This document shows positions 1 to 64,000 of a stretch of DNA of 64,000 bases, in pieces; positions within the stretch are counted from its first letter, which is position 1, and each line of letters opens with the position of its first letter. The notes under the pieces are model-generated. The model ran no database searches, was not told the origin of the DNA, and was given only the letters and a program-made list of their open reading frames with translations. Location: NCBI RefSeq assembly GCF_000786655.1, contig NZ_JROM01000045.1, positions 62,001 to 126,000 on the forward strand, written 5' to 3'. A program made the position numbers and the translations under genes. This DNA is from Kocuria marina (GTDB lineage Bacteria > Actinomycetota > Actinomycetes > Actinomycetales > Micrococcaceae).

Positions 1-3000
1 TCTGGGCCACGTTGGTGCGCAGCACGAGTTCGGCGACCTCGTCCGTCATGGACTCGATGAACTCGGCGCGCTCGTCCTCGCCCAGAAGCCCGGCCTGGAC
101 CATGCCGTCCACGAGGATCTTGATGTTGACCTCGCGGTCGGAGGACTCCACACCGCCCGAGTTGTCGATCGCGTCCGTGTTGACCAGGATCCCGTGCAAC
201 GCGGCCTCGATGCGGCCGAGCTGGGTGGCCCCCAGGTTGCCGCCCTCACCGATGACCTTCACGCGCAGGTCCTCGCCGTTGACGCGGATGGCGTCGTTGA
301 CCTTGTCCCCCACGTCCTGGTGGGTCTCGGTGGACGCCTTCACGTAGGTCCCGATCCCGCCGTTGTACAGCAGGTCCGCGGGCGCGAGCAGCACCCTGCG
401 CACGAGTTCCTGCGGGCTGAGCGACTCGACGTCGTCCTCGATGCCCAGTGCCTCGCGCACCTGCGGGGACAGCGGGATGGACTTGTCGCGACGCGAGAAC
501 ACGCCGCCACCCTCGGAGATCACGTCCCGGTCGAAGTCCTGCCAGGACGTGCGCCCGGCGTTGAACAGCCGTTCGCGTTCCTGGTAGGAGGCCGCGGCGT
601 CCGGGGTGGGGTCCAGGAAGATGTCCCGGTGGTCGAACGCGGCGATCAGGTGGATGTGCTCGGACAGCAGCATGCCGTTGCCGAACACGTCCCCGGACAT
701 GTCACCCACGCCCACCACGGTGAACGCCTCGGACTGGGTGTCCACGCCCAGCTCGAAGAAGTGGCGCTTGACCGATTCCCACGCGCCGCGGGCCGTGATG
801 CCCATGGCCTTGTGGTCGTAACCCACGGACCCGCCGGACGCGAACGCGTCCCCGAGCCAGAAGTCCCGCTCCAGCGAGATGGCGTTCGCGGTGTCCGAGA
901 ACGCGGCGGTGCCCTTGTCCGCGGCCACGACCAGGTAGGAGTCGTCGCCGTCGCGACGGATCACGTTCTCGGGGTGCACCACGGTGTCCCCGGAGTCCGC
1001 CTCGCGCTCGGCATCCCCGGACGACGACGCCGCATCGCCCTCGGCGCGCTGCTCACCCGCCGCGCCGGCCTCGGTCTCACGCTCGATGTTGTCGGTGACG
1101 TCCAACAGGGACGCGATGAACAGCTTGTACGCCTCCCGGCCCTCGGTGAGCCACGCCTCGCGGTCCACCTGCGGATCCGGCAACTGCTTGGGGAAGAAGC
1201 CACCCTTGGCACCGGTGGGCACGATCACCGCGTTCTTGACCATCTGGGCCTTCACGAGACCCAGCACCTCGGTGCGGAAGTCCTCGCGCCGGTCGGACCA
1301 GCGCAGCCCACCGCGGGCCACGTGACCAAAGCGCAAGTGCGTTCCCTCGACCCGCGGGGACCACACCCAGATCTCGAAGGCCGGGCGGGGCTGCGGTGCG
1401 GCAGGGATTGCGGCGGGGTCCAGCTTGAACGCCATGGTGGGCCGGGACTGGAACACGTTGGTGCGCAGGGTCGCCTTCACCACGTCCGCGAGCGAACGGA
1501 ACAGCCGGTCCGCATCCAGGCTGGGCACCTCGTCCAGGACCTCGTCCAGGCGCTCGAGCGACGACTCGCGCGCACTCTCGCGAGCGGCGTTGTCCTCCGC
1601 GAAACGCTCGGGATCGAAGCTCGCGGAGAACAGCTCGGCGAGCTCACGGGTGGCGCGCGGGTACTCCACGAGGGTGTCCGAGATGAACTCGAACGAGTTG
1701 GAGTAGCCCAGCTGCAGCAGGTAGCGGACGTAGGCGCGCAGCACCGCCACGGTGCGCCACCCCATGCGCTCGGTGAGCACGAGGCGATCCAGGCTGTCCG
1801 ACTCGGACCGGCCGGAGAGCACCGCGCACAGGGTGTCCTCGATGAGGTCCTCGGTCTTGGCGTCCTCAGGGCCCTCGGGGTCCACGTCCGCGGGCAGCTC
1901 CACGCCGAAGTCGTAGAGCTGGAACTCGCGGCCGTCCGCGGGGGTGACCGTGTACGGGCGCTGGTCCAGCACGCGCAGACCCATGTTGTGCAACAGCGGC
2001 AACAGCTCCGTGAGGGACAGCGACTGGGTCAGGTAGATGTTGAGCCGCACCTGATCGCCGGTGTGTGCCACGCGGACCTCGGCGGGGAGGTTCGGGTCCC
2101 GGCCCCACAGCTCCTCGCAGCGCTTGAGGTCCTGGACGGCCTCCTCGATCTCGTAGTCCTCGCGGTACGAACCGGGGAACGCCTCGTCCCACACGGGGCA
2201 CAGGGACGCGGCCCGCTCGTCGCCGAACTCCAGACCGATGGCCCGGTCCAGGGACTCCGGCCACGAGCGCACGGCCGCGCGCAGGCGCGACTCGAGGTCT
2301 TCGTGGTCGAACTCCCGCACCTCGCCGGTGTACGGCAAGCGGATGCGGAAGAACAAGCGCGCGAGGGACGACGACGTCAGGCGCACCTCGAAATCGATCG
2401 CCTCGGCGTCGAAGACGTCCATGAGCTGCGACTCGATGCGCTGACGCACGGACGTGTTGTACCGGTCGCGGGGGAGATATACCACCGCGGACATGAACCG
2501 ACCGAACGTGTCCTGACGCAGGAACAAGCGGGTCTGGCGCCGTTCGTTGAGCGCGAGCACACCCGACGCCGTGCGGTACAACTCCTCCGCACTCATGTGG
2601 AACAGCTCGTCCCGCGGGTAGTCCTCGATGATGCCCATGAGGTCACGCGCGGAATGCGAGTCCGGCAGGAACCCGAACTCGCGCACGACCCGTTCCACCT
2701 TGTCCTGGACCATGGGGGTCACCTGCGCGGGGACCGAGTAGGCGTGGCGGGAGAACAGCCCCAGGATCAGGTACTCCCCGTCCACCTCGCCGTCCTCGGT
2801 GAACGTGCGCACACCGATGTAGTCCAGGTACTCCCGGCGGTGGATCGACGAGCGCCGGTTGGCCTTGGTCACGAACACGGCCTGGTGGTCCCGGGCATGG
2901 CGGCTGCCGAGACCCGTGAGCTTCTGCGCGTGGCCCGTGGAGCCCTCCTCGCGCAGCAGTCCCAGGCCCGTGTCCGGGCGGGAACGCAGGACGGCGTCGT

Positions 3001-3782
3001 CCCCGTCCGACTCGAGGTCGTAGCGCTTGACGCCCATGAACACGAAGTTCCCGTCCCCGAGCCACTCGAGGAACTCCCGACCGGCCTGCACGTCCGGCAG
3101 GTGGGAACCGTCCGCGAACGTGAGCTCGTCCAGGGACCGCAGGGACTGCGCGATCTCCCGCGTCTGGCGGTGCATGGCCTCCTGGTCCTCGGCCACGCGG
3201 TGCACGTCGGCGACCAGGTCGGTGATGTGCTGCGCGAGTTGGGCGCGGGCGTCGTCGTCGAGCGAGCGGTGCAGCTCCACGCGGATCCAGGACTCGACGG
3301 CGGTGTCCGTGTGACCGGTGTCCGCGCCGTCGCGCAGCGCGTCCGTGAGCGGGATGGCCGTGGTGTCCCCGGAGGACACGGCGGAGATGTTGGGGACCCG
3401 CTCGAGGGAGACCAGTTCGTGGGACCCGGCGTCCCGCGTGGCGAGCAGCAACGGGTGCAGCACGAGCTGTGCGCCACCCCAGTTGGCCGCGATCTCCGTG
3501 GTCAGCGTGGACACCAGGAACGGCATGTCCGTGGTGACCATGTACAACACGGTGGCCCCGTGGTCCTCCCGGACGTCGATGCACAGCTCGTCCGGGCGGC
3601 GGGTGCGGCCCACCTCCCGGTGGGTCTCGGCGCGTTGCGTGTGCACGTCCTGATCGGTGCCCGCCATGTCCGCGTCCGGGACGGCGCGGTAGTACTCGTT
3701 GATCCATGTCCGCGCCGCGTTCCACCGCGGTCGCTGCCACACCGTGGGGATGGCCTGGGTCGTGGCTTGGGGAGGGGTCACT
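1..3782 (-). CDS. gdh: Large NAD-dependent glutamate dehydrogenase, cut by left window edge
   Basis: Oxidatively deaminates glutamate to 2-oxoglutarate and ammonia with NAD+, in the cytosol. About 1260 residues are visible and the C-terminus runs off the window; the large GDH family is usually about 1600 residues. Seen: the central block DLLYNGGIGTYVKAS, VVAADKGTAAFSDTAN, GVGDMSGDVFGNGML and HIHLIAAFDHRDIF, all typical of the large-GDH catalytic region, preceded by a long N-terminal regulatory part. The start is taken as GTG at 3782 with AAGG about 12 nt upstream; the frame stays open further upstream, so it is not certain. An Ala/Glu/Ser-rich insertion of about 30 residues lies between LLDVTDN and VVHPENV, where the family normally runs on without a break; it contains a GACGACGCCGC motif also found elsewhere in the window. 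A 1200-codon open frame on the opposite strand is an antisense shadow. Confidence 0.93.
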
Positions 3783-4105
3783 ACTACATCACGCCTTAGC
3801 TGTCGTCGAGACGGGTCGGAACTGCGCGGCGTGGCACGTGATACCCGATCGGGGTACCCGTGAGGACGCTCGGGCGTTCTCCCGAAACCCTCGCGTCCGC
3901 ACTCTCCACGGCCACACTGCCGCGTTGTCCCCAACCCTATGACTCCCGGAGCGCGGGAGCCAGACCGCGCCCGTGTCACCCCGTGGTCTTACACTCGTGC
4001 GGTCACGGTTTATTTCGCCCTTCGACGGATCACCCGCCCGAGAGGTCCGCGACCGCCCCGCCTCACCCCACGGGGTCGACGTCCCGAACAGAGAGTTGAC
4101 GTTCC
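3783..4105. other. Intergenic region between divergent gdh and FNT channel gene
   Basis: 323 nt without a credible gene. It must carry promoters for both flanking genes. Visible are a CACGTG at 3835-3840, a 10-bp palindrome CCCGATCGGG at 3844-3853, and a moderately AT-rich stretch around 4005-4020. No RNA gene was recognised. Confidence 0.5.
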
Positions 4106-4939
4106 ATGAGCAACGTGAAACCCCCGGTCGTGGTGGAGGAAGCCATCACCGCCGGCAAGACCAAGGCCACGACCTCCTCCGGCAGACTGATCCTGCAGGG
4201 GATCCTGGGCGGTGCGCTGCTGGGCGCCACCACGTCCTTCGCGGTCTCGGCCGCCGTGAGCTCCGGCTCCTCCGTGGTGGGGGCCCTGCTGTTCCCCGCC
4301 GGCATCACGATCGTGACCCTCATGGGCATGGAACTCGTCACGGGCGGTTTCGCCCTGACCCCCATGGCCGCCGTGCGCGGGCTCGTCCCGTGGTCCGCGG
4401 TGGGCCGGTACTGCCTCATGGTGATCATCGGTCACCTGATCGGCGCCGTGGCGTTCGCCCTGCTCTACGCGGCCGGGCTCACGGGCTTCGGTTCGCACGA
4501 CGCCGGCGCGTTGGGTGAACGCTTCGCCCAGACCGCCCAGGACAAGACCACCGCGTACGAGGCCCTGGGGCTCGCGGGCATGGCCACCGTGTTCGTCAAG
4601 GCCATGCTGTGCAACTGGCTCGTGTGCCTGGGCGTGTTCATGGGCATGGTCTCCAAGGACACCATCGGCAAGATCGCGGCCATCTGGCTGCCCATCATGG
4701 CGTTCTACGGCCTGGGCTTCGAGCACGCCGTGGTCAACTTCTTCATGATCCCCATGGGCATGCTCATGGGCGCGGACGTGGGGCTGGGCGACTGGTGGAT
4801 CTGGAACCAGATCCCCGTGCTGCTGGGCAACCTGGTGGGTGGTTTCGTCTTCACCGGACTCGCGCTGATGTACGCGCACCGTCCGGCCCGCACGGAGGCC
4901 ACCGAGACCGCGGCCGCTCGTCCGGGCGCGGAGCAGTAG
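4106..4939 (+). CDS. Formate/nitrite transporter family (FNT) channel
   Basis: Pentameric inner-membrane channel for small monovalent anions such as formate or nitrite. The protein has 277 residues and about six membrane helices, as usual for FocA/NirC. Seen: GMELVTGGF in the first half (the omega-loop region after the second helix), NWLVCLGVFMGM, and GFEHAVVNFF, which carries the family's central pore histidine. The N-terminus is cytosolic and short. It stands alone, divergent from gdh and convergent with the phosphatase gene, so context does not tell formate from nitrite. No formate lyase or nitrite reductase gene is in the window. The ATG at 4106 has only a weak upstream purine stretch. 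Confidence 0.9.
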   Translation: MSNVKPPVVVEEAITAGKTKATTSSGRLILQGILGGALLGATTSFAVSAAVSSGSSVVGALLFPAGITIVTLMGMELVTGGFALTPMAAVRGLVPWSAVGRYCLMVIIGHLIGAVAFALLYAAGLTGFGSHDAGALGERFAQTAQDKTTAYEALGLAGMATVFVKAMLCNWLVCLGVFMGMVSKDTIGKIAAIWLPIMAFYGLGFEHAVVNFFMIPMGMLMGADVGLGDWWIWNQIPVLLGNLVGGFVFTGLALMYAHRPARTEATETAAARPGAEQ

Positions 4940-4952
4940 ACCGGTAGGTCGG

Positions 4953-5498
4953 TCAGCGGGCGGCGGCCAGCTGTTCGGTGGTCACCTCGACCACTTCCCC
5001 GTTCTGCAGGCTCGGCAGCTCGATCCCCAGGATCCGGCCCGCGGTCAGGCGGATGAACGTCCCGTGGGCCACGATCATCACGTCCTGCTGCGGGTACCGC
5101 GCGGCGATCTCGCGCAGCACCGCGATCCCCCGCTGCACCACGTGCTCGGCCGCCTCACCGTGTTCCTCCATGAACGCGTGCCGCTCGTCCTCGGTCATGC
5201 CGGTGCAGTCGTAGCCCTCCGCGTCCCCGAAGGAGCGCTCCGCGAGGTCCGCGTAGGTCCCCGACGGCGTGAGTCCGAGCTGCGCCCCGATGATCCGGGC
5301 CGTCTCCCGCGCGCGCTGCAGGGGTGAGGAGACCAGCGCGTCCCAGTGCCGCCCCGACGCCGCGAGTTCCCGGCCCACCGCGCGGGCCTGTTCCCTGCCC
5401 GTGTCGTTGAGGGGGATGTCCGTGCGGCCCTGCAACAACCGTTGCAGGTTCCAGTCCGTCTGGCCGTGGCGGATCAGGGTCAGGGTCGTTTCGCTCAC
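4953..5498 (-). CDS. Histidine phosphatase family protein (phosphoglycerate-mutase-like)
   Basis: A 181-residue cytosolic phosphatase of the branch-1 histidine phosphatase superfamily. Seen: LIRHGQTDWN with the nucleophilic His at residue 11, the SSPLQRARETA arginine motif, LAERSFGDAEG for the acid residue and VAHGTFIRL for the second His. The length fits small GpmB/CobC-like phosphatases rather than dPGM glycolytic enzymes (about 230-250 residues), so a general phosphatase is more likely. The GTG start at 5498 gives the expected short N-terminus before RHG. The downstream neighbour is the convergent FNT gene, 13 nt away. Confidence 0.88.
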   Translation of the reverse strand: MSETTLTLIRHGQTDWNLQRLLQGRTDIPLNDTGREQARAVGRELAASGRHWDALVSSPLQRARETARIIGAQLGLTPSGTYADLAERSFGDAEGYDCTGMTEDERHAFMEEHGEAAEHVVQRGIAVLREIAARYPQQDVMIVAHGTFIRLTAGRILGIELPSLQNGEVVEVTTEQLAAAR

Positions 5499-5534
5499 CC
5501 CACCAAACTACCCCGCGGGCACCCGGGCGCCGCA

Positions 5535-5575
5535 GCGGCGTCGTCCCCCTGTGGCGCGGACGCGGACGACGCCGC
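5535..5575. terminator. Inverted repeat GCGGCGTCGTCC / GGACGACGCCGC
   Basis: Perfect 12-bp arms at 5535-5546 and 5564-5575 with a 17-nt loop, lying between the start of the phosphatase gene and the stop of the DUF2382 gene. It could terminate the DUF2382 transcript. It belongs to a motif family (GACGACGCC) seen repeatedly in this window. Confidence 0.5.
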
Positions 5576-5694
5576 ACCCACCGCGGGTGCCGCGGGCCGG
5601 GTGTTCCGTTGCGAGCACCTACGACGACGGACCGGCACCCCGCTCGGGGATGCCGGTCCGTTCGAAATTCTTGCCGCGGGCGACGCCGCGTGGC

Positions 5695-6141
5695 TCAGTG
5701 CGCGGGGCGCTCGTCCGTCTCGATGTCCACGCGCTCCTTGCGCAGGGTCTCCTCGATGACCTCGGTGCGCTCGACGCGCTCGGCGACCAGGCGGACGCGC
5801 TGGTACGGGACCCGCATGGTCTGCACCACGGGCTCGGTGCGGTACAGGATCAGTTCGTCCTCACCCACGGGCAGTTCGCGACCGTCCAGGAACGCCTGAC
5901 GCTCCTCCTCGGTGATGGGGGTGCGCACCACGTTGGCCTCCTCCGAGGCGAGGGTGACCTCCTGGCGGACGGGCTCACTCACCACGTACTTGCGCAGCCG
6001 GGCACGGCCGGTGACCTCCTCCTCGCGGTTGATCACCAGACGCTCCTCGTGACGGATCACGGAAGCATGCTCGTCGTCCGGGGCTGCTGCGTGGCGGGGG
6101 TCGCGCGGGTCCTGCCCCGGTGCGGTGTTCTGTACTGCCAT
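5695..6141 (-). CDS. DUF2382 (YsnF/AvaK-type) domain protein
   Basis: 148 residues. The central part matches the DUF2382 pattern: RHEERLVINREEE, a KYVVSEPVRQEVTL strand, and an RTPITEEERQAF helix followed by RVRLVAERV. Family members are small stress-associated proteins, often fused to a PRC-barrel domain; no PRC barrel is visible here. The biochemical role is unknown. The start is set by an excellent AGGAGGT ribosome site 5 nt upstream of the ATG at 6141, although the frame itself stays open much further upstream. It is divergent from the TPR gene, about 105 nt apart. Confidence 0.85.
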   Translation of the reverse strand: MAVQNTAPGQDPRDPRHAAAPDDEHASVIRHEERLVINREEEVTGRARLRKYVVSEPVRQEVTLASEEANVVRTPITEEERQAFLDGRELPVGEDELILYRTEPVVQTMRVPYQRVRLVAERVERTEVIEETLRKERVDIETDERPAH

Positions 6142-6246
6142 CCTGACCTCCTGGGAGAGTGTGGTTTTGAGATTAGCAGCCGGGTTCCGAATCGGCCCAC
6201 CATGTAGCATCCTTAGATTCTTACTGGGTCCCGGGAGGTTGATCTG

Positions 6247-6882
6247 ATGAGTTACTCGGATGACGGCAACGGTTATTTCACGCGTGCCCTGGACGCCGAG
6301 GACCGCGGTGAGCACGCCCTCGCGGAGACCGCGTACCGGCAGGCCATCGAGCTGTTCCACGAATCCGGCGACACCGCCAAGGAACTCGCCGCGTGCCACT
6401 ACAACCTGGGCCACATCTACGTGGTCATGGAGCGCACCAGCAAAGCCGTGGCGGAATACCGCACCGCGCTCGAGTACTTCTCCCAGCTCCCGGGCAGTGG
6501 CAAGCACAAGGCCCGCGCGCACCTGATCCTGGGGTCCCTGCTGGTGGAGACAGGCGAACTGCGCGCGGCCGAGACCCAGTTGTTGGACGCCCTGGGCCAG
6601 TACCTGGACGCTCCCCACGAACCCCGCGATCAGGCCGACTGCTACAGCAACCTCGCACGGGTCTACCGCGAGACCCAGCGCAATGCCCAGGCCGTGACCG
6701 CGTACAACCGCGCCGTGGACTTCTACGAGGAGGTCCCCGATTCCCTGCGCGACCGCTCCGACTGCTTCACCGAGCTCGGCACGGTCTACGAGAGCACGGG
6801 CAAACTCGACGAGGCCGCCGCCGCGTTCGCCGAGGCCGCCCGCTTGCGCCGCGGCGCCGAGCAGCAGGGCGGGCGCCCGTGA
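6247..6882 (+). CDS. Tetratricopeptide-repeat protein
   Basis: 211 residues made almost entirely of helical TPR-like repeats, for example EHALAETAYRQAIELF, KAVAEYRTALEYF, NAQAVTAYNRAVDFYEE and KLDEAAAAFAEAARL. It has no signal peptide or membrane segment, so it is probably a cytosolic protein-protein interaction scaffold. Its TGA overlaps the GTG of the next gene by 4 nt (GTGA), so the two are probably translationally coupled. The partner is unknown. Confidence 0.8.
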   Translation: MSYSDDGNGYFTRALDAEDRGEHALAETAYRQAIELFHESGDTAKELAACHYNLGHIYVVMERTSKAVAEYRTALEYFSQLPGSGKHKARAHLILGSLLVETGELRAAETQLLDALGQYLDAPHEPRDQADCYSNLARVYRETQRNAQAVTAYNRAVDFYEEVPDSLRDRSDCFTELGTVYESTGKLDEAAAAFAEAARLRRGAEQQGGRP

Positions 6883-7874
6883 GCACTCCCCTGATCTACG
6901 GGTGCATGGCCCTGGGTGGCACCTGGGGTCAGGAGTCCGTCCCGGCATCCCAGTACGACGTCGCTCGCGAGGCCGTGTACGCCGCGCACCGGGCCGGCTT
7001 CGAGCTCTTCGACCACGCGGACATCTATATCGGTGGGGATTCGGAGACCCTGTTCGGTCGCATCCTGGCCGAGGACGCCCTGCTGCGGCGCGCGGTGCGG
7101 ATCCAGACCAAGTGCGGGATCAAGCTGCCGGGTAACACCGGGCCCCAGGGTTCACCCGTCCACTACCGACTCGACCGGGACTCGGTGCGGTCCTCCCTGG
7201 AGGGGTCCCTGCAGCGGCTCGGCGTGGACCACGTGGAGCGGTTGTTCCTGCACCGCCCGGATCCGCTCACGCCCCTGGGCGAGACCGCGCGGGCCCTGGA
7301 CGAACTGCACCGTGAGGGGCTGATCGGTTCCGTGGGGCTGTCCAACATGACGCCGCATCACGTGGCCGCGTTCCAGCAACTGTTGAGCGTGCCGGTGACC
7401 GCGGTGCAGATCCAGATGAGCCTGGCCCACCGCGATTTCGTGGAGTCCCAGGTGCTCGCCAACCACCCGGAGGGGACCGGGGTGTCCTTCCCCGGTGGGC
7501 TGCTCGCCCAGTGCATCGCGGACGAGATCGAACTGCAGGCATGGGGTGCCATGGCCGGCGGGATCTATTCGGGTGCACCAGCGCCCGTGTCCGGAGCTGC
7601 GTCCGCGCCCGCTGTCGAGTCCGGCGAGGACGAAGACCCCGTCCAGCGGACGAGCGCCCTCGTGGAACGGCTCGCCCAGCGCATGGGTGTGTCCCGCGAG
7701 GCCGTGGTGGTGGGCTGGCTGCTGCGCCACCCGTACGGTATCCGCCCGGTGGTGGGGACGCTCAACCCGCAGCGGATCGCCGCGTGCGCGCAGGCGCCGC
7801 GGGCCGCCGAGCTCCTGACCCACGAGGACTGGTACGCACTGTGGACGGCGGCGCGGGGCCGTCCGCTGCCCTGA
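6879..7874 (+). CDS. Aldo/keto reductase family oxidoreductase
   Basis: 331 residues with a TIM-barrel AKR pattern. Seen: FELFDHADIYIGGDSE (catalytic Asp/Tyr region), RIQTKCGIKL (catalytic Lys), VERLFLHRPDPL (catalytic His), GLIGSVGLSNMTP, and C-terminal GWLLRHPYGIRPVVGT for cofactor binding. It is likely NADPH-dependent and closest to the YdhF/YcsN-like branch. An Ala/Pro-rich loop (PAPVSGAASAPAVESGEDED) separates the last barrel elements. The GTG start at 6879 overlaps the TPR stop; longer in-frame starts would run through the TPR gene and are rejected. The substrate cannot be told. Confidence 0.88.
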   Translation: MSTPLIYGCMALGGTWGQESVPASQYDVAREAVYAAHRAGFELFDHADIYIGGDSETLFGRILAEDALLRRAVRIQTKCGIKLPGNTGPQGSPVHYRLDRDSVRSSLEGSLQRLGVDHVERLFLHRPDPLTPLGETARALDELHREGLIGSVGLSNMTPHHVAAFQQLLSVPVTAVQIQMSLAHRDFVESQVLANHPEGTGVSFPGGLLAQCIADEIELQAWGAMAGGIYSGAPAPVSGAASAPAVESGEDEDPVQRTSALVERLAQRMGVSREAVVVGWLLRHPYGIRPVVGTLNPQRIAACAQAPRAAELLTHEDWYALWTAARGRPLP

Positions 7875-8057
7875 TCCAAACCCTCTCACCGCGGCCGTTC
7901 CGGCACGCACCGTGTCCGTGTGAGCCCGGGTGGCATGTATGCGTCGTCATCAAACGGTGACCTTCCGGTGCTTGCTTGCGCCCCTACTCCGTGGATATTT
8001 TCTTCTGTAAAGCCGATGCGGCGGGCTGCCGCGTGGCCGAAGAGGGAGAACAAGGCT

Positions 8058-8609
8058 ATGGAGCATCGCTGGCTCACCCCGTTGCACGGGCATGTCGTGT
8101 GCCGCCCGGAACAGTTCGGGTACCGCACGGACCTGGGCGTGCTGGACGCACCGGCCGGGCGCTCACTACGAGTGGACGAGCACACGGTCGTGGAACTGCG
8201 TGTGGGTTCCGGGCACCACCAATGCGTGATCACCCACGCCGGGGAGCAGTGGGTCGAGACAGTAGGGCTGTTCGAGGACTCCGCGGCGCAACTGCCCACG
8301 CTGTGCAGCATCGCCCACCCCACGCCGTTCGCCTCACACGTGGAAGTGGGCTGCACGGTCACCGAGCACTCCCCCCGCGGTCTGCAGCGGGAACTCGCGC
8401 GCCTGCACGACACCCTGGATGCGGCGCCCCTGGCGGTGTGCGTTCAGGACACCGAGGACCCCGCGGCGGTCACCGCCGCCACGTGCCACGCGGACCCGGA
8501 TTCCCACGCCGTGCTGTGGTGGACGTGGCGGGTCCTGCCGGAAAGCGGGCACATCCTGCGCACCCGCGCGCAGCTGCGCTTGCGGACCCCGGTGAAGCTC
8601 GCCGCCTGA
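8058..8609 (+). CDS. DUF2617-like protein
   Basis: 183 residues, cytosolic, without a known activity. The segments VVELRVGSGHHQCVIT, VETVGLFEDSAAQLP and LWWTWRVLPESGHILRT follow the layout of the actinobacterial DUF2617 family (a His-Gln-x-Val strand, then an E-T-V segment, then a WxTWxxxPxTG strand). The start is ATG 8058 with an AGAGGGAGAA ribosome site; a longer frame exists but lacks one. It is a single gene. The assignment rests on pattern recall only. Confidence 0.65.
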   Translation: MEHRWLTPLHGHVVCRPEQFGYRTDLGVLDAPAGRSLRVDEHTVVELRVGSGHHQCVITHAGEQWVETVGLFEDSAAQLPTLCSIAHPTPFASHVEVGCTVTEHSPRGLQRELARLHDTLDAAPLAVCVQDTEDPAAVTAATCHADPDSHAVLWWTWRVLPESGHILRTRAQLRLRTPVKLAA

Positions 8610-8816
8610 GCGACGTCGCCGGCCGGGGCCCTGCCGCCGCGGACCCGCACCGCCCCCTCTATGTGCCGAGACCGGCCACGAACATCTGTGCTGCGATACG
8701 CCCCATTTCAGGCCGGGTTCGCGTCTTTCCGCAGCACAGATGTCATGGCCCCTCGGGCGGGGCGGCTGAGGGGGTGCGGCAGCGCGGCGTCGTCGCCGTG
8801 CGCGGGTGGGCGCGGG

Positions 8817-9293
8817 TCAGAACGGCGACGGCGCGACGTACGGTTCCAGCAGCTCGCGCTGATCCGGGGTGAGGCGCACCACCGTGCGCGTGCTCGGGAG
8901 GTAGAACGCGAGCTGGGTCTGGGCGCGGACGCAGGGAGCGCCGTCGGCGGAGTCGAGGATCTCGAAACCCAGGACCAGGGTGGCGGCCCGGGCGGAGACC
9001 ACCCAAACGCGCACGTCCACGGGGACGTTGCGGTACTCGAGGGGGCGCAGGTACTTGACCCGGTGCTCGGCGATGAGCGCCTGGGTGCCCTCCGGGAGCA
9101 CCGAGAACAAGGGGATCTCGGCGGGGAGGACCTGTTCGCCCGTGCCCACGGGGACGCCGAACGCCGCGATGCGGGCTTCCTCGAGCACACGGATGACCTC
9201 CACGTTGTTCACGTGGCCGTACGGGTCCATGTCCCCCCACCGCAGGGGAACCTGGCAGGTCACTGAGCGTTCGAGGTGGTCGTTCGAGCGCAT
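8817..9293 (-). CDS. Acyl-CoA thioesterase, hot-dog fold (4HBT type)
   Basis: 158 residues. RWGDMDPYGHVNNVEVIRVL near residue 20 is the classical 4-hydroxybenzoyl-CoA/YbgC thioesterase motif with the catalytic Asp, followed by EHRVKYLRPLEYRNVPVDVRVW strands. It hydrolyses an acyl-CoA thioester; the chain is unknown. The start ATG at 9293 has AAGGAG 7 nt upstream. It is divergent from the YdcF-type gene. Its 3' side has a CGTCGCCGT/ACGGCGACG inverted repeat around 8784-8830 that overlaps the stop region. Confidence 0.88.
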   Translation of the reverse strand: MRSNDHLERSVTCQVPLRWGDMDPYGHVNNVEVIRVLEEARIAAFGVPVGTGEQVLPAEIPLFSVLPEGTQALIAEHRVKYLRPLEYRNVPVDVRVWVVSARAATLVLGFEILDSADGAPCVRAQTQLAFYLPSTRTVVRLTPDQRELLEPYVAPSPF

Positions 9294-9410
9294 GCGCTGA
9301 CTCCTTGCTGGGTGTTTACCGGTGCGAGATGCAGAAGCCTCGGGAGGGGTTCCGCTGGATGAGATGATATCCGCGGCATTCCTGTAAAGCCCCACATCGG
9401 AAGGACATCC

Positions 9411-10049
9411 GTGGCACACGCGGCCCCCGGGCAGACCCTCGCCAAGAAGCGGCGGTGGCCCCTGCTGGTGTTGATCGTCCTGACGATCCTCGTGGTGCTG
9501 TGGCTCGCGGTGTGCCACGCGGTGCTGGACAACCCCCGTGTGGATCCGCCGAAACGATCGGACGCGGTGTTCGTGCTCGGACCACCGGACACGTCCCGCA
9601 TGGCCTACGCCGAGGACCTCGTGTTCAACCAGCACGTGGCCGACACCCTGGTGATCTCCGCACCGGACCCCCAGCCGTACGAACCACCGCAGATGCAGGA
9701 GTACTACTCGACCCGCCCGTTCTGCGCGCCCCGGGAGGGCGTGGAGGTGATCTGCTTCAAACCGGATCCGTCCACGACCCAGGGCGAAGCCATGGAACTG
9801 CAGAAGCTCGCAGAAGAACGCGGGTGGGACACCGTGACCGCCGTGACCTTCACCCAGCACGTGCCCCGATCGCGGCTCATCCTCTCCCGCTGCTATCCCG
9901 GTGAGCTGCGCATGTCCGCCGTGGACTTCCACATCACGGGCAAGAGCCTGCTCATGCAGTACCTGCACCAGACGGGCGGCTTCATCAAGGCCTGGCTTAC
10001 CCCGGGGTGCGATCAACAGCTCCCGTGGAACCCCAAGTCCCTGGACTGA
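9411..10049 (+). CDS. YdcF/SanA-like (DUF218) membrane-anchored protein
   Basis: 212 residues: a basic N-terminus (AKKRRW), one membrane helix at about 17-38, then an extracytoplasmic domain. DAVFVLG, LVISAPDPQ, STTQGEAMEL and VTAVTFTQHVPRSRLIL follow the DUF218 pattern of YdcF, SanA and ElyC, which are linked to envelope integrity; the exact chemistry of the family is unsettled. The GTG start at 9411 follows GGAAGGACATCC. It is a single transcription unit, divergent from the thioesterase. Confidence 0.75.
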   Translation: MAHAAPGQTLAKKRRWPLLVLIVLTILVVLWLAVCHAVLDNPRVDPPKRSDAVFVLGPPDTSRMAYAEDLVFNQHVADTLVISAPDPQPYEPPQMQEYYSTRPFCAPREGVEVICFKPDPSTTQGEAMELQKLAEERGWDTVTAVTFTQHVPRSRLILSRCYPGELRMSAVDFHITGKSLLMQYLHQTGGFIKAWLTPGCDQQLPWNPKSLD

Positions 10050-10347
10050 GTTCCCACCTTGATGGGGTGACTGGCGGTGCGCGGTTCCACGCACGCTGGT
10101 TCGGCAGGGCAAGGCAGGGCAGGGCATGGCCCCGCGCGGGTGGCTGGGCCGCGGTGCGCCGACCGTCGTGAACGGATGACGCGGGGCACGGACGCGCGGT
10201 GATCGACTGCCGCGCACAGTGCGGATCCGAGCAAGTCGCCGAGGCGTCCTCCGCGGCCGCTTATGCAGGTCGGAACGGGTTCCTACCCTGGGGTCTGCTT
10301 CTTCCCCGAGGTCTTGAGAGGACCACCACCATGCCCAGGTTCCCCCG

Positions 10348-11211
10348 ATGATGGGCCCCAGCCATGCCGCGTGCGGTGCAGCCGCGTGGGTGGCGTTGAC
10401 CGGCACCTACACCGTGCATCTCGCCGACGTCTCCCTCCCGGTGGGTCTGGGGGTGATGCCCGTGGGCGACCCCGGCGTCATCACCGGCGCACTGATCTGC
10501 GCCGGTGCCGCCCTGCTCCCGGATCTCGACCACCCCGGGGGCACGGTCGCCCGATCCCTCCCACCGCTGTCCACATGGGTGGCCCGGGCGGTCGGCAAAC
10601 TCTCCGGGGGTCACCGCAGGGCCACGCACTCGCTCGTGGGGTTGCTCCTGATCATCGTCCTCTCGCTGTTGTCCCAGCGCGCGTCCGTCCCCGTGGGGGA
10701 CGCCCTGCGCTGGAACTCCTTCTCCTGGCCCGGGACGGGAGGACAGGCGGGAGAGATCCCGGACGCCGCGGCGTCGTTACCAGGACAGGTGTGGCCCCTG
10801 GCTGCGGTACTGTCCGTGCTGCTCATCGCGTGCGCGGTGAAGGTCCTGGCGTTCATCCCGGACCGGCTCTCCCACGCCAACTGGATCGTGGGCATCCTGC
10901 TGGGGGCGTTCGTCGCGGCGAATCCCCCGCAGGACCCGCGCTGGTTCGTGGCGGCCGTGGGTCTCGGGTGCGCCGTGCACATGCTGGGGGACCTGCTCAC
11001 GACCCAGGGGATCCACCTGTTGTGGCCCCTGCGCACGTCCCTGCCGCTGCCCACCACGTTCTACAAGGGCCGCTCGTTCGTGCGCTTCCCCGTGCTCGGC
11101 AACGCGGGGTCCGCCCGGGAGATCGCCCTGCTGGTCCCGGTGACGCTCTACGCGCTCGCCGGACTGTTCTGCGCCGGCGTCACGTGGGCGGGACTCACGG
11201 TGAGCATCTGA
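10348..11211 (+). CDS. YdjM-type membrane-bound metal-dependent hydrolase
   Basis: 287 residues with several membrane helices. Seen: GPSHAACGAAAW at the N-terminus, LLPDLDHPGGTVAR, GGHRRATHS and HMLGDLLTTQGIHLLWPL. These are the four conserved His/Asp blocks of the YdjM/DUF457 family, annotated as inner-membrane metal-dependent hydrolases. The start lies 2 codons around the ATG-ATG at 10348. The 298 nt upstream (10050-10347) hold no gene, only short GGCAGGGCA-type repeats near 10102-10128. The substrate is unknown. Confidence 0.82.
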   Translation: MMGPSHAACGAAAWVALTGTYTVHLADVSLPVGLGVMPVGDPGVITGALICAGAALLPDLDHPGGTVARSLPPLSTWVARAVGKLSGGHRRATHSLVGLLLIIVLSLLSQRASVPVGDALRWNSFSWPGTGGQAGEIPDAAASLPGQVWPLAAVLSVLLIACAVKVLAFIPDRLSHANWIVGILLGAFVAANPPQDPRWFVAAVGLGCAVHMLGDLLTTQGIHLLWPLRTSLPLPTTFYKGRSFVRFPVLGNAGSAREIALLVPVTLYALAGLFCAGVTWAGLTVSI

Positions 11212-11330
11212 GGCGCCACAGCGCCGTCGCCCCTACCGAGAGTTCGACGACGCCGCGATTCGCCAAACGTCGCACGCGTCAGGTATTCTTTTCGACGTTG
11301 CTCACCGGCGAATGCCGCGTGTAACAACGA

Positions 11331-11414
11331 GCGCGAGTGGCGGAATAGGCAGACGCGCACGGTTCAGGTCCGTGTGCCCGAGAGGGCGTGGGGGTTCAAC
11401 TCCCCCCTCGCGCA
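11331..11414 (+). tRNA. tRNA-Leu (anticodon CAG)
   Basis: Cloverleaf with a class II long variable arm. The acceptor arms GCGCGAG (11331-11337) and CTCGCGC pair fully, with discriminator A at 11414; CCA is not encoded. The anticodon stem CACGG/CCGTG encloses the loop TTCAGGT, giving anticodon CAG (codon CUG). The T arm GGGGG-TTCAACT-CCCCC is present. It marks the chromosomal side of the accessory island that follows. Confidence 0.95.
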
Positions 11415-11450
11415 CCGCGGGAGGTTCACTTAAGTGTGTGCCTCCAGTTC

Positions 11451-11490
11451 ACAGAACTCCCGATCAGATGTCTCTGATCGGGAGTTCTGT
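11451..11490 (+). terminator. Strong hairpin after tRNA-Leu
   Basis: Perfect 18-bp stem, ACAGAACTCCCGATCAGA (11451-11468) and its complement (11473-11490), with the 4-nt loop TGTC. It is a probable intrinsic-type terminator for the tRNA, although no clear T-tract follows. Confidence 0.75.
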
Positions 11491-11583
11491 GATTCCGAGC
11501 CCGCCTGACACCCGCCCGCACGCCAGTCGCGGTTGCCGAGGCCCGCCAGATCTTCACTCGCACGTGATTTTGGCCATGAGAAT

Positions 11584-11612
11584 GCCCCTGCCCGGGGTTT
11601 CCGGGCAGGGGC
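11584..11612 (-). terminator. Terminator hairpin downstream of transposase gene
   Basis: GCCCCTGCCCGG (11584-11595) pairs with CCGGGCAGGGGC (11601-11612) around a 5-nt loop, 15 nt beyond the stop of the minus-strand transposase gene. Confidence 0.65.
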
Positions 11613-11627
11613 TATTGCCAGGTGGTC

Positions 11628-13409
11628 TCAGCGCTTGTGGGCCTTGGTGGCTGGCAACCAGTCCGTCGTGTCAGTCGGCGTCCGAGGCGGTGGGTCCTTC
11701 GCCCGGTGTGGCCCGGTGCCGCGTTTGGGGGTCCGGGGTCGGCGTGGTGTTCGACCGGCACGACCAGCAGCTTGGGGCTGTGGGTCTGTTGTGTTGGGTG
11801 GAGCGGGGGCGCTGATGCCACGGCCGTAGGCCTCGGTGAGGATCCTGACGTTGGTGGCCGCCAGGACCAGTGCTGCCAGTAGCCCAGTCCGCTGAAGGGT
11901 TTGCACCCGGATTCCGCCCCGTCGCAGGCCGCCATGGTGAGTTTTGAGGCTGGCGTTGAGGGATTCGACGTGATTGCGTCGACCGTAATCCTTGGCCCAT
12001 TTCGTGGTGCCATAGAGATGGTCCTGTCGTTCCCGCAGAAAATCATCGGGACCAAGATTGATGGTGCGCGAGCAGTAGCATTCCCGACCCGCGCAGTTCG
12101 TCGTGGGTCTCGACGCGGGATCCAGTCGCATTGAGGCCGGATTGTTCGGGCATCGCACTTTCCCCGTCACGGCCGGGCCGCGGTACCGCTGAGTCCCTCG
12201 TTCCCGATCGGGACGACCCAGCCTTGAGAACGCGTAAGGAATTCGATTGTCGTATTCGGCGATGCGCTTCAGTCGATCCTCGACGGTCTGCATCTGCGGA
12301 AAGCCCCCTGGATCGCGCATGGATCGGGGAAGGGAATCGATGAAAAGGTGCCCGTCAACGAAGATCGTGCCTGGGACTGGGCCGGGATGGGTGGTCCGTT
12401 GGGTGCGATGCAAGTCGATGGTCTGGTCAATACCCCGACGCTGCAGTTCCCTTGCCCAACCCATTGCCAGGCGATATGAGTACCCACGGTCTACGCAAAT
12501 CCGGTCCACGGCAGCACCTTGTCGTGTGAGGGCATCAATGACCAGGAGTCCGGCCCGGTCGCTGTCGGCACCTGCCGGGCAGATCACCAGCCCCTGGGCC
12601 AAAGCTGCCTGGGCGCGTTCCCCTTCTGGCGGGACACCGACGGCGATATGCAGGTTGTATCCGAAGAACGTTTCCTTCGGCTTCAGGTTCTTGCCCGCCC
12701 GGTAGCCTTCCCTGGCATCAGGGTCGACGGTGTGCTGCGTTCTTCCATCAGCCCCAAGGATGGGCAGGTCTCCGCCCTTACGTCGCCTCGGGGGCTTCGA
12801 CGACGGATCTTTCGCGGTTGCTCTCCCTTGCGGCTTGGGGACGCCCCTTTTGGTGTTATTGCGTCCGTGGGGGCTGTAGTGCGACTCCAAATCGGTGGCG
12901 TCGATTGCGACGTTTCTGCTACCGAGGAGGTCGTCAGGGATCGGCGCTCGGACGAGGCTCGTGAGCAGATCACTCAGGGGCACACTCGAGCGCAGTTCAC
13001 CTGTAACCGGGTCAGCCGTTTCGGTTGCGGCGCGGCCGAGTGATTCCACCGCGCCGGTGAGTTGCCGGTATGTCAGCCGCTGGCTGAGCCCGACCCTGGC
13101 CCGCTGACTAGGGCTGAGGCGATGGGCGACGTCGCAGGCCCGAGTGCAGTGCAGCTCCCCTGGCCGCTCGAGGGCGTCGATGAGCATCACGGTCAACAGC
13201 GTGCGCCAGGAGTGTGTACGACGGCGGCCTGTTGAGGCCGTCATCCGCTGCTGGAGCTCTTCCACGAGCGGCGCTTGCATCGTGGTCACCGCGCGGTTGA
13301 CGACCTCGTTGGCCACACTGTCCGCCAGCTGCCGCTGTTTACGAGGCACGCGGGCCACCCCGTGGGGACAGGCCGGCTCCTGCCAGCAGGTACCGGTCTT
13401 GATCGTCAC
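11628..13409 (-). CDS. DDE transposase-like protein overlapping an integrase-like gene
   Basis: 593 residues. A DDE catalytic triad can be read: NVAIDATDLESHY (first Asp), ICVDRGYSY (second Asp) and RRNHVESLNASLK (Glu). FFGYNLHIAVGV precedes the second Asp, as in IS4/IS5/IS1182-type transposases. Cys-rich segments (MTIKTGTCWQEPACPHG; NCAGRECYCS) suggest metal binding. The C-terminal about 60 residues are Pro/Arg-rich and probably disordered. The GTG start at 13409 lies inside the upstream integrase-like gene, overlapping it by 71 nt in another frame. No clear terminal inverted repeats were found, so the element's limits are open. Confidence 0.8.
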   Translation of the reverse strand: MTIKTGTCWQEPACPHGVARVPRKQRQLADSVANEVVNRAVTTMQAPLVEELQQRMTASTGRRRTHSWRTLLTVMLIDALERPGELHCTRACDVAHRLSPSQRARVGLSQRLTYRQLTGAVESLGRAATETADPVTGELRSSVPLSDLLTSLVRAPIPDDLLGSRNVAIDATDLESHYSPHGRNNTKRGVPKPQGRATAKDPSSKPPRRRKGGDLPILGADGRTQHTVDPDAREGYRAGKNLKPKETFFGYNLHIAVGVPPEGERAQAALAQGLVICPAGADSDRAGLLVIDALTRQGAAVDRICVDRGYSYRLAMGWARELQRRGIDQTIDLHRTQRTTHPGPVPGTIFVDGHLFIDSLPRSMRDPGGFPQMQTVEDRLKRIAEYDNRIPYAFSRLGRPDRERGTQRYRGPAVTGKVRCPNNPASMRLDPASRPTTNCAGRECYCSRTINLGPDDFLRERQDHLYGTTKWAKDYGRRNHVESLNASLKTHHGGLRRGGIRVQTLQRTGLLAALVLAATNVRILTEAYGRGISAPAPPNTTDPQPQAAGRAGRTPRRPRTPKRGTGPHRAKDPPPRTPTDTTDWLPATKAHKR

Positions 13410-14328
13410 GGTCCGCGACGTAGGGCAACAACTTCTCGAGCACCGAACCGCTGGACAGCCCCGCGATCGTCATGAACTCCGTGATCCTCACATCCATGGA
13501 CAGCAGCTGCACCATCCACGTGGTCCGCAGCTGGGCCTGCCGCAACGGAGGCAGGTAAGACGGGATCTCCAGGCTCGAACGCAGCTTGCCCACAGGGTCC
13601 CGGGCGTGCGTGTTGTGCGGACCGATCAGCGGGCCCTCCGGGTACTTCTCCGTCAGACGTGCCAGTGCCGGCACGTACTCGATCAATACCGGCACCGTCC
13701 GATCACTGAGCACGACGACCCAGAGGCGGGAGTCCTGGGGGTGGACCAGGACATCTGCAGCCGTGACGTGCAGGAGCTCCCCGGCTTTCACCCCAGCCCC
13801 GAGTCCGAGGGTCAACATCGCGGTGAAGACCCGGGTCCGCGCCTCGGTCGCCTGGACCTCGGCTGCGGCCCAGTAGCTGGCGATCTCTCGGGCTGTATAC
13901 GGCGGGGCGATCGGACGCGCCCGCCCCACCGGGGTGGGCAGCCCGTGCCAGGGCGCCTTGGTCGTGGCATGCCAGGCCAGCCGATGCAAGTAGGACGCCG
14001 CCGTAGCGCGGCCGGCCTCCGACCAGCCCGCACCCTCGGCGGTGAGGAACGACTTCACATTGTCCTGGGTGAACACGGCCTCAGGGTCCAGCGGCTGGCC
14101 GAGGCGATAGGCCCACACGAGCATGCGCGCGGCGTACCGCAGCGCCTGCCGGGCCGACGACGGCGCCTCATACCCGGCCGCCCTGGTCGCAGCGATCGCG
14201 ATACCCCGTACATGAGCCCACTCGCCCGAGGAGATCAGCTCAGGATCCGGCGCATACGCCTCAAGGACTTCCTCGGCAGTGCCCGCGACGCCGCCGGCGA
14301 CTCGGATCGGCCTCACCACCCCCACCAC
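13339..14328 (-). CDS. Degenerate tyrosine-recombinase-like protein
   Basis: About 329 residues. The fold pattern of phage-type integrases is visible: an N-terminal helical SAM-like part (AEGAGWSEAGRATAASYLHR), then LGLGAGVKAGELLHVTAADV at the place of box I, and LRTTWMVQLLSMDVRITEF with AGLSSGSVLEKLLPYV at the place of box II. The box I Arg is Lys, the usual HxLRH is reduced to QLRTTW, and the terminal Tyr is only weakly placed, so it may not be a conventional recombinase. The start is uncertain (GTG 14328 chosen; frame open to 14442). It is co-directional with and overlaps the DDE transposase gene, suggesting the two act together. Confidence 0.6.
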   Translation of the reverse strand: MVGVVRPIRVAGGVAGTAEEVLEAYAPDPELISSGEWAHVRGIAIAATRAAGYEAPSSARQALRYAARMLVWAYRLGQPLDPEAVFTQDNVKSFLTAEGAGWSEAGRATAASYLHRLAWHATTKAPWHGLPTPVGRARPIAPPYTAREIASYWAAAEVQATEARTRVFTAMLTLGLGAGVKAGELLHVTAADVLVHPQDSRLWVVVLSDRTVPVLIEYVPALARLTEKYPEGPLIGPHNTHARDPVGKLRSSLEIPSYLPPLRQAQLRTTWMVQLLSMDVRITEFMTIAGLSSGSVLEKLLPYVADRDDQDRYLLAGAGLSPRGGPRAS

Positions 14329-14571
14329 CCGCGCAGATCTGCATGGGGTTGAGGACTCATGGCGACCGGTCGCGAGGAAACTCTGCGACGGTCTATGGGA
14401 AGAATTTGGGTACGCGCAGACCACGCGCCCCCTTGCCACCACCGAGAACGAGCATTATCCTTGGAGGTGTTACCAGCACTTCCGAGGCCCCTGCAGACGT
14501 TCTCAACGGCGCTTGTGGGGGTTTCGTCTTGCCTACGCGCCATGCGGCGCGTTTTCATCAGCTGTTACCCA

Positions 14572-15369
14572 TCACCTTTCCTGGGTTGTCAGGACGTAGA
14601 ACCCGCGGTCGTCGGCCTCGACCTCGCCACGACGTTTGAGGTATGCCAGCACGTCAGTCACCTGATGGCGCGTCGGAAACGGGAACGACTGTCCTCGCCG
14701 TTTCCCGTAGTCATCGACCACCTGCACGACATGTCGATGAATCGTGGATGGTCTAGCCGGCGCATTGCCAGTCAGACAATCTCGGACGATCTGCGCCAAA
14801 GAAGGGCAGCCAGCGTGGCGCAACTGGTCGGATAGCGACCAACGAGGCAACGGGGCCGATGGTCGCGCTGGGGCATCCAGCTGACGGGCGACCGCCAACC
14901 AGTCGGCAGTGAACCCAACGCTGCGACCCTCTTGCCTGTGGAGCATCTGTAGCTGGCTGAGCTGCCGGATGAGCTCCTGAGCTGAACGCTCGAGCTCCTG
15001 AACCGCGGGTGTCATGTGACCCATCGTTCCCCAGGAATCGGCGGACCCGTCACCGAGGGCAACATTCTCGGGCTGGAGTGGCAGGCCCGCGTCGATACCG
15101 CGCCACTGTCGACGCAGCGCTTCGCCGCAGCGCGGCTCAACCAGAATCCGCTGGATGTCCGAAAGGGTCGGCCACCGCTCCCCCAGCACGGTGCGCTCCA
15201 AGGCCGAGTACGTGAGACCCAGACGCCGGGCCAAGACCGTGTAGGCGTAGCGCCGCCGCGGCTCCTGAGGTGCTTCGTCCTCGAGGCGGGCGATTTCTTC
15301 GCCGAGTGCACGAGTAACCGCCACTGCTGCGGCCAAGGAGAACGAGAGGCTGCGCAGAGGGAAACTCAT
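14572..15369 (-). CDS. HTH-containing protein of unknown function
   Basis: 265 residues from ATG 15369 (open frame to 15483). YTVLARRLGLTYSALERTVLGERWPTLSDIQRIL reads as a helix-turn-helix near residues 35-70. The C-terminus FPTRHQVTDVLAYLKRRGEVEADDRGFYVL resembles a winged-helix domain. The middle has a coiled-coil-like stretch (VQELERSAQELIRQLSQLQML). Both ends could bind DNA. It sits upstream of the integrase-like/transposase pair on the same strand with a 243-nt gap, and downstream of a small XRE-type regulator. I do not recognise a family. Confidence 0.55.
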   Translation of the reverse strand: MSFPLRSLSFSLAAAVAVTRALGEEIARLEDEAPQEPRRRYAYTVLARRLGLTYSALERTVLGERWPTLSDIQRILVEPRCGEALRRQWRGIDAGLPLQPENVALGDGSADSWGTMGHMTPAVQELERSAQELIRQLSQLQMLHRQEGRSVGFTADWLAVARQLDAPARPSAPLPRWSLSDQLRHAGCPSLAQIVRDCLTGNAPARPSTIHRHVVQVVDDYGKRRGQSFPFPTRHQVTDVLAYLKRRGEVEADDRGFYVLTTQER

Positions 15370-15504
15370 GCGCGCCCGGTCGTACCACCTCAACCCTGAC
15401 CACTCGGAGCGCCCCTGCACACCGTGGAGAGCTGAATCGAGGACATGCTTGGGATGGTGGCCAGAATTCGGTGATGCAGGCATGACGGCAGGCTATGCCA
15501 GGGC

Positions 15505-15762
15505 CTACAGCCCCCTGCGGCCATCTTGCGCCCCGGGCTCCTTTCTCGGATCGTCGCTGCCCCAGACCGGGCTCAGCGTGCTGTCGAGGGAGAGGCCGAG
15601 GGCGCGGGTCAGGATGAGCCAGGTCCTCAGGTCTCCGCGGTAGGTGCCAGCGCCGATGTTGAGCAGTGTCCGCCTTGACAGTCCGGAGATTTCGGCGAGC
15701 TCGTCGTAGGTCATGCCGCTTTCTGCCCGGAGCTCGGTGAAAGCCCGTCGCAGAGCACTCAT
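15505..15762 (-). CDS. Small XRE-family HTH regulator
   Basis: 85 residues from ATG 15762 (frame open to 15870). MSALRRAFTELRAESGMTYDELAEISGLSRRTLLNI is a Cro/C1-type helix-turn-helix at residues 1-36; TYRGDLRTWLILTRALGLSLDSTL completes the five-helix bundle. It faces the gene at 15918 across a spacer with several GTGCA/TGCAC boxes, the expected arrangement for an autoregulated divergent repressor. Confidence 0.7.
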   Translation of the reverse strand: MSALRRAFTELRAESGMTYDELAEISGLSRRTLLNIGAGTYRGDLRTWLILTRALGLSLDSTLSPVWGSDDPRKEPGAQDGRRGL

Positions 15763-15832
15763 GTTCGGCTCAGGTCGATCGGCAGGTTTGCGTAGCACCC
15801 TTACAGGCAAACCCGGGTGCCCGAGAAGCGCA

Positions 15833-15906
15833 GTGCAGGACCTTGCACTTTCTGGTGCAGGGTGCTTCACTCGCGCAGATGCACCCCTGCGACCTGCACC
15901 GATGCG
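15833..15906. promoter_or_regulatory. Cluster of GTGCA/TGCAC inverted boxes
   Basis: GTGCAGGACCTTGCAC (15833-15848) is a near-palindrome with 5-bp arms; further TGCA boxes follow at 15855-15858, 15880-15883 and 15895-15898. They lie between the divergent XRE regulator and the two-gene unit at 15918. Probable operator region; no binding data. Confidence 0.4.
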
Positions 15907-15917
15907 AGGACTGACCC

Positions 15918-16478
15918 GTGAACCTACTCACCACCGCGACCTGGAGCACCCTGGGCGGCGCCGCCCTCGGCGGCACCCTCCTCGCCAAAGACCAGACCAA
16001 ATGGGCCGAGGTCGAGTCGTGGGCCGAGGAGCTCGCCGCTGAGGACCGCCAACAGCTCCTCAACGGCCAGCCCCTACCGACGATCCAGGAACCCCCGCAG
16101 CCGACACCACCGAACCTGCCCACCACGAAAACCTGGCTGCTGATACCACTGGCCGTCTGGTTCGTTCCGGCAGCACTGATCGCCATCATCATCGGAGCAG
16201 TCCTCAGCGCTGGGGAGACACCGGCAGCAGCAGCCCTCGGCGGCGCCTTCACGTTCGTCGTTGCCTCCATCCCCACCCTGGCGCTTGCGGTGATCATCGG
16301 CCTCATCCTCAAGGCGGCCCGGATGCGCCGAGCACAGCGCGCCACGCTGGAGCACCAGGTGCGGGCCGCCTACCACGACGTCTGGGCGTTGCGCGAAGAC
16401 GCCCGTCATCAGCTCGCCAGCGGCGCCAAACCCGTGCGCTATCTCGAGGCCATCGGCCTGGACCCCCAGCAGCTATGA
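15918..16478 (+). CDS. Membrane protein of unknown function in the island
   Basis: 186 residues. A short helical N-terminus with KWAEVESWAEELAAEDRQQ precedes a Pro-rich linker, then two membrane helices (TWLLIPLAVWFVPAALIAII; FVVASIPTLALAVIIGLIL) and a basic cytoplasmic tail (KAARMRRAQRATLEH). The GTG start at 15918 has AGGAC nearby. Its TGA overlaps the ATG of the next gene (ATGA), so the two form an operon. No homologous family is recognised. Confidence 0.6.
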   Translation: MNLLTTATWSTLGGAALGGTLLAKDQTKWAEVESWAEELAAEDRQQLLNGQPLPTIQEPPQPTPPNLPTTKTWLLIPLAVWFVPAALIAIIIGAVLSAGETPAAAALGGAFTFVVASIPTLALAVIIGLILKAARMRRAQRATLEHQVRAAYHDVWALREDARHQLASGAKPVRYLEAIGLDPQQL

Positions 16479-17356
16479 CACAGCCAGAGGGCCCCACCAC
16501 CGGGCACCCGCTGACCACCTGGGGCGCAGATCATCTCGAGCACACGGTCACGATCCGCACCGACGCACACGACGCCCGGCACATGAGGACCAGCGCCGGT
16601 CACGTCAGCGTCGTCGACGCCCATCGCATAGCCGCGGCACGGCTGGCCCGCTCGAATGCCCTGGATGCCTGCGCCGTCTGCCTCGTCGTCAACGACACCG
16701 CAGGCGTCGTCCTGCCCGCACAGGTGCACATCCTCAGCACCACCGACCCCACTTCTTCTCTCCTGGCCAGCCATGATGCTGGCTCGCCAGACTGGGCCCG
16801 AGTCCTGGTCGCCTCCCCGCTGCGTGGCACCTGGGCGGCGCACGAGGCCCAGCTCATGGCGACCGAGATCGCCGAACGAGCCGCACGAGCGAGCAGACTC
16901 CGAATCAGCGGATCACCAAGTCCGCCCCCGGGTCTATCGCTGTCCACCCGCCATGCCTCCGAACTGCACGACATCGCCGCTCTCACTGAAGCGGCAGGCC
17001 TGCCCCTCCTCAGCTCACCCGCCCAGCGCGAACTCACGCACACACCGCTGTTGCACCTGTGCGACCTGCCCGACACCACCCAAGCGACAGCCTCCCCCCA
17101 AGGCATCCTCATCCACGCCGGCACTGTCCTCGAGGACCTCGAACCCAACGGCACCCACACCGTCGAAATCGGATACCGCCGGATCGCACTGCTACAGATG
17201 GGAGTGCTTCAAGGCACGGGCCGCGAGCTGGAGTTCGTGCGAGATCACCTCTTCGAGGACCCCAGCTCCGCAGCTGCGCTCATCCGCGGGCGTCCGACGA
17301 ACGGATGGGCCTCATGGCTGGACTGCGCGGGAAGGGCCCTGCGCGAACTGATCTGA
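16475..17356 (+). CDS. Hypothetical protein coupled to the membrane protein
   Basis: 293 residues, soluble, coupled by ATGA overlap to the preceding membrane-protein gene. The N-terminal half has DAHRIAAARLARSNALDACAVCLVVND and VHILSTTDPTSSLL; the C-terminal half has GILIHAGTVLEDLEPNGTHTVEIGYRRIALLQMGVLQ. No catalytic motif is clear. Codon use is ordinary high-GC. Function unknown; the neighbourhood is plasmid- or integrative-element-like. Confidence 0.55.
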   Translation: MTQPEGPTTGHPLTTWGADHLEHTVTIRTDAHDARHMRTSAGHVSVVDAHRIAAARLARSNALDACAVCLVVNDTAGVVLPAQVHILSTTDPTSSLLASHDAGSPDWARVLVASPLRGTWAAHEAQLMATEIAERAARASRLRISGSPSPPPGLSLSTRHASELHDIAALTEAAGLPLLSSPAQRELTHTPLLHLCDLPDTTQATASPQGILIHAGTVLEDLEPNGTHTVEIGYRRIALLQMGVLQGTGRELEFVRDHLFEDPSSAAALIRGRPTNGWASWLDCAGRALRELI

Positions 17357-17386
17357 TAATGCGGGGCATCAACGCAGCACGAGGCC

Positions 17387-17518
17387 TCAGAGGCACAGCG
17401 TCCGGTCACTGATGTCCGCCCAGATCTCCCGTGCCGTCGGGTGCTGCAGGCGAGCCTCAAAGCACTCGCCCCTGTCCGCCGCGCCCGCGTCTGCCCCGTT
17501 ACCTTTTCGGCGGCGCCT
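17387..17518 (-). pseudogene. Possible C-terminal gene remnant at the left flank of IS110 element
   Basis: Reading the minus strand toward a stop at 17387 gives DRGECFEARLQHPTAREIW and then ADISDRTLCL, which has the composition of a real protein end, but no start or N-terminal part is present and the frame runs into the IS110 left end. The upper limit is approximate. Confidence 0.3.
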
Positions 17519-17540
17519 GGATCGATCAGGATGAGCAGGT

Positions 17541-17720
17541 GCCGGCCAGCCGGTCCTCGGCATGATCGTTGCCCCCAGTCGCACTCATGATCCGGGGGGT
17601 GTTGTCACCGAGGACCGGTCTGGTGATCACAGATCGCTGATAGAGGCGGGAGCTCTTCTTCGGGAGGGCCTTTGTAACGTGGATGCCGAGCGTGATCACC
17701 TCTGAGCTGGCCAGCACGAC
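17541..17720 (+). ncRNA. Candidate IS110 bridge RNA region
   Basis: CCGGTCCTCGG (17550-17560) pairs perfectly with CCGAGGACCGG (17608-17618) around a 47-nt internal loop that itself contains CCCCC and GGGGG tracts able to pair. IS110-group elements are known to express a bridge RNA from the non-coding end next to the transposase, with stems enclosing large target- and donor-binding loops. This fits in position and shape; ends and loop assignment are inferred. Confidence 0.45.
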
Positions 17721-17748
17721 CATGGCCTAGCTGCCCAGGAGGAACGCC

Positions 17749-18972
17749 ATGACCACCCCAGCACCGGCCGTGTACATCGGCCTGGACGTCGGCAAGTCCG
17801 ATCACCACGCCGTCGCCCTCACCAGCAACGGCGAGACGGTCTACGACAAGGCCCTGCCCAACGACGAGACTCGCCTGCGAGCCATCCTCGACGAACTCTT
17901 GAAGACCCATGGGCCCGTGCTGCTTGTCGTCGATCAGCCGGCCACGATCGGTGCCCTTCCGGTCGCCGTGGCCCAGTCATGTGCCGGTGTTGAGGTGGCG
18001 TATCTGCCGGGACTGGCCATGCGCCGGATCGCGGACCTGCACCCCGGCTCGACCAAGACTGATGCCCGTGATGCCGCGATCATCGCCGAAGCCGCACGGA
18101 CCATGCCCCACACCCTGCGAGCCATCCGTGTCGATGATGAGCAGATCGCCGAGCTGGCCATGCTCGCCGGGGCCGACGATGACCTCGCCGCGCAGATCAC
18201 CGCGGCCTCGAACCGGCTGCGCGGGCTGCTCACCCAGATCCACCCCGCCCTGGAACGGGTGCTGGGGCCCAGGATCACGCACCCGGCGGTAGCGGATCTG
18301 CTGGGCCGGTACCCGACTCCGGGCAAGCTCAAGACCGCTGGGCCCGGGCATGTGCGTGCCCGGCTGCGCAAGCACGCGCCCCGACTGGCCAGCTCCTTGA
18401 CGGAGGAGATCTTCGAAGCCCTGGCCCAGCAGACCGTGGTCGTGGCAGGTACTGAGGCTGCGGTCACCGTGGTGCCGATTCTGGCCGAGCAGCTGGCAGG
18501 GCTGATCCATCAGCGGGCAAGGCTGGCCATCCAGGTGGAGGCTGTGGTGGAGGCCCACCCTCTTCATCCGGTCCTGATCTCGATGCCCGGGGTAGGGGTC
18601 AGGACCGCTGCACGGATTCTCACCGAGGTCGTGGGCAAGGACTTCGCCGATGCCGGGCACCTGGCCTCCTACGCCGGCATCGCTCCCGTCACCCGACGAT
18701 CCGGGTCCTCGATCCGTGGTGAACACGCACCCCGCGGAGGCAACAAGCGCCTCAAGCGAGCCCTGTTCCTCTCGGCCTTCGCCTCCTTGCATCACCCGGC
18801 CTCGAGGGCGTACTACGACCGCAAGAGGGCCCAGGGCAAGCGCCATAACCAGGCACTGATCGCTCTGGCCCGGCGGCGCACCGACGTGCTCTACGCGATG
18901 CTGCGCGATGGCACCCTGTACGAAGACCCGACCACGCCTTCGGTGCCGTCGTCAGTCGCTCTGGCGGCTTGA
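17749..18972 (+). CDS. IS110-family transposase (DEDD)
   Basis: 407 residues. The RuvC-like N-terminus has YIGLDVGKSDHHAVAL (first Asp), LLVVDQPATIGAL, and the strongly conserved STKTDARDAAIIAEAAR (last acidic pair). The C-terminal transposase_20 region has LISMPGVGVRTAARILTEV, YAGIAPVTRRSGSSIRG and GNKRLKRALFLSAFASL, with a Ser as family nucleophile. Length and both domains are complete, so it may be active. AGGAGGAACGCC precedes the ATG at 17749. Confidence 0.93.
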   Translation: MTTPAPAVYIGLDVGKSDHHAVALTSNGETVYDKALPNDETRLRAILDELLKTHGPVLLVVDQPATIGALPVAVAQSCAGVEVAYLPGLAMRRIADLHPGSTKTDARDAAIIAEAARTMPHTLRAIRVDDEQIAELAMLAGADDDLAAQITAASNRLRGLLTQIHPALERVLGPRITHPAVADLLGRYPTPGKLKTAGPGHVRARLRKHAPRLASSLTEEIFEALAQQTVVVAGTEAAVTVVPILAEQLAGLIHQRARLAIQVEAVVEAHPLHPVLISMPGVGVRTAARILTEVVGKDFADAGHLASYAGIAPVTRRSGSSIRGEHAPRGGNKRLKRALFLSAFASLHHPASRAYYDRKRAQGKRHNQALIALARRRTDVLYAMLRDGTLYEDPTTPSVPSSVALAA

Positions 18973-18993
18973 CGAAAACCATAGAGGCACCCC

Positions 18994-19113
18994 CCCCAAC
19001 TGTCACCTGATCGTGCGGCAGTCCCGACGCTCAGGGCCCAGACGTCGCAGGACGGCGATTCGGTGCAGGCGTTGCTGGTCCTCGTGCGCACCCTGACGGA
19101 CCGGCTTGGCTGA
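18994..19113 (+). pseudogene. C-terminal gene scrap at the right flank of IS110 element
   Basis: Directly after the IS right end the plus strand reads ...RAAVPTLRAQTSQDGDSVQA then LLVLVRTLTDRLG before a TGA at 19111-19113. It is helical and well formed with no start codon, consistent with the 3' end of a gene cut by the insertion. The upstream half is not seen on the other side in the same orientation. Confidence 0.35.
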
Positions 19114-19145
19114 GTGCGGCTTTGGAAGCGCAGTAAGTTGAATGC

Positions 19146-19958
19146 ATGAACAAGATTCGCTGGCTGCAGGTCGGCACCGTCGCGCTGCCGGCGCTGGCGA
19201 CGCTTGGCTTTGGCGAGCTCGAAGCGCCGGGCGAGCACCCGTGGCAGGTGATAGGCCTCGCCCTGGTGTTCCTGGCTGGCATCTGGTGCGTCGCGGTACG
19301 CCATAAACTCCAGGACGCCGAGAAGAAACGGGAGAAGGCCGAGCAAGACCGATTGACTGAGGAGGCGAGAGTCGAACGGGAGTGGCTTGAGGGCGAGTAC
19401 CAAGCGCGCCTCAGCACCCAGACCACTCTCATCGACGAAGTGAGCGCCAGTGTTGGCGGGCTTCTCGACGTCCTCGCACGCCTAGTTCGCGAATCTCCTG
19501 CATCGCGGGCTCACCAGCTCCTGCCGACTCAGCAACAGATCGTCGTCGAGCTGCTAAAGGTGCTCCGCGTTCATCACGAACGAGGCCGTGCCACGCTGTA
19601 CGTGCCGCACGAGGATGGGAGGCTGTCACCGGCCACCTGCAGGGGCCGGCACGATCGGGCGCGCGACTTCGAGCCGGACACGCCGCGCGGCGAGGCCGTA
19701 TGGGACTTCCTCCGAAACGGACCGCCACTTATTTGCAACGACGTGGACGACGAGGATGAACTGCCGGCAGGCTGGGAAGGCACCGGCTCCGACTACAAGG
19801 CCTTCGTTTCTTGCCCCATCGTGGTCAACTCCGACATCTACGGCATGCTCACCTACGACGTGCCGGACGCTGGCACCTTGCAGAAGAGCGACGCCGATGT
19901 GGTCATGATCTACGCCGCGGTGGCGGGGCTTGCTTCCCGTGTCGTTGAGGGCCGCTAG
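19146..19958 (+). CDS. Membrane-anchored GAF-like sensor protein
   Basis: 270 residues. Two N-terminal membrane helices (about 5-22 and 32-52) are followed by a charged coiled coil (KLQDAEKKREKAEQDRLTEE), a linker, and a C-terminal domain with RATLYVPHEDGRLSPATCRG, GEAVWDFLRNGPPLICNDV, FVSCPIVVNSDIYGMLTYD and a final DADVVMIYAAVAGLASRVVE helix. This order matches a GAF domain. Many GAF domains bind small ligands or nucleotides; no output domain is attached, so it is a possible sensor for a partner. It is followed 27 nt later by a small repeat protein and a DUF3883 gene. Confidence 0.6.
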   Translation: MNKIRWLQVGTVALPALATLGFGELEAPGEHPWQVIGLALVFLAGIWCVAVRHKLQDAEKKREKAEQDRLTEEARVEREWLEGEYQARLSTQTTLIDEVSASVGGLLDVLARLVRESPASRAHQLLPTQQQIVVELLKVLRVHHERGRATLYVPHEDGRLSPATCRGRHDRARDFEPDTPRGEAVWDFLRNGPPLICNDVDDEDELPAGWEGTGSDYKAFVSCPIVVNSDIYGMLTYDVPDAGTLQKSDADVVMIYAAVAGLASRVVEGR

Positions 19959-19985
19959 ACTTCAAACTGTGGGGAGGAGCAGGAC

Positions 19986-20201
19986 ATGAACAGCAGCTAT
20001 GGCATCAGCTCCCGGAACGGAGTGGTTTCCGCCAAGCGAGTGACCCCTTTCGTCCGGTCTGTCCAATCCGGCCGGTCGGGCACGTATGTCACCAAGAGCG
20101 CTTCGACGGGCCGGACTGTCGCCCAAGGCAAGAGCGCTTCGACGGGCCGGACTGTCGCCCAAGGCAAGAGTGGATCCACGTCTCAGGACAAGCGCAACTA
20201 A
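19986..20201 (+). CDS. Small basic repeat protein
   Basis: 71 residues, Ser/Gly/Thr/Lys-rich with no hydrophobic segment. It contains a perfect duplication of the dodecapeptide SASTGRTVAQGK followed by SGSTS. At the DNA level this is a 36-bp unit repeated exactly at 20094-20129 and 20130-20165. A GGGGAGGAGCAGGAC ribosome site precedes ATG 19986. Encoded just after the GAF-like protein; probably co-transcribed. Function unknown. Confidence 0.6.
   Translation: MNSSYGISSRNGVVSAKRVTPFVRSVQSGRSGTYVTKSASTGRTVAQGKSASTGRTVAQGKSGSTSQDKRN
20094..20165 (+). repeat. Perfect 36-bp tandem duplication inside small ORF
   Basis: Two identical 36-bp units, each beginning AAGAGCGCTTCGACGGGCC, in frame with the small repeat protein; identity suggests a recent expansion. 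Confidence 0.9.
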
Positions 20202-20218
20202 CTCCATAATCTTGAACC

Positions 20219-20255
20219 GCTCGGCCCCTGGTGATCACATCACCAGGGGCCGAGC
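20219..20255. terminator. Bidirectional terminator hairpin
   Basis: GCTCGGCCCCTGGTGAT (20219-20235) pairs perfectly with 20239-20255 around the loop CAC, between the convergent small repeat gene and DUF3883 gene. Confidence 0.85.
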
Positions 20256-20272
20256 CGCATTCGTGGGTGGCC

Positions 20273-21142
20273 CTATGAGTCGCTGGCTTCTTCCCAGTGG
20301 AATGCCGTGGTCGGCGGGGCATTCCATCGGTATTCGATGGCTTGGAGGTCTTCCTCGGCCGGGCACCACTGCCGAAGTGTGAACTCCGCATTGCTGTCGT
20401 CGAGCTCACCGTTGTCGGTGAACCGTAGGCCGCTGAGGATCCCGATGATGCACTCACCGGGGTGCTGCCGGGCGTGGGTTACTTCCCCGGCGGTCACGGT
20501 GACGGTGGTGCCGTTGGATTGAGTGCCCTTGGCCTCCAGGTACAGGGTCTGGCCGTTCTTCCGAGCGATGGCGTCGTAGGGGCCGTCGAAACGGACGTCC
20601 TCGACGTCCCAGCCACGGTCGCGGTAGTAGGTCTCCAACCGGTGCTGGGCGGCGTCTTCAAGGGCCTTCCGACGTTGGCGATCCATGACTCGCCCTTGTT
20701 CAGGGGCCTCGAGGAGAGCCTGCTCTTCGGTGGCCGTGCGCCCGGTTCCGGCGGCGAGCATCGCATCCTGCTCAGAGGTGTCGTGATAGGTGAGTTCTAC
20801 GCGGTGGCGGGGCAGGGAACGACCGATCAGGGCCTCATGCACCGGGTGCCCTGCAGGTAGGACATGTCCTTGCAGGGCTCGGCGCCGAACGCCGTTGGCC
20901 TGGAATTCCGGACCGACGTCTTCGATCCCGGTGATCGCGGCCACGAGCACGATCTCTCCCTGCCGCGAGAAGGTGGCGATGCGCTCTTCCTCGACCCGGC
21001 TCCCGAATCTCCAGATCCCCCGGTTGTTCGCCCAGATTTCCTCGGGGTCGGCCTCCGGTACCCATCCGTGCCACGGACGTCCTCCCCATGACTCCAGCGG
21101 GTCTTCGGGGCGCTTGTTGGACAACGAAAAGTTGATAGCCAC
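20273..21142 (-). CDS. DUF3883 domain protein (PD-(D/E)xK nuclease-like)
   Basis: 289 residues. The C-terminal domain from about 165 on (RKALEDAAQHRLETYYRDRG, VRFDGPYDAIARKNG, LYLEAKGTQSNG, VTVTAGEVTHAR) is the DUF3883 pattern; Asp in PYD and E-x-K in LEAK mimic a restriction-endonuclease-like active site. DUF3883 domains occur in restriction and other anti-phage proteins. The N-terminal half (WGGRPWHGWVPEADPEEIWA, IVLVAAITGIEDVG) is not recognised. The start is GTG 21142, fixed by AAGGAG 6 nt upstream; a longer frame begins at 21268. It ends at a hairpin shared with the GAF/repeat unit. Confidence 0.7.
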   Translation of the reverse strand: MAINFSLSNKRPEDPLESWGGRPWHGWVPEADPEEIWANNRGIWRFGSRVEEERIATFSRQGEIVLVAAITGIEDVGPEFQANGVRRRALQGHVLPAGHPVHEALIGRSLPRHRVELTYHDTSEQDAMLAAGTGRTATEEQALLEAPEQGRVMDRQRRKALEDAAQHRLETYYRDRGWDVEDVRFDGPYDAIARKNGQTLYLEAKGTQSNGTTVTVTAGEVTHARQHPGECIIGILSGLRFTDNGELDDSNAEFTLRQWCPAEEDLQAIEYRWNAPPTTAFHWEEASDS

Positions 21143-21452
21143 CGGATCTCCTTGAAAGGTCACCACACCTGATCGAGGCACGTGCCCCTTTGTCGACAAG
21201 TCTATGTTCCCAAGCGCGACCGCGCGCGGTAGACCGTGGCAGTTCTGGCAGGCCGCCATGGCCTCCACTGAATCCGAGGTCAGACACGTCCTCAGTGGCG
21301 TCCGGTCGGTGATTGAAGTGCGGCCGTCCCTTTCGCTTGTGGACCTCGGGCATGTCTAGGCGGAGATTGTCATCGGGGACTGATGCACGATTATGTGTCA
21401 GTTGGGCACGGCCCCACCGTCACCGGCCCAGGTGTGGAGATTCTCATGGTGC
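21143..21452. other. Intergenic region, nothing recognised
   Basis: 310 nt between the DUF3883 start and a weak minus-strand ORF. Base composition is somewhat lower in GC than the chromosome. No RNA gene, repeat or convincing ORF. Confidence 0.4.
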
Positions 21453-21707
21453 TCACCGCTCGAAGCCCACTTCCCGACACTCCCAGCGGGCCGGGGCGAG
21501 CCATTGTCGACGCATCAGTCTGACTGCCTCCGCCCGACGCCTCCGATCGACGGTGTACAAAACCGGGCCTCGTCCCTGTACAACTACCGGGAATCTGGGC
21601 CCTGGATCCGCCTGCTGGCAGGTTTCGTGAACCACCCACCGCAAGAAGTCCCGTTCGACCGGAAGGTCGGGCGGGACTTCGTCATTCGCGGGGCCGGTCC
21701 AAGGCAA
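21453..21707 (-). CDS. Small hypothetical protein
   Basis: 84 residues. LPVERDFLRWVVHETCQQAD, FPVVVQGRGPVLYTVDRRRR and AEAVRLMRRQWLAPARWECR read like real protein (balanced hydrophobic pattern, no low-complexity bias), but there is no family match and no good ribosome site. It could be a remnant at the island's right border. Confidence 0.35.
   Translation of the reverse strand: MPWTGPANDEVPPDLPVERDFLRWVVHETCQQADPGPRFPVVVQGRGPVLYTVDRRRRAEAVRLMRRQWLAPARWECREVGFER
21646..21681 (+). terminator. Hairpin inside or near the small ORF
   Basis: GAAGTCCCGTTCGACC pairs with GGTCGGGCGGGACTTC (two G-U pairs on the plus strand) around GGAA. A plus-strand RNA hairpin; role unclear. Confidence 0.4.
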
Positions 21708-21817
21708 CCGTTATCCGGCGCTCCCCACCGGACGGCTCCGTAGAACCGAAGCCGACGGAGACCGCGGGAACCCTCCGTATCGATGGTGCGGCCGGCCCCT
21801 CGCGCCGCGGCCCCCGC

Positions 21818-22147
21818 TCAATCCTCGGTCAGTTCGTACCGGGTCCCGTCCGGAGCGCGCCTGAGCACTCCCATGTCCACGGCGTGCCGGCGGAAGAACG
21901 CGGCGTCGAGCACGAACATCCGCAGCCGCTCGTTGAGCGCGGACTCCGCGACGGCTTCCCCGGGGCGCACGACCCGCCGGGCCACCGCGGCCACGACGTC
22001 GTCGACCCAGCGCACGGGCAGGCCCGGCACGCTGCGGATCAGATCCGCGCGCTGGCCGAGAAACTGCAGGCGCCGGTCGTGTCCCTGCGCGGGGACCGGG
22101 GCATCTCGCCCTCGTCCGGACCAGGGGTGCAACGTCCCGGGTGGCAC
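21818..22147 (-). CDS. DUF2087 domain protein
   Basis: About 109 residues with the start set at GTG 22147 (frame open beyond). The C-terminal segment VRPGEAVAESALNERLRMF, AAFFRRHAVDMGVLRR and TRYEL follows DUF2087, a short winged-helix-like domain sometimes fused to ArsR/MarR regulators; the N-terminus here is short and without a second domain. Co-directional with, and 66 nt downstream of, the secreted LGFP-repeat hydrolase; no functional link is evident. Confidence 0.6.
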   Translation of the reverse strand: MPPGTLHPWSGRGRDAPVPAQGHDRRLQFLGQRADLIRSVPGLPVRWVDDVVAAVARRVVRPGEAVAESALNERLRMFVLDAAFFRRHAVDMGVLRRAPDGTRYELTED

Positions 22148-22212
22148 GCCCCAGGTGGCACGCCCCGGACGTACGGTGGTTGCCGTGAGTCCGGGACACC
22201 GGTCGGGTACCG

Positions 22213-23685
22213 CTACCCCCGACTCACCGTGACCTTGCCGGTGGAGCGGTGCCACGTGGCCACCACACCGCGGGAAAAGCGCTGGGCCATACCGCCGGAG
22301 ACGGCGTACTCGTCGGTCGCGGGGTACCCCCACGCGTGTTCGTGCCCGGCCTTCTGCCAGGCCGTACCGATCCCGCCGCTGAGCTTGATCACGCGGGTGC
22401 CCGTGGCCGGGGAGTACATGGCGCGGTAGCGGGCGTTGCCGTTGCGGAAGTCCTGGTAGGCGCCGCCGGGGATCTTGCGCTCCGCCATTACGGGATAGCC
22501 CCACCCGCGCTCCAGACCGGCAGCCTTGTAGGCGTTACCGATGCCGGTCCCCCACTTCACGGGGTGGGCGCCGGTCGCGGGGCTCCAGTAATACGTGTAG
22601 TTCTTCGTGAAGCCCTGGTAGACCCCGCCCGCGCGGCCCGTGGGCTTCTCCGCCGACGTCGGTTGCCCGTATGTCCCCATCCCGCCCGTGGCGACGTAGT
22701 CGGTCCGGATGGCCCCGCGCAGCCAGGACGTCTGAGGGGTGCCCAGTGTGGCGGTCTGGCCCGTCGTCGTCGGTGCGGGCGGCAGCGTGGCCAAGCCCTG
22801 GGCGATCAGGCCCACGATGTCGTAGTCGTCGTGGTCGTAGCCCTGCAGGGTCTTGAGGGAGGTGCGGGTGAACCCGTCCGCCCGGAACCGCTTCATGCCC
22901 TGGGCTGCGGCGGCGGACGCGGACCACGTGGGCGGGTTGGTGCTTCCGACCACGTCCTTGGTCCCGGCGTGCCACGTGATCGGGAGGGAGCGCACCGCGG
23001 CACTCGGCGCGGTCTGCATGCCGCTGGCACCGCCGCCGCCGATGATTGTCGCACCGCCGCCACGGATCCAGTTCTGCCGATCGGCCAGCAGCTCGTACGT
23101 GATGAACTCCGCGCCACCCGAGTAGCCGGCGAGCCACACGCGGGAGGTGTCCAGGTCGTAGGTCTTCACGAGGCTGTCCTTGAGCGCGCGAAAGTAGTCG
23201 CCGTTGCCGTCCGCGTCCTCCCACCACGTGATGCCGTTGGGCTTGAGCTTGTGGTCCGGGGAGATGGGGACCACCAGGATCATGTTCTTCTTGCGGGCCT
23301 GAGCGGCCAGTGCTGTGAGCGCGGTCCCTTGGGGGCTGTGCACCCAGGTCTCGCCGGGGTTGTCGTAGTCGCCGCCCAGGTAGAACAGCACACCCACGGC
23401 CTTCGAACGGTCGATGCCGTTCGTGTAGATGTGGTAGCTCGAGTTCTTGCCCGCGGCCTTGAAGGGTTTGTGATGGGCGGTCGCGGGAAGGGCGGGGGCC
23501 TGAGCCGCGTGCACGGGCGCCTCGGGAACCCGCGGCGCGGTCCGGACCGCGGGAACCGCGGGAGCGGCCACTGCGGGAGCGGCGTTCGCCGGGGCCAGGA
23601 GTGACGGGGAGAGCGCCAACGGGGACAGCGCCGTGACCACGGCGAGGGCCGCCGCGGGCACCACGGAGGAACGGAAGAAACGCAT
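22213..23685 (-). CDS. Secreted alpha/beta-hydrolase with LGFP repeats
   Basis: 490 residues. Signal peptide at 1-35 (RFFRSS, hydrophobic core, ANAAPA), an Ala/Pro linker, then a PHB-depolymerase/feruloyl-esterase-like domain: VLFYLGGDYDNPGE, TSRVWLAGYSGGAEF (Ser nucleophile in GYSGG) and LQGYDHDDYD (likely His). The C-terminal 170 residues hold three LGFP-type repeats (GTYGQPTSAEK, GWGYPVMAERKIPGGAYQDF, AWGYPATDEYAVSGGMAQRF), which in actinobacteria are thought to anchor proteins to the cell wall. So it is an exported, wall-attached esterase or depolymerase of unknown substrate. Gene stands alone; stop at 22213. Confidence 0.83.
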   Translation of the reverse strand: MRFFRSSVVPAAALAVVTALSPLALSPSLLAPANAAPAVAAPAVPAVRTAPRVPEAPVHAAQAPALPATAHHKPFKAAGKNSSYHIYTNGIDRSKAVGVLFYLGGDYDNPGETWVHSPQGTALTALAAQARKKNMILVVPISPDHKLKPNGITWWEDADGNGDYFRALKDSLVKTYDLDTSRVWLAGYSGGAEFITYELLADRQNWIRGGGATIIGGGGASGMQTAPSAAVRSLPITWHAGTKDVVGSTNPPTWSASAAAAQGMKRFRADGFTRTSLKTLQGYDHDDYDIVGLIAQGLATLPPAPTTTGQTATLGTPQTSWLRGAIRTDYVATGGMGTYGQPTSAEKPTGRAGGVYQGFTKNYTYYWSPATGAHPVKWGTGIGNAYKAAGLERGWGYPVMAERKIPGGAYQDFRNGNARYRAMYSPATGTRVIKLSGGIGTAWQKAGHEHAWGYPATDEYAVSGGMAQRFSRGVVATWHRSTGKVTVSRG

Positions 23686-23920
23686 GGGGGGCTGCTTTCT
23701 ACATGGGGGGGGTATTCAGTTGTGGCCCGCTCGGTCAGCTCATTCCGGGCGCAGCACTGGCAGAGCATCGGGGGAAATGCTCAGCCAGGTGAAGATCATG
23801 CCATCGGCGTGATGGAATTTTGCGAACGCGAAGCCCGTGCCGCGTTAATTTTTGGTGTCCCGGCCGCTCGCAGCCGTCGCCCCCACGACTGGCCGCCTGC
23901 GGCCGCCGGTCCCGCCCCGA

Positions 23921-24757
23921 TCAACCCCTCATCCGGGTCACGACGTCGGTGAGCTGCGCGTCTTCCTCCTCGGTGATCCGCACGCCCAGATCCCGGACCT
24001 CGGTCACGATCTCCGGGGCCGTCAGTTCCCGCTGCCGGGTCGGCCGCCCGGGGGTGCGCACGGTGGTGCCGTGTTCGGTCACAGTCACGTGGCCCCGCGG
24101 GGTGTGCTTCATGACCATGAGGTGATGGCGGAATATGGACTCCGCACCGGTCGAGGTCTGCAGGTGGCCCATCCGCACGTCCGCGGGGTGGATGGTGGAC
24201 TCGTCCAGCACGTGTTCCATGGCCCCGTCCCGCTCGAACGACCACACGGGCCAGCCCTCGTCCGTGACCCGCCCGATCGAGAAGGTGCGGTCCCCCTCCA
24301 CGCGGCGAGCGCCGTCGTGCAACGGGATGGGACCCGTGATGCTGAAACCGAACCCGGGATCGCACAGGTAGCGTGTGCCGGCGAGGTTCACCATCACGGT
24401 CATGTGGGTGCGGGGGCTGTCGAACGAACGCACGCGGCCCAGGGCGCGGCGCACGGTGAAGCCCAGCGTTTCCAGAACGGCCGCGAACAACTGCGAGTGC
24501 TCGAAGCAGTACCCGCCGCGGCGGCGTCGGACGAGTTGGTCCTGCACGGTCGCCAATTCCACCCCGGGATGCCGTCCGAGCAGCACCTCCACGTTGCTGA
24601 ACGGGAACGTGAAGACATGGGCGCGGTGCAGCCGTTCGAGCAGGCCCAGGTCCCGCGGGGCGGCGGCGAGCTGCGCGGCGTCGACGTCCAATGCCGCGAG
24701 GTAGCCAGGGACGTCCACGTCCTCGATCCGCCACGGGGACACGGGGCGTTCGTTCAT
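23921..24757 (-). CDS. nat: Arylamine N-acetyltransferase
   Basis: Transfers acetyl from acetyl-CoA to arylamines and hydrazines via a Cys-linked intermediate. 278 residues, family-typical. The triad is visible: Cys84 in RRGGYCFEHSQLF, His118 in SPRTHMTVMV and Asp133 in RYLCDPGFG; Cys-His-Asp spacing matches the family. The start is one of two adjacent ATGs (24760, 24757); GGAGG 5 nt before the second favours 24757. Divergent from the M15-like peptidase gene. Cytosolic. Confidence 0.93.
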   Translation of the reverse strand: MNERPVSPWRIEDVDVPGYLAALDVDAAQLAAAPRDLGLLERLHRAHVFTFPFSNVEVLLGRHPGVELATVQDQLVRRRRGGYCFEHSQLFAAVLETLGFTVRRALGRVRSFDSPRTHMTVMVNLAGTRYLCDPGFGFSITGPIPLHDGARRVEGDRTFSIGRVTDEGWPVWSFERDGAMEHVLDESTIHPADVRMGHLQTSTGAESIFRHHLMVMKHTPRGHVTVTEHGTTVRTPGRPTRQRELTAPEIVTEVRDLGVRITEEEDAQLTDVVTRMRG

Positions 24758-24857
24758 CATGACCTCCGGGGGCACGGGAGCGGGCCGGTACGCAGGGCGC
24801 GGCAAGGTTGACCCGGCATCATGGTGACACACGACCGCGCCCCGATAAGGACCCGTC

Positions 24858-24893
24858 ATGCACCCGCACACCACGTCCCCGTCCGCCTCATGA
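24858..24893 (+). CDS. Possible 11-residue leader ORF coupled to next gene
   Basis: ATG CAC CCG ... TCA TGA encodes MHPHTTSPSAS. AAGGA lies 7 nt upstream, and its TGA overlaps the ATG at 24890 (ATGA). It may serve to couple translation into the next gene, which otherwise lacks a ribosome site. Chance cannot be excluded. Confidence 0.3.
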   Translation: MHPHTTSPSAS

Positions 24894-25633
24894 GCCGCGC
24901 TCCGGGACGCGCCGTCGGCTGGACGTTGGGTCTGCTCGTGGTGCTGGCCCTCGTGGTGGGTGCCGTGTGGGCCGGTTCGGGACCGCTGCGTTCGATCGTG
25001 TCGAGTGCCCCTCCCGCACTGGGCAGGGCGGTATGCACCGTGACCACGCAGGACGGGGACGTCCCTCTGACCCGCGAGGAGGCCAAAGCCGCGACCACCG
25101 CCGTCGTGCGCGGTGCGGACGCCTCCGCGGTACCCGGCGTGGAGCCGACTGTCATGGAGCGTCTCACGCACGGCCCGCCCGACGACGCCGGGCCCAGCCT
25201 GCGCTGCCGCGGGCACAGCAACGAGGGACTCCAGGCGCAGGAGATCACCCCCTCCGGGCTGACGCCCCGGGCCGAAGCGGTCCGGGACGCGATGATCGAG
25301 GTCTTCGGCCCCCTGAGCCTCGGCGGTTACGCCCCGGGCGGTGTGGGCCACGGACATGGCGAGAATTCCACGCACTACGACGGGCGCGCCGTCGATGTGT
25401 TCTTCCGCCCCGTGACGGAGGAGAACCGCCGGCAGGGGTGGCAGCTCGCGCACTGGCTCGTGGCCCACGCCGAGGACCTGGACGTCCAGTACGTGATCTT
25501 CGACGACATGGTCTGGGGTTCGCGCTCCCCCGCCGGGCGCTGGCACCCCTACAACGCGCCGCCGCCCGCGAACGAGATCCTGCGCCACCTGGACCACGTG
25601 CACGTGGACGTGGTCCGCGGGGAGCCCGCGTAG
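24890..25633 (+). CDS. Membrane-anchored D-Ala-D-Ala-peptidase-like protein
   Basis: 247 residues. An uncleaved N-terminal membrane helix (VGWTLGLLVVLALVVGAVWA) is followed by an extracytoplasmic part. The C-terminal domain has STHYDGRAVDVFFRP, YVIFDDMVWGSRS and HLDHVHVDVV: the His/Asp ... His pattern of the M15/ARB_07466-like Zn-peptidase-related fold. Probably acts on or binds cell-wall peptides; catalytic competence unproven. The start ATG 24890 is preferred because it places basic residues before the helix; a frame from 24821 would add 23 residues. Confidence 0.7.
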   Translation: MSRAPGRAVGWTLGLLVVLALVVGAVWAGSGPLRSIVSSAPPALGRAVCTVTTQDGDVPLTREEAKAATTAVVRGADASAVPGVEPTVMERLTHGPPDDAGPSLRCRGHSNEGLQAQEITPSGLTPRAEAVRDAMIEVFGPLSLGGYAPGGVGHGHGENSTHYDGRAVDVFFRPVTEENRRQGWQLAHWLVAHAEDLDVQYVIFDDMVWGSRSPAGRWHPYNAPPPANEILRHLDHVHVDVVRGEPA

Positions 25634-25721
25634 TCGTCGCGCACTCCGGCTCCGTCCCGTAACGTGACGAATCAGCCCGCACGACATCCGTTGCGGTCCG
25701 TCCCAGCGCAGGAGGACACCC

Positions 25722-26861
25722 ATGAACGCTCACGTGGTGGTTTTCGGAGCCACCGGATACACCGGCCGCCTGGTGGTCGAGTCCCTCGTGGAAAGGGGAG
25801 TCCGCCCCGTCCTGGCCGGGCGCCGCGAACGGCCCCTGAACCAGCTGGCCTGCACGCTGGGCGGCCTGGACGTGCGGACCGCGGACCTGGCCGAGCCCGA
25901 TTCCGTCCGCGCGCTGGTCTCCGAGGGGGACGTCCTGGTCACCACCGTGGGTCCCTTCGAGCGACTCGGGGACGTGGCCGCGGACGCCGCCGCGGCCCAG
26001 GGTGCCCACTACCTGGACTCGACGGGTGAGGTGGGCTTCGTGCGTCGACTCCAGAAGCGCTATCCCGCCGCCGCGTCCGACGACGCCGCTGCGCCGGGTG
26101 ATGCGCCCCGCGGCACCATGCTGCCCGCATTCGGTTACGACTACGTGCCCGGGATCCTCGCAGGATCCCTGGCTCTGGAACGCGCCGGGGACCGCGCCGA
26201 GACCCTGCGGGTGGGCTACTTCGCCCCCGGGGCGGGCCCTACCGGGCTGAGCGGCGGGACCATGACCACCATGCTCGAAGAGCTGAGCAAACCGTTCCTG
26301 GTGTGGCGTGATCACCGGTGGCAGAAGCCGGGGCGGATACCGCGGCAACACACGTTCACGGTAGACGGGGCGAAGCGCAGTGCGGTGATGGTCCCCGGGA
26401 GCGAGATCGTGTTCCTGCCGGACGCGTTCCCGAAGGTTGCGAACATCGAGGTGTTCAACGGGTGGTTCTCCGCGCCGGGGCCAGTCATGAAGGCTACGCT
26501 GCCCGTGATGGCCGTGGCCGGTTCCTCGTCCCTGGCCCGCAAGGCGCTCGGCAAGGGCATCACCGCCCTGACCGGGTCCGAGGGCGGGCCGAGCGCGAGT
26601 GAGCGGGCGAAGTCGTCCTCCCTGGCCATAGCAATGGTCACCGACTCCCGGGGCGAGACCGTGTCCGAGGTCCATGTGGCGGGTCCCAACGTCTACACGC
26701 TCACGGGTCACCTCTTGGCGGCCGGGGCGGAGCACGTGCTCAAGGACCGTTCACGGGCGCGCGGGGTGGTGGGCCCGCTGCAGGCCTTCGGCATGGAAGG
26801 CCTCGTGGAGCTGTGCGCTTCGGCGGGGTTGCGGGAGGTCAGCCCCGGGGCGGCTCGCTGA
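25722..26861 (+). CDS. Saccharopine-dehydrogenase-like NAD(P)-binding protein
   Basis: 379 residues. VVVFGATGYTGRLVVESLV at residues 5-23 is the Rossmann nucleotide-binding motif; LVTTVGPFERLGD, HYLDSTGE and MLPAFGYDYVPGILAG are characteristic of the trans-acting enoyl-reductase/saccharopine-dehydrogenase-like group. Members include mycobacterial lipid enoyl reductases; the substrate here is unknown. A small DDAAAPGDAP insertion precedes MLPAFGYDY. An AGGAGGACACCC ribosome site precedes ATG 25722. Converges on, and overlaps by 23 nt, the DUF808 gene. Confidence 0.82.
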   Translation: MNAHVVVFGATGYTGRLVVESLVERGVRPVLAGRRERPLNQLACTLGGLDVRTADLAEPDSVRALVSEGDVLVTTVGPFERLGDVAADAAAAQGAHYLDSTGEVGFVRRLQKRYPAAASDDAAAPGDAPRGTMLPAFGYDYVPGILAGSLALERAGDRAETLRVGYFAPGAGPTGLSGGTMTTMLEELSKPFLVWRDHRWQKPGRIPRQHTFTVDGAKRSAVMVPGSEIVFLPDAFPKVANIEVFNGWFSAPGPVMKATLPVMAVAGSSSLARKALGKGITALTGSEGGPSASERAKSSSLAIAMVTDSRGETVSEVHVAGPNVYTLTGHLLAAGAEHVLKDRSRARGVVGPLQAFGMEGLVELCASAGLREVSPGAAR

Positions 26862-27969
26862 GCGCGGTCGAGCCGCCGTCCTCATGGGAGTTCTTCGAGG
26901 ACGGCGCCCCGGTCGCCGAGACCCCGGACGACGGCGCTCCGGGCACCGCGGCGACGTCCCCCCGGTGGCCGGACGCGGCGTCGGCGGCGTCCGAGGACTG
27001 ACGATTGGCGGCGTCGGAGGAGTGAGCGGCGTCGTCACCGTGCTTCTTGCCGAAGGGCAGCACGTGGACGATGCCCACGATGATGGAACCCCACACGATG
27101 CCGAGCACCAGCGCGCAGAACGTCTCCACGAGCCACGCGAGCGCGGGGCCCACCCCGGCCACGTGGTGCACGGACTCGCCCAGGTGGTGGACCCAGTCGT
27201 ACACGGGGGTGAACCCGAGGTCGGCCATGCCCACCAGGATGATGTGTCCGCCCACCCACAGCATGGCGAAGACACCCACGATCGAGATCACGGACAGCAC
27301 CGTGGGCATGGCCTTGACCAGGCCCCGCCCGAACTTCTGGGCGCCCTCGGAGTCCTTCTGGGCCAGGGCCAGGCCGATGTCGTCCATCTTCACGATCAGG
27401 GCCACGACGCCGTAGACGAGCACCGTGATGACGATCGCCACCACGATCAGGATGAGCGTGCGGGACAGGAACGGCTCGTGGGAGACCTCGTTGAGCGCGA
27501 TCACCATGATCTCCGCGCTGAGGATCAGGTCCGTGCGGATCGCCCCGGAGGTGATCTTCTTCTCCGCCTCCGGCCCGCGGTTCGCGGCGGGTTCGTCGGG
27601 AGCGTGGTCCTTGTGGGACAGGTGCTCGATCACCTTCTCCGCGCCCTCGAAGCACAGGTACGTCCCGCCCAGCATCAGCAGCGGCGTGAGCAACCACGGC
27701 GCGAACTGGCTCAGGATCAGGGCCACCGGCAGGATGATCAACAGCTTGTTGCGCAGGGAGCCGATCGCGATCTTCTTGATGATCGGCAGTTCCCGCTTGG
27801 GGTTCACGCCCTGCACGAATCGCGGGGTCACCGCGGTGTCGTCGACGACGACGCCCGCGGCCTTGGCGCTCGCACGCCCCGCCGCGCCGGCGACGTCGTC
27901 CACACTCGCGGCGGTCAACTTCGCGAGTGCCGCGATGTCATCCAGCAGCGCAGCCAGTCCAGCGGCCAT
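26839..27969 (-). CDS. DUF808 (YedI-type) membrane protein
   Basis: 376 residues. AAGLAALLDDIAALAKLTAA at the N-terminus, then DDTAVTPRFVQGVNPKRELP, KIAIGSLRNKLLIILPVALI and FEGAEKVIEHL are hallmarks of DUF808; six or so membrane helices follow. The family is widespread and uncharacterised. The C-terminal 65 residues are Ser/Asp/Ala-rich and hydrophilic, longer than usual, and the last codons overlap the convergent oxidoreductase gene. Confidence 0.85.
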   Translation of the reverse strand: MAAGLAALLDDIAALAKLTAASVDDVAGAAGRASAKAAGVVVDDTAVTPRFVQGVNPKRELPIIKKIAIGSLRNKLLIILPVALILSQFAPWLLTPLLMLGGTYLCFEGAEKVIEHLSHKDHAPDEPAANRGPEAEKKITSGAIRTDLILSAEIMVIALNEVSHEPFLSRTLILIVVAIVITVLVYGVVALIVKMDDIGLALAQKDSEGAQKFGRGLVKAMPTVLSVISIVGVFAMLWVGGHIILVGMADLGFTPVYDWVHHLGESVHHVAGVGPALAWLVETFCALVLGIVWGSIIVGIVHVLPFGKKHGDDAAHSSDAANRQSSDAADAASGHRGDVAAVPGAPSSGVSATGAPSSKNSHEDGGSTALSEPPRG

Positions 27970-28098
27970 CAGGCTCCCTCAATCCTTGTGCTCAGCCATC
28001 TCGATCAAGGACAAGCGTAAAGGGTGCCGCGGCCCGGGCGAACCACGAGCGGTATCGTCCCACGCCCGGGGTAGTTCGAACCTCGCTCGCCTGGACCG

Positions 28099-28569
28099 CT
28101 ACGCGCGATCCAGGCCGCTGCGGTGCAGATCGGCCATCGCCTGGGCGACCACGACGGCGCGTTCCGGACCCAGGACGTCCACGAACGTGGCGGTCATCGT
28201 CTCGGCCACGAGATCACGGACCTTTCCGGCCGTGGTGCGACCCTCGGCGGTGAGCTCGAGGTAGACGACGCGCCGGTCCTCGGGACACGGAGCGCGCTGG
28301 ACCAGACCGCGCTTGGTGAGCCGGTCCGCGACCTTGGTGAAACCGCCGGTGCTGAAGGCCACCTGCCGGGCCAGTTCGGCCATGGACATGCGCCGTTGTG
28401 GGCTGCGGATCAGCCGCAGCAACGCCTCGGCCTCGGCGGCGTCCAAGTCGTACGCCCGGGCAATCGTCCGGTGCAGGTTCTTGTTGGTGACCTGGAACCC
28501 CTCGATCACCTGGCCCCACAGGGTCACGGGGTCCACCGCCTGGGCAGCGGTGTCGGTGTGCGCGGTCAT
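28099..28569 (-). CDS. MarR-family transcriptional regulator
   Basis: 156 residues. The winged helix is visible: MSMAELARQVAFSTGGFTKV (recognition helix), ADRLTKRGLVQRAPCPEDRR and VVYLELTAEGRTT (wing), flanked by dimer helices. The start ATG 28569 has GGGGAG 3 nt upstream. Divergent from the AhpD-like/pirin genes 295 nt away, which are its likely targets; the single Cys in the wing (PCPEDRR) could sense oxidants, but that is inference. Confidence 0.88.
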   Translation of the reverse strand: MTAHTDTAAQAVDPVTLWGQVIEGFQVTNKNLHRTIARAYDLDAAEAEALLRLIRSPQRRMSMAELARQVAFSTGGFTKVADRLTKRGLVQRAPCPEDRRVVYLELTAEGRTTAGKVRDLVAETMTATFVDVLGPERAVVVAQAMADLHRSGLDRA

Positions 28570-28642
28570 GATCTCCCCTTTCAAGCCCTTAGAACTCGTT
28601 GAGCTGAGGGGTGATTTTACCTCGCCTCGGAAACATTTGTCT

Positions 28643-28654
28643 AAGAATCTTCTT
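28643..28654. promoter_or_regulatory. AAGAATCTTCTT palindrome in MarR divergent spacer
   Basis: Perfect 5-bp arms (AAGAA/TTCTT) around TC, within an AT-rich stretch of the spacer. A possible MarR operator; only one clear copy is seen. Confidence 0.25.
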
Positions 28655-28864
28655 GCGCAGCCATCTCCAGCCTTGCACCCTGCCCCGCACCCTTGAGCGA
28701 ACCCCGACCGCAAGTTAGTCTTGCGAGGAAGATATTTCCGTTCAAACCAGTTGATCTCCACCCGGACCGCCCCGTCGCATCCCGGACCCGCGCCGGGTGG
28801 CCGCGACAGCAGCGTCGTCGACCCCGGCGAATACAGTCGGCGCACGAAACCACGAGGAGCCGCC

Positions 28865-29371
28865 ATGCCCGAGCAGGACCGTTTCTTCCTGGACAAGTCC
28901 GACCCCTCCAGCTGGCGGGCGGTCAACGCCTTCTCCCGCAAGGTCGGTGCCGCTGCTGAGGATGCGGGCATCCCCGCCTCGGTCGTGGAGCTGGTCAACG
29001 TGCGGGTGTCCCAGCTCAACGGGTGCGCGTTCTGCCTGGACCTGCACGTCCGCAAGGCCGAGGCGGCCGGGGTGACCGCGCAGCAACTCGCCGTGCTCCC
29101 CGCATGGCGTGACACCGCCCTTTTCGATGCCGTGGAACGGGCCGCCCTGATCATCGCCGAAACGGCCACCCTGTTGCCCGACGAGAACACGCGGCACGCC
29201 GAGCAGGCCGCGGCCCGGGAAGCACTGAACGACGAGCAGTACTCCGCCCTGCAGTGGACAGCGATCGCGATCAACGCCTTCAACCGGATCTCCATCCTGT
29301 CCGGACACCCCGTCCGTCCCCGTAAGGCCGCGTCCACCGGCGCGACCATGAGCACCGGAGGTGCGCGATGA
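28865..29371 (+). CDS. AhpD-like carboxymuconolactone decarboxylase family protein
   Basis: 168 residues. LNGCAFCLDLHVRKAEAAG carries the CxxC...H peroxidase-type motif of AhpD-like alkylhydroperoxidases at about residues 56-62, preceded by VVELVNVRVSQ. Such proteins reduce peroxides through the dithiol; the natural partner is unknown. GAGGAGCC precedes ATG 28865. Its stop overlaps the start of the pirin gene (ATGA), so they are co-expressed, consistent with oxidative or quinone stress response under the divergent MarR protein. Confidence 0.88.
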   Translation: MPEQDRFFLDKSDPSSWRAVNAFSRKVGAAAEDAGIPASVVELVNVRVSQLNGCAFCLDLHVRKAEAAGVTAQQLAVLPAWRDTALFDAVERAALIIAETATLLPDENTRHAEQAAAREALNDEQYSALQWTAIAINAFNRISILSGHPVRPRKAASTGATMSTGGAR

Positions 29372-30378
29372 CCAACCTGGAACGCAACCCGCAAGAGGTC
29401 CTGTGCACCGAGGCGATCGGGGCCGGCGCGGCCCTGCTGACCCCGCGGGACGTGCCCCTGGGCGGCCCGCGCGCGATGACCGTGCGCCGCACCCTGCCCC
29501 AGCGCCATCGAAGCCTCATCGGCGCGTGGTGCTTCCTGGACCACTACGGCCCCGATCCCGTGGCGGACACCGGGGGCATGTCCGTGGCGCGCCACCCCCA
29601 CACCGGGCTGGCCACGGTGAGCTGGTTGTTCACCGGCGGCATCTCCCACCTGGACTCCGCTGGATACAGCGCGGACGTGCGCCCTGGGGAGGTCAACCTC
29701 ATGATCGCCGGGCGCGGGATCTCCCACCAGGAGTTCTCCACCCCGGACACCACCACCCTGCACGGCGTGCAGCTGTGGTACGCCCTGCCGGACGACACCC
29801 GCCACATGGCACCGACCTTCGAGCACTACACGCCCGAGCCCGTGAAGAGCCACGGCGCCGAGCTGCGGATATTCATCGGTGAGCTGGCCGGGTCCACGTC
29901 CCCCGTGAACACGTACACACCCCCGCTGGTGGCCGCCGAGATCCTCATGGAACCGGGAGCGGAACTGAAACTGGACCTGGACCCGTCCTTCGAGCACGGG
30001 GTCCTGGTGGACACCGGGGACCTGAGCCTGAACTCGGCGCCGGTTCCCGAGGACCATCTGGCCTACCTTCCCACGGGGCGGGACAGCATGGTCCTGACCG
30101 CCGGTGAGAAGCCCGTGCGGGCCATGCTCCTGGGCGGGGAGCCCCTGGGGGAACAGATCGTGATGTGGTGGAACTTCGTGGGCCGCACCCACGAGGAGGT
30201 CGTGGCCTACCGCGAGCAGTGGCAGGCCGAGATCGACGCCGAACCGGCCCCCACCCCGGAGTCCGGAACCTACTCGGACGGGACCCCGTACCCGCGCTTT
30301 GGTCCCTTCCCCGACGGTCAGCCTGCCCCGCTGCCGGCCCCGACCCTGCCCACCGTCACCCTGCGTCCCCGCGGCTGA
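29368..30378 (+). CDS. Pirin family protein
   Basis: 336 residues, bicupin. The N-terminal cupin has FLDHYGPDP, ARHPHTGLATVSWLFTGGI (HPH metal ligands) and MIAGRGISHQEFS (third His and Glu), as in pirins, some of which have quercetinase activity. The C-terminal cupin (VLVDTGDLSLN, VRAMLLGGEPLGE) matches pirin_C. About 50 Pro-rich residues extend the C-terminus. Translationally coupled to the AhpD-like gene; likely MarR-controlled. Confidence 0.9.
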   Translation: MTNLERNPQEVLCTEAIGAGAALLTPRDVPLGGPRAMTVRRTLPQRHRSLIGAWCFLDHYGPDPVADTGGMSVARHPHTGLATVSWLFTGGISHLDSAGYSADVRPGEVNLMIAGRGISHQEFSTPDTTTLHGVQLWYALPDDTRHMAPTFEHYTPEPVKSHGAELRIFIGELAGSTSPVNTYTPPLVAAEILMEPGAELKLDLDPSFEHGVLVDTGDLSLNSAPVPEDHLAYLPTGRDSMVLTAGEKPVRAMLLGGEPLGEQIVMWWNFVGRTHEEVVAYREQWQAEIDAEPAPTPESGTYSDGTPYPRFGPFPDGQPAPLPAPTLPTVTLRPRG

Positions 30379-30423
30379 GCCCGCCCGATCCCACTCCCGT
30401 CCGATCCCACCCAGGGGAGTCTT

Positions 30424-30771
30424 GTGGAAACCGAATCCGACATCACCGTCCGCCACAACGCCGACGGGCGCCGCTACGAACTCCTCGACGGTGACGCGGT
30501 CATCGGCGAGGCGCACTACCTGCCGTTCGACGGCGCCGACGAGCCGCAGCGGATCTTCTACCACACGACCGTCGACGACGCTTACAGCGGTCAGGGTCTC
30601 GCGTCCAAGCTCGCGCGGGGGGCCTTGGACGGCACCATCGCCGACGGGAAGACCATCGTCCCGGTGTGCCCCTACATCAAGTCCTGGCTCGGCAAGCACG
30701 ACGACTACCAACCCCACGCGACACCCGTCCGCCCGGAGCACCTGCAGGCGTTGTCGGGGATGAATCGGTAA
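30424..30771 (+). CDS. GNAT-like acetyltransferase (YjdJ type)
   Basis: 115 residues. YHTTVDDAYSGQGLASKLAR is the acetyl-CoA-binding loop and KTIVPVCPYIKSWLGKHDDY the end motif of the short YjdJ/NATD1-type N-acetyltransferases. The GTG start at 30424 follows AGGGGAG. Third gene of the AhpD/pirin group, 45 nt downstream. Confidence 0.88.
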   Translation: METESDITVRHNADGRRYELLDGDAVIGEAHYLPFDGADEPQRIFYHTTVDDAYSGQGLASKLARGALDGTIADGKTIVPVCPYIKSWLGKHDDYQPHATPVRPEHLQALSGMNR

Positions 30772-30790
30772 TCATGCACGGCGCGTCCCG

Positions 30791-30831
30791 CTGAATTGGA
30801 ACGGCGGGTCAGTAGGGTGGATCCAATTCAG
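30791..30831. promoter_or_regulatory. Inverted repeat CTGAATTGG / CCAATTCAG before orphan HsdR-like gene
   Basis: 9-bp arms at 30791-30799 and 30823-30831 flank TCAGTAGGGTGG, in which TAGGGT resembles an actinobacterial -10 box. The arrangement would let a dimeric regulator cover the promoter of the gene at 30899. No cognate regulator is adjacent. Confidence 0.4.
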
Positions 30832-30898
30832 GAAGTGCATAATCGCCCCCCCCGGCGTGACACTTGCACTGTTTGATTTCCCTCACCCGGAGGAACTC

Positions 30899-32002
30899 AT
30901 GGAATTCACGGAACGCCTGGCCGCTCTTGCAAACAAGGTCGCGCATCAAAAGGATGCACTCCAAACGGAGGAAGCCACCAAGAACGCATTCGTCATGCCC
31001 TTCATCTCCACGATCCTGGGATACGACGTGTTCAACCCCTCCGAGGTGGTTCCGGAGTTCACGGCGGATGTCGGCCTGAAAAAGGGCGAGAAGATCGATT
31101 ACGCGATCGTCCAGGACGGGCAAATCCAGATGCTCATCGAGTGCAAGCACGTGGGGTCACCGCTTTCACTCGAGCACGCTTCGCAGCTGTACCGGTACTT
31201 CGCCGTCACGAACGCTCGCATAGCCATTCTGACGAACGGGGAGAAGTACCACTTCTACACCGACCTCGATGCGCCCAACCGCATGGACGACAAACCGTTC
31301 CTCGTCCTGGACCTGCTCGACATCGATGCCACGTTGATCCCGGAACTGCTCAAGCTGAGCAAGACGGAATTCGATCTGGATTCCATCATCAACGCTGCCG
31401 GCGAGTTGAAGTACGTGGGGCAGATCAAGCGAGCCATTGCGGCTCAGTTCAAGGAGCCGTCCGACGATTGGGTCCGGTTCTTCACCAACCGGGTTTACGA
31501 AGGTGCGTTCACTCAAAAGGTGCGCGAACAATTCACGCCGCTGGTGAGCAAAGCGTCCCAGCAATTCCTCAACGAACAGGTCAACAATCGCCTCGCCACC
31601 GCTCTGGGCGCGAGCTCGGTGCCCCCGTCGATGCCCTCCGGCGACGACGTCACGGAAGAGGTCACCAGTCGGGAGGAAGCCGAACGCGATCTCGAGGAGA
31701 GCCAGGACGACATCGTCACCACGGCGGATGAACTCACCGCGTTCAACATCGTCCGTGCGATCGTCTGCGATCGGGTCGACATGTCTCGGGTGACCTATCG
31801 GGACGCGAAGTCATACTGCGCGGTTCTATTGGATAACAACAACCGCAAGACGATTGCCCGCCTGCATTTCAACAGAAGCCGCAAGTACGTGGGCCTTCTC
31901 GACGAGAACAAGGTGGAAACGCGCCACGGGATCGACGCCCTTGAGCAGATCTACGGATTCAGCGACGCCTTACGCGAAACGGTGGACCGCTTCAACGGTT
32001 GA
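30899..32002 (+). CDS. Orphan type I restriction HsdR-N domain protein
   Basis: 367 residues. NAFVMPFISTILGYDVFNPSE, EKIDYAIVQDG and MLIECKHVG form the PD-(D/E)xK nuclease core of the HsdR N-terminal domain (D ... E-x-K). LYRYFAVTNARIAILTNGEKYHFY continues the typical HsdR-N layout. There is no helicase/translocase part; the C-terminal domain (VRAIVCDRVDMSRVTYRDAK, FNRSRKYVGLLDE) is the one usually found in such stand-alone proteins. No hsdM or hsdS is nearby, so it is not a classical restriction system. The start is ATG 30899 with CGGAGGAA; codon use is less GC-rich than the neighbours, suggesting transfer. Confidence 0.8.
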   Translation: MEFTERLAALANKVAHQKDALQTEEATKNAFVMPFISTILGYDVFNPSEVVPEFTADVGLKKGEKIDYAIVQDGQIQMLIECKHVGSPLSLEHASQLYRYFAVTNARIAILTNGEKYHFYTDLDAPNRMDDKPFLVLDLLDIDATLIPELLKLSKTEFDLDSIINAAGELKYVGQIKRAIAAQFKEPSDDWVRFFTNRVYEGAFTQKVREQFTPLVSKASQQFLNEQVNNRLATALGASSVPPSMPSGDDVTEEVTSREEAERDLEESQDDIVTTADELTAFNIVRAIVCDRVDMSRVTYRDAKSYCAVLLDNNNRKTIARLHFNRSRKYVGLLDENKVETRHGIDALEQIYGFSDALRETVDRFNG

Positions 32003-32037
32003 TCCGGGGCCACTCGTTCACGGAATGCGGCCGCGAC

Positions 32038-32643
32038 TCACTTCGCGGCGGCGCCCAGCACGGCCACAAGGAAATCGCTGTCCGGGGACCAGGGGCGTAC
32101 GTCCCACCCCGCCAGGGTGAGTTGCGGTGTGAGACCCTCCGCAGCGGCGTCGGCGAAGAACTCCTCGGCGGAGTAGCCGCGCCCCGCGCCGAAACCGACC
32201 ACCGCGCGGCCGTCCCGACCCAGGTGGCTGCGGAAGCCGCGTAGCACGTCCCGCCGGGTGCTTTCCGCGAGGAAGGTGACCACGTTGCCCGCGCACACGA
32301 TGACGTCGAAGGGGTCTCCGAGGTCCATGTCGGTCAGTACGGCGAGATCGGCCACGCGATACTCAGGGCCCGGGTAGTCCTGCCGGGCGGCGTCGATCAA
32401 CTCGGGATCCACGTCCACCCCGACCATCCGATGCCCGGCCGCGTGCAGGTACCCGGACAGCCGCCCCGCTCCGCACCCGGCATCCAGGATGCGAGCGCCG
32501 CGGGGAACCATGGCGTCGATGAGCCGGGCCTCCCCCACGATGTCCTCACCGCGCGCGGCCATGGTGCGGAACCGTTCGATGTACCACTGGGAATGCCCGG
32601 GGTTCCGAGCCACCTGGGCAAGCCACTTGTTCTGTTCCGTCAT
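32038..32643 (-). CDS. Class I SAM-dependent methyltransferase
   Basis: 201 residues. ARILDAGCGAGRLSGYLHAA is the SAM-binding motif I at about residues 50-70, with MVGVDVDPELI (motif II acidic) and DPFDVIVCAGNVVTFL (motif IV). A short HQWYIERF-like N-terminal helix precedes it (HSQWYIERFRTMAARGED). Substrate unknown; the gene converges with the HsdR-like gene and is divergent from the DUF2254 gene. Confidence 0.88.
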   Translation of the reverse strand: MTEQNKWLAQVARNPGHSQWYIERFRTMAARGEDIVGEARLIDAMVPRGARILDAGCGAGRLSGYLHAAGHRMVGVDVDPELIDAARQDYPGPEYRVADLAVLTDMDLGDPFDVIVCAGNVVTFLAESTRRDVLRGFRSHLGRDGRAVVGFGAGRGYSAEEFFADAAAEGLTPQLTLAGWDVRPWSPDSDFLVAVLGAAAK

Positions 32644-32763
32644 GGGGCCAGGCTATCGAAGTGCCGCCCCCTTGCCCGGGCTCCGCGTGCCCGCCTCCGT
32701 GAACGGACTGGGTAGGCTGACGATCGGCAGGCTCGTCGGCGAACAAAGCTCGGAGGACAGACA

Positions 32764-34095
32764 GTGGCTGGACGTGGAGGCGTCTCGTGGCGGCTGCGCC
32801 TCGCGGCGCTGCGGTACCGGTTCGAGGAGAGCCTGTTCCTCTACCCCGCCATCATCATGCTGGGCGGGATCGTATTGGCGATCATCGCGACGTCCGTCGA
32901 TCACGCCCTGGGGTACGACACCCACGTGCCGTTCACGTTGGAGATGAGCAGCAACGCCGCCACGTGGTTGCTGGCCACCGTGGCCGGGGCGATGATCACC
33001 ACCGTGGGCGTGGTGTTCTCCCTGACCGTGGTCAGCCTGCAATTGGCCAGCAGCCAGTTCTCCCCACGGGTCATGCGGTCCTTCATCCGGGACCGGCTGA
33101 GTCAGCGCGTGATCGGTCTGCTCGTGGCCACCTTCTTCTACTGCGTGCTGGTGCTGCCCAGTGTCAGCGGGGAGACCACGGTCCCTGCTCCGAGGGTGTC
33201 GCTGACGCTCGCCGTGGTGCTGACGCTGATCACCGTGATCGGCATCATCGTGCACCTGGACCACCTGGCCCACGGGCTCCAGGTGGGCAACGTGGCCCGG
33301 GTCATCGCGGACGAGGGAGAGAAGGTGGCCGCCGCACTCGACGAAGTGCCCTCCGGGATGCGTGAGGTCGACCCCCGGGACTTCCACGATGCCCCCGACG
33401 ACGCCGCAGTCATTTCCGCCACGCGCAGCGGATGGATCAGTCAGGTGGACATCCGCCAGCTCCTCGCGGCCGCCTCCCCCAGCACCACCGTGCGCATGGG
33501 CACCCGCGTGGGTGCTTACATCCACGCGGGTGAACCCCTGTTGACGGTGTGGCCCCGCCCCTCGGCCGCCAGCAGGAAGAGTCTCACCGGGTCGATCGGC
33601 GTGTCCGACATGCGCACCACGCTCCAGGACGTCGACTTCTCCATCCGGCAGCTCGTGGACATCGGGCTGCGTGCCCTGAGTCCGGCCGTGAATGACCCCA
33701 CGACCGCCGTGGAAGTCATCCTCCGGCTGGGGAGTCTGATGCGGACATTGCTCATCACTCCCCTTCCACCCCCGGCGTTGCAGGACGGATCCCGCCGGGT
33801 ACTCGTCCAGCCCTGGAACCTCTCCCATGAGGAATACATCGCCCACGCCTTCGATCAGCTCCGGCAGACGTGCCTCGACCAGCCGGACGTGGCCGCCACC
33901 ATGCTGCGGGTGCTGCGGATGCTGATCACCCACCTGCGGAACCAGGGGCACCCCGATCTGGTTCCGGCTCTGCAGCGACAGATGCAACTGCTGCTCGACG
34001 GACTCGAAGCGCAGAAGGACATGCATCCCGAGGACCTTCGCCGCCTCCGCTCCCTGACCTCCGACCACACGGATCCCGCCGACCACAGTCGGTGA
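32764..34095 (+). CDS. DUF2254 membrane protein
   Basis: 443 residues. Four N-terminal membrane helices (YPAIIMLGGIVLAIIAT; WLLATVAGAMITTVGVVFSL; VIGLLVATFFYCVLVL; LTLAVVLTLITVIGIIVHL) enclose the conserved SLTVVSLQLASSQFSPRVMR, followed by a cytoplasmic domain with SGWISQVDIRQLL, VRMGTRVGAYIHAGEPLLTV and IGLRALSPAVNDPTTAVE. This is the typical DUF2254 order; function unknown. The GTG start follows GGAGGACAGACA. A single-gene unit. Confidence 0.88.
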   Translation: MAGRGGVSWRLRLAALRYRFEESLFLYPAIIMLGGIVLAIIATSVDHALGYDTHVPFTLEMSSNAATWLLATVAGAMITTVGVVFSLTVVSLQLASSQFSPRVMRSFIRDRLSQRVIGLLVATFFYCVLVLPSVSGETTVPAPRVSLTLAVVLTLITVIGIIVHLDHLAHGLQVGNVARVIADEGEKVAAALDEVPSGMREVDPRDFHDAPDDAAVISATRSGWISQVDIRQLLAAASPSTTVRMGTRVGAYIHAGEPLLTVWPRPSAASRKSLTGSIGVSDMRTTLQDVDFSIRQLVDIGLRALSPAVNDPTTAVEVILRLGSLMRTLLITPLPPPALQDGSRRVLVQPWNLSHEEYIAHAFDQLRQTCLDQPDVAATMLRVLRMLITHLRNQGHPDLVPALQRQMQLLLDGLEAQKDMHPEDLRRLRSLTSDHTDPADHSR

Positions 34096-34262
34096 CCCGC
34101 CCCCGCCGGACGCCGCACCTCCGGTGCCTTGTGCTTACTCAGACGTAACATTCGCGTCGGATCACCGCATGTGCGAGTGCAAAGTTATTCTCTCCCTCAT
34201 CGACTGTCTCGGCGGCAGCTCCGCGGGCTGCATCCCATGTCCCCTCGACCGGAAGGTTCACT

Positions 34263-34874
34263 ATGAAGATCTCGGCTCAACTGCTGGCCGTACCCGTCCT
34301 GCTCCTTGGACTCACCGCGTGCGCGGGATCCGGCGACGCACCCGCGAGCGCCCCCACGGCGCCGAGCGTGGAGCCCGCAGTTGCCGAGACCACGCAAGCC
34401 CAGCCCACTCCGGGCCTGTCCGAGCGGGGGAACCTGATGAAGCGCGTGGGCGAATCCTCGTCCATCACCATCAACGGTCAGGAGAGCACCCCGGTCGTGA
34501 ATTTCGTGGTGAACAGGATCGAGGTGGACCCGAAGTGCAGCACCAGTTACGCACAGAAACCCGAGAACGGGCACTTCGTGACCCTCGATGTGTCCGCTGA
34601 GACCGGACCGAGGGAACAGTTCCAAGAGGCCTTCTACGGCACTGATTACATGTTCAATCCGCACGAATGGAAATTCATCACTCCGGCCGGGACCACGGCG
34701 AACTCGGTGGCATCAGCCGCGTCCTACATGTGCTTGCCCGATGCAGAGCGGATCCCGGAGATGGGGCCCGCCGAGCGTGCGACCGGCAAGATTGTGTTGG
34801 ACGTGCCCGCGAAAACGGGAACCCTGGTCTATGCGCCCGGTTTCGTGGACCAGGCCTGGGAGTGGAAGCTGTAG
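34263..34874 (+). CDS. Secreted lipoprotein of unknown function
   Basis: 203 residues. The lipobox LTAC at residues 17-20 (MKISAQLLAVPVLLLGLTAC) is clear, then a Ser/Ala/Pro/Thr linker and a beta-rich domain (VVNFVVNRIEVDPKC, HFVTLDVSAETGP, GKIVLDVPAKTGTLVYAPG) that resembles DUF4352-type immunoglobulin-like lipoprotein domains. Two Cys (about 101 and 160) could form a disulfide. Exported, membrane-anchored; role unknown. Confidence 0.75.
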   Translation: MKISAQLLAVPVLLLGLTACAGSGDAPASAPTAPSVEPAVAETTQAQPTPGLSERGNLMKRVGESSSITINGQESTPVVNFVVNRIEVDPKCSTSYAQKPENGHFVTLDVSAETGPREQFQEAFYGTDYMFNPHEWKFITPAGTTANSVASAASYMCLPDAERIPEMGPAERATGKIVLDVPAKTGTLVYAPGFVDQAWEWKL

Positions 34875-35204
34875 GCTCCATCCTTCGTGATGCCCGCGCG
34901 TAGCGAACGCGCCACGACCACTGCACGACGACGACGCCCGGGTTCCGCACACGAAGCCCGGGCGTCGTCGTACCCGCGGAGCGCACCCAATGCGGCGTCG
35001 GGCACTGCGCGGCGTCGTCGACCGGGCCCGGCGACCTGTGCCACTCGGGCACCTCCGCGCGCAGGCCCGGACGGCTCCCGGGCAACTCCTAAGAACACGA
35101 CGGAGCACTACGGGGTGTGTTTTCACACGTCAGGCGTAGCATGCCGATTGTTAGGTAGTCTTCTTTCCCTGCCGGACGTCCTTCTGACCATCCTTGGAGC
35201 CGCA
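34875..35204. other. Intergenic region upstream of the urease operon
   Basis: 330 nt. It holds a 15-bp-stem hairpin (34928-34971), further GCGGCGTC motifs near 34995-35012, and a small GTGTG-TTTT-CACAC inverted repeat (35115-35128) about 77-90 nt before ureA, inside the only AT-richer stretch and therefore a possible promoter/operator. TAGGTA near 35153 could be a -10 box. No riboswitch recognised. Confidence 0.5.
34928..34971 (+). terminator. Hairpin with ACGACGACGCCCGGG stem
   Basis: Perfect 15-bp arms at 34928-34942 and 34957-34971, 14-nt loop, 54 nt after the lipoprotein stop. Likely its terminator; the stem carries the recurring GACGACGCC motif. Confidence 0.65.
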
Positions 35205-35507
35205 ATGCACCTGATCCCTCGCGAGCAGGAGAAACTGCAGATCGTCGTCGCCGCGGACCTCGCACGCAGACGCCAGGCCCGGGGCCTGAAGCTCAATTAC
35301 CCGGAGGCCGTGGCGATCATCAGCTACGAACTGATCGAGGGCGCCCGGGACGGCCGCACGGTGGCGGACCTCATGAGTTGGGGGACCACCATCCTCGGCC
35401 GGGACGACGTCATGGAGGGTGTGCCCGAGATGATCTCGGACGTCCAGGTGGAGGCCACCTTCCCGGACGGCACCAAGCTCGTCACCGTCCACACCCCCAT
35501 CCGATAG
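35205..35507 (+). CDS. ureA: Urease subunit gamma
   Basis: 100 residues, the usual length. [40 protein letters not shown] and [20 protein letters not shown] are diagnostic. Together with UreB and UreC it forms the cytosolic (alpha-beta-gamma)3 enzyme that hydrolyses urea to ammonia and carbamate. First gene of ureABCEFGD; 13 nt before ureB. Confidence 0.97.
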
Positions 35508-35520
35508 GCAGGAGACTCCC

Positions 35521-35844
35521 ATGATCCCTGGCGAATACGTCCTGGCGGACACCCCCGTGGTGTGCAACGAGGGCCGCGACACCGTGGAGCTGGACGTCAC
35601 CAATACCGGTGACCGCCCGGTGCAGGTGGGTTCCCACTTCCATTTCGCGGAGACCAACCCGGCGCTGCGCTTCGATCGCGACGCCGCTCGCGGCTTCCAC
35701 CTCGACATCCCCGCCGGCACGGCGGTGCGTTTCGAACCGGGGGACAAGAAGACCGTCCGCCTGGTGGCGATGGCCGGTGACCGTGCCGTGTTCGGATTCC
35801 GCAACGCCGTCAACGGCCCCCTGGGCAGTGAGGAACGCGCATGA
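35521..35844 (+). CDS. ureB: Urease subunit beta
   Basis: 107 residues. [40 protein letters not shown] and [13 protein letters not shown]-type end ([20 protein letters not shown]) match UreB. AGGAG lies before ATG 35521. Its TGA overlaps the ureC ATG by 4 nt, so subunits are coupled. Confidence 0.97.
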
Positions 35845-37568
35845 GCTTCGAGATGTCCCGGCAGCAGTACGCCGGCTTGTACGGTCCCACCACGGGGGAC
35901 GCCGTCCGACTCGCGGACACGGACCTGTTCCTGGAGGTGGAGAAGGACCTCACGAGTCACGGAGACGAAACCGTGTTCGGCGGCGGGAAGGTCATCCGCG
36001 ACGGGATGGGTCAGGACGGCAACACCGTCCGCGACGGTGCCCCCGGTGACCTGGCCGTGGCGGACACCGTGATCACGAACGTGATCGTCCTGGACCACAC
36101 CGGGATCTACAAGGCGGACGTGGGTCTGCGGGACGGGCGGATCCTGGCGATCGGCAAGGCCGGCAACCCCAACATCATGGACGGCGTGGAGGTGGTGATC
36201 GGTCCCGCGACCGAGGCCGTGGCCGGTGAAGGGCGCATCCTCACCGCCGGGGGCCTGGACACCCACATCCACTTCATCAGTCCGGACCAGTTCGCCACAG
36301 CCCTGAACTCGGGGATCACCACCATGATCGGCGGCGGCACCGGGCCCGCGGAGGGCACGAAGGCCACGACCATCACGCCCGGGTCCTGGAACCTCGCGAA
36401 CATGCTGCGCGCCGTCGAGAACTTCCCCATGAACGTGGGCCTGCTGGGCAAGGGGCACGCGAGCGCGGTGGAACCGCTGGCCGAACAGATCAAGGCCGGG
36501 GCCATCGGACTGAAGGTGCACGAGGACTGGGGCGCCACGCCCGCGGCGATCGACAACTCGCTCAAGGTGGCCGACCACTACGACGTGCAGGTGGCCATCC
36601 ACACGGACACCCTGAACGAGGCCGGGTTCGTGGAGGACACGATCCGGGCAATCGACGGGCGGGTCATCCACACGTACCACACCGAAGGTGCCGGCGGTGG
36701 CCACGCCCCGGACATCATCAAGATCGCCGCGTTCCCCAACGTCCTGCCCGCCTCCACGAACCCCACGTTGCCGTTCACGCGCAACACGGAGGAGGAGCAC
36801 CTGGACATGCTCATGGTGTGCCACCACCTCAACCCGGACATCCCCGAGGACGTGGCGTTCGCGGATTCGCGCATCCGCCCGGAGACGATCGCCGCGGAGG
36901 ACGTGCTGCAGGACATGGGCATCTTCTCCATCACGAGTTCCGACTCCCAGGCCATGGGCCGCGTGGGGGAAGTGATCCTGCGGACGTGGCAGGTCGCGGA
37001 CAAGATGAAGAAGCAGCGCGGCAAGCTGGACGGTGACACCGAGCGCGGCGACAACTTCCGGCTCAAGCGCTACATCTCCAAGTACACGATCAACCCCGCG
37101 CTCGCCCACGGTGTGAGTGACTACGTGGGCAGCGTGGAGGTCGGGAAGTTCGCGGACCTGGTGTTGTGGGAACCCGCGTTCTTCGGCGTCAAGCCGTTCA
37201 TGGTGTTCAAGGGCGGGCAGGTGGTCTCCTCCCTCATGGGCGATTCCAACGGGTCCATCCCCACGCCCCAGCCCATGACCATGCGCGGTTCGTTCGGCGG
37301 GTTGGGTTCCGCGGTGCACTCCTCCTCCGTCACGTTCATGTCCCAGGCGGCCGTGGACGCGGGCGTCCCGGAGCAGCTAGGTCTGCGGAAGACCGTCAAG
37401 GCGGTCCACGGCATCCGGTCCCTGCGCAAGTCCGACCTCGCGTTCAACGGCGAGACCCCCGAGCTGGACGTGGACCCCGAAACCTACGAGGTGCGCGTGG
37501 ACGGCGAGAAGGTCACGTGCGAGCCCGTGGACGTGCTCCCCATGGCCCAGCGGTACTTCCTGTTCTGA
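35841..37568 (+). CDS. ureC: Urease catalytic subunit alpha
   Basis: 575 residues. The nickel centre is complete: [13 protein letters not shown] (two His), [13 protein letters not shown] (carbamylated Lys and His), [12 protein letters not shown] and [15 protein letters not shown] (His ligands), and [11 protein letters not shown] (Asp). The flap [20 protein letters not shown] carries the mobile Cys and the catalytic His. [14 protein letters not shown] at the N-terminus is typical. All key residues are present, so the enzyme should be active after Ni insertion by UreDEFG. Confidence 0.98.
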
Positions 37569-37714
37569 ACCCACGCGGCCGCCGGCAATCCGCTGACGAC
37601 GGTGCTCGGCGGGCACCCGGCGCCGCCAACCAGTCGTTACGGGCCCGTCGTTGCCGCCCTGGCACCGGCACCCCGAACAACCATTCCCGACACGTTCCCG
37701 ACAAGGAGGATCTC

Positions 37715-38200
37715 GTGATCGTCGACCGCGTCCTGGGCAACCTGGCCGATCTGTCCCCCTCCGAACGGCAGGGGCTGCACGTGGAGAAGGTGGTGCTGCC
37801 CAGTTCCGACCTCGTGAAGCGGATCCAGCGCGTGACCACGGATCACGGCCGCACCCTGGGGTTGCGCCTGGACAGTCCGCGCGGCGCGGCCGGCGACCTC
37901 CAGGACGGAGACATCCTGCTCCGGGACGAGCGCGGCGTCGTCGTCGTGTCCGTCGAGGCCACGGACGTGCTCGTGATCGCCCCGCGCACCATCACCGAGA
38001 TGGGCATGACGGCGCACGGGCTGGGCAACCGGCACCTGCAGGCCCAGTTCTTCGACTCGTCCTCCGAATACGGCGCAGAGGTCATGGTGGTGCAGTTTGA
38101 CCACACGGTGACCCAGTACCTGGACGAGCACGGCGTGCCCTACGAGCGGCAGGAGCGCGTGATGCCGGTCCCGTTCCGCCACGCGGAGCATACGCACTAA
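37715..38200 (+). CDS. ureE: Urease accessory protein UreE (nickel metallochaperone)
   Basis: 161 residues. An N-terminal UreE peptide-binding domain (VLPSSDLVKRIQRVTTDHGR, LGLRLDSPRGAAGDLQDGDIL) is followed by the metal-binding domain MTAHGLGNRHLQAQFF and a short C-terminal HAEHTH tail that binds nickel. Delivers Ni to UreG. The GTG start at 37715 is fixed by AAGGAGGATCTC. The 146-nt gap after ureC has no gene. Its TAA overlaps the ureF start (TAATG). Confidence 0.95.
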   Translation: MIVDRVLGNLADLSPSERQGLHVEKVVLPSSDLVKRIQRVTTDHGRTLGLRLDSPRGAAGDLQDGDILLRDERGVVVVSVEATDVLVIAPRTITEMGMTAHGLGNRHLQAQFFDSSSEYGAEVMVVQFDHTVTQYLDEHGVPYERQERVMPVPFRHAEHTH

Positions 38201-39021
38201 TGACCGGGGACGCGCAGGACTGGGCGGGTTCCCTGTTGCCGCTGCTGCAGATCTGCGATTCCGCGCTGCCCACGGGGGCGTTCGCGCACACGTTCGGCAT
38301 GGAGACCTACCTGGAACGCGGCACCGTGTCGGACCAAGCGAGCTTCCAGGACTGGCTCGAACGTTTCCTCGACCACCAGCTCGTCTACGCGGACGGTCTG
38401 GCCGTGCGGCTCACCGCGGAGTTGTTCGCGGGGACGACGGCGAACGGAGCCTCGGCGGGCACGGCACCTTCCGCGCTGGCGGCCGCCGATGGCGCGGCGT
38501 CGCCCGCGGATCCCCCCGCAGCCCCGGCGGACGCGACACCCGACTCCGATATCGACGCCGGCCTCGTCCAACTCGACGCCCTCCTGTTCGCCCAGGCCCT
38601 CCCGGCCCAGGTGCGACAAGCCGGGCTGACCATGGGACGCCGGCTGCTCGAGATCGGCACGCTGTCCCTACCCGGCCCGGGACTGGAACGCTACGCCCGC
38701 CTCGTGGCGGAGGGGACGTGCCACGGCCACCAGGCGATCGTGTTCGCGCTGATCGGGGTGGACCACGGTGTGCCCCCGGCAGCGGTCACGCAGGCGTTCC
38801 TGTTCTCCACCCTCACCTCGCTGACCCAGAACGCGGTGCGCGGGATCCCCATCGGGCAGAACGCGGGCCAGCGCACCCTGGGAGCACTGCGCCCCCGGGT
38901 CGCGGCCGCATGGGAGCGCATCTCCACGCTGGACATGTCCGATCTGGGCGTGGTCTCCCCGGGGTTGGAGATCGCCCAGATGCATCACGAAACCCAACGT
39001 GCGCGCATGTTCATGAGCTGA
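38200..39021 (+). CDS. ureF: Urease accessory protein UreF
   Basis: 273 residues. [40 protein letters not shown] and [20 protein letters not shown] match UreF, the GTPase-activating partner of UreG in the UreD-F-G complex. An Ala/Pro-rich insertion of about 40 residues (from [12 protein letters not shown] to DATPDSDID) splits the helical core, where most UreF proteins have a few residues; it is probably a loop. Confidence 0.95.
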
Positions 39022-39055
39022 ACCGCGCCACCGAACGTACGGAGGAATAAACCAC

Positions 39056-39667
39056 ATGACGGCAGTGAAGATCGGGATCGGCGGACCGGTGGGCGCGGGC
39101 AAGACCCAGTTGATCGAACGCCTCACCCGGGCGCTGAGCCAGGACATCTCCATGGCGGCGATCACCAACGACATCTACACGATCGAGGACGCCAAGATCC
39201 TCTCCCGCAACAGCGTGCTGCCCCTGGATAGGATCGTGGGACTCGAGACCGGCGGGTGCCCCCACACCGCGATCCGCGAGGACACCTCCATGAACCAGGC
39301 GGCGATCGACCGGTTGGAGCAGGAGCACCCGGACCTCGAGGTCGTGTTCGTGGAATCCGGCGGGGACAACCTCTCCGCCACGTTCAGCCCCGAGCTCGTG
39401 GACTTCTCGATCTATATTATCGACGTGGCCCAGGGCGAGAAGATCCCCCGCAAGGCCGGCCAGGGCATGATCAAGTCCGATCTGTTCATCATCAACAAGA
39501 CGGACCTGGCGCCGCACGTGGGGGCGGACCTCACGGTCATGGAGGCCGATTCCCGCCAGTTCCGCGGGGACAAGGCGTTCTGCTTCACCAATCTGAAGAC
39601 GGACGAGGGCCTCGAGCACGTGATCGAGTGGTTGCGCCACGACGTCCTCATGCAGGACCTCGCGTGA
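39056..39667 (+). CDS. ureG: Urease accessory GTPase UreG
   Basis: 203 residues. P-loop [17 protein letters not shown] at residues 7-23, [13 protein letters not shown], the nickel-binding [13 protein letters not shown] (Cys-Pro-His), [20 protein letters not shown] and [16 protein letters not shown] (G4). GTP hydrolysis drives nickel loading of UreC. AGGAATAAACC precedes ATG 39056; the stop overlaps the ureD GTG. Confidence 0.97.
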
Positions 39668-40665
39668 ACCCAGCCGCACCGGTGACCGACACGCACGCCT
39701 CCGCCGCGCCGACGGCCACGCGGGACGACGCGTCCGAGTCGGCGTCGACGACCGCGGGGACAGCTGCGACCACACTGACTGTGGCGGCATCGGCGACCAT
39801 GGCGACCGCGGCGTCGTCGTCCCCCGGAACCGCGCGAGAGACGTGGCGCGGTGAATTGGAGCTGGGAATCACGGCGCGCGAAGGGCGTTCGGCGGCGACC
39901 CATCAGTTCCACCGCGGGGCGCTGCGCGTGCTGCGCCCGCACTACCTGGACGCGAGCGGGCAGGTGACCTACACGATGGTCAACCCCGGCGGCGCGTTCC
40001 TGGACGGCGACCGTTATCGCGTGGCCGTCACGGTCGAGGACCACGCGGACCTGCTGCTGACCACCCAGTCCGCGACCAAGATCTACCGCACCCCTGTAGG
40101 CCGCTCCACCCAGGAGATGACCGTGCGCCTGGGCGCGGGCGCGCGGCTCGAGTACCTGCCGGACCAGCTGATCGCCTACCGCGATTCGCGCTACCGCCAG
40201 CACACGCTCGTGGACATGGACCCGTCCGCGACCCTGGTGCTCGCGGAGGTCGTGACGCCCGGCTGGTCCCCCACGGGTGAGCCCTTCCGCTACGACAGCG
40301 TCCGGTTGCGCACCGAGGTGCGGATGTCCGGGCGACCGGTGGCGCTCGACAACATCCGCCTGGAACCGTCCGGGGACGAGACGGGATTCGGCGGTGTGGG
40401 CTCGTTCGAGGGGTTCAGCCACGTGGGTTCGCTGCTGGTCCTGGATCCCCGCGCGGACGACGCCGCTCTGGCCGCCGTCCGTGCACTGCTCACCGAGCGC
40501 GCGGGGTACCTGCGCGGCGGTGCATCCGCGCTGGCGGTGCCCGGCTTCGCGCTGCGGGTGCTGGGCGACTCGACGCAGGAGATCGACGAGCTGATCCTGG
40601 CCGCGGTGGCCGTGGTCCGCAAGCGGTTCTTCGGGCAGGAACCCGTGAACCTGAGGAAGTACTGA
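39664..40665 (+). CDS. ureD: Urease accessory protein UreD
   Basis: 333 residues. After an unusual Thr/Ala/Ser-rich N-terminal extension of about 60 residues, the UreD core is clear: [70 protein letters not shown]. It is the scaffold that binds apo-urease and UreFG. The GTG at 39664 overlaps the ureG stop (GTGA); a longer frame would lie within ureG and is rejected. The extension contains the GCGGCGTCGTCGTC motif. Confidence 0.94.
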
Positions 40666-40683
40666 CGTCCGTTGGAGGTAGAC

Positions 40684-41742
40684 ATGGCGCACACCGGTGG
40701 AAGCAGCATGGCCCGCGCGGGGGTGGGTGAGTGGAGTCTGCGCGCCCGGGTGCTCGCGACCCTGGGGGCGGTGCTGCTGTTGCACGTCCTCGCGCTGGGC
40801 ATGCTGGGTGCGGGTGCCCTGGAGAGTTCCGTGCCCCTGTCGATCGGGCTCGTGGTCACGTGCTACCTCACGGGGGTGAAGCACAGTTACGACTGGGACC
40901 ACATCGCCGCGATCGACAATTCCACCCGCCGGTTTATCTCCCAGGGCAAGCGACCCGCAAGCGTGGGTCTCGCGTTCAGCCTGGGGCACAGTTCCGTGGT
41001 GATCCTCGCGGGGATCCTGGTGGTGCTCGGGGCCACGTTCGTGTCCTCGTTCATCGAGGAGGGGACCACCGCGAACACCGCCCTGGGGGTTATCGGCGGC
41101 ACGGTGTCCGGGGTCTTCCTCCTGGTGCTGGGAACGTACAACGCCACCGCGAGCGTGCGGTCGTGGCGGTTACGACGTGCCGTGGCGGACGGGCAGCGGA
41201 TCACGGAGGAGGACATGCGGTCCCAGGGGTTGATCGCCCGGGTCCTGGACCGGCCGCTGCAGCGTGTGAAGAGCCCGCGCAACATCTACGTGATCGGTTT
41301 CCTGTTCGGTCTGGGTTTCGACACCGCGAGCACCGTGTCCCTGCTGATCGTCACGGCCTCCGCGTCCGTGGCAGGGGTGTCCACGTGGACCCTGATCTCC
41401 CTGCCGTTCTTCTTCGCCGCGGGCATGTGTCTGTGCGATTCCCTCAACGGACTGGCCGTGCTGCGCATGTACGGCTCCACGTGGCGCGATCCCGTGCGCA
41501 AACTCGGGTTCAACGCGGTCATCACGGGGATCTCCGCGGTCTCCGCCCTGTTCATCGCGTTCATCACGGTGGGTGCGGTGCTCAACACCGCGTTCGACCT
41601 GGACGATCCGCTCACCACGTTCCTGGCCTCCGTGGACCTGGGCCACGCGGGACTGGTGCTGATCGCGGGGCTGCTCGCGGTGTGGGGGATCTTCGCCCTG
41701 GTTCACCGCTCGTCGTGGCGGGCCTCCCCCGCCCTCCGCTGA
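40684..41742 (+). CDS. nicT: High-affinity nickel permease (NiCoT/HoxN family)
   Basis: 352 residues, about eight membrane helices. VKHSYDWDHIAAIDNSTRRF is the family signature in helix II (usually RHAFDADHIAAIDNTTR), FSLGHSSVVIL and FLFGLGFDTASTVSLL are the other signature blocks. Imports Ni2+ for urease; its place 18 nt after ureD supports nickel over cobalt. The start ATG 40684 has GGAGG 5 nt upstream. The Trp in place of the small residue between the signature Asp residues is unusual. Confidence 0.92.
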   Translation: MAHTGGSSMARAGVGEWSLRARVLATLGAVLLLHVLALGMLGAGALESSVPLSIGLVVTCYLTGVKHSYDWDHIAAIDNSTRRFISQGKRPASVGLAFSLGHSSVVILAGILVVLGATFVSSFIEEGTTANTALGVIGGTVSGVFLLVLGTYNATASVRSWRLRRAVADGQRITEEDMRSQGLIARVLDRPLQRVKSPRNIYVIGFLFGLGFDTASTVSLLIVTASASVAGVSTWTLISLPFFFAAGMCLCDSLNGLAVLRMYGSTWRDPVRKLGFNAVITGISAVSALFIAFITVGAVLNTAFDLDDPLTTFLASVDLGHAGLVLIAGLLAVWGIFALVHRSSWRASPALR

Positions 41743-42719
41743 CGGGAGCGCAGCGCCAGGACCGTCCACGTGACGAGCACGAAGGGCCACGTGTACGGCG
41801 CGACCCCCACGGCCGTGATGGCCCACCACAGCAGCACGGTGACCGCGGCGGCCAGGAGGGGCACCCCGATCCGTGAGGCGAGGGACCCCCGCGCGGGGAA
41901 TGCCACACCGAGCGCCACGGTCACGAGCAACGCGCCGTAGCCCAGCAACCCGGATGCGGCGGGGCCCTGCCCGATCCCCACGAACCCGGCGAGCGTGCCC
42001 ACCAGGGTCCCGGCCGCCGCCCACACACCGGCCCGCCACCCCGCGGCGAACATCCCCGCGAGCACCAGCAGCCCGCCCAGCACGGAACCACCCAGGATCA
42101 CCTGGTGTGCTCCCCGCACGGCCCCGGCGAGCACATCGTGCACGGGGGATCCCAGGGGCACCACGGCTCCCGGGGTCCGCTCGAACGGGGCCGCCACGGC
42201 CACCGCGATGCTGTTGACCAGGCAGAACGGCCCCGTGAGCAGCGGAAGGGATGCGGGCCACGAGAGCTTGGGTGCACCCCACACGATCACCGCGCAGACC
42301 GCCGAACCCGCGAGGGTCCACAACGCCGCAGGGATTCCGGGCCCGCACGCGAGCACCGCGGCGCACCCGGTCAGGGCACCGTTGAAGCCGTGCAATCCCT
42401 GGTCGACCTCCGCGGGGATCACCCCGGACCGGTTCCGGGCCAGGGCTTTCGCATCGACCCGTGAGCTCTCGGGGTCGTGTCCCAGGGGACGTCTCCGCGC
42501 CCGGTTCCCGCCCTCCCGGAGACGGTGCAGGCCCCGTGCGTCGTCCCACCCGGCGAGCGCTAGCGCACACCCTGCCTGGACCGCCGCCCCCGCGAGCGCG
42601 GCGAGCGCGAACCACGGGGACGCCACCGTCATGGCGGCGAGCGCGAACACCGCGGGGCCCCATCCGGCCTGCAGGAAGATCTGGCCCTGGGCCCGGATGA
42701 TGCCGCGGAGGAAGTTCAT
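41703..42719 (-). CDS. Urea transporter (UT family)
   Basis: 338 residues with about ten membrane helices. QGLHGFNGALTGCAAVL and, in the second half, SGLLGYGALLVTVALGVAF with YTWPFVLVTWTVLAL are the two UT repeats with the LPFxxxTW signature. Passive channel-like uptake of urea, feeding the urease encoded next door. A hydrophilic insertion of about 45 residues (LHRLREGGNRARRRPLGHD region) lies between helices 2 and 3. Convergent with, and overlapping by 40 nt, the nickel permease gene. Confidence 0.88.
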   Translation of the reverse strand: MNFLRGIIRAQGQIFLQAGWGPAVFALAAMTVASPWFALAALAGAAVQAGCALALAGWDDARGLHRLREGGNRARRRPLGHDPESSRVDAKALARNRSGVIPAEVDQGLHGFNGALTGCAAVLACGPGIPAALWTLAGSAVCAVIVWGAPKLSWPASLPLLTGPFCLVNSIAVAVAAPFERTPGAVVPLGSPVHDVLAGAVRGAHQVILGGSVLGGLLVLAGMFAAGWRAGVWAAAGTLVGTLAGFVGIGQGPAASGLLGYGALLVTVALGVAFPARGSLASRIGVPLLAAAVTVLLWWAITAVGVAPYTWPFVLVTWTVLALRSRQRRAGEARHDER

Positions 42720-42866
42720 ACCCCTATCCTCCTACCGTCGTCCCAGGTCGTGACCCATGTCCCGGGGGCAACACCCATGACATGCGCCACGGATCCCAGG
42801 TGGCACCACCCCGCGGCGCACACACGGTTACGCTCGAACCACCGACCCCCTCACCGGAAGCCGCCC

Positions 42867-43616
42867 ATGTCGATCCTCATCGCCGCCCTGCTCGCCGTGC
42901 TCGTGGGTACCGTCCTGCAACGGGTGTCCGGCACCGGGGTGGGTCTCGTGGTGGCACCGGTGCTGTCCCTGATCATGGGCCCCGGCCCGGGAGTCCTCGC
43001 CACGAACGCGGCCACCACGTGCTCCGGCTTCCTGATCACCCTGTCCGTGCGCCGGCTCGTGGAATGGCGGCACGCGGCGGTGCTGGTCGCGTCCGCCGTG
43101 CCCGGGATCGTAGCCGGCGCGCTCGTGGTGCGCTGGGTGCCGAGCGCGTGGTTGCAGGTGGCCGTGGGTGCGGTGGTGCTCGCGGGCCTCGCCGTCACGC
43201 GTTTCTCCCCCGCGACTCCCGAGCTCTCCCGCCGCAAGGCCATGGTCCCGGCCGGGGTGATCGGGGGATTCTTCAACTCCACCGCGGGTGTGGCGGCCCC
43301 CGCCATGGTGATCTATTCGCGCGTGACCCGCTGGGACCAGCACCGGTTCGCGGCCACCATGCAACCGGTGTTCATGTCCATGGGGGCCCTGTCGGTGGTC
43401 TCCAAACTCGCGGCCGGGGTGCACTTCGCCCTGCCCGTCCCCGCGGTCGTGGCCGTGGGCGCGCTCGTGCTCACGGTCCTCGCCGGGATCGCGGTGGGGA
43501 CCTGGCTCTCCCGTCACCTCACCAAGACGACCGCACAGAAACTGGCCATGGCGCTCGCGGCCGCGGGCGGCGTCGTCGTCCTATTGCGCGGCGCGGCGTC
43601 CTTGGCGCTCGGCTGA
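42867..43616 (+). CDS. TauE/SafE-family membrane permease
   Basis: 249 residues, eight predicted helices. MSILIAALLAVLVGTVLQRVSGTG and PVLSLIMGPGPGVLATN, then AGVIGGFFNSTAGVAAPAMV, form the two conserved TauE halves. The family exports sulfite or organosulfur anions; the substrate here is unknown. Start ATG 42867 (CCGGAAG before it); longer frames exist. Divergent from the urea transporter by about 150 nt, no evident link. Confidence 0.85.
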   Translation: MSILIAALLAVLVGTVLQRVSGTGVGLVVAPVLSLIMGPGPGVLATNAATTCSGFLITLSVRRLVEWRHAAVLVASAVPGIVAGALVVRWVPSAWLQVAVGAVVLAGLAVTRFSPATPELSRRKAMVPAGVIGGFFNSTAGVAAPAMVIYSRVTRWDQHRFAATMQPVFMSMGALSVVSKLAAGVHFALPVPAVVAVGALVLTVLAGIAVGTWLSRHLTKTTAQKLAMALAAAGGVVVLLRGAASLALG

Positions 43617-43670
43617 GCGCGGCTGCCGCGCGGTCGTACCCGTCACGGGACGACGACGCCGCTGCCCCGG

Positions 43671-44897
43671 CTACCGCGCGACCGCGGCGGCCTCGAGGGC
43701 GTCCAGGTCGCGCACCTCGTGTCGCCGCCCGTAGGCCATGACACCCAGGCACAGGGCCGCGATCACGGCGCCGGAGGCGAACAACCACGGGTAGGACGTG
43801 AACCGGGCGATCAGCGCGAGGACCATGGGCACGAAGAAGCCCACGTAGGTCAGGGAGTAGAAGACCGCGGTGAGTCCCGCGAGGTCGTCCGGGCGGGCGA
43901 TGCGCTGGACCTCCTGCAGCCCGGAGACCAGCACGAGCCCGTAGCCGCAACCCAGGACCGCGGAGGCCGCGAGGACCACCACGATGTTCAGGGTCGCGGC
44001 GGCGGCCACCGCGGTGAGCATGCCCAGGATCACCGCGACCATGCCCACGGCGAGCGAACGGATGGAACCGTCGCGGTCCAGATGACGGCCCAGGGGCTGG
44101 ATGAAGAACCCGCAGCCCAGGCCCACCAGGCACATGAGCCCCGAGAACGCGATGCCGTAGTCCGGGCCCACGACGTCCGCCATGAGCGCCGGGAGGATAG
44201 CGTACGAGGACGCCGCGCACCCGAACACCCAGGGTGCGGACGGCGCCACCACGAACCAGAACCGGTGCTGGCGCGTGGCCGGGATCTTCAGGTCGGACAG
44301 GAGCGAGCCGTGCGGGGCGGTGGCGTGACGTGTCTCGGGTGCGCCCGCGACCAGCAGGACCGCGGGCAGACAGATCGACAGGTTGATCACGTACGGCAAC
44401 ACGGTCTGCAGCGGTGCGAACTGGGCGAGCGTCGCCGCGATCGCGGCCCCCAGGGCGAAACCGGCCGTGAGCGACAGGGACGCCCTGCGAGCGCCCGAGA
44501 CCCGTTCCGGGTACTCCTCGTACGGCCGCTCGGAGAGCTCCTTGATCCACGAGGTCCCCACGGCCATGCCCAGACCCAGGGCCAGCCCGGAGAAGACCCG
44601 ACCCACGAAGAGCAGCACCAGACTCCCGGCGCCCAGGGCCAACAGGATGCTGCCCACCATCGCGAGGATGGGGGCGGGGATCATCAGTGCCCGCCGCCCG
44701 TGCCGGTCGGACAGCGGTCCGCCGATCAACAGGGCCGGGACGATCCCCAGGACGTACGCGGCCAGGAGCATGTCCACGGCCACCTGCTCATAGCCCTCCA
44801 CCGTGCGGTACATGACGAGCAACGGGGTGAACTCGTTGCCACCCCACGCCACCGCCAACAGCGCCGAACTGACCCTCATCCAGGGCTTCACACTCAT
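43671..44897 (-). CDS. MFS transporter (sugar-acid cluster)
   Basis: 408 residues, twelve helices. GGPLSDRHGRRALMIPAPIL is the MFS signature between helices 2 and 3, RVFSGLALGLGMAVGTSWIKEL is motif C-like, and PLGRHLDRDGSIR is the matching loop in the second half. Its ATG overlaps the stop of the upstream GntR gene by 4 nt. Given the regulator and the dehydratase/gluconokinase genes beyond the intervening genes, a sugar-acid substrate is plausible but unproven. Confidence 0.85.
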   Translation of the reverse strand: MSVKPWMRVSSALLAVAWGGNEFTPLLVMYRTVEGYEQVAVDMLLAAYVLGIVPALLIGGPLSDRHGRRALMIPAPILAMVGSILLALGAGSLVLLFVGRVFSGLALGLGMAVGTSWIKELSERPYEEYPERVSGARRASLSLTAGFALGAAIAATLAQFAPLQTVLPYVINLSICLPAVLLVAGAPETRHATAPHGSLLSDLKIPATRQHRFWFVVAPSAPWVFGCAASSYAILPALMADVVGPDYGIAFSGLMCLVGLGCGFFIQPLGRHLDRDGSIRSLAVGMVAVILGMLTAVAAAATLNIVVVLAASAVLGCGYGLVLVSGLQEVQRIARPDDLAGLTAVFYSLTYVGFFVPMVLALIARFTSYPWLFASGAVIAALCLGVMAYGRRHEVRDLDALEAAAVAR

Positions 44898-45505
44898 GAC
44901 ACGATCCCTTCGTACACGCGCTGCAAATGCTCCGCCAACAGGGCCTCCACCCGATCCACGTCCTTCTCCCGAACGCCCGCCACGATCTCCGCGTGCTGCG
45001 CCAGGATCTCGTCCGACCGCTCCTGGACCGTGCGCACCGCGGTGGCGATCAACCGGATCTGCCGGTCCCGCAGCCCCTGGTAGAAACCGCTCAGCAGACT
45101 GTTGCCCGCGGCCTCCACGAGAGCGGTGTGGAACGCGGCATCCAGCTCACCGAACCGCGGAGTGCCCACAGCTTCCCGCTGCTGTTCCAGGAGGTCGGCG
45201 AGGGTGTCGGGCAGCTCGGGATCCCCGATCGCCTCCTTCACGCTCGCGCACTCCACGACCCGCCGCGCCGCGAGCACCTCGCGGGACTCGTGCGGGCCCA
45301 CCGGCACCACGAGCGCACCGCGCTTGGGGTAGAGCCGCATGAGCCCTTCCACCTGGAGCCGCAGGAACGCCTCCCGGACGGGAGTCCGCGAGACCCCCAG
45401 CTCCGTGGCGAAGACGCCCTCGGACAACATGTGCCCGTCCAGCTCACCCGTGAGGATCCGGGCCTTGACGTGCTCGTACGCGCGCTCGGCCGCGTTGTGC
45501 GCCAT
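44894..45505 (-). CDS. GntR/FadR-family regulator
   Basis: 203 residues. Winged helix at 8-70: AYEHVKARILTGELDGHMLS, ATELGVSRTPVREAFLRLQV, EGLMRLYPKRGALVVPV. The all-helical FadR (FCD) ligand domain follows, with metal-binding-type residues DAAFHTALVEAAGNSLL and QHAEIVAGVREKD. Such proteins sense small acids (gluconate, lactate, fatty acyl-CoA). Co-transcribed with the MFS gene (ATGA overlap). Confidence 0.92.
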   Translation of the reverse strand: MAHNAAERAYEHVKARILTGELDGHMLSEGVFATELGVSRTPVREAFLRLQVEGLMRLYPKRGALVVPVGPHESREVLAARRVVECASVKEAIGDPELPDTLADLLEQQREAVGTPRFGELDAAFHTALVEAAGNSLLSGFYQGLRDRQIRLIATAVRTVQERSDEILAQHAEIVAGVREKDVDRVEALLAEHLQRVYEGIVS

Positions 45506-45618
45506 GGTGCTCCCTGTTCGACGTCGCTCCGGCCGGTTCCGTACCCACTCGTTCGTCCGCGCGCCCCGGGGTGTGGGGCGAGCGGCGGCCCATAGCGATC
45601 AGGCCGCGGGTCGCATAG

Positions 45619-45631
45619 ATACAAGCTGCAT
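45619..45631. promoter_or_regulatory. Possible GntR operator ATACAAGCTGCAT
   Basis: Imperfect palindrome ATACA-AGC-TGCAT about 115 nt upstream of the gntR start, in the only AT-rich stretch of the spacer. The shape fits FadR-type operators; untested. Confidence 0.3.
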
Positions 45632-45696
45632 ACTAGGTGGCGCGCGTCACGCGGGCAACCGGGACGAGTGGGTCCGCTGGATGGTCACACTGCGCG

Positions 45697-45759
45697 GCGC
45701 CGTCGAACTCCCCTGCGCGGTCGAACTACGCAGCGCCGTCGAACTCCGCGGCGCCGTCG
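45697..45759. repeat. 18-bp tandem repeat, about 3.5 copies
   Basis: Units GCGCCGTCGAACTCCCCT (45697-45714), GCGCGGTCGAACTACGCA (45715-45732), GCGCCGTCGAACTCCGCG (45733-45750) and a partial fourth. Between gntR and the rhomboid-like gene, apparently non-coding. Confidence 0.75.
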
Positions 45760-45802
45760 GCCCCTTCCGGTCCGGGCGCACGAGACCGGGGGCCGTGCCG
45801 GA

Positions 45803-46264
45803 TCAGTGCTCCATCTCGTACAGCCGCCGGGCCCGGACGCGCGCTTCGTGGTGGACGGCGGCGTCGGAATTCACCAGTCGGTAGCTCGCGAAACCCAGCA
45901 GCACCGCGATCGCGTGCCCGATGGCCGTCCACCCGAAGTCCAGGACCATCCCCCCGGCCGCCACGGCCACGAGCCCGGCAGCCCACAGGAGCCCGCGGCG
46001 CGCGGAGCCGTGATAGGTGGCCAGCGCGGCGAGCGCGAAGAACCCGTAGCTCGCGCCCACGTCGATCCGTTCCGGGATCAGGTCGGGATTCGGGAAGGCC
46101 TGGGCCTCCCACATCTGCAGGGCCGCGGTCGAGACCGTGGCACCCACGTGCCCGATCGCGAAGCCGGCGAACACGCGCCGCCACCCGAAGCGGTGTTCCA
46201 TGGGCGCCACGACCAGGGAGAACGCGATCCACCACACCGCGAGCTCGATGGGTGAGACGTACAT
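45803..46264 (-). CDS. Rhomboid-like membrane protein, N-terminus uncertain
   Basis: 153 residues from ATG 46264. AVWWIAFSLVVAPMEHRFGW, FAGFAIGHVGATVSTAALQM, VGASYGFFALAALATYHGSA and FGWTAIGHAIAVLLGFASYR form helices arranged as in actinobacterial rhomboid-like proteins; the GASYG segment replaces the protease GxSG, with the SYG Ser and the GHA His still present. The frame continues upstream with LAEQSTSLHQLGINPVT, a segment normally preceded by a first helix that is missing here; no ATG/GTG start fits it well. It may be N-terminally eroded. Confidence 0.55.
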   Translation of the reverse strand: MYVSPIELAVWWIAFSLVVAPMEHRFGWRRVFAGFAIGHVGATVSTAALQMWEAQAFPNPDLIPERIDVGASYGFFALAALATYHGSARRGLLWAAGLVAVAAGGMVLDFGWTAIGHAIAVLLGFASYRLVNSDAAVHHEARVRARRLYEMEH

Positions 46265-46384
46265 GGCGCTGCGCAGCAGAACGGTCACCGGATTGATGCC
46301 CAGCTGATGCAGGCTCGTGGACTGCTCCGCGAGGAACGCTCCCTCGCCGAGCGCGCCCTGCCGCTCGTGGACGCGCGAAGGCGC

Positions 46385-46720
46385 ATGGTGGACAAGACCA
46401 TGACCCGCTGGGACACGTTCCGCCCGTTCCTGCTGTGCTACTCCGTGCCCCTGCTGCTTTCCAGCCTGCTGTGCTTCTGGATCCCCGTGGAGTACGGCGA
46501 GTACAAGACCGGAATCCACACCGAGGGTGCCACCTACTCCGCCGTCTGGTTCACCCGCAAGATGGGCCACGAGCAGCTACGCCCCGGTGAGGTCCCGGCT
46601 CCCGCGGGGACCCGCACCGACCGCCTCGGCCCCACGGCCCGGGATTCCCACCCCATGACCACCCAGGGCCCGGCCGTGCCGTCCGAGCGCGGCGACGGGT
46701 CCGGCCCGTCCACACGCTGA
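46385..46720 (+). CDS. Small single-helix membrane protein
   Basis: 111 residues: [20 protein letters not shown] is a hydrophobic helix, followed by [19 protein letters not shown] and a Pro/Arg-rich tail. GAAGG 4 nt upstream supports ATG 46385 (frame open to 46307). Divergent from the rhomboid-like gene and just upstream of the dehydratase. No family recognised. Confidence 0.45.
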
Positions 46721-46764
46721 TCCGCCATAATCGAGCGGGCCCACCGTTCCAGAGAGGAAACACC

Positions 46765-47994
46765 ATGAAGATCACCGAAGCCAAGGTCATCGTCACCAGT
46801 CCCTCACGCAACTTCGTGACGCTCAAGCTCACGACCGACGAGGGTGTCACCGGGATCGGTGACGCGACCCTCAACGGCCGCGAACTGGCGGTGGCCACGT
46901 ACCTGTCCGACCACGTGGCGCCCCTGCTGATCGACCGCGATCCGGCGAACATCGAGGACACGTGGCAGTTCCTGTACCGCTCCGGCTACTGGCGCCGCGG
47001 TCCCGTGACCATGGCCGCGATCGCCGCGGTGGACATGGCCCTGTGGGACATCAAGGGCAAGGTGGCCGGGATGCCGGTGTACCAGCTGCTCGGTGGTGCC
47101 TCCCGCCGCGGGCTGTCCACGTACGGCCACGCCTCCGGGCGGGACACCGAGGAGATCTTCGACTCGATCCGCTCCGAGCAGGAGCACGGCTACACCGCGA
47201 TCCGCGTGCAGTCCTCCGTCCCGGGGATCACCGCGCTGTACGGTGTGGCCGCCCAGCCGCAGGCCTCCGGCGAGCGCTACGACTATGAGCCGGCACAGCG
47301 TGCGGCGCTGCCCGCGGAGGAGGACTGGGACACCCGCGCCTACCTGCGCCACATCCCGTCCGTGTTCGAGGCCGTGCGCAACGAGTTCGGCCCGGAGCTG
47401 CCGCTGTTGCACGACGGCCACCACCGCATGACTCCCATCCAGGCCGCCAAGCTCGGCAAGTCGCTCGAGCCCTACGACCTGTTCTGGCTCGAGGACTGCA
47501 CCCCGGCGGAGAACCAGGAGGCCCTGCGGCTGGTGCGTCAGCACACCACGCAGCCCCTGGCGATCGGTGAGGTCTTCAACACGATCTGGGACATCAAGGA
47601 CCTGATCTCCGAACAGCTGATCGACTACGTGCGCTGCGCGTCCACGCACTTCGGCGGGATCTCCCCGCTGAAGAAGGTCATGGACTACGCCGCGATGTAC
47701 CAGGTCAAGTCCGGTTTCCACGGCCCCACGGACGTCTCCCCCGTGGGCTTCGCGGCGCAGCTGCACGTGGGCATGGCCATCCATAACTTCGGCCTGCAGG
47801 AGTACATGCCGCACTCGGAGAAGACCAACCAGGTCTTCCGTCAGCACATGACGTTCGAGAACGGTCTGCTGCACCCCTCCGACACCCCGGGCCTGGGCGT
47901 GGAGATCGACGAGGACGAGGCGGAGAAGTACGAGTACACCACCGCGTACCTGCCCTACAACCGCCTCACCGACGGCACGGTGCACGACTGGTGA
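46765..47994 (+). CDS. Mannonate/gluconate dehydratase-like enolase (RspA/ManD group)
   Basis: 409 residues, enolase superfamily. [20 protein letters not shown] is the capping domain start; [24 protein letters not shown] follows. Metal ligands: LLHDGHHRM (Asp, then the His of the D-x-H motif), [14 protein letters not shown] (Glu) and [13 protein letters not shown] (Glu). [14 protein letters not shown] and the end [10 protein letters not shown] are ManD-specific. Dehydrates D-mannonate to 2-keto-3-deoxygluconate; some members act slowly on D-gluconate. The gntK neighbour, joined by GTGA overlap, favours gluconate metabolism. AGAGGAAACACC precedes the ATG. Confidence 0.9.
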
Positions 47995-48530
47995 GCGGGG
48001 TAAGCACGGACATCGCACCGCTCGTGGTGGTCATGGGCGTCTCGGGATCGGGCAAGACCACGATCGGCACGCTCGTGGCCCACGAGCTGGGTGTGGACTT
48101 CGTCGACGGGGACAGTCTGCACCCCATCGAGAACGTCCAGAAAATGGCCTCGGGCACGCCGCTCGACGACGACGACCGCTGGCCCTGGCTCGAGATCGTG
48201 GGCCGCACACTGCACGAGCGCGGGGAACAGCACGAGGGCATGGTGATCGCGTGCTCCGCGCTCAAGCGCAAGTACCGGGAGCGGATCCGCTCGCAAGCGC
48301 CGTCGGCGTTGTTCCTGCACCTGGACGGGTCCGTCACGGTGCTGACCCGGCGGATCGAGGGCCGCAGCGGGCACTTCATGCCGGCCACGCTGTTGCAGTC
48401 CCAGCTGGACACCCTCGAGCCGCTCGCGCAGGAGGAGGGCGGCTACAAGCTCGACATCGATCAGTCCGTGCCGGACATGGTGGACGAGGCCGTGACCAAG
48501 CTGCGGGCCATCGCCGCCGCGAACTCGTAG
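47991..48530 (+). CDS. gntK: Gluconokinase
   Basis: 179 residues, usual length for GntK. P-loop [19 protein letters not shown] at about 11-29, [50 protein letters not shown] and [19 protein letters not shown] are diagnostic. Phosphorylates D-gluconate to 6-phosphogluconate, cytosolic. The GTG start overlaps the manD-like stop. A strong terminator follows 26 nt after the stop. Confidence 0.95.
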
Positions 48531-48555
48531 TCCACGCCTTCGTAGGGAACGTATA

Positions 48556-48595
48556 AAGCGTCCCGGGGTGCTCGACAGGGCACCCCGGGACGCTT
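48556..48595 (+). terminator. Intrinsic terminator after gntK
   Basis: 16-bp perfect stem AAGCGTCCCGGGGTGC / GCACCCCGGGACGCTT with an 8-nt loop, followed by CTTCG. Confidence 0.88.
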
Positions 48596-48625
48596 CTTCG
48601 ATGCGCGTGCCCATCCGCGACCCGG

Positions 48626-48655
48626 GACGACGGCGCCGGGCCCGGCGCCGTCGTC
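48626..48655. terminator. Perfect 30-bp palindrome, GACGACGGCGCCGGG half-site
   Basis: Two 15-nt arms without a spacer, between the gntK terminator and the stop of the convergent RNA methyltransferase gene. Can serve as the latter's terminator; belongs to the GACGAC motif family. Confidence 0.6.
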
Positions 48656-48697
48656 AGCCTCGTCGGGTCGCCGGCATCGAACCGGTAGTCCCGCCCC

Positions 48698-49837
48698 TCA
48701 CCCTCTGCGCAGCAGGACCGCGACCTCGTAGTGTCCGGTGTGGGGAAACATGTCCAGCAGTCGTGCTTCCACGGGCCGCAAGGACGGCATCCGGCCCAGG
48801 TCCCGCGCGAGCGTCGTGGCGTTGCACGACGAGTACACGAAATGATCCACCGATGAGTTCTCGAGCCACGCACACAGGGACGCTTCCAGCCCGCGGCGGG
48901 GCGGGTTGACGATCGCGAGCTCCGGGGTGCCGGGCAGATCCGCGGGGGTCGCGGCGGCGTCGTCGGCAAGGAAACGCACGGAGCCCGGACCCTCATCCGG
49001 TAGCCCCATGGCGCGGGCGGTGTCCCGGGCGGAGGCCACGGCCTCGACGGAGATCTCGGTGCCCACGACCTCGCGCGTGGGAGCGGCGACATGCAACGCG
49101 AAACCCCCGACCCCGCAGTACAGGTCCCACACGCTCGCCGGGTCCACCGCGTCCACCCAGTCCGCGACCTGGCGGTACAGCTGCTCCGTGACCCGTGTGT
49201 TCGTCTGGAAGAACGAGCGCGGCCGGACTCGCAGGTCGATGCCGTTGACCGGCATGATCAGCTCGCCCTGCCGCGAGAGCAGGATCTCCTCGGCGCCCTC
49301 GATCACGGCCTTGTGCTCGGGCTGGATGTTCACGGAGAGCACGTCCGCGTGCGGCACGAGCTCGCGCAGCAGATCCGTGTTGTCCCGGATCTTGGCCAGC
49401 TGCCCGGTGCTGCGCAGCACGAACCGGATCATGAGCCGCTCGTCCGGGTTCCCCGTGACGATCAGGTGTTTGAGCTCGCCGCGCCGTTTGGCCACGTCGT
49501 ACGGCAACAGCCGCACCCGCGCGATGAACTCGGCGAGCGCGTGGATCGCGCGCGTCACGGGTTCGGGGTAGAGCGGGCAGTCGCGCAGGTCGATCCCGCG
49601 GCCCCCGCGGTCCAGGATGCCTAGGGTCGGTGCGCCGACCTTCCCGGCCACGACCATCTTGGCCTTGTTGCGGAACCCCGCCTCCACGGACGCGACCGGC
49701 TCGAGCCACCGCGGCTCACCGTGTGCGTCCACGAGGTCGCGCACGAGCTGTTGCTTGCGCGCGAGCTGCCGCGCGTAGGGTACCTCGATCACCGTGCAGG
49801 ATCGGCACAGGTCCCGGTCGTAATATCCGCATTCCAC
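48698..49837 (-). CDS. rlmC: 23S rRNA (uracil-C5)-methyltransferase, RlmC-like
   Basis: 379 residues. The N-terminus VECGYYDRDLCRSCTVIEVP with CPLYPEPV supplies the four iron-sulfur Cys, and no TRAM domain is present, which fits RlmC/RumB (m5U747) better than RlmD. DLYCGVGGFALHVA is SAM motif I, NPPRRGLE motif IV, and YSSCNATTLARDL carries the catalytic Cys. The start GTG 49837 matches the family's very short leader before the first Cys; the frame is open to 50005. Divergent from the HicA-like-tail gene. Confidence 0.88.
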   Translation of the reverse strand: MECGYYDRDLCRSCTVIEVPYARQLARKQQLVRDLVDAHGEPRWLEPVASVEAGFRNKAKMVVAGKVGAPTLGILDRGGRGIDLRDCPLYPEPVTRAIHALAEFIARVRLLPYDVAKRRGELKHLIVTGNPDERLMIRFVLRSTGQLAKIRDNTDLLRELVPHADVLSVNIQPEHKAVIEGAEEILLSRQGELIMPVNGIDLRVRPRSFFQTNTRVTEQLYRQVADWVDAVDPASVWDLYCGVGGFALHVAAPTREVVGTEISVEAVASARDTARAMGLPDEGPGSVRFLADDAAATPADLPGTPELAIVNPPRRGLEASLCAWLENSSVDHFVYSSCNATTLARDLGRMPSLRPVEARLLDMFPHTGHYEVAVLLRRG

Positions 49838-49961
49838 CCGCTCGATTCTACGACGACGCCGCACGCGCCCCTTCCCCGCTCGGGCCGCCCGCCCGCTGGT
49901 AATCCCGGCGGTATCGTGACAGCGTGGCACGGACACCGCCCCTTCCGCCCGAGGACCTGCC

Positions 49962-50915
49962 ATGAGCACCCCACATCCCTCCCCCGCCGCGATGCGCGGC
50001 CGCAAGGACCCCGCACTGGGCGTCCGCCCGGTGGACTACACCTCGTGGCGTCCTTCCGCGCGGCAAGGGGACGCGGACGCCGTCGGCGATGACTCCGAAC
50101 CTCGGGCCGGAGCAGCGCCGGACGGGACGCCTCGGTCAGGTCCCGGGCCCCGAACAGTTCCCGGCGCGGACGGCACCCGTGCTGTTCCTGCAGCGGGCGG
50201 GGTACCCAAACCGGGCCCCGGGCCGCGCACGGTCCCCGCCGGGGAACCCACCAGGCCCATCGCGTCCGAAGCACCACGCGAGCTCACGGTGGACCCGCAG
50301 CTCGCGGAGTTCGTTCGCCTGTTGCGCGCGGGCATCACCCCCGACACCACTGCCCCCGAGCGTGCGTTCTACACCGTGGACTCCGATCTGTCGGGGGCCC
50401 CGGCGATCGAGGTGCCCGCGGACGGCGTCGTCGTACAGGGCGTGTGGGACGTGAGCGAGAGCGCGCTGCAAGCCGTCGTGGCGGACCCCGAGGACACCTG
50501 GACCGCGGACCTCGGGCGCACCGACTACTACGTGCGCGGCCGGCTGTGCGTGCAGGTGACCCGGGCGGAGCACCGCGTGGTGGGGATCTACCGCAGCGGG
50601 TGGGCGATCGCCCGGCGCCCGGACGAGACCTGGGCGGACACCCCCGACTCCCTCGAGCACACCGGTGCGAAACCCGGGGGCAGCGGCACCCGCTATCCCA
50701 CCAACCGCAGGGAACTGCTCGAACGGTTGCGCGGGGCGGGCTTCGAGGTCACCACGTCCGGGCCCACCCACGGGAAGATCACCCACCCGGACGTCCCCGG
50801 TAGGTTCCTGCCGTTCTCCTCGACGCCGTCCTCGCAGCGCTATGGCCGCCACGTGACCACTGCGGTGAAGCGGGTCTTCGGGATCGACCTGCGAGACCCC
50901 GCGAAAACCCGGTAA
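49962..50915 (+). CDS. Protein with disordered N-terminus and HicA-like C-terminal domain
   Basis: 317 residues. Residues 1-105 are Pro/Gly/Arg/Ala-rich with a repeated GPGPRTVP motif, probably disordered. The middle has VQGVWDVSESALQAVVADPE and YYVRGRLCVQVTRAEHRVVG. The end, NRRELLERLRGAGFEVTTSG, THGKITHPDVPGRFLPFSST, RHVTTAVKRVFGIDL, follows the double-stranded-RNA-binding-like HicA fold including the H-G-K motif, although there is no HicB gene nearby, so it is not a simple toxin-antitoxin pair. Role unknown. Confidence 0.6.
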   Translation: MSTPHPSPAAMRGRKDPALGVRPVDYTSWRPSARQGDADAVGDDSEPRAGAAPDGTPRSGPGPRTVPGADGTRAVPAAGGVPKPGPGPRTVPAGEPTRPIASEAPRELTVDPQLAEFVRLLRAGITPDTTAPERAFYTVDSDLSGAPAIEVPADGVVVQGVWDVSESALQAVVADPEDTWTADLGRTDYYVRGRLCVQVTRAEHRVVGIYRSGWAIARRPDETWADTPDSLEHTGAKPGGSGTRYPTNRRELLERLRGAGFEVTTSGPTHGKITHPDVPGRFLPFSSTPSSQRYGRHVTTAVKRVFGIDLRDPAKTR

Positions 50916-50946
50916 CTGCCCTAAGTACCCCCTAAAGGGAGGGCAG
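50916..50946 (+). terminator. Weak hairpin after HicA-like-tail gene
   Basis: CTGCCCT (50916-50922) pairs with AGGGCAG (50940-50946); inner CCC/GGG can extend it. Moderate support only. Confidence 0.45.
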
Positions 50947-50987
50947 GCATTTCCCCTCGGGAACCCCGGAATCACGTGCCAAAGGCG

Positions 50988-50995
50988 TATGCTTT
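50988..50995 (+). promoter_or_regulatory. TATGCTTT -10-like box before double hydrolase
   Basis: CACGTG (50973-50978) and then TATGCTTTT lie 135-160 nt before ATG 51131. The same TATGCTTT occurs upstream of the paralogous gene (62860-62867, minus strand), and both genes have a GGGGGA...ATTTC/ATTC-ATG start region. Confidence 0.35.
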
Positions 50996-51130
50996 TGCAC
51001 AGTTCACTCCGCCCGTCCCGGGGAAAATGGTTAGTCTGGGCAAAAGTTCGTCAGGGGGCAAGCGCGCCGAGGTTCTTGGGGAAGAACCGGACGCCCGCGG
51101 CGGAGACACGTATTACTTGGGGGATCATTC

Positions 51131-52879
51131 ATGCTCACGTACTCGCAGCTGCGCCGTTCCAGGCCCGGCCACCGCTCACGTGTTCGCGAGGAGGACTCCG
51201 TACGCCACGGGTGGGTGCCTGCCGGGAACCGGTGGATCGCTGTGGACGTGCACGAACCCACGGCCACCGAGCGCGGCGGGACCGTCATCATCGTGGGGTC
51301 CCCGGGACGCGAGCGCGTGACCCTGACCCGCAGCATGATCCACACGGCCCGGGCGCTGGCCGCTCACGGGTGGCGTGTGGTGCGCCTCGACTGGTCCGGG
51401 ACCGGTCAGAGCCCCACCGCCGAGGAAGCCGTGGACGCCGGACTGTGGGTCGACGACCTGACCACCGTCCGCGACTGGGCGAGCTCCCACGGCCCCGTCC
51501 ACGGGGTGGGCTTCAGCCTGGGCGGCACCGTGCTCGCCGCCACCGAGGATCATGGCTGGGCCTCCCGGCTGGTGCTGGCCCCCGTGTCCGGTAAGCAGTG
51601 GGTGCGCCACCAGAGCGCACTGCGCCGCATGGGCGGGCCCGACCTACCGCCCCGCGTGAGCGACGGCACGGAACTGATGAACCTGCAGCTGTCCTCGCAC
51701 GGCGCGGCCGCACTCAAGGCGCTGCCCGAGCCCGCGGACGATCCCGATCGTCGGATCCGTATCCTGTCCGACGAGGAAGCGGGCGCCCTCCCGATCAACG
51801 TGCACCCCCGCGCGGCCGCCGTCCCCGCCCGTCTGATCACCACCGTGCGCACCGCGCTGGACGCCGCCCCGGCCGGGACGACGCCGGATGACACCGCTCG
51901 TCCCGACGGGGACGGCCTGGTCCCCGAGCAGGAGATCACCGTGGACGTGGCCGGGACATCCGTGGTGCTGCGGCGCTCGACCAGCGGGGCCGCCCGACGC
52001 CCGGCCATCATCACCGAGCCGGTGACCCGCGACCACGACGCCCCCGGGCTGGCGTTCATCTCCCCCGGTTCGGAGGTCATGGAGGCCTCCGGCGGTCTGT
52101 GGCTGCGTACCGCGCTGCTCGCGTCCGCACGCGGCGCCGTGTGCCTGCTCGCCGAACGCTCCGACACCGGCGAGCTCGTGCGCTCGGACATCACGCGGGA
52201 CTCCAACCCTTACGCGCACCACACGCTCACCGAGTCGCGAGAACTCGTGATGCACCTGAGCGAACTTACGGACGGTCCGCTCCTGGGGGCGGGCATCTGT
52301 CTGGGCGCGTGGGGTCTGGTCGCCTCGGCCCACGAACTGCCCGCGACCGTGAGCGAACGACTCACACTCATGGTCATCAACAACGTGGCGTGGCAGCGGG
52401 CGCCGTGGCGCTACTGGCGCCAGGGACTGCGCGGCGGTCCCCTGGCCCCGGCCCTGCCCGGGCAGGAAGAGGCGGCGGCGGCGCCGTCGTCCGCTCCCGC
52501 CGACGACGCACCCGCCGGCTCCCGCTGGCATGCCGTCCTGGCCGGGCTCAACGCCTACGTGGGGACGACGGCGCGCACCGTGGTGCGTGGGACCCGTCAC
52601 CGCGCCCGCAACGCGTCACCGCGGGTCAATGCGCTCGCGGCCGGGGTGGGGGTCATCGACGTCCCGCAGCCCACGCTGCGCCGGCTCGCCAAGATCCCCG
52701 GACTCACGGTGGACGCGGTCTTCGGACCCGCCGACGCCAAGCACTGCGGGGTCACACCCCAGCGTCTGGGCCCGCGCAGCACGCTCACCGTCCTGGACCC
52801 GCTGGACCACTCGCTGTTCGCCACGGAATCGTGCCGCCGGATGGTGGATTACGTCCTGGTGTACGTGCCCGAAGCGTGA
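51131..52879 (+). CDS. Tandem double alpha/beta-hydrolase, paralogue A
   Basis: 582 residues, two alpha/beta-hydrolase halves. First half: TVIIVGSPGRERVTLTRSMI, WRVVRLDWSGTGQSP and HGVGFSLGGTVLAA with Ser in the G-x-S-x-G elbow. Second half (from about residue 285): GLAFISPGSEVMEASGGLWL, LLGAGICLGAWGLVAS with Cys at the elbow (GICLG, as in dienelactone hydrolases), and LDPLDHSLFATESC with a likely catalytic His. It is clearly paralogous to the gene at 61013-62686 (shared WSGTGQS/WSGTSES, LVLAPVSG/VLWEPVSG, INNVAW/LNNVAW). They resemble exosortase-system-associated hydrolases. Faces the aminoacyl-carrier operon. Confidence 0.7.
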   Translation: MLTYSQLRRSRPGHRSRVREEDSVRHGWVPAGNRWIAVDVHEPTATERGGTVIIVGSPGRERVTLTRSMIHTARALAAHGWRVVRLDWSGTGQSPTAEEAVDAGLWVDDLTTVRDWASSHGPVHGVGFSLGGTVLAATEDHGWASRLVLAPVSGKQWVRHQSALRRMGGPDLPPRVSDGTELMNLQLSSHGAAALKALPEPADDPDRRIRILSDEEAGALPINVHPRAAAVPARLITTVRTALDAAPAGTTPDDTARPDGDGLVPEQEITVDVAGTSVVLRRSTSGAARRPAIITEPVTRDHDAPGLAFISPGSEVMEASGGLWLRTALLASARGAVCLLAERSDTGELVRSDITRDSNPYAHHTLTESRELVMHLSELTDGPLLGAGICLGAWGLVASAHELPATVSERLTLMVINNVAWQRAPWRYWRQGLRGGPLAPALPGQEEAAAAPSSAPADDAPAGSRWHAVLAGLNAYVGTTARTVVRGTRHRARNASPRVNALAAGVGVIDVPQPTLRRLAKIPGLTVDAVFGPADAKHCGVTPQRLGPRSTLTVLDPLDHSLFATESCRRMVDYVLVYVPEA

Positions 52880-52932
52880 GCCACGGCGCGTACGGGCTAG
52901 CGCGCCGGTGACAGCCGCCGGCACATGACCCA

Positions 52933-52974
52933 GGAGCCCCGCACGGGTGGCGTTGCCAGCACGTGCGGGGCTCC
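52933..52974. terminator. Bidirectional terminator between convergent genes
   Basis: 13-bp perfect arms GGAGCCCCGCACG / CGTGCGGGGCTCC, 16-nt loop, followed by an AT-rich GTTTATAAGG; lies between paralogue A and the GH2 gene. Confidence 0.8.
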
Positions 52975-53041
52975 GCCGTTTATAAGGCTTGTCGGGCCGC
53001 CACGAGGTGACGCCTCACCCGGCCCGTTGATGGACCGCCGG

Positions 53042-55858
53042 CTACCCGGACTCCGCGTTCACCGGAACCGACGGGACGCCCAGCGCCCGCATGCGGGTGG
53101 CTGCGCGTCCCTCGTCGGTGAGGATTCCGCGGACCGGAACGTGCACCGTCTCACCCGGGAGCACATGGACGTAGCCGTCCTCGGCCGCGGCCCCGCGGGG
53201 CAGGTCCAGGGCCACGAATCGCGCGAGCCCGGACGCCCTCACGGCCACCACCCACTCCCCCTGTTCGGCCCGGATCCACTGAGCATCGAGTCCCGGATCG
53301 AGCGGGTCATTGCGTCGCGGTCCGCCGGTGAGGTGGACGTCCCGCGCCAGCACGCGACCGGAGGGGTCCACGAGCAGGGCGGACACGGCGTCGTACTCCC
53401 GCTCCCCGAAACCGTAGGCGTGGTCGAGGTCCCGGAAGGTTCCGTCCGCGAGATCCGCGCGGATCACGGTCTCGCCGCGCGCGGGCACCGTGACCGGGAT
53501 GTCGAGGGGCTGTTGGCAGCCGCCGCGCACCGTGGCCACGGTCAGTCGCAGCGTGGCTGTCAGCGGGGTCGGGCCGTCGTTCCAGACGTGGACGGGCAGC
53601 CCGTCGCCGCCGGCGGGCAGGAAGGACACGGCCACGGGCGCACACGCCCGGCGCATCCCGTACCACGCGGCGGTGGGCCGCCCGGACACATCCAGGACAC
53701 CCCACCCGGGCCCCGCGGCCGTGGACAGCGCCGAGAGCACGAGGGCTCCCCGGCACGGCGAATCCCCACTGCGCCACTGGGCGAAGGTCCGCTGGAACAC
53801 GTGGGCGAGCGCGGCGCGCTCGTACTCGAGGCGCTCGGCGTGATCCGTCCCTGCGCCATCGGACACGGGCTGCGCCGGGGTCGCCAGACCGGCGTCCGGA
53901 TCGCTGTCCCGGTCCAGGAACAGGCGGTGGACGTAGATCGCGGTGGTGTCCTCGAAGGTCCATTCCGCCCCTGGATCGTGGGCCACACCGGCGCGCCACG
54001 CGTCCGCGGAATCCGCATCGTCCAGCGGGCCGTCCGTCCCGAACTGCTCCCGCACCGCGGCGGGTTCCGGCGGCACCGCGAAGGCCAGCGCCTCCGCCGC
54101 GAACCGCACCCCGCGGGTCACCGCGTCCTCGAGCGGTCGCCCGTAGGCCCCCACCCCGAAGTAGTGGGAGACACCATCGGCCGCGTCCGTGGGAGCTGCG
54201 GTCGGCACCGACGACGACGCCGCCCGCTCCCCCTCGGTCTCGCCCGTCTCGTACGCGTGCTGCGCGGCGTCCAGGTCCGCGTCCGAGCACGGGGAGGACG
54301 GGACGACCACCACGTCCGCGCCGGCCTCCCCGACCGCGCGGGGGACGTCCCTCAGGATCACGTCCGTGCGCCACTGCTCGGCGGGCCGGCCCGCGAGCGC
54401 GGGGGCCTGGATGACCTCGGTGCCCCCGGAGATCACGACCGTGGACGGATGAGAAGCCAATCGCGCGGCCAGATGTCGGACCTCATCACGCAGCCCGGCA
54501 CGCCACTCGGGATCGTCCGGCGGGTCCTGGGGTCCCAGGGCCACGTCCTGCCAGACCATGAGACCCAGCTCGTCGCACGCGCGGTGGAAGTCCTCGGTCT
54601 CGTAGCACGCGGTTCCCGGGACGCGGATCATGGTGCTGCCGCCCGCGCGCAGGCGTTCCAGCACGTCACGGGTGCGCTGCGGGTCCGCGGCCACCTCGAA
54701 GGGGTCCGCACCGGCCCACACGGCACCCCTCACGAACACGGGAACGTCATTGATCCGCAGGGCCAAGCCATGATGGTCCCGGTCCCGCGGCTCGGCATAC
54801 ACCGACCGGAACCCCACGGCGTACGTGTACTCCCCCTGCCCGGTGCGCACCCGCACCCGGTACAGCGGTTGCTCGCCCATCCCGTGCGGCCACCACAGCG
54901 CAGGGTGGGGCACGGTCAGGTCCACGGTGAACGCTCCGTGCGATGTCGTATCGGACGCGGTCACGACGCGCTCGGCGGTCACGGGTTCCGCGTCCACCTC
55001 CCGGGGAGGCTCCACGGTGATGCGTACGGTGTCCCGGGCGTCTTCCGCCCCAGCGCCGGGCTCCGTCGGAACGCCAACGTCCACTGAGCACCCGACGTCC
55101 GCCAGACCCGCGGCCGCGCCTGCGTTCCCAGCCGCGCCCGCGCTCCCTGCCGTGTCCGCGCTCCCTGCCGTGTCCGCGCCGAGATCCGGGGTCGTACCCG
55201 CGACCCCACCGAGTTCCACGGTCACGACGCCGTTACCGTCCTCCCCGACCCGCGTGCGTACCGCGCGCGGTACGAGTCCGAGCGAGGGGTCGGGAGCGGC
55301 GTCGTCGTCGGTGGAGGAAGTAAAGGGGACGGCGCGCAGGCCGCCCCACGGACCCAGGACGGGGAGCGCACCGGGCCAGTCGATCGAGCCGATCAGCGGG
55401 GTGCGCCGCCACCGCAGCGAGCGGTCGGACATTAGCGGTGACAACCAGCGGGCGCGCGGCTTGCGCGGCACGCTCACGGACGCCGTGGGCAGGATCCGCA
55501 GGGCGATCTCACACGGCCCGGACGGCAGCTCCACGATCACGTCCCACGGCGCAAAGGCGCTGTGGGACTCGTGCACGACCCGGTCCGCGACCAGCAGCTG
55601 CGCCACGGTGGCCACGCCCGTGGACTCGAACCGGTGCCGACCACCGGCGGTCGTGACCCGGGTGCGGTACTCCCACACGGTGTCCGGGCCGTCAGAGGCG
55701 AACACGGCGGCCACGCGGTCCTCCCCGAGGGCGTCCCGCAGCGCACCGGACACCGTCCCCGGGACCCGCGCGGAAAACCCACGAGCGAGGGCATCGCCCG
55801 GGTCCTGCGACGGGTCGAGGCGCCGGAGCGTCCACGCGGCGTCGCGCACCCCGGTCAC
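53042..55858 (-). CDS. Divergent glycoside hydrolase family 2 protein (beta-mannosidase-like)
   Basis: 938 residues, cytosolic (no signal peptide). Family layout is kept: sugar-binding N-terminus (ARVPGTVSGALRDAL), Ig-like domain, then a TIM barrel with RGAVWAGADPFEVAADPQRT, TMIRVPGTACYETEDFHRAC and LMVWQDVAL. The acid/base region reads VVISGGTEV where beta-mannosidases have WCGNNE, so Glu is kept but Asn replaced; the nucleophile region reads VRFAAEALAF where SEFG is usual, again with Glu kept. Activity may be altered. Contains a perfect 18-bp tandem duplication (ADTAGS repeated) and several Ala-rich insertions. GTG start overlaps the DUF1839 stop; last gene of the operon. Confidence 0.75.
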   Translation of the reverse strand: MTGVRDAAWTLRRLDPSQDPGDALARGFSARVPGTVSGALRDALGEDRVAAVFASDGPDTVWEYRTRVTTAGGRHRFESTGVATVAQLLVADRVVHESHSAFAPWDVIVELPSGPCEIALRILPTASVSVPRKPRARWLSPLMSDRSLRWRRTPLIGSIDWPGALPVLGPWGGLRAVPFTSSTDDDAAPDPSLGLVPRAVRTRVGEDGNGVVTVELGGVAGTTPDLGADTAGSADTAGSAGAAGNAGAAAGLADVGCSVDVGVPTEPGAGAEDARDTVRITVEPPREVDAEPVTAERVVTASDTTSHGAFTVDLTVPHPALWWPHGMGEQPLYRVRVRTGQGEYTYAVGFRSVYAEPRDRDHHGLALRINDVPVFVRGAVWAGADPFEVAADPQRTRDVLERLRAGGSTMIRVPGTACYETEDFHRACDELGLMVWQDVALGPQDPPDDPEWRAGLRDEVRHLAARLASHPSTVVISGGTEVIQAPALAGRPAEQWRTDVILRDVPRAVGEAGADVVVVPSSPCSDADLDAAQHAYETGETEGERAASSSVPTAAPTDAADGVSHYFGVGAYGRPLEDAVTRGVRFAAEALAFAVPPEPAAVREQFGTDGPLDDADSADAWRAGVAHDPGAEWTFEDTTAIYVHRLFLDRDSDPDAGLATPAQPVSDGAGTDHAERLEYERAALAHVFQRTFAQWRSGDSPCRGALVLSALSTAAGPGWGVLDVSGRPTAAWYGMRRACAPVAVSFLPAGGDGLPVHVWNDGPTPLTATLRLTVATVRGGCQQPLDIPVTVPARGETVIRADLADGTFRDLDHAYGFGEREYDAVSALLVDPSGRVLARDVHLTGGPRRNDPLDPGLDAQWIRAEQGEWVVAVRASGLARFVALDLPRGAAAEDGYVHVLPGETVHVPVRGILTDEGRAATRMRALGVPSVPVNAESG
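55141..55176. repeat. Perfect 18-bp tandem duplication inside GH2 gene
   Basis: CGCTCCCTGCCGTGTCCG occurs twice head to tail; encodes repeated ADTAGS on the minus strand, in a low-complexity linker. Confidence 0.85.
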
Positions 55859-56961
55859 TCCCCCAGGCCCAGGGCCTCACGCACCGCGCGCATGCCCGCG
55901 GTGTGCCCGGCCACGAACGCCTCCGCGGACGAGTCGATGCGCGGTGTCCTGCCCGAGGCCGCCCGGGCCAGCTTGAACTGCAAGGTCTTGGCCGCGCCGG
56001 CGGCGGCGTCGAATTGCTCGGCAGCCTCGATCAGCTGTTCCGCATCCAGGTCGCTCGGCCACTCCTGCGCACCGCGGGACAGGTACCGGCACGCGTGGGC
56101 CGCGAGCCCGGACGTGAGACCGGCCTGGCGCGTCGTCGCGAACGAGTACTGGTGGAAGTACTCCATGCCCCGCTCGGCGAGCACCGGGACGTGCTCCCGG
56201 ATCGCGGCCACGAGCCGGTCGGCCGGATCGGGGTGCGCGGTATTGCCCGCCCCGGCGTCCGGGGCGCGGCGCAGGTGTCCCCGCGCGATCTCGACGGCGC
56301 GCTGCCACAGCGCCTCGGGCGCCAGGGACCGGATGCCGTCCAGGCGCACGAGTTCCACGTACGGGTACGGGACCCACCCGGAACCCACACCCGTGCCCAG
56401 CGCGTTGTCGAGGTCCTCCCCGTGCAGCACGTGGACGCCGTCGTTGTGCAGGTAGACGAGCTCCCCCGCGGCCGGATCCAGGCGCAACGGCACGATGGAC
56501 GTCTTGCTGTGGGCCCGCCCGTAGGAGACGCCCTCGGTGTCCGGGAGGTGGTAGGCGTCCACCTCCACGATCAGGGCGTCCCCGCGGGACATCACCAGCT
56601 GCACGTGCTCGGCCAGGGGCCGCCACGTGTCGTACTCCCCCACCGTGAGGCCGTAGAGCGTCTCGAGGTCCTCCTGCCGGGGCTTGAGGAACTCCCACTG
56701 GTCCCCCAGGAAGTCCGCGCTGAACGCGGCCCCGAGCATGGGAAGCGGGTCCAACCCGAGGGTCGCGGTGAGCCCGATCCACACGTCCATGTAGCAGTTC
56801 GTGGGTGACCACGGTTCCGCCGGGTCGTGCAGGACGGAGCGCGGTGCGTTCGCCACGGTGAGCGACTCGCACCCGCGCACGGCCAGGACCTCGTGGCCGA
56901 AGGGCTCCCGCGCGAACGCGGTACCCGCCGACCCACCGTGGTTCACGGTCACGGCGGTCAT
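55855..56961 (-). CDS. DUF1839 family protein
   Basis: 368 residues, soluble. CYMDVWIGLTATLGLDPLPM, DFLGDQWEFLKPRQEDLETL and VEVDAYHLPDTEGVSYGRAH follow DUF1839, whose members in rhizobia are encoded beside amino acid:carrier-protein ligases and carrier proteins. YHLPDT and HSKTSIVPLRLD with HNDGVHVLHGED suggest a papain-like or butirosin-H-like acyltransferase fold with conserved Cys/His, as in BtrH-type N-terminal domains; this comparison is inference. Both ends overlap neighbours by 4 nt, so it is tightly coupled to the ligase. Confidence 0.75.
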   Translation of the reverse strand: MTAVTVNHGGSAGTAFAREPFGHEVLAVRGCESLTVANAPRSVLHDPAEPWSPTNCYMDVWIGLTATLGLDPLPMLGAAFSADFLGDQWEFLKPRQEDLETLYGLTVGEYDTWRPLAEHVQLVMSRGDALIVEVDAYHLPDTEGVSYGRAHSKTSIVPLRLDPAAGELVYLHNDGVHVLHGEDLDNALGTGVGSGWVPYPYVELVRLDGIRSLAPEALWQRAVEIARGHLRRAPDAGAGNTAHPDPADRLVAAIREHVPVLAERGMEYFHQYSFATTRQAGLTSGLAAHACRYLSRGAQEWPSDLDAEQLIEAAEQFDAAAGAAKTLQFKLARAASGRTPRIDSSAEAFVAGHTAGMRAVREALGLGE

Positions 56962-57899
56962 GGCAACCCCAGTTCCTGACGCACGGTCGCGGGCCACGCG
57001 GCGGTGTCGAAACCGTGGCGCATGGCCAGGGCCAGGGCCACCCGCTCCAGACCGAAGCCGAAGCACGCCGAGTGGGCCACGGCGCCGTTGGCGGTGTGCA
57101 GGTGGAAGCTCTCACCGAAGTGGTCCTCGTGCAGGTTCGCGGACGCGATCGCGGTGGGATGCCCCGGGTAGACCTCCGTGAGGATCTCGAACTTCAACTG
57201 GGCCTCGCGCTGACCCGCGCTGAGCAGGCGCCCGGCGCGGCCGAAGAACGGGTCGTTGGCGGTGTCCGCCTGGACCTCGAGCCCCAGGGAGCTCAGCAGG
57301 TTGGTGCCGGCCTCGAGCCACTTCTCGCGGTGATCCCGGGCCTCCTGCGGCGTGCCCAGGCACACCGCCTCGAACATCCGGAAGGTCACGAAACGCATGG
57401 GGTCCGGGCTGGGCTCGTGGCGGTAGCACTCGCCCACGAGCTCGAACACTGAGCCGTCCACCTGCGAGCCCTCGAGGTACGCGTACAGCGGGTGGCACAC
57501 CGCGGGGACCAGCGCATGACCGGCCGGGGTGAGCTGGGCGGACCAGTCACCGTGCTCCTCGTACGTGGCGAGCAGCTCACGGTGGGCTTTGTTGTCGCCC
57601 TCGAACGCGGAGATGGTCCCGAGCAGCTGTGGAAAGGACGCGACGTAGTCCGTGCGCTCGAGCAACCGCGTCCCGTTGACGGGTGGGAAACGCAACCGGC
57701 GCGTCCCCGCGTCCGGGGACAACCGCGCCGCGACCTTGCGGGCCGCCGCGGCGATGCCCTGCACGACGTCCTCGGCCTGCGGACCGAGCCCGGTCACGCC
57801 GTCCCCGAGGGTGGGCAGCAACCAGCCGTGGGCCTCGAGGCCCTCGCGGAAGGTGTCCTGCAGCTGGGAGAGGTCCTGTGTGGTGTCCGTGGCGCTCAT
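56958..57899 (-). CDS. Amino acid:[carrier protein] ligase (SerRS-like)
   Basis: 313 residues. It is a free-standing class II catalytic core related to atypical seryl-tRNA synthetases without the tRNA-binding arm. Seen: RFPPVNGTRLLERTDYVASF, HALVPAVCHPLYAYLEG, VGECYRHEPSPDPMRFVTFR (motif 2 with R-x-E) and AVAHSACFGFGLERVALAL (motif 3). Cys in AVCHPLY, Glu in motif 2 and Cys in SACFG match the zinc ligands of the characterised rhizobial enzymes, which activate Gly or Ala with ATP and load it on a carrier protein. ATG overlaps the dehydrogenase stop by 4 nt. Confidence 0.88.
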   Translation of the reverse strand: MSATDTTQDLSQLQDTFREGLEAHGWLLPTLGDGVTGLGPQAEDVVQGIAAAARKVAARLSPDAGTRRLRFPPVNGTRLLERTDYVASFPQLLGTISAFEGDNKAHRELLATYEEHGDWSAQLTPAGHALVPAVCHPLYAYLEGSQVDGSVFELVGECYRHEPSPDPMRFVTFRMFEAVCLGTPQEARDHREKWLEAGTNLLSSLGLEVQADTANDPFFGRAGRLLSAGQREAQLKFEILTEVYPGHPTAIASANLHEDHFGESFHLHTANGAVAHSACFGFGLERVALALAMRHGFDTAAWPATVRQELGLP

Positions 57900-59101
57900 C
57901 GTTGCCCCCTGGAAACGAGTTGGAGTGTGGCGGTGTGGAGCAGGATGCGGTCGTTGTTGACCATGACCGAGGGCCCGATGCTGTCCCGGTACAACCGGGC
58001 CAGGCTCACGGGCGAACGGTTGGCGAAGGCGGTGATACCCACGATCACCATGGCGTCCCCCACGATCCGACGCACGGCTTCCGCGCCCGAGACCTTCAGG
58101 GTGTTCATGGCGATCGCGAACTGCATGGATTCGCTCACGGCGGGGTCGTCCCACGCGGCCTCGTAGCGGGCCACGCTCGCGCGCACCACGTCCGTCATGG
58201 ACTGCAGCTGCACCTCGAGTTCCGCGAGTCGCATGGCGGACGGCGGGGTGGTCCCCGGGGTCTTGCGCGCGGCCTTCTGCACCACGGACCGGGCGGTGAG
58301 CCCGGCCTGGGTGGCCATGCCTAGCCACGCGGAGGCCCACAGGCAGTGGGCCGCCGGGAGCATGGTCTGCGCGGAGATGGTCTCGAACAGCACCGTGAAC
58401 ATGGCGTCCGCGGGCGTGGTGGCGTCCAGCTCGAAGGACTCGGAGCACGTGCCCCGCATCCCCAGGGCGTCCCAGCCGCGCTGGCGGTCCAGCTGGAGGT
58501 TCTCGGCCTCGACCACCAACAGCACCTGGTCGCTCGACGCCGCGTCCTCGCTGCGCCGCGCGGTCACCAGGATCGCGTCCGCGTACGCACCGTAGGAGAT
58601 CACGGGGCAGCTCTTGTGCAGGGCCACCCGGCCGTCCTCGATCGGGCGCACGGCGCACGTGGAATTGCGGGTGTCACCGCCGATCTGGGCCTCGGTCGTG
58701 GCGGAGGCCAACAGCAGCCCCTCGGCGGCCACGCGGCGGGTGTAGTCCCGCAGGAAGTCGGTGTCCGCGTGGCGCGTGAGGCACAGCACCTGGGAGTGGT
58801 GCATGGCCAGGATCATGGCCGTGGAGGTGCACTCCCGGCCCACGCGCTCGAGCATCCGGCACAGCTCGGTGATGCTGTAGCCCAGCCCGCCGTCCGCTTC
58901 CGGGATCGGCGCGGCCAACAGGCCCTGGTTGCGGGCCTCGTCGATGGCCTCCCGCGGGAACCGGGACTCCGAGTCCACGGCGTCCGCGAACTCGCGGGCC
59001 ACGGCGGCCACGGCCTCCGCGCGCGCGGCGACGCGCTCGGCCCGGTCGGTGTCCTCGGCACCCCGCTGCGGGGTGTCGGTCAGTACTGCATGATCAGTCA
59101 T
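57896..59101 (-). CDS. Acyl-CoA dehydrogenase family flavoprotein
   Basis: 401 residues. FPREAIDEARNQGLLAAPIP, GLGYSITELCRMLERVGREC, LLLASATTEAQIGGDTRNST, ALHKSCPVISYGAYADAILV, GTCSESFELDATTPADAMFT and the C-terminal helical VSGAEAVRRIVGDAMVIVGI match an ACAD fold with FAD. In this setting it probably dehydrogenates an acyl or aminoacyl chain held on the carrier protein rather than on CoA, as known for aminoacyl-carrier dehydrogenases. The start overlaps the ACP stop by 8 nt. Confidence 0.85.
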   Translation of the reverse strand: MTDHAVLTDTPQRGAEDTDRAERVAARAEAVAAVAREFADAVDSESRFPREAIDEARNQGLLAAPIPEADGGLGYSITELCRMLERVGRECTSTAMILAMHHSQVLCLTRHADTDFLRDYTRRVAAEGLLLASATTEAQIGGDTRNSTCAVRPIEDGRVALHKSCPVISYGAYADAILVTARRSEDAASSDQVLLVVEAENLQLDRQRGWDALGMRGTCSESFELDATTPADAMFTVLFETISAQTMLPAAHCLWASAWLGMATQAGLTARSVVQKAARKTPGTTPPSAMRLAELEVQLQSMTDVVRASVARYEAAWDDPAVSESMQFAIAMNTLKVSGAEAVRRIVGDAMVIVGITAFANRSPVSLARLYRDSIGPSVMVNNDRILLHTATLQLVSRGQR

Positions 59102-59348
59102 TGTTGATCGCCTCCACGGCCTCGGTGATGGAGTTGATGGACGTGAACGTGGCCTTGGTCAGGCGCTCCTCGGGGAACTCGATGTCGAACTCGTCCTCCA
59201 GGCCCAGCATCACGTTCACGGACGCGTGGGAGGTCATGCCTGCGCGGTACAGGTCCGCGTCCGCGGCGATCGTCCCGGCGTCCTCGGACAGCTTCCCGTG
59301 ATGACCCAGCACGGAGCGGACGGTGGTCTCGATGGCGGTGGAATCCAT
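59094..59348 (-). CDS. Acyl carrier protein
   Basis: 84 residues, acidic, four-helix ACP pattern. DLYRAGMTSHASVNVMLGLE holds the phosphopantetheine Ser at about residue 40; the usual DSL is TSH, as in carrier proteins paired with amino acid:carrier-protein ligases rather than fatty-acid ACPs. EDEFDIEFPEERLTKATF follows. Encoded between the holo-ACP synthase and the dehydrogenase; probable substrate carrier of this pathway. Confidence 0.9.
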   Translation of the reverse strand: MDSTAIETTVRSVLGHHGKLSEDAGTIAADADLYRAGMTSHASVNVMLGLEDEFDIEFPEERLTKATFTSINSITEAVEAINND

Positions 59349-59430
59349 GGGGTGAACCTCTTTCGGTTGATGTGGTGGTTTTCGGTGTCCGCGCCCCGGG
59401 TGCCGGTCGGCGCGGTGGTCTGGCCTCCGG

Positions 59431-59883
59431 TCAGGGCCGGGGTGAGCGGATGGCCAGGGCCACGGCCATCGCGAAGCCGCCGTCGTGGGACGTGCTCACG
59501 CTCCACGCCCCGAGTCCGGCGCCGCGGGCCAGGCTGGCGGCCGTGCCCCGCAGTTCCACGCGTGGGGCACCGTGGGCGTCCGAGCGGATCATGATCTGGG
59601 GCCAGGCCACGGCGTCGTCGGCGCTCGGGCGCAGCACCTTCAGCACGGCCTCCTTGGCCGCGAAGCGCCCCGCCACGGACTCCGCCGCGGGCATACGTCC
59701 TTCCGGACGCGTGAGGTCGGTGATCTCCTCGGGCGCGAACACCGCCCGCAGGTACCGTTGCCCGCGCTGTGCGAGCGCCTCGGCCACGGGCGCGACCTCC
59801 TGCAGGTCGCAGCCCACGCGCGGTACGCCGACGACGCCGTCCCCGGCCCCGGCCCCGCGTGCGGTCACGGGCGCGCTCGTCAT
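59431..59883 (-). CDS. Holo-[acyl carrier protein] synthase-like phosphopantetheinyl transferase
   Basis: 150 residues from ATG 59883. VGVPRVGCDLQEVAPVAEAL corresponds to the Asp motif G(I/C)D, RYLRAVFAPEEITDL to the F-x-x-x-E motif, and VAGRFAAKEAVLKVLRP to the W/F-(S/A)-x-KEA motif of AcpS; GAWSVSTSHDGGFAMAVALA ends the fold with the SHD/H. Converts the neighbouring apo-ACP to the holo form with CoA. Starts inside the esterase stop (ATGA). Confidence 0.85.
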   Translation of the reverse strand: MTSAPVTARGAGAGDGVVGVPRVGCDLQEVAPVAEALAQRGQRYLRAVFAPEEITDLTRPEGRMPAAESVAGRFAAKEAVLKVLRPSADDAVAWPQIMIRSDAHGAPRVELRGTAASLARGAGLGAWSVSTSHDGGFAMAVALAIRSPRP

Positions 59884-61025
59884 GACGAGCTCCGTGAGGT
59901 CACGTCCTCGAACTCCGAGGGCACCGACGGCTGGGGCGAGGTGCGCTTCACACCCACGCGTTCGGCCCAGCGTCCGAGCGCGACCGTGGCCGCGGGGGTC
60001 CAGCACGGGAACTCGTGGCCGCCGTTGCACTGGCCCGCCTGGCCGTACTCCGTGTACTGGTAAGGCGAGCTTTGCGAATCGAGTTTGCGGGCCATGGTCA
60101 CCGTGGTGTCCCTGAGAGCGGGTTCGATGTCTCCCGCCTGCCCGTTTCCGCGGCCGGCAAACAGTTGCACGTGGACGTTCTTGAGGCGCTCGCTCTGGGT
60201 CACGGGGTCGTGCGCCTGCCACTGCTGTTCCGTGGTGGTGGAGCCGTCCCCGAACAGCGCATCCGTCTGGCCCGTGGCCTCCTTGGATGCCTCTTGGAAA
60301 TAGTCCACGGCGTCGCTCGAGGACACGTCGAGCAACCCAGACAGGCTCACGGCTTCCCCGAAGAGATCGGGGCGTTCTTCCGCGTACCGCACTGCGCCGT
60401 AACCCCCCATGGAGTTACCCAACACCACGCGGTGCTCGCGGTCCGCCCTGGTGGACAGGTGCTGATCCACCCACGGGACCACCTGGTCCAGGTGGAACGT
60501 TTCCCAGTTCTGCGTGAGTTCTTCCTGGGACGCCCAGTCCGAGTACCAACCCACCTTGCCCCCGCTCACGATGACCGTGATCACGGGCAGGCCCTGGGTG
60601 AGCTGCTCGGCCTGACCCGCCTCGTACCACTGCAGGGCGGGGGCCTCCGTGGCACCGCTGCCCGGGAGGAGATACACCACCGGGTACTTCTTCGCGGGGT
60701 CGTAGTCCGGCGGGGTGATCACCACCACGGAGTTGCGCCCGCCCGGGGCCTCGGCGGAGACCTGGTCCGTGCTCACCGCGAGCTCCGCGGCGCGGTCTGA
60801 GAGACCCCGCGCGCCCGTCACGGTGATCCCGTGGGACGGTTGCGTGAGTTGCTGCGGGTCGGCGAACCCCACCCGGGACAGTGCGGCGTCGTCGAAACCC
60901 AGGCTCTCACCGGAGGACGACGGCGCGTGGTCGCCGGACCCGCCGGCCGCGCAGCCGCTCAGCAGCACGGCCGTGAGGGCACACCCGGCGAGCGCGCGGG
61001 CGCTGCGTGTTCTCAGACGGCGCAC
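59880..61025 (-). CDS. Esterase lipoprotein (esterase-D/PHB-depolymerase-like)
   Basis: 381 residues. Lipoprotein signal: RRLRTRSARALAGCALTAVL then LSGCAA (Cys about 25). The hydrolase domain has YPVVYLLPGSGATEAPALQW, HRVVLGNSMGGYGAVRYAEE (Ser in GNSMGG), VHVQLFAGRGNGQ and CNGGHEFPCW (His). Exported and membrane-anchored, so it would act on the pathway's product outside the cell, for example as a transferase or esterase like mycolyl-type enzymes. The GTG start at 61025 overlaps the upstream hydrolase by 13 nt. Confidence 0.8.
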   Translation of the reverse strand: MRRLRTRSARALAGCALTAVLLSGCAAGGSGDHAPSSSGESLGFDDAALSRVGFADPQQLTQPSHGITVTGARGLSDRAAELAVSTDQVSAEAPGGRNSVVVITPPDYDPAKKYPVVYLLPGSGATEAPALQWYEAGQAEQLTQGLPVITVIVSGGKVGWYSDWASQEELTQNWETFHLDQVVPWVDQHLSTRADREHRVVLGNSMGGYGAVRYAEERPDLFGEAVSLSGLLDVSSSDAVDYFQEASKEATGQTDALFGDGSTTTEQQWQAHDPVTQSERLKNVHVQLFAGRGNGQAGDIEPALRDTTVTMARKLDSQSSPYQYTEYGQAGQCNGGHEFPCWTPAATVALGRWAERVGVKRTSPQPSVPSEFEDVTSRSSS

Positions 61026-62686
61026 GGGACGACCTCCTCGGCGGGCGAGGGGCTCAGACCCAGGGCGGCGTCCACGATCTCGAGTGCCGTGAGGCGTGAG
61101 GCGTGGGCCTGCAGGGAGTGGTCCAGGGCGGGCACGTGGGCCACCCTGATCCGGCGACCCTGGCGCTGCAACCGGGCCAGGCCCTCCTCCCCGCGTTCCT
61201 GTTGGAACAGCAGACCGTCCTCCGGCCCGAAGTAGAACGTGACCTCGGCACCCCGGGACGCGTACTCCATGACCACCTCGGGCACGTTGGGGATGTTGCG
61301 CCGGCCCAGCACGAGCCACGCGATGTACGGCATGCGGCGGCGCACCCGGTCCTTGGCGCGCGTGCGCCAGCTCGTGGTGACCTCCACATCGCTCATGGTG
61401 CGCAGCTGTTCCAGCACGGCGTCCACGTCCCAGTTGCGGTAGAGCTTGTCGTAGTAGCTCTCCGCCGCGCGCCACGCCACGTTGTTGAGCACCACGCGAG
61501 TGGTCATGGCGCTCGTGGGCGGGGCCATCGCGACCAGCCAGCCGCCCACGCACAGCCCCACCCCGGTGACCTTCTCCCCGGTGCGCTCGGCCAGCCACGC
61601 GGCACCCACGTTCAGGTCCGCCACGCCCTGCCCCGTGTACGGGTTGATGTCCTTGACCTCGTCCAGGCCGGCGGCGTCACCGCAGTGGTGGCGCTCGATG
61701 CGCAACGCGGGGACACCGCGGGCGGCGAGTCGGCGTGCCTGCACGGTCCACAGCCCCGTGGGCCCGTCCTTGGGGTCCGCGGACGGCGGTGCGAGCACCA
61801 CCGCGCCCGCCCCGGTGCCGTCGCAGCCCACGGGGTGGGTGTAGGAAGCGGGCAAGTGGTCCGGGCCCAGCTCCAGCAGGTCCTCCTGGACCTGCGCGCC
61901 GAACTCCGCCACGTGGAAGCGCGCGGTCGCCGTGGGACGCCAGCCGCTCACGTCCACCCAGTCCTCCCTGTGGGACGTGGTGGGGACGGAATCGTCCAGT
62001 CGACCCACGAGGGCGGCGATCGCCTCCGGGCTCGCCTTCGCGTAGATCGCGGCCACGCCGTATAACTTCTTGGCGATGCGCCGGTCCTCCTCGCGCACCG
62101 TGATCAGACCCGGGGTCTTCATCTTGCGGGGATCCGGTAGGGCGCGGATGGCCGCGGCTTCGGCGTCGGTGAAGTGTGTGCCGCCGATCTCCACGCCGTC
62201 GGGGACCTCGGGCGGCAGGATCAACCCGCTCGTGCGCCGCAGGCCCGTGTACTGGCGCATGTAGACGGCGCCCGAGACCGGTTCCCACAGCACGCGCCGA
62301 TCGAACGGCAGGGGTGAGGTCGCGAGCACACCCGCACCGATGCGCAGCCCGATCCCGTGCACGGGCAGATCAGGTCCTACGAGCTCCCGCGCGGCACGGT
62401 GGGCCACCGCGAGGTCCTCGTGCCACACCTCGAGCGGGTTGCTCAGAACCGGACGCGCACCGGATTCGGAGGTCCCGCTCCACGCCAGGCGGATCACGAG
62501 CCACCCGGATTCCGCGGCGCGCGCGGCCACGAGGCGCATGCTGCGGTGACTCACGACCTCCTCGCGCGCCAAGGCCGGCGCCACGATCACGGCGCCGCGC
62601 ACACGATCGTCCGCGGGGCCGTGGACCCACGCGTGGATGGTGTGGTCGTGGTCCGTCAAGAAAGTTGCCTGCCCGGCAATACGCAT
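61013..62686 (-). CDS. Tandem double alpha/beta-hydrolase, paralogue B
   Basis: 557 residues, first gene of the operon. First half: AVIVAPALAREEVVSHRSMR, WLVIRLAWSGTSES and VHGIGLRIGAGVLA, in which the elbow Ser is replaced by Arg (GLRIG), so this half is probably not catalytic. Second half: AVVLAPPSADPKDGPTGLW, VTGVGLCVGGWLVAM with Cys at the elbow (GLCVG), and VPALDHSLQAHASR with the likely His. A Cys nucleophile suits thioester or thioacyl transfer. Start ATG 62686 with GGGGGAG; paralogous to 51131-52879. Confidence 0.72.
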   Translation of the reverse strand: MRIAGQATFLTDHDHTIHAWVHGPADDRVRGAVIVAPALAREEVVSHRSMRLVAARAAESGWLVIRLAWSGTSESGARPVLSNPLEVWHEDLAVAHRAARELVGPDLPVHGIGLRIGAGVLATSPLPFDRRVLWEPVSGAVYMRQYTGLRRTSGLILPPEVPDGVEIGGTHFTDAEAAAIRALPDPRKMKTPGLITVREEDRRIAKKLYGVAAIYAKASPEAIAALVGRLDDSVPTTSHREDWVDVSGWRPTATARFHVAEFGAQVQEDLLELGPDHLPASYTHPVGCDGTGAGAVVLAPPSADPKDGPTGLWTVQARRLAARGVPALRIERHHCGDAAGLDEVKDINPYTGQGVADLNVGAAWLAERTGEKVTGVGLCVGGWLVAMAPPTSAMTTRVVLNNVAWRAAESYYDKLYRNWDVDAVLEQLRTMSDVEVTTSWRTRAKDRVRRRMPYIAWLVLGRRNIPNVPEVVMEYASRGAEVTFYFGPEDGLLFQQERGEEGLARLQRQGRRIRVAHVPALDHSLQAHASRLTALEIVDAALGLSPSPAEEVVPCAV

Positions 62687-63210
62687 GAAATCTCCCCCAG
62701 TTCTGCTCCGCTGCGCCTCAGCCGCGCCCCTTCGCACGTCCCCCCGTGGCGATGGGTGCCCTCTCGAAGACCGGGCCCCACCCCGAAGTGCGGATCGATG
62801 CCCCGAACTCCGCGTCACTTCCGCGTTCCCCCGCGGGAGTCGTGCATGTTTGCACTCATAAAGCATAGCCAGGGAGACACCGGTCGTGACCGAGATTACC
62901 GTCCCCTAATGTGTGGTTTTACATCAAGATCACTGTTTTTCGCGCTCCCACCTGAGGTGATACCCACGTGTACCTATATGAGCCCACACAGAATTGTCAC
63001 CACTGTGGTGTTAGGTGCTTGTGCACAGGATTATGATGGCAAACGTCGGGACACGCGGGATTCGTGTTTCGGCGACATTCACCGCTCCCGGTGGGACAGC
63101 CATGAGGCATTGCTGCACCACGTGGCGCGGAGGCGGACTGGGGAAGTCCGCCCATTCGGGAAAAGCGGCAGCGGCTGAGCTGTTCCGCTTTTCATGGGGG
63201 AGGAGATAGC
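62687..63210. other. Large divergent regulatory spacer
   Basis: 524 nt between the aminoacyl-carrier operon and the glycosyltransferase gene, with a clearly lower GC centre (about 62850-63060). It holds palindromes CACCTGAGGTG (62949-62959), CACGTG (62965-62970) and CACCACTGTGGTG (62998-63010), and a TTATGAT box near 63031 that could serve the plus-strand gene; TATGCTTT on the minus strand (62860-62867) could serve the operon. No gene or known riboswitch. Confidence 0.55.
62949..63010. promoter_or_regulatory. Paired CACC...GGTG palindromes
   Basis: CACCTGAGGTG and CACCACTGTGGTG, 39 nt apart, are perfect odd palindromes sharing CACC/GGTG ends; likely operators for a dimeric regulator of the divergent promoters. 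Confidence 0.4.
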
Positions 63211-64000
63211 GTGGCAGCACGCGTCCTGATCATCGGACTCAACTATTCACCGGAACACACGGGCATCGCCCCGTACACCGCCGGCATGGCTCGCGCGCTG
63301 CGCGAGGAGGGATGGGACGCCCGGGTCATCACGGGTCTCCCGCACTACCCGCAGTGGCGCGTCCACGAAGGGTATTCGCACCGCCGCGCCGCGCACGAGG
63401 AGATCGACGGTGTACCCGTCCTGCGCGTGCCGCATCCCGTTCCCCACGACGCCGGACAGCTGCGCCGGCTGGGGATGGAGATCGTCTTCGGCCTGCGTGC
63501 CGCGACCGCCGCGTGGGGCGATCCCGACGCCGTCGTGGTCGTGAGCCCCGCCCTGTTCTCGTCCGCGATCGTGCGGGTGCGCGCCGCACTGAGCCGCACC
63601 CCGGTGATCGCGTGGGTGCAGGACATCTACACCGCCGGGCTCACCGAGACCGGCGCGGCGAGCGGACCCGTGGCGCGCGTCATGCGCGGCATCGAGAGCA
63701 CCTTCCTGCGCTCGTGCCAGGGGGTGGTCGTGATCCACGACCGCTTCTCAGACTATCTGCGCCGCGAGATGGCCGTGCCCACGCGCCGGATCAGCACCGT
63801 GCGCAATTGGACCCACATCTCCCAGACCCCCTCGGTGGACACCGACGAACTGCGGCGCCGCTTCGGGTGGGGCGCGGGCGACGTCGTCGTCCTGCACACG
63901 GGCAACATGGGGGCCAAACAGGACCTCGCGAACGTCGCCGCGGCCGCGGACGTGGCCGAGCGCACGGGAGCGCCGCTGCGGTTCGTACTCGTGGGCGGCG
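63211..64000 (+). CDS. WcaI-like glycosyltransferase (GT4), cut by right window edge
   Basis: 263 residues visible. RVLIIGLNYSPEHTGIAPYT, ARVITGLPHYPQWRVHEGYS, VIAWVQDIYTAGL and the start of the C-terminal domain (VVVLHTGNMGAKQDLANVA) match the WcaI/WcaC-type GT4 enzymes of colanic-acid-like exopolysaccharide loci. GT-B fold, probably transfers a sugar from a nucleotide donor at the membrane. GTG 63211 with GGGGGAGGAG. Suggests that an exopolysaccharide cluster continues to the right. Confidence 0.87.
   Translation, partial: MAARVLIIGLNYSPEHTGIAPYTAGMARALREEGWDARVITGLPHYPQWRVHEGYSHRRAAHEEIDGVPVLRVPHPVPHDAGQLRRLGMEIVFGLRAATAAWGDPDAVVVVSPALFSSAIVRVRAALSRTPVIAWVQDIYTAGLTETGAASGPVARVMRGIESTFLRSCQGVVVIHDRFSDYLRREMAVPTRRISTVRNWTHISQTPSVDTDELRRRFGWGAGDVVVLHTGNMGAKQDLANVAAAADVAERTGAPLRFVLVGG

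Follow-up and report, generated by a model that had tools for sequence, protein, structure and literature searches.

Introduction

SerRS-like ligases charge carrier proteins with amino acids, and their characterised homologues load glycine or alanine. Rhizobial amino acid:[carrier protein] ligase systems (Bll0957) were reportedly described by Mocibob in 2010. Structures of these free-standing ligases, which derive from tRNA synthetases, have been solved, and we found no product for them in the literature. One study lists bll0957 and bll0958 among the proteins altered in a phaR mutant (PMC10888616). Iyer and Aravind (2010) had already set out the core with a glycosidase and polysaccharide genes, together with a near-identical mechanism, so the combination that a sequence-only reading of the present locus had called apparently undescribed is not new. 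The same source names BtrH as a papain-like transferase and, in a note in proof, predicts transfer of an amino acid onto a cell-surface amino sugar.

Two further systems bear on this locus. According to PMC12945683, the lincosamide amide synthase CcbD couples an amino sugar with proline held on a carrier protein through a cysteine ping-pong mechanism, uses a Cys-His-Glu triad and binds its carrier through named arginines; the triad published for DUF1839 is Cys-(Thr/Ser)-His (PMC10318531). The XrtA module consists of the TIGR03098 ligase, the TIGR03099 decarboxylase, an ACP, hydrolase 2 and hydrolase 1. Titles and abstract openings, with subscription journals mostly outside the scope, yielded neither an experiment on the cassette nor a connection between DUF1839 and CcbD or the exosortase hydrolases; DUF1839 itself turned up in a single paper of the collection searched, and the accessible parts of PMC13390465 and PMC12930378 hold nothing bearing on the cassette, the latter mentioning Dlt in passing.

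Here, we analysed a window of 64,000 nt from Kocuria marina (contig NZ_JROM01000045.1, positions 62,001 to 126,000). The reading that we favour, with some reserve, is that its operon encodes a pathway in which a carrier protein supplies a small amino acid, possibly after oxidation, for attachment to a building block of exopolysaccharide.

Results

An eight-gene operon with a conserved core

All eight genes claimed to form a single unit were found on the minus strand at 53042–62686, with the ATG of the first gene at 62686 and the stop codon of the GH2 gene at 53042. In transcription order, the junctions measure −13, −4, +82, −8, −4, −4 and −4 nt; 4-nt overlaps, described earlier as predominant, thus account for four of the seven, and one gap, of 82 nt, separates AcpS from ACP. 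A perfect 13-bp inverted repeat (52933–52974), of which a T-run scan gave no report, lies between the operon and a convergent gene for a second double hydrolase and is terminator-like in place. Beyond the other end of the operon, a WcaI-like glycosyltransferase gene (63211–63999, plus strand; best model match below the cut-off) extends past the end of the window and is followed by a GDP-mannose dehydratase gene and, at greater distance, by Wzz and flippase genes.

Since 8 Kocuria loci share the complete eight-gene order, and 26 of the 41 fetched loci, which span two phyla, share the core order ACP, flavoenzyme, SerRS-like ligase, DUF1839, GH2, the arrangement is more than chance. The five-gene core order was also kept in 20/20 rhizobial loci read, whereas an order unique to this strain had been named beforehand as evidence against the pathway. 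A co-occurrence search, as proposed at the same time but here for two of the families, found DUF1839 and the full-scoring ligase in the same 40 of 199 Rhizobiaceae genomes, adjacent to each other in 41/41 cases; in one MAG, DUF1839 and the sole ligase lie on different contigs.

Among the 41 fetched loci, DUF1839 and GH2 always occur together (27/27 loci with one have the other, vs 0/14 otherwise). In 14/41 loci, two of them on contigs <4 kb, the ligase is present and DUF1839 or GH2 is not within reach, and a different transfer enzyme would therefore be needed there. Curtobacterium and several Propionibacteriaceae, for example, have ACP, flavoenzyme, ligase and double hydrolase, with DUF1839/GH2 not in reach. 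An ACP–GH2 fusion in Variovorax (L038) was set aside as evidence of contact, the ligase there being in two pieces and the ACP end apparently truncated.

Carrier protein, its activation and loading

The esterase (59880–61025; Pfam Esterase, 4.4e-34) is probably an exported lipoprotein because it carries a lipobox (LLSGC). It occurs in only 9/41 loci, eight from Kocuria and one from Psychromicrobium, and is a local addition to the conserved core. The next gene encodes a holo-ACP synthase family phosphopantetheinyl transferase (AcpS; 59431–59883; Pfam ACPS, 5.8e-14), one of three ACPS family matches in the genome. The aminoacyl carrier protein (59094–59348; Pfam PP-binding, 1.8e-6; NF005480 above cut-off) matches the solved Bll0957-type carrier chain at 2.8e-17, and alignment places its probable phosphopantetheine site at Ser40 in GMTSHAS.

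The SerRS-like amino acid:[carrier protein] ligase (56958–57899) matches NF005479 (amino acid--[acyl-carrier-protein] ligase) at 5.6e-102, its 340.9 bits lying under the curated cut-off of 357, Bll0957 at 1.5e-63, and 4h2w_A at 3.3e-65 over residues 43–312. Cys135, Glu177 and Cys279, which we take to be the Cys-Glu-Cys zinc ligands from known positions transferred by the 4h2w alignment, are kept in 42/42 aligned sequences. This comparison supports the earlier suggestion that the ligase loads the carrier. The ligase tree was tried as a source for the history of the cassette: among its 42 rows the DUF1839 label requires three changes, at least two of them forced by starred branches, and long branches meet, so that neither a single origin nor one cross-phylum transfer was demonstrated.

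A flavoenzyme between dehydrogenases and monooxygenases

The acyl-CoA-dehydrogenase-fold flavoenzyme (57896–59101; Pfam Acyl-CoA_dh_N, 8.8e-15) had been proposed to oxidise the loaded amino acid to an imino/dehydro-acyl thioester. This proposal is weak, because the alignment column of the MCAD catalytic base (column 381) holds no acid but Val or Ile in 24/24 sequences. In its favour, Asp/Glu384, three residues past this column, is invariant in the 24 sequences and could conceivably act as a shifted catalytic base. A conserved acid of the IVD helix G type was not found at residues 236–261 of the same sequences, the equivalent residue being approximate.

The missing MCAD-aligned acid would also suit a nitrososynthase-like N-oxygenase acting on an amino sugar, with the amino acid attached unmodified, an alternative that we consider rather unlikely. 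The first Foldseek rows for the flavoenzyme do include the monooxygenases TdsC, KijD3 and DszC, with DnmZ lower, and the KijD3 structure contains an amino nucleotide sugar, according to its title. However, dehydrogenases hold ranks 4 and 5 of that search, the first 50 VIA-align rows (Z 37.1–39.8) mix both kinds, ColB1 included, Asp/Glu384 is invariant, and the gene lies between those for ACP and ligase in most loci. As an arbiter between dehydrogenase and monooxygenase, the fold search gave tied rows and no decision. ColB1 itself oxidises an assembly-line-tethered cysteine.

DUF1839 as a candidate amide synthase in a polysaccharide setting

The DUF1839 protein (55855–56961; Pfam DUF1839, 1.3e-104) has a papain-like fold and invariant Cys56, His151, Thr154 and His172. 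Cys56 (22/22 aligned) is the first residue of helix 56–67 in the predicted structure (pLDDT 86.9), and position 203 is Glu in 21/22 aligned sequences. In a second structural look, the model aligned with carrier-bound CcbD at Z 20.9 (rmsd 3.8, 298/368 residues, 14% identity), followed by chains of the AziU2-U3 complex (19.0), CtaG (17.7) and then a row at Z 8.9. CcbD was not among the 50 Foldseek matches listed for the model, whose top rows have rmsd >6 and TM about 0.5–0.6; BtrH was not among the fold matches listed either, an absence that carries no weight. The predicted-fold comparison with CcbD lends support to the proposed role in transfer and makes DUF1839 a candidate CcbD-like amide synthase, a fold link that is apparently new.

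With CcbD as the closest fold, and with AziU2-U3 and CtaG presumably also natural-product pathway proteins, DUF1839 might instead use an amino sugar or other amine in free form as the acceptor of the aminoacyl group and yield a lincosamide-like or signal molecule; GH2 and the esterase would then strip protecting groups, and the polysaccharide genes would be mere neighbours. The cassettes on plasmids of Azospirillum (L057) and Caballeronia (L059) are consistent with this, as no annotated glycosyltransferase lies within 15 kb of them in an incomplete gene table. We nevertheless regard such a route as unlikely, and no recurrent exporter or resistance gene caught our eye around the cassette. Polysaccharide genes adjoin the cassette in both phyla (one representative scanned per ORF cluster; at the high-GC locus L055 the longest-ORF picks were mostly shadow frames, 7/9 without a Pfam match), with at least one of glycosyltransferase, sugar-phosphate transferase and flippase beside it in Kocuria, Psychromicrobium, Stappia and Rhizobium. 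Moreover, three rhizobial loci (one, plus 2/20 further loci) encode the double hydrolase and a flippase as a single fused protein. These neighbours and the fusion point to a glycan as the target, as had been suggested before.

The GH2 beta-mannosidase-like protein (53042–55858; Pfam Glyco_hydro_2, 2.6e-6) has invariant Glu481 and Glu589 in 28 aligned sequences, with catalytic roles assigned by eye, and inspection by eye revealed no export signal.

Double hydrolases resembling exosortase-A hydrolases

The first operon gene encodes a 557-aa double alpha/beta hydrolase (61013–62686) with no Pfam match at E 0.01. It matched NCBIfam exosortase-A hydrolase 2 at 2.8e-19; its 69.7 bits are far under the curated TIGR03101 cut-off of 202.75, as its 16.3 bits are under that of TIGR03100 (168.45). 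The N half is related to hydrolase 2 and has the elbow GIGLRIGA. The C half, with Cys379 in the elbow GVGLCVGG and His523, resembles hydrolase 1 by motif only and by itself matches only hydrolase 2 (7.1e-5). A second double hydrolase of 582 aa (51131–52879, plus strand; elbows GVGFSLGG and GAGICLGA), overlooked earlier, belongs with the convergent operon; two tandem double hydrolases lie 3′ of GH2 in four other Kocuria loci. Its C half matched neither hydrolase 2 nor hydrolase 1.

The ligase neighbourhood contains a double hydrolase in 36/41 loci (29/41 by direct tblastn with the 557-aa copy); none was found in L031, a 3.9-kb contig, L037, L038, L039 and L041. Among 31 chosen double hydrolases, 30 matched hydrolase 2 and 28 hydrolase 1; the second elbow has Cys in 30, and the first is variable (Ser in the second window copy). 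The halves of L057 and L058 separate clearly into an N-terminal hydrolase 2 (1e-18 and 6.7e-19) and a C-terminal hydrolase 1 (5.7e-18 and 4.1e-16). Six exosortase loci showed a GLCDAA elbow in 6/6 and a GLR elbow in 5/6. Operon-type double hydrolases thus resemble exosortase-A hydrolases 2 and 1, apparently a new link.

One general machine might exist in two versions, SerRS-like and exosortase-A: varied activating enzymes would feed a small ACP, the hydrolase-2/hydrolase-1 pair (flippase-fused in some rhizobia) would move the acyl group onto a lipid-linked repeat unit during export, and DUF1839 would be a second, amide-forming transferase. We hold this idea only tentatively, doubting it more than we credit it, and rate it lower because neither window copy gave a hydrolase 1 match with its C half in a half-by-half search. 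Unlikely, too, is a double hydrolase that serves as the main acyltransferase, with DUF1839 and GH2 as accessories that remove or edit wrongly modified glycan. The strict pairing of DUF1839 with GH2, the Curtobacterium and Propionibacteriaceae loci and the ACP adjoining hydrolases 2 and 1 in exosortase-A loci would fit it, but DUF1839 itself has an amide synthase as its top structural match, and three of the five loci without a double hydrolase have DUF1839.

Discussion

In the carrier-protein pathway that we favour, family identity suggests that the phosphopantetheinyl transferase would produce holo-ACP and that the ligase would adenylate a small amino acid, glycine or alanine if it acts like its characterised homologues, and charge the ACP. 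Judging by context, the flavoenzyme may then alter the aminoacyl group on the carrier; the sugar is a less likely substrate. Fold and context together suggest that Cys56 of DUF1839 would accept the acyl group and then donate it to an amino sugar, at the amine, in a CcbD-like manner. The remaining steps are proposed from context: the double hydrolase, through the Cys-His-Asp of its second half, may perform further acyl transfer or proofreading on a lipid-linked unit handled by a flippase, and the GH2 protein, presumably cytoplasmic, may trim or recycle the modified glycan.

The CcbD-like fold of DUF1839, its co-occurrence with the ligase in Rhizobiaceae and the flippase fusion focus the search on exopolysaccharide units that bear amino acids in amide linkage. 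Such structural and genomic links name the proteins to assay and make the 2010 idea directly testable; if the idea is true, it would hint at what the exosortase-A hydrolases do as well.

Dlt/Alm systems likewise bring an amino acid from a carrier-protein thioester to an envelope glycan, with other enzyme families and ester products. To our knowledge, they operate without DUF1839, GH2 or a flavoenzyme. As far as the accessible sources go, the rhizobial systems (Bll0957, Atu2571-2574) share ACP, flavoenzyme, SerRS-like ligase, DUF1839, glycosidase and nearby polysaccharide genes with the Kocuria operon, which differs in being actinobacterial and in coming with a phosphopantetheinyl transferase of its own, two double hydrolases and an esterase that is probably a lipoprotein. 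The XrtA module has in common an adenylating enzyme, a small ACP, a hydrolase 2/1 pair whose nucleophile elbows hold Arg and Cys, and a place in exopolysaccharide loci, but its ligase is of the AMP-forming acyl-CoA type, a PLP decarboxylase takes the place of the flavoenzyme, and its hydrolases are separate proteins, with the window proteins scoring far under the curated cut-offs. CcbD/LmbD and their carrier resemble DUF1839 in nearly the full-length fold, in a cysteine that opens a helix and in an aminoacyl donor on a carrier, as expected for DUF1839; they differ in sequence (14% identity) and in the triads given in the literature, and the acceptor is an amino sugar for CcbD and a predicted one for DUF1839.

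Core gene set and its conservation

The operon lies on the minus strand (62686 to 53042) of a 3.07 Mb genome assembled in 62 contigs, and its eight genes are spaced by −13, −4, +82, −8, −4, −4 and −4 nt in the order of transcription. Its ligase shares 99% identity with the Kocuria marina protein. ORFs and Pfam and NCBIfam matches bore out the positions and families proposed by the sequence-only reading: a double hydrolase of two alpha/beta hydrolase halves (61013–62686; without a Pfam match), an esterase (Esterase), AcpS (ACPS), a PP-binding ACP, a flavoenzyme with the acyl-CoA dehydrogenase fold, a SerRS-like ligase (score below the curated cut-off), a DUF1839 protein and a GH2 protein. A second double hydrolase gene (51131–52879, plus strand) lies 162 nt from the end of the convergent GH2 gene, with a perfect 13-bp inverted repeat (52933–52974) in between. 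Tandem pairs of double hydrolases follow GH2 in the Kocuria loci L010, L011, L012 and L014, which favours including both copies in the gene set, the second as its ninth gene.

Scanning for the ligase yielded 41 loci for comparison. The order ACP, flavoenzyme, ligase, DUF1839 and GH2 on one strand was present in 26 of them (L001–L014, L024, L025, L027, L028, L030, L032–L034, L036 and L039–L041; counts uncorrected for relatedness of the loci), ranging over Kocuria, Psychromicrobium, a Solirubrobacterales MAG, Stappia and Rhizobium. Variovorax L038 has all five core genes in rearranged order, and DUF1839 and GH2 are both missing within reach of the ligase in the remaining 14 loci (of which L021 and L031 are on contigs <4 kb). 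DUF1839 and GH2 therefore occur as a pair: all 27 loci with one have both, as against 0 of the other 14. In Variovorax dokdonensis (L038:10879–13461), the ACP runs in frame into GH2 and the ligase is split in two pieces, which may reflect decay or an assembly error. The full Kocuria order including hydrolase and esterase was found in eight loci (L001–L007 and L009), an esterase in 9/41 and a phosphopantetheinyl transferase in 26/41. Annotated plasmids from Azospirillum, Rhizobium and Caballeronia have all five core genes. On a Tsukamurella plasmid, genes for the ligase, the ACP and a phosphopantetheinyl transferase stand amid exopolysaccharide glycosyltransferase genes, and flavoenzyme and DUF1839 are both absent from the annotation of that stretch.

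The linkage was strict in 199 genomes of the Rhizobiaceae, the family of the Rhizobium L041 genome. DUF1839 occurred in 40 of them and the ligase, above cut-off, in the identical 40, with all 41 DUF1839 matches 31–139 bases from a ligase match; three more genomes had weak ligase matches alone. Twenty of these 41 loci were inspected, and all had the five core genes in order (one reaching the contig end at GH2), with a double hydrolase nearby in 14 and a flippase homologue in 8. Exceptions lie outside the family: in the L018 genome DUF1839 is on a different contig from the sole ligase, and the Curtobacterium L017 genome has no DUF1839 match.

In a sample of 396 actinobacterial genomes, 10 had a ligase family match (3 of them above cut-off), and some carried two or three. 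In a Propionibacteriaceae MAG, the double hydrolase is followed downstream by a diverged second ligase copy (L023:12823–13554). Related ORFs sit near the ligase in Microbacterium aoyamense (two; L016:7110–9861) and Humibacter albus (four; L035:5681–11289), with no flavoenzyme, DUF1839 or GH2 in reach; the one representative scanned was an ATP-grasp protein, possibly an alternative use of the aminoacyl carrier.

Predicted activities of the core proteins

Ligase residues 43–312 aligned with chain 4h2w_A, and C135, E177 and C279, which we take to be the zinc ligand positions, were kept in 42/42 aligned sequences. The ACP matched the aminoacyl carrier protein of the 4h2w entry (2.8e-17); homologous ligases of this type load glycine or alanine onto their carriers.

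The flavoenzyme model (pLDDT 90.4) matched the entire acyl-CoA dehydrogenase superfamily, with dehydrogenases, monooxygenases and the tethered-cysteine oxidase ColB1 intermixed among the best 50 matches (Z 37.1–39.8). The best Foldseek matches were likewise mixed, including the monooxygenases TdsC, KijD3 and DszC, with dehydrogenases at ranks 4 and 5. In a profile alignment, the column of the catalytic glutamate of the acyl-CoA dehydrogenase MCAD held Val or Ile in 24/24 sequences, yet an Asp or Glu three residues beyond it was invariant in these 24. We therefore keep both a dehydrogenase and a monooxygenase as candidate readings; the 2010 note in proof of Iyer and Aravind guessed that the redox enzyme of the SerRS-like ligase cluster monooxygenates (PMC2922099).

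For DUF1839, a 2023 survey assigns a papain-like fold whose triad is Cys-(Thr/Ser)-His and offers a role in glycan processing as a guess (PMC10318531). Cys56, His151, Thr154 and His172 were invariant in 22/22 sequences, and the AlphaFold2 model built from 22 sequences had a mean pLDDT of 86.9 and a pTM of 0.88. The top Foldseek matches were AziU2-U3 complex and CtaG chains (11 matches with E <0.001), CcbD being absent among the best 50. With a second-look aligner, the top match was CcbD bound to its carrier (Z 20.9, 298 residues, rmsd 3.8), followed by AziU2-U3 (Z 19.0), CtaG (Z 17.7) and a next match at 8.9. CcbD, the lincosamide amide synthase, is described as accepting carrier-bound proline on a Cys and then transferring it to an amino sugar through the sugar's amine (PMC12945683).

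Double hydrolases and polysaccharide surroundings

Among 31 chosen double hydrolases, 30 matched exosortase-A hydrolase 2 (TIGR03101) and 28 hydrolase 1 (TIGR03100); the window protein scores far below both cut-offs. When the halves were scanned separately, the N halves of the proteins from Azospirillum L057 and Rhizobium L058 clearly matched hydrolase 2 and their C halves hydrolase 1; the protein of Psychromicrobium L013 showed this pattern weakly. The first window copy matched hydrolase 2 in its N half (2e-13) and, weakly, only hydrolase 2 in its C half; the second copy gave no match in its C half. The window C half may thus be hydrolase-1-like, judging by its Cys elbow and its relatives. 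The window elbows are GIGLRIGA and GVGLCVGG, and six exosortase loci have the hydrolase-1 elbow GLCDAA (6/6) and a GLR elbow (5/6). In exosortase loci L097 and L098 the hydrolases come after an ACP, near a TIGR03098 ligase and TIGR03099 decarboxylase or an XrtA amidotransferase. The second half looks catalytic, because its Cys is kept in 30/31 and His523 in 31/31 sequences and the first elbow is variable.

In Rhizobium NLR16a (L058:20785–24093), a polysaccharide flippase domain and a double hydrolase share a single 1103-aa frame, and in L099 and L113, two of eight further loci with both, they are likewise joined in frame with no intervening stop codon. This fusion places the double hydrolase at the lipid-linked glycan. 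The Kocuria operon neighbours a WcaI-like glycosyltransferase, a GDP-mannose dehydratase, a Wzz protein and a flippase homologue. By single representatives per ORF cluster, Psychromicrobium L013 is flanked by group-1/4 glycosyltransferases and a bacterial sugar transferase, and Stappia L030 by a polysaccharide synthesis flippase, a glycosyltransferase and a polysaccharide deacetylase. A GH5 cellulase-like protein, by eye, lies beside the Stappia double hydrolase (L030:16256–17524).

Comparison with known systems

We consider, with moderate confidence, that the cassette most likely serves to decorate exopolysaccharide building blocks with an amino acid; which amino acid and acceptor are involved, the redox step and the part played by GH2 are inferred. 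Its core gene set and predicted activity are known as a prediction, since the 2010 note in proof both listed and interpreted them: it named ACP, a redox enzyme, Atu2574, a glycosidase and polysaccharide genes as neighbours of the SerRS-like ligase, and predicted that an amide is formed with an amino sugar of the cell surface (PMC2922099). Atu2574, a conserved unknown protein, would by position and description be the DUF1839 protein. The earlier claim that the combination is undescribed therefore fails. What we add, with none of these links found in the literature searched (titles, abstract openings and some passages), is the CcbD match, the strict ligase–DUF1839 linkage in Rhizobiaceae, the DUF1839–GH2 pairing, the relation to the exosortase hydrolases, the flippase fusion and the actinobacterial form of the cassette.
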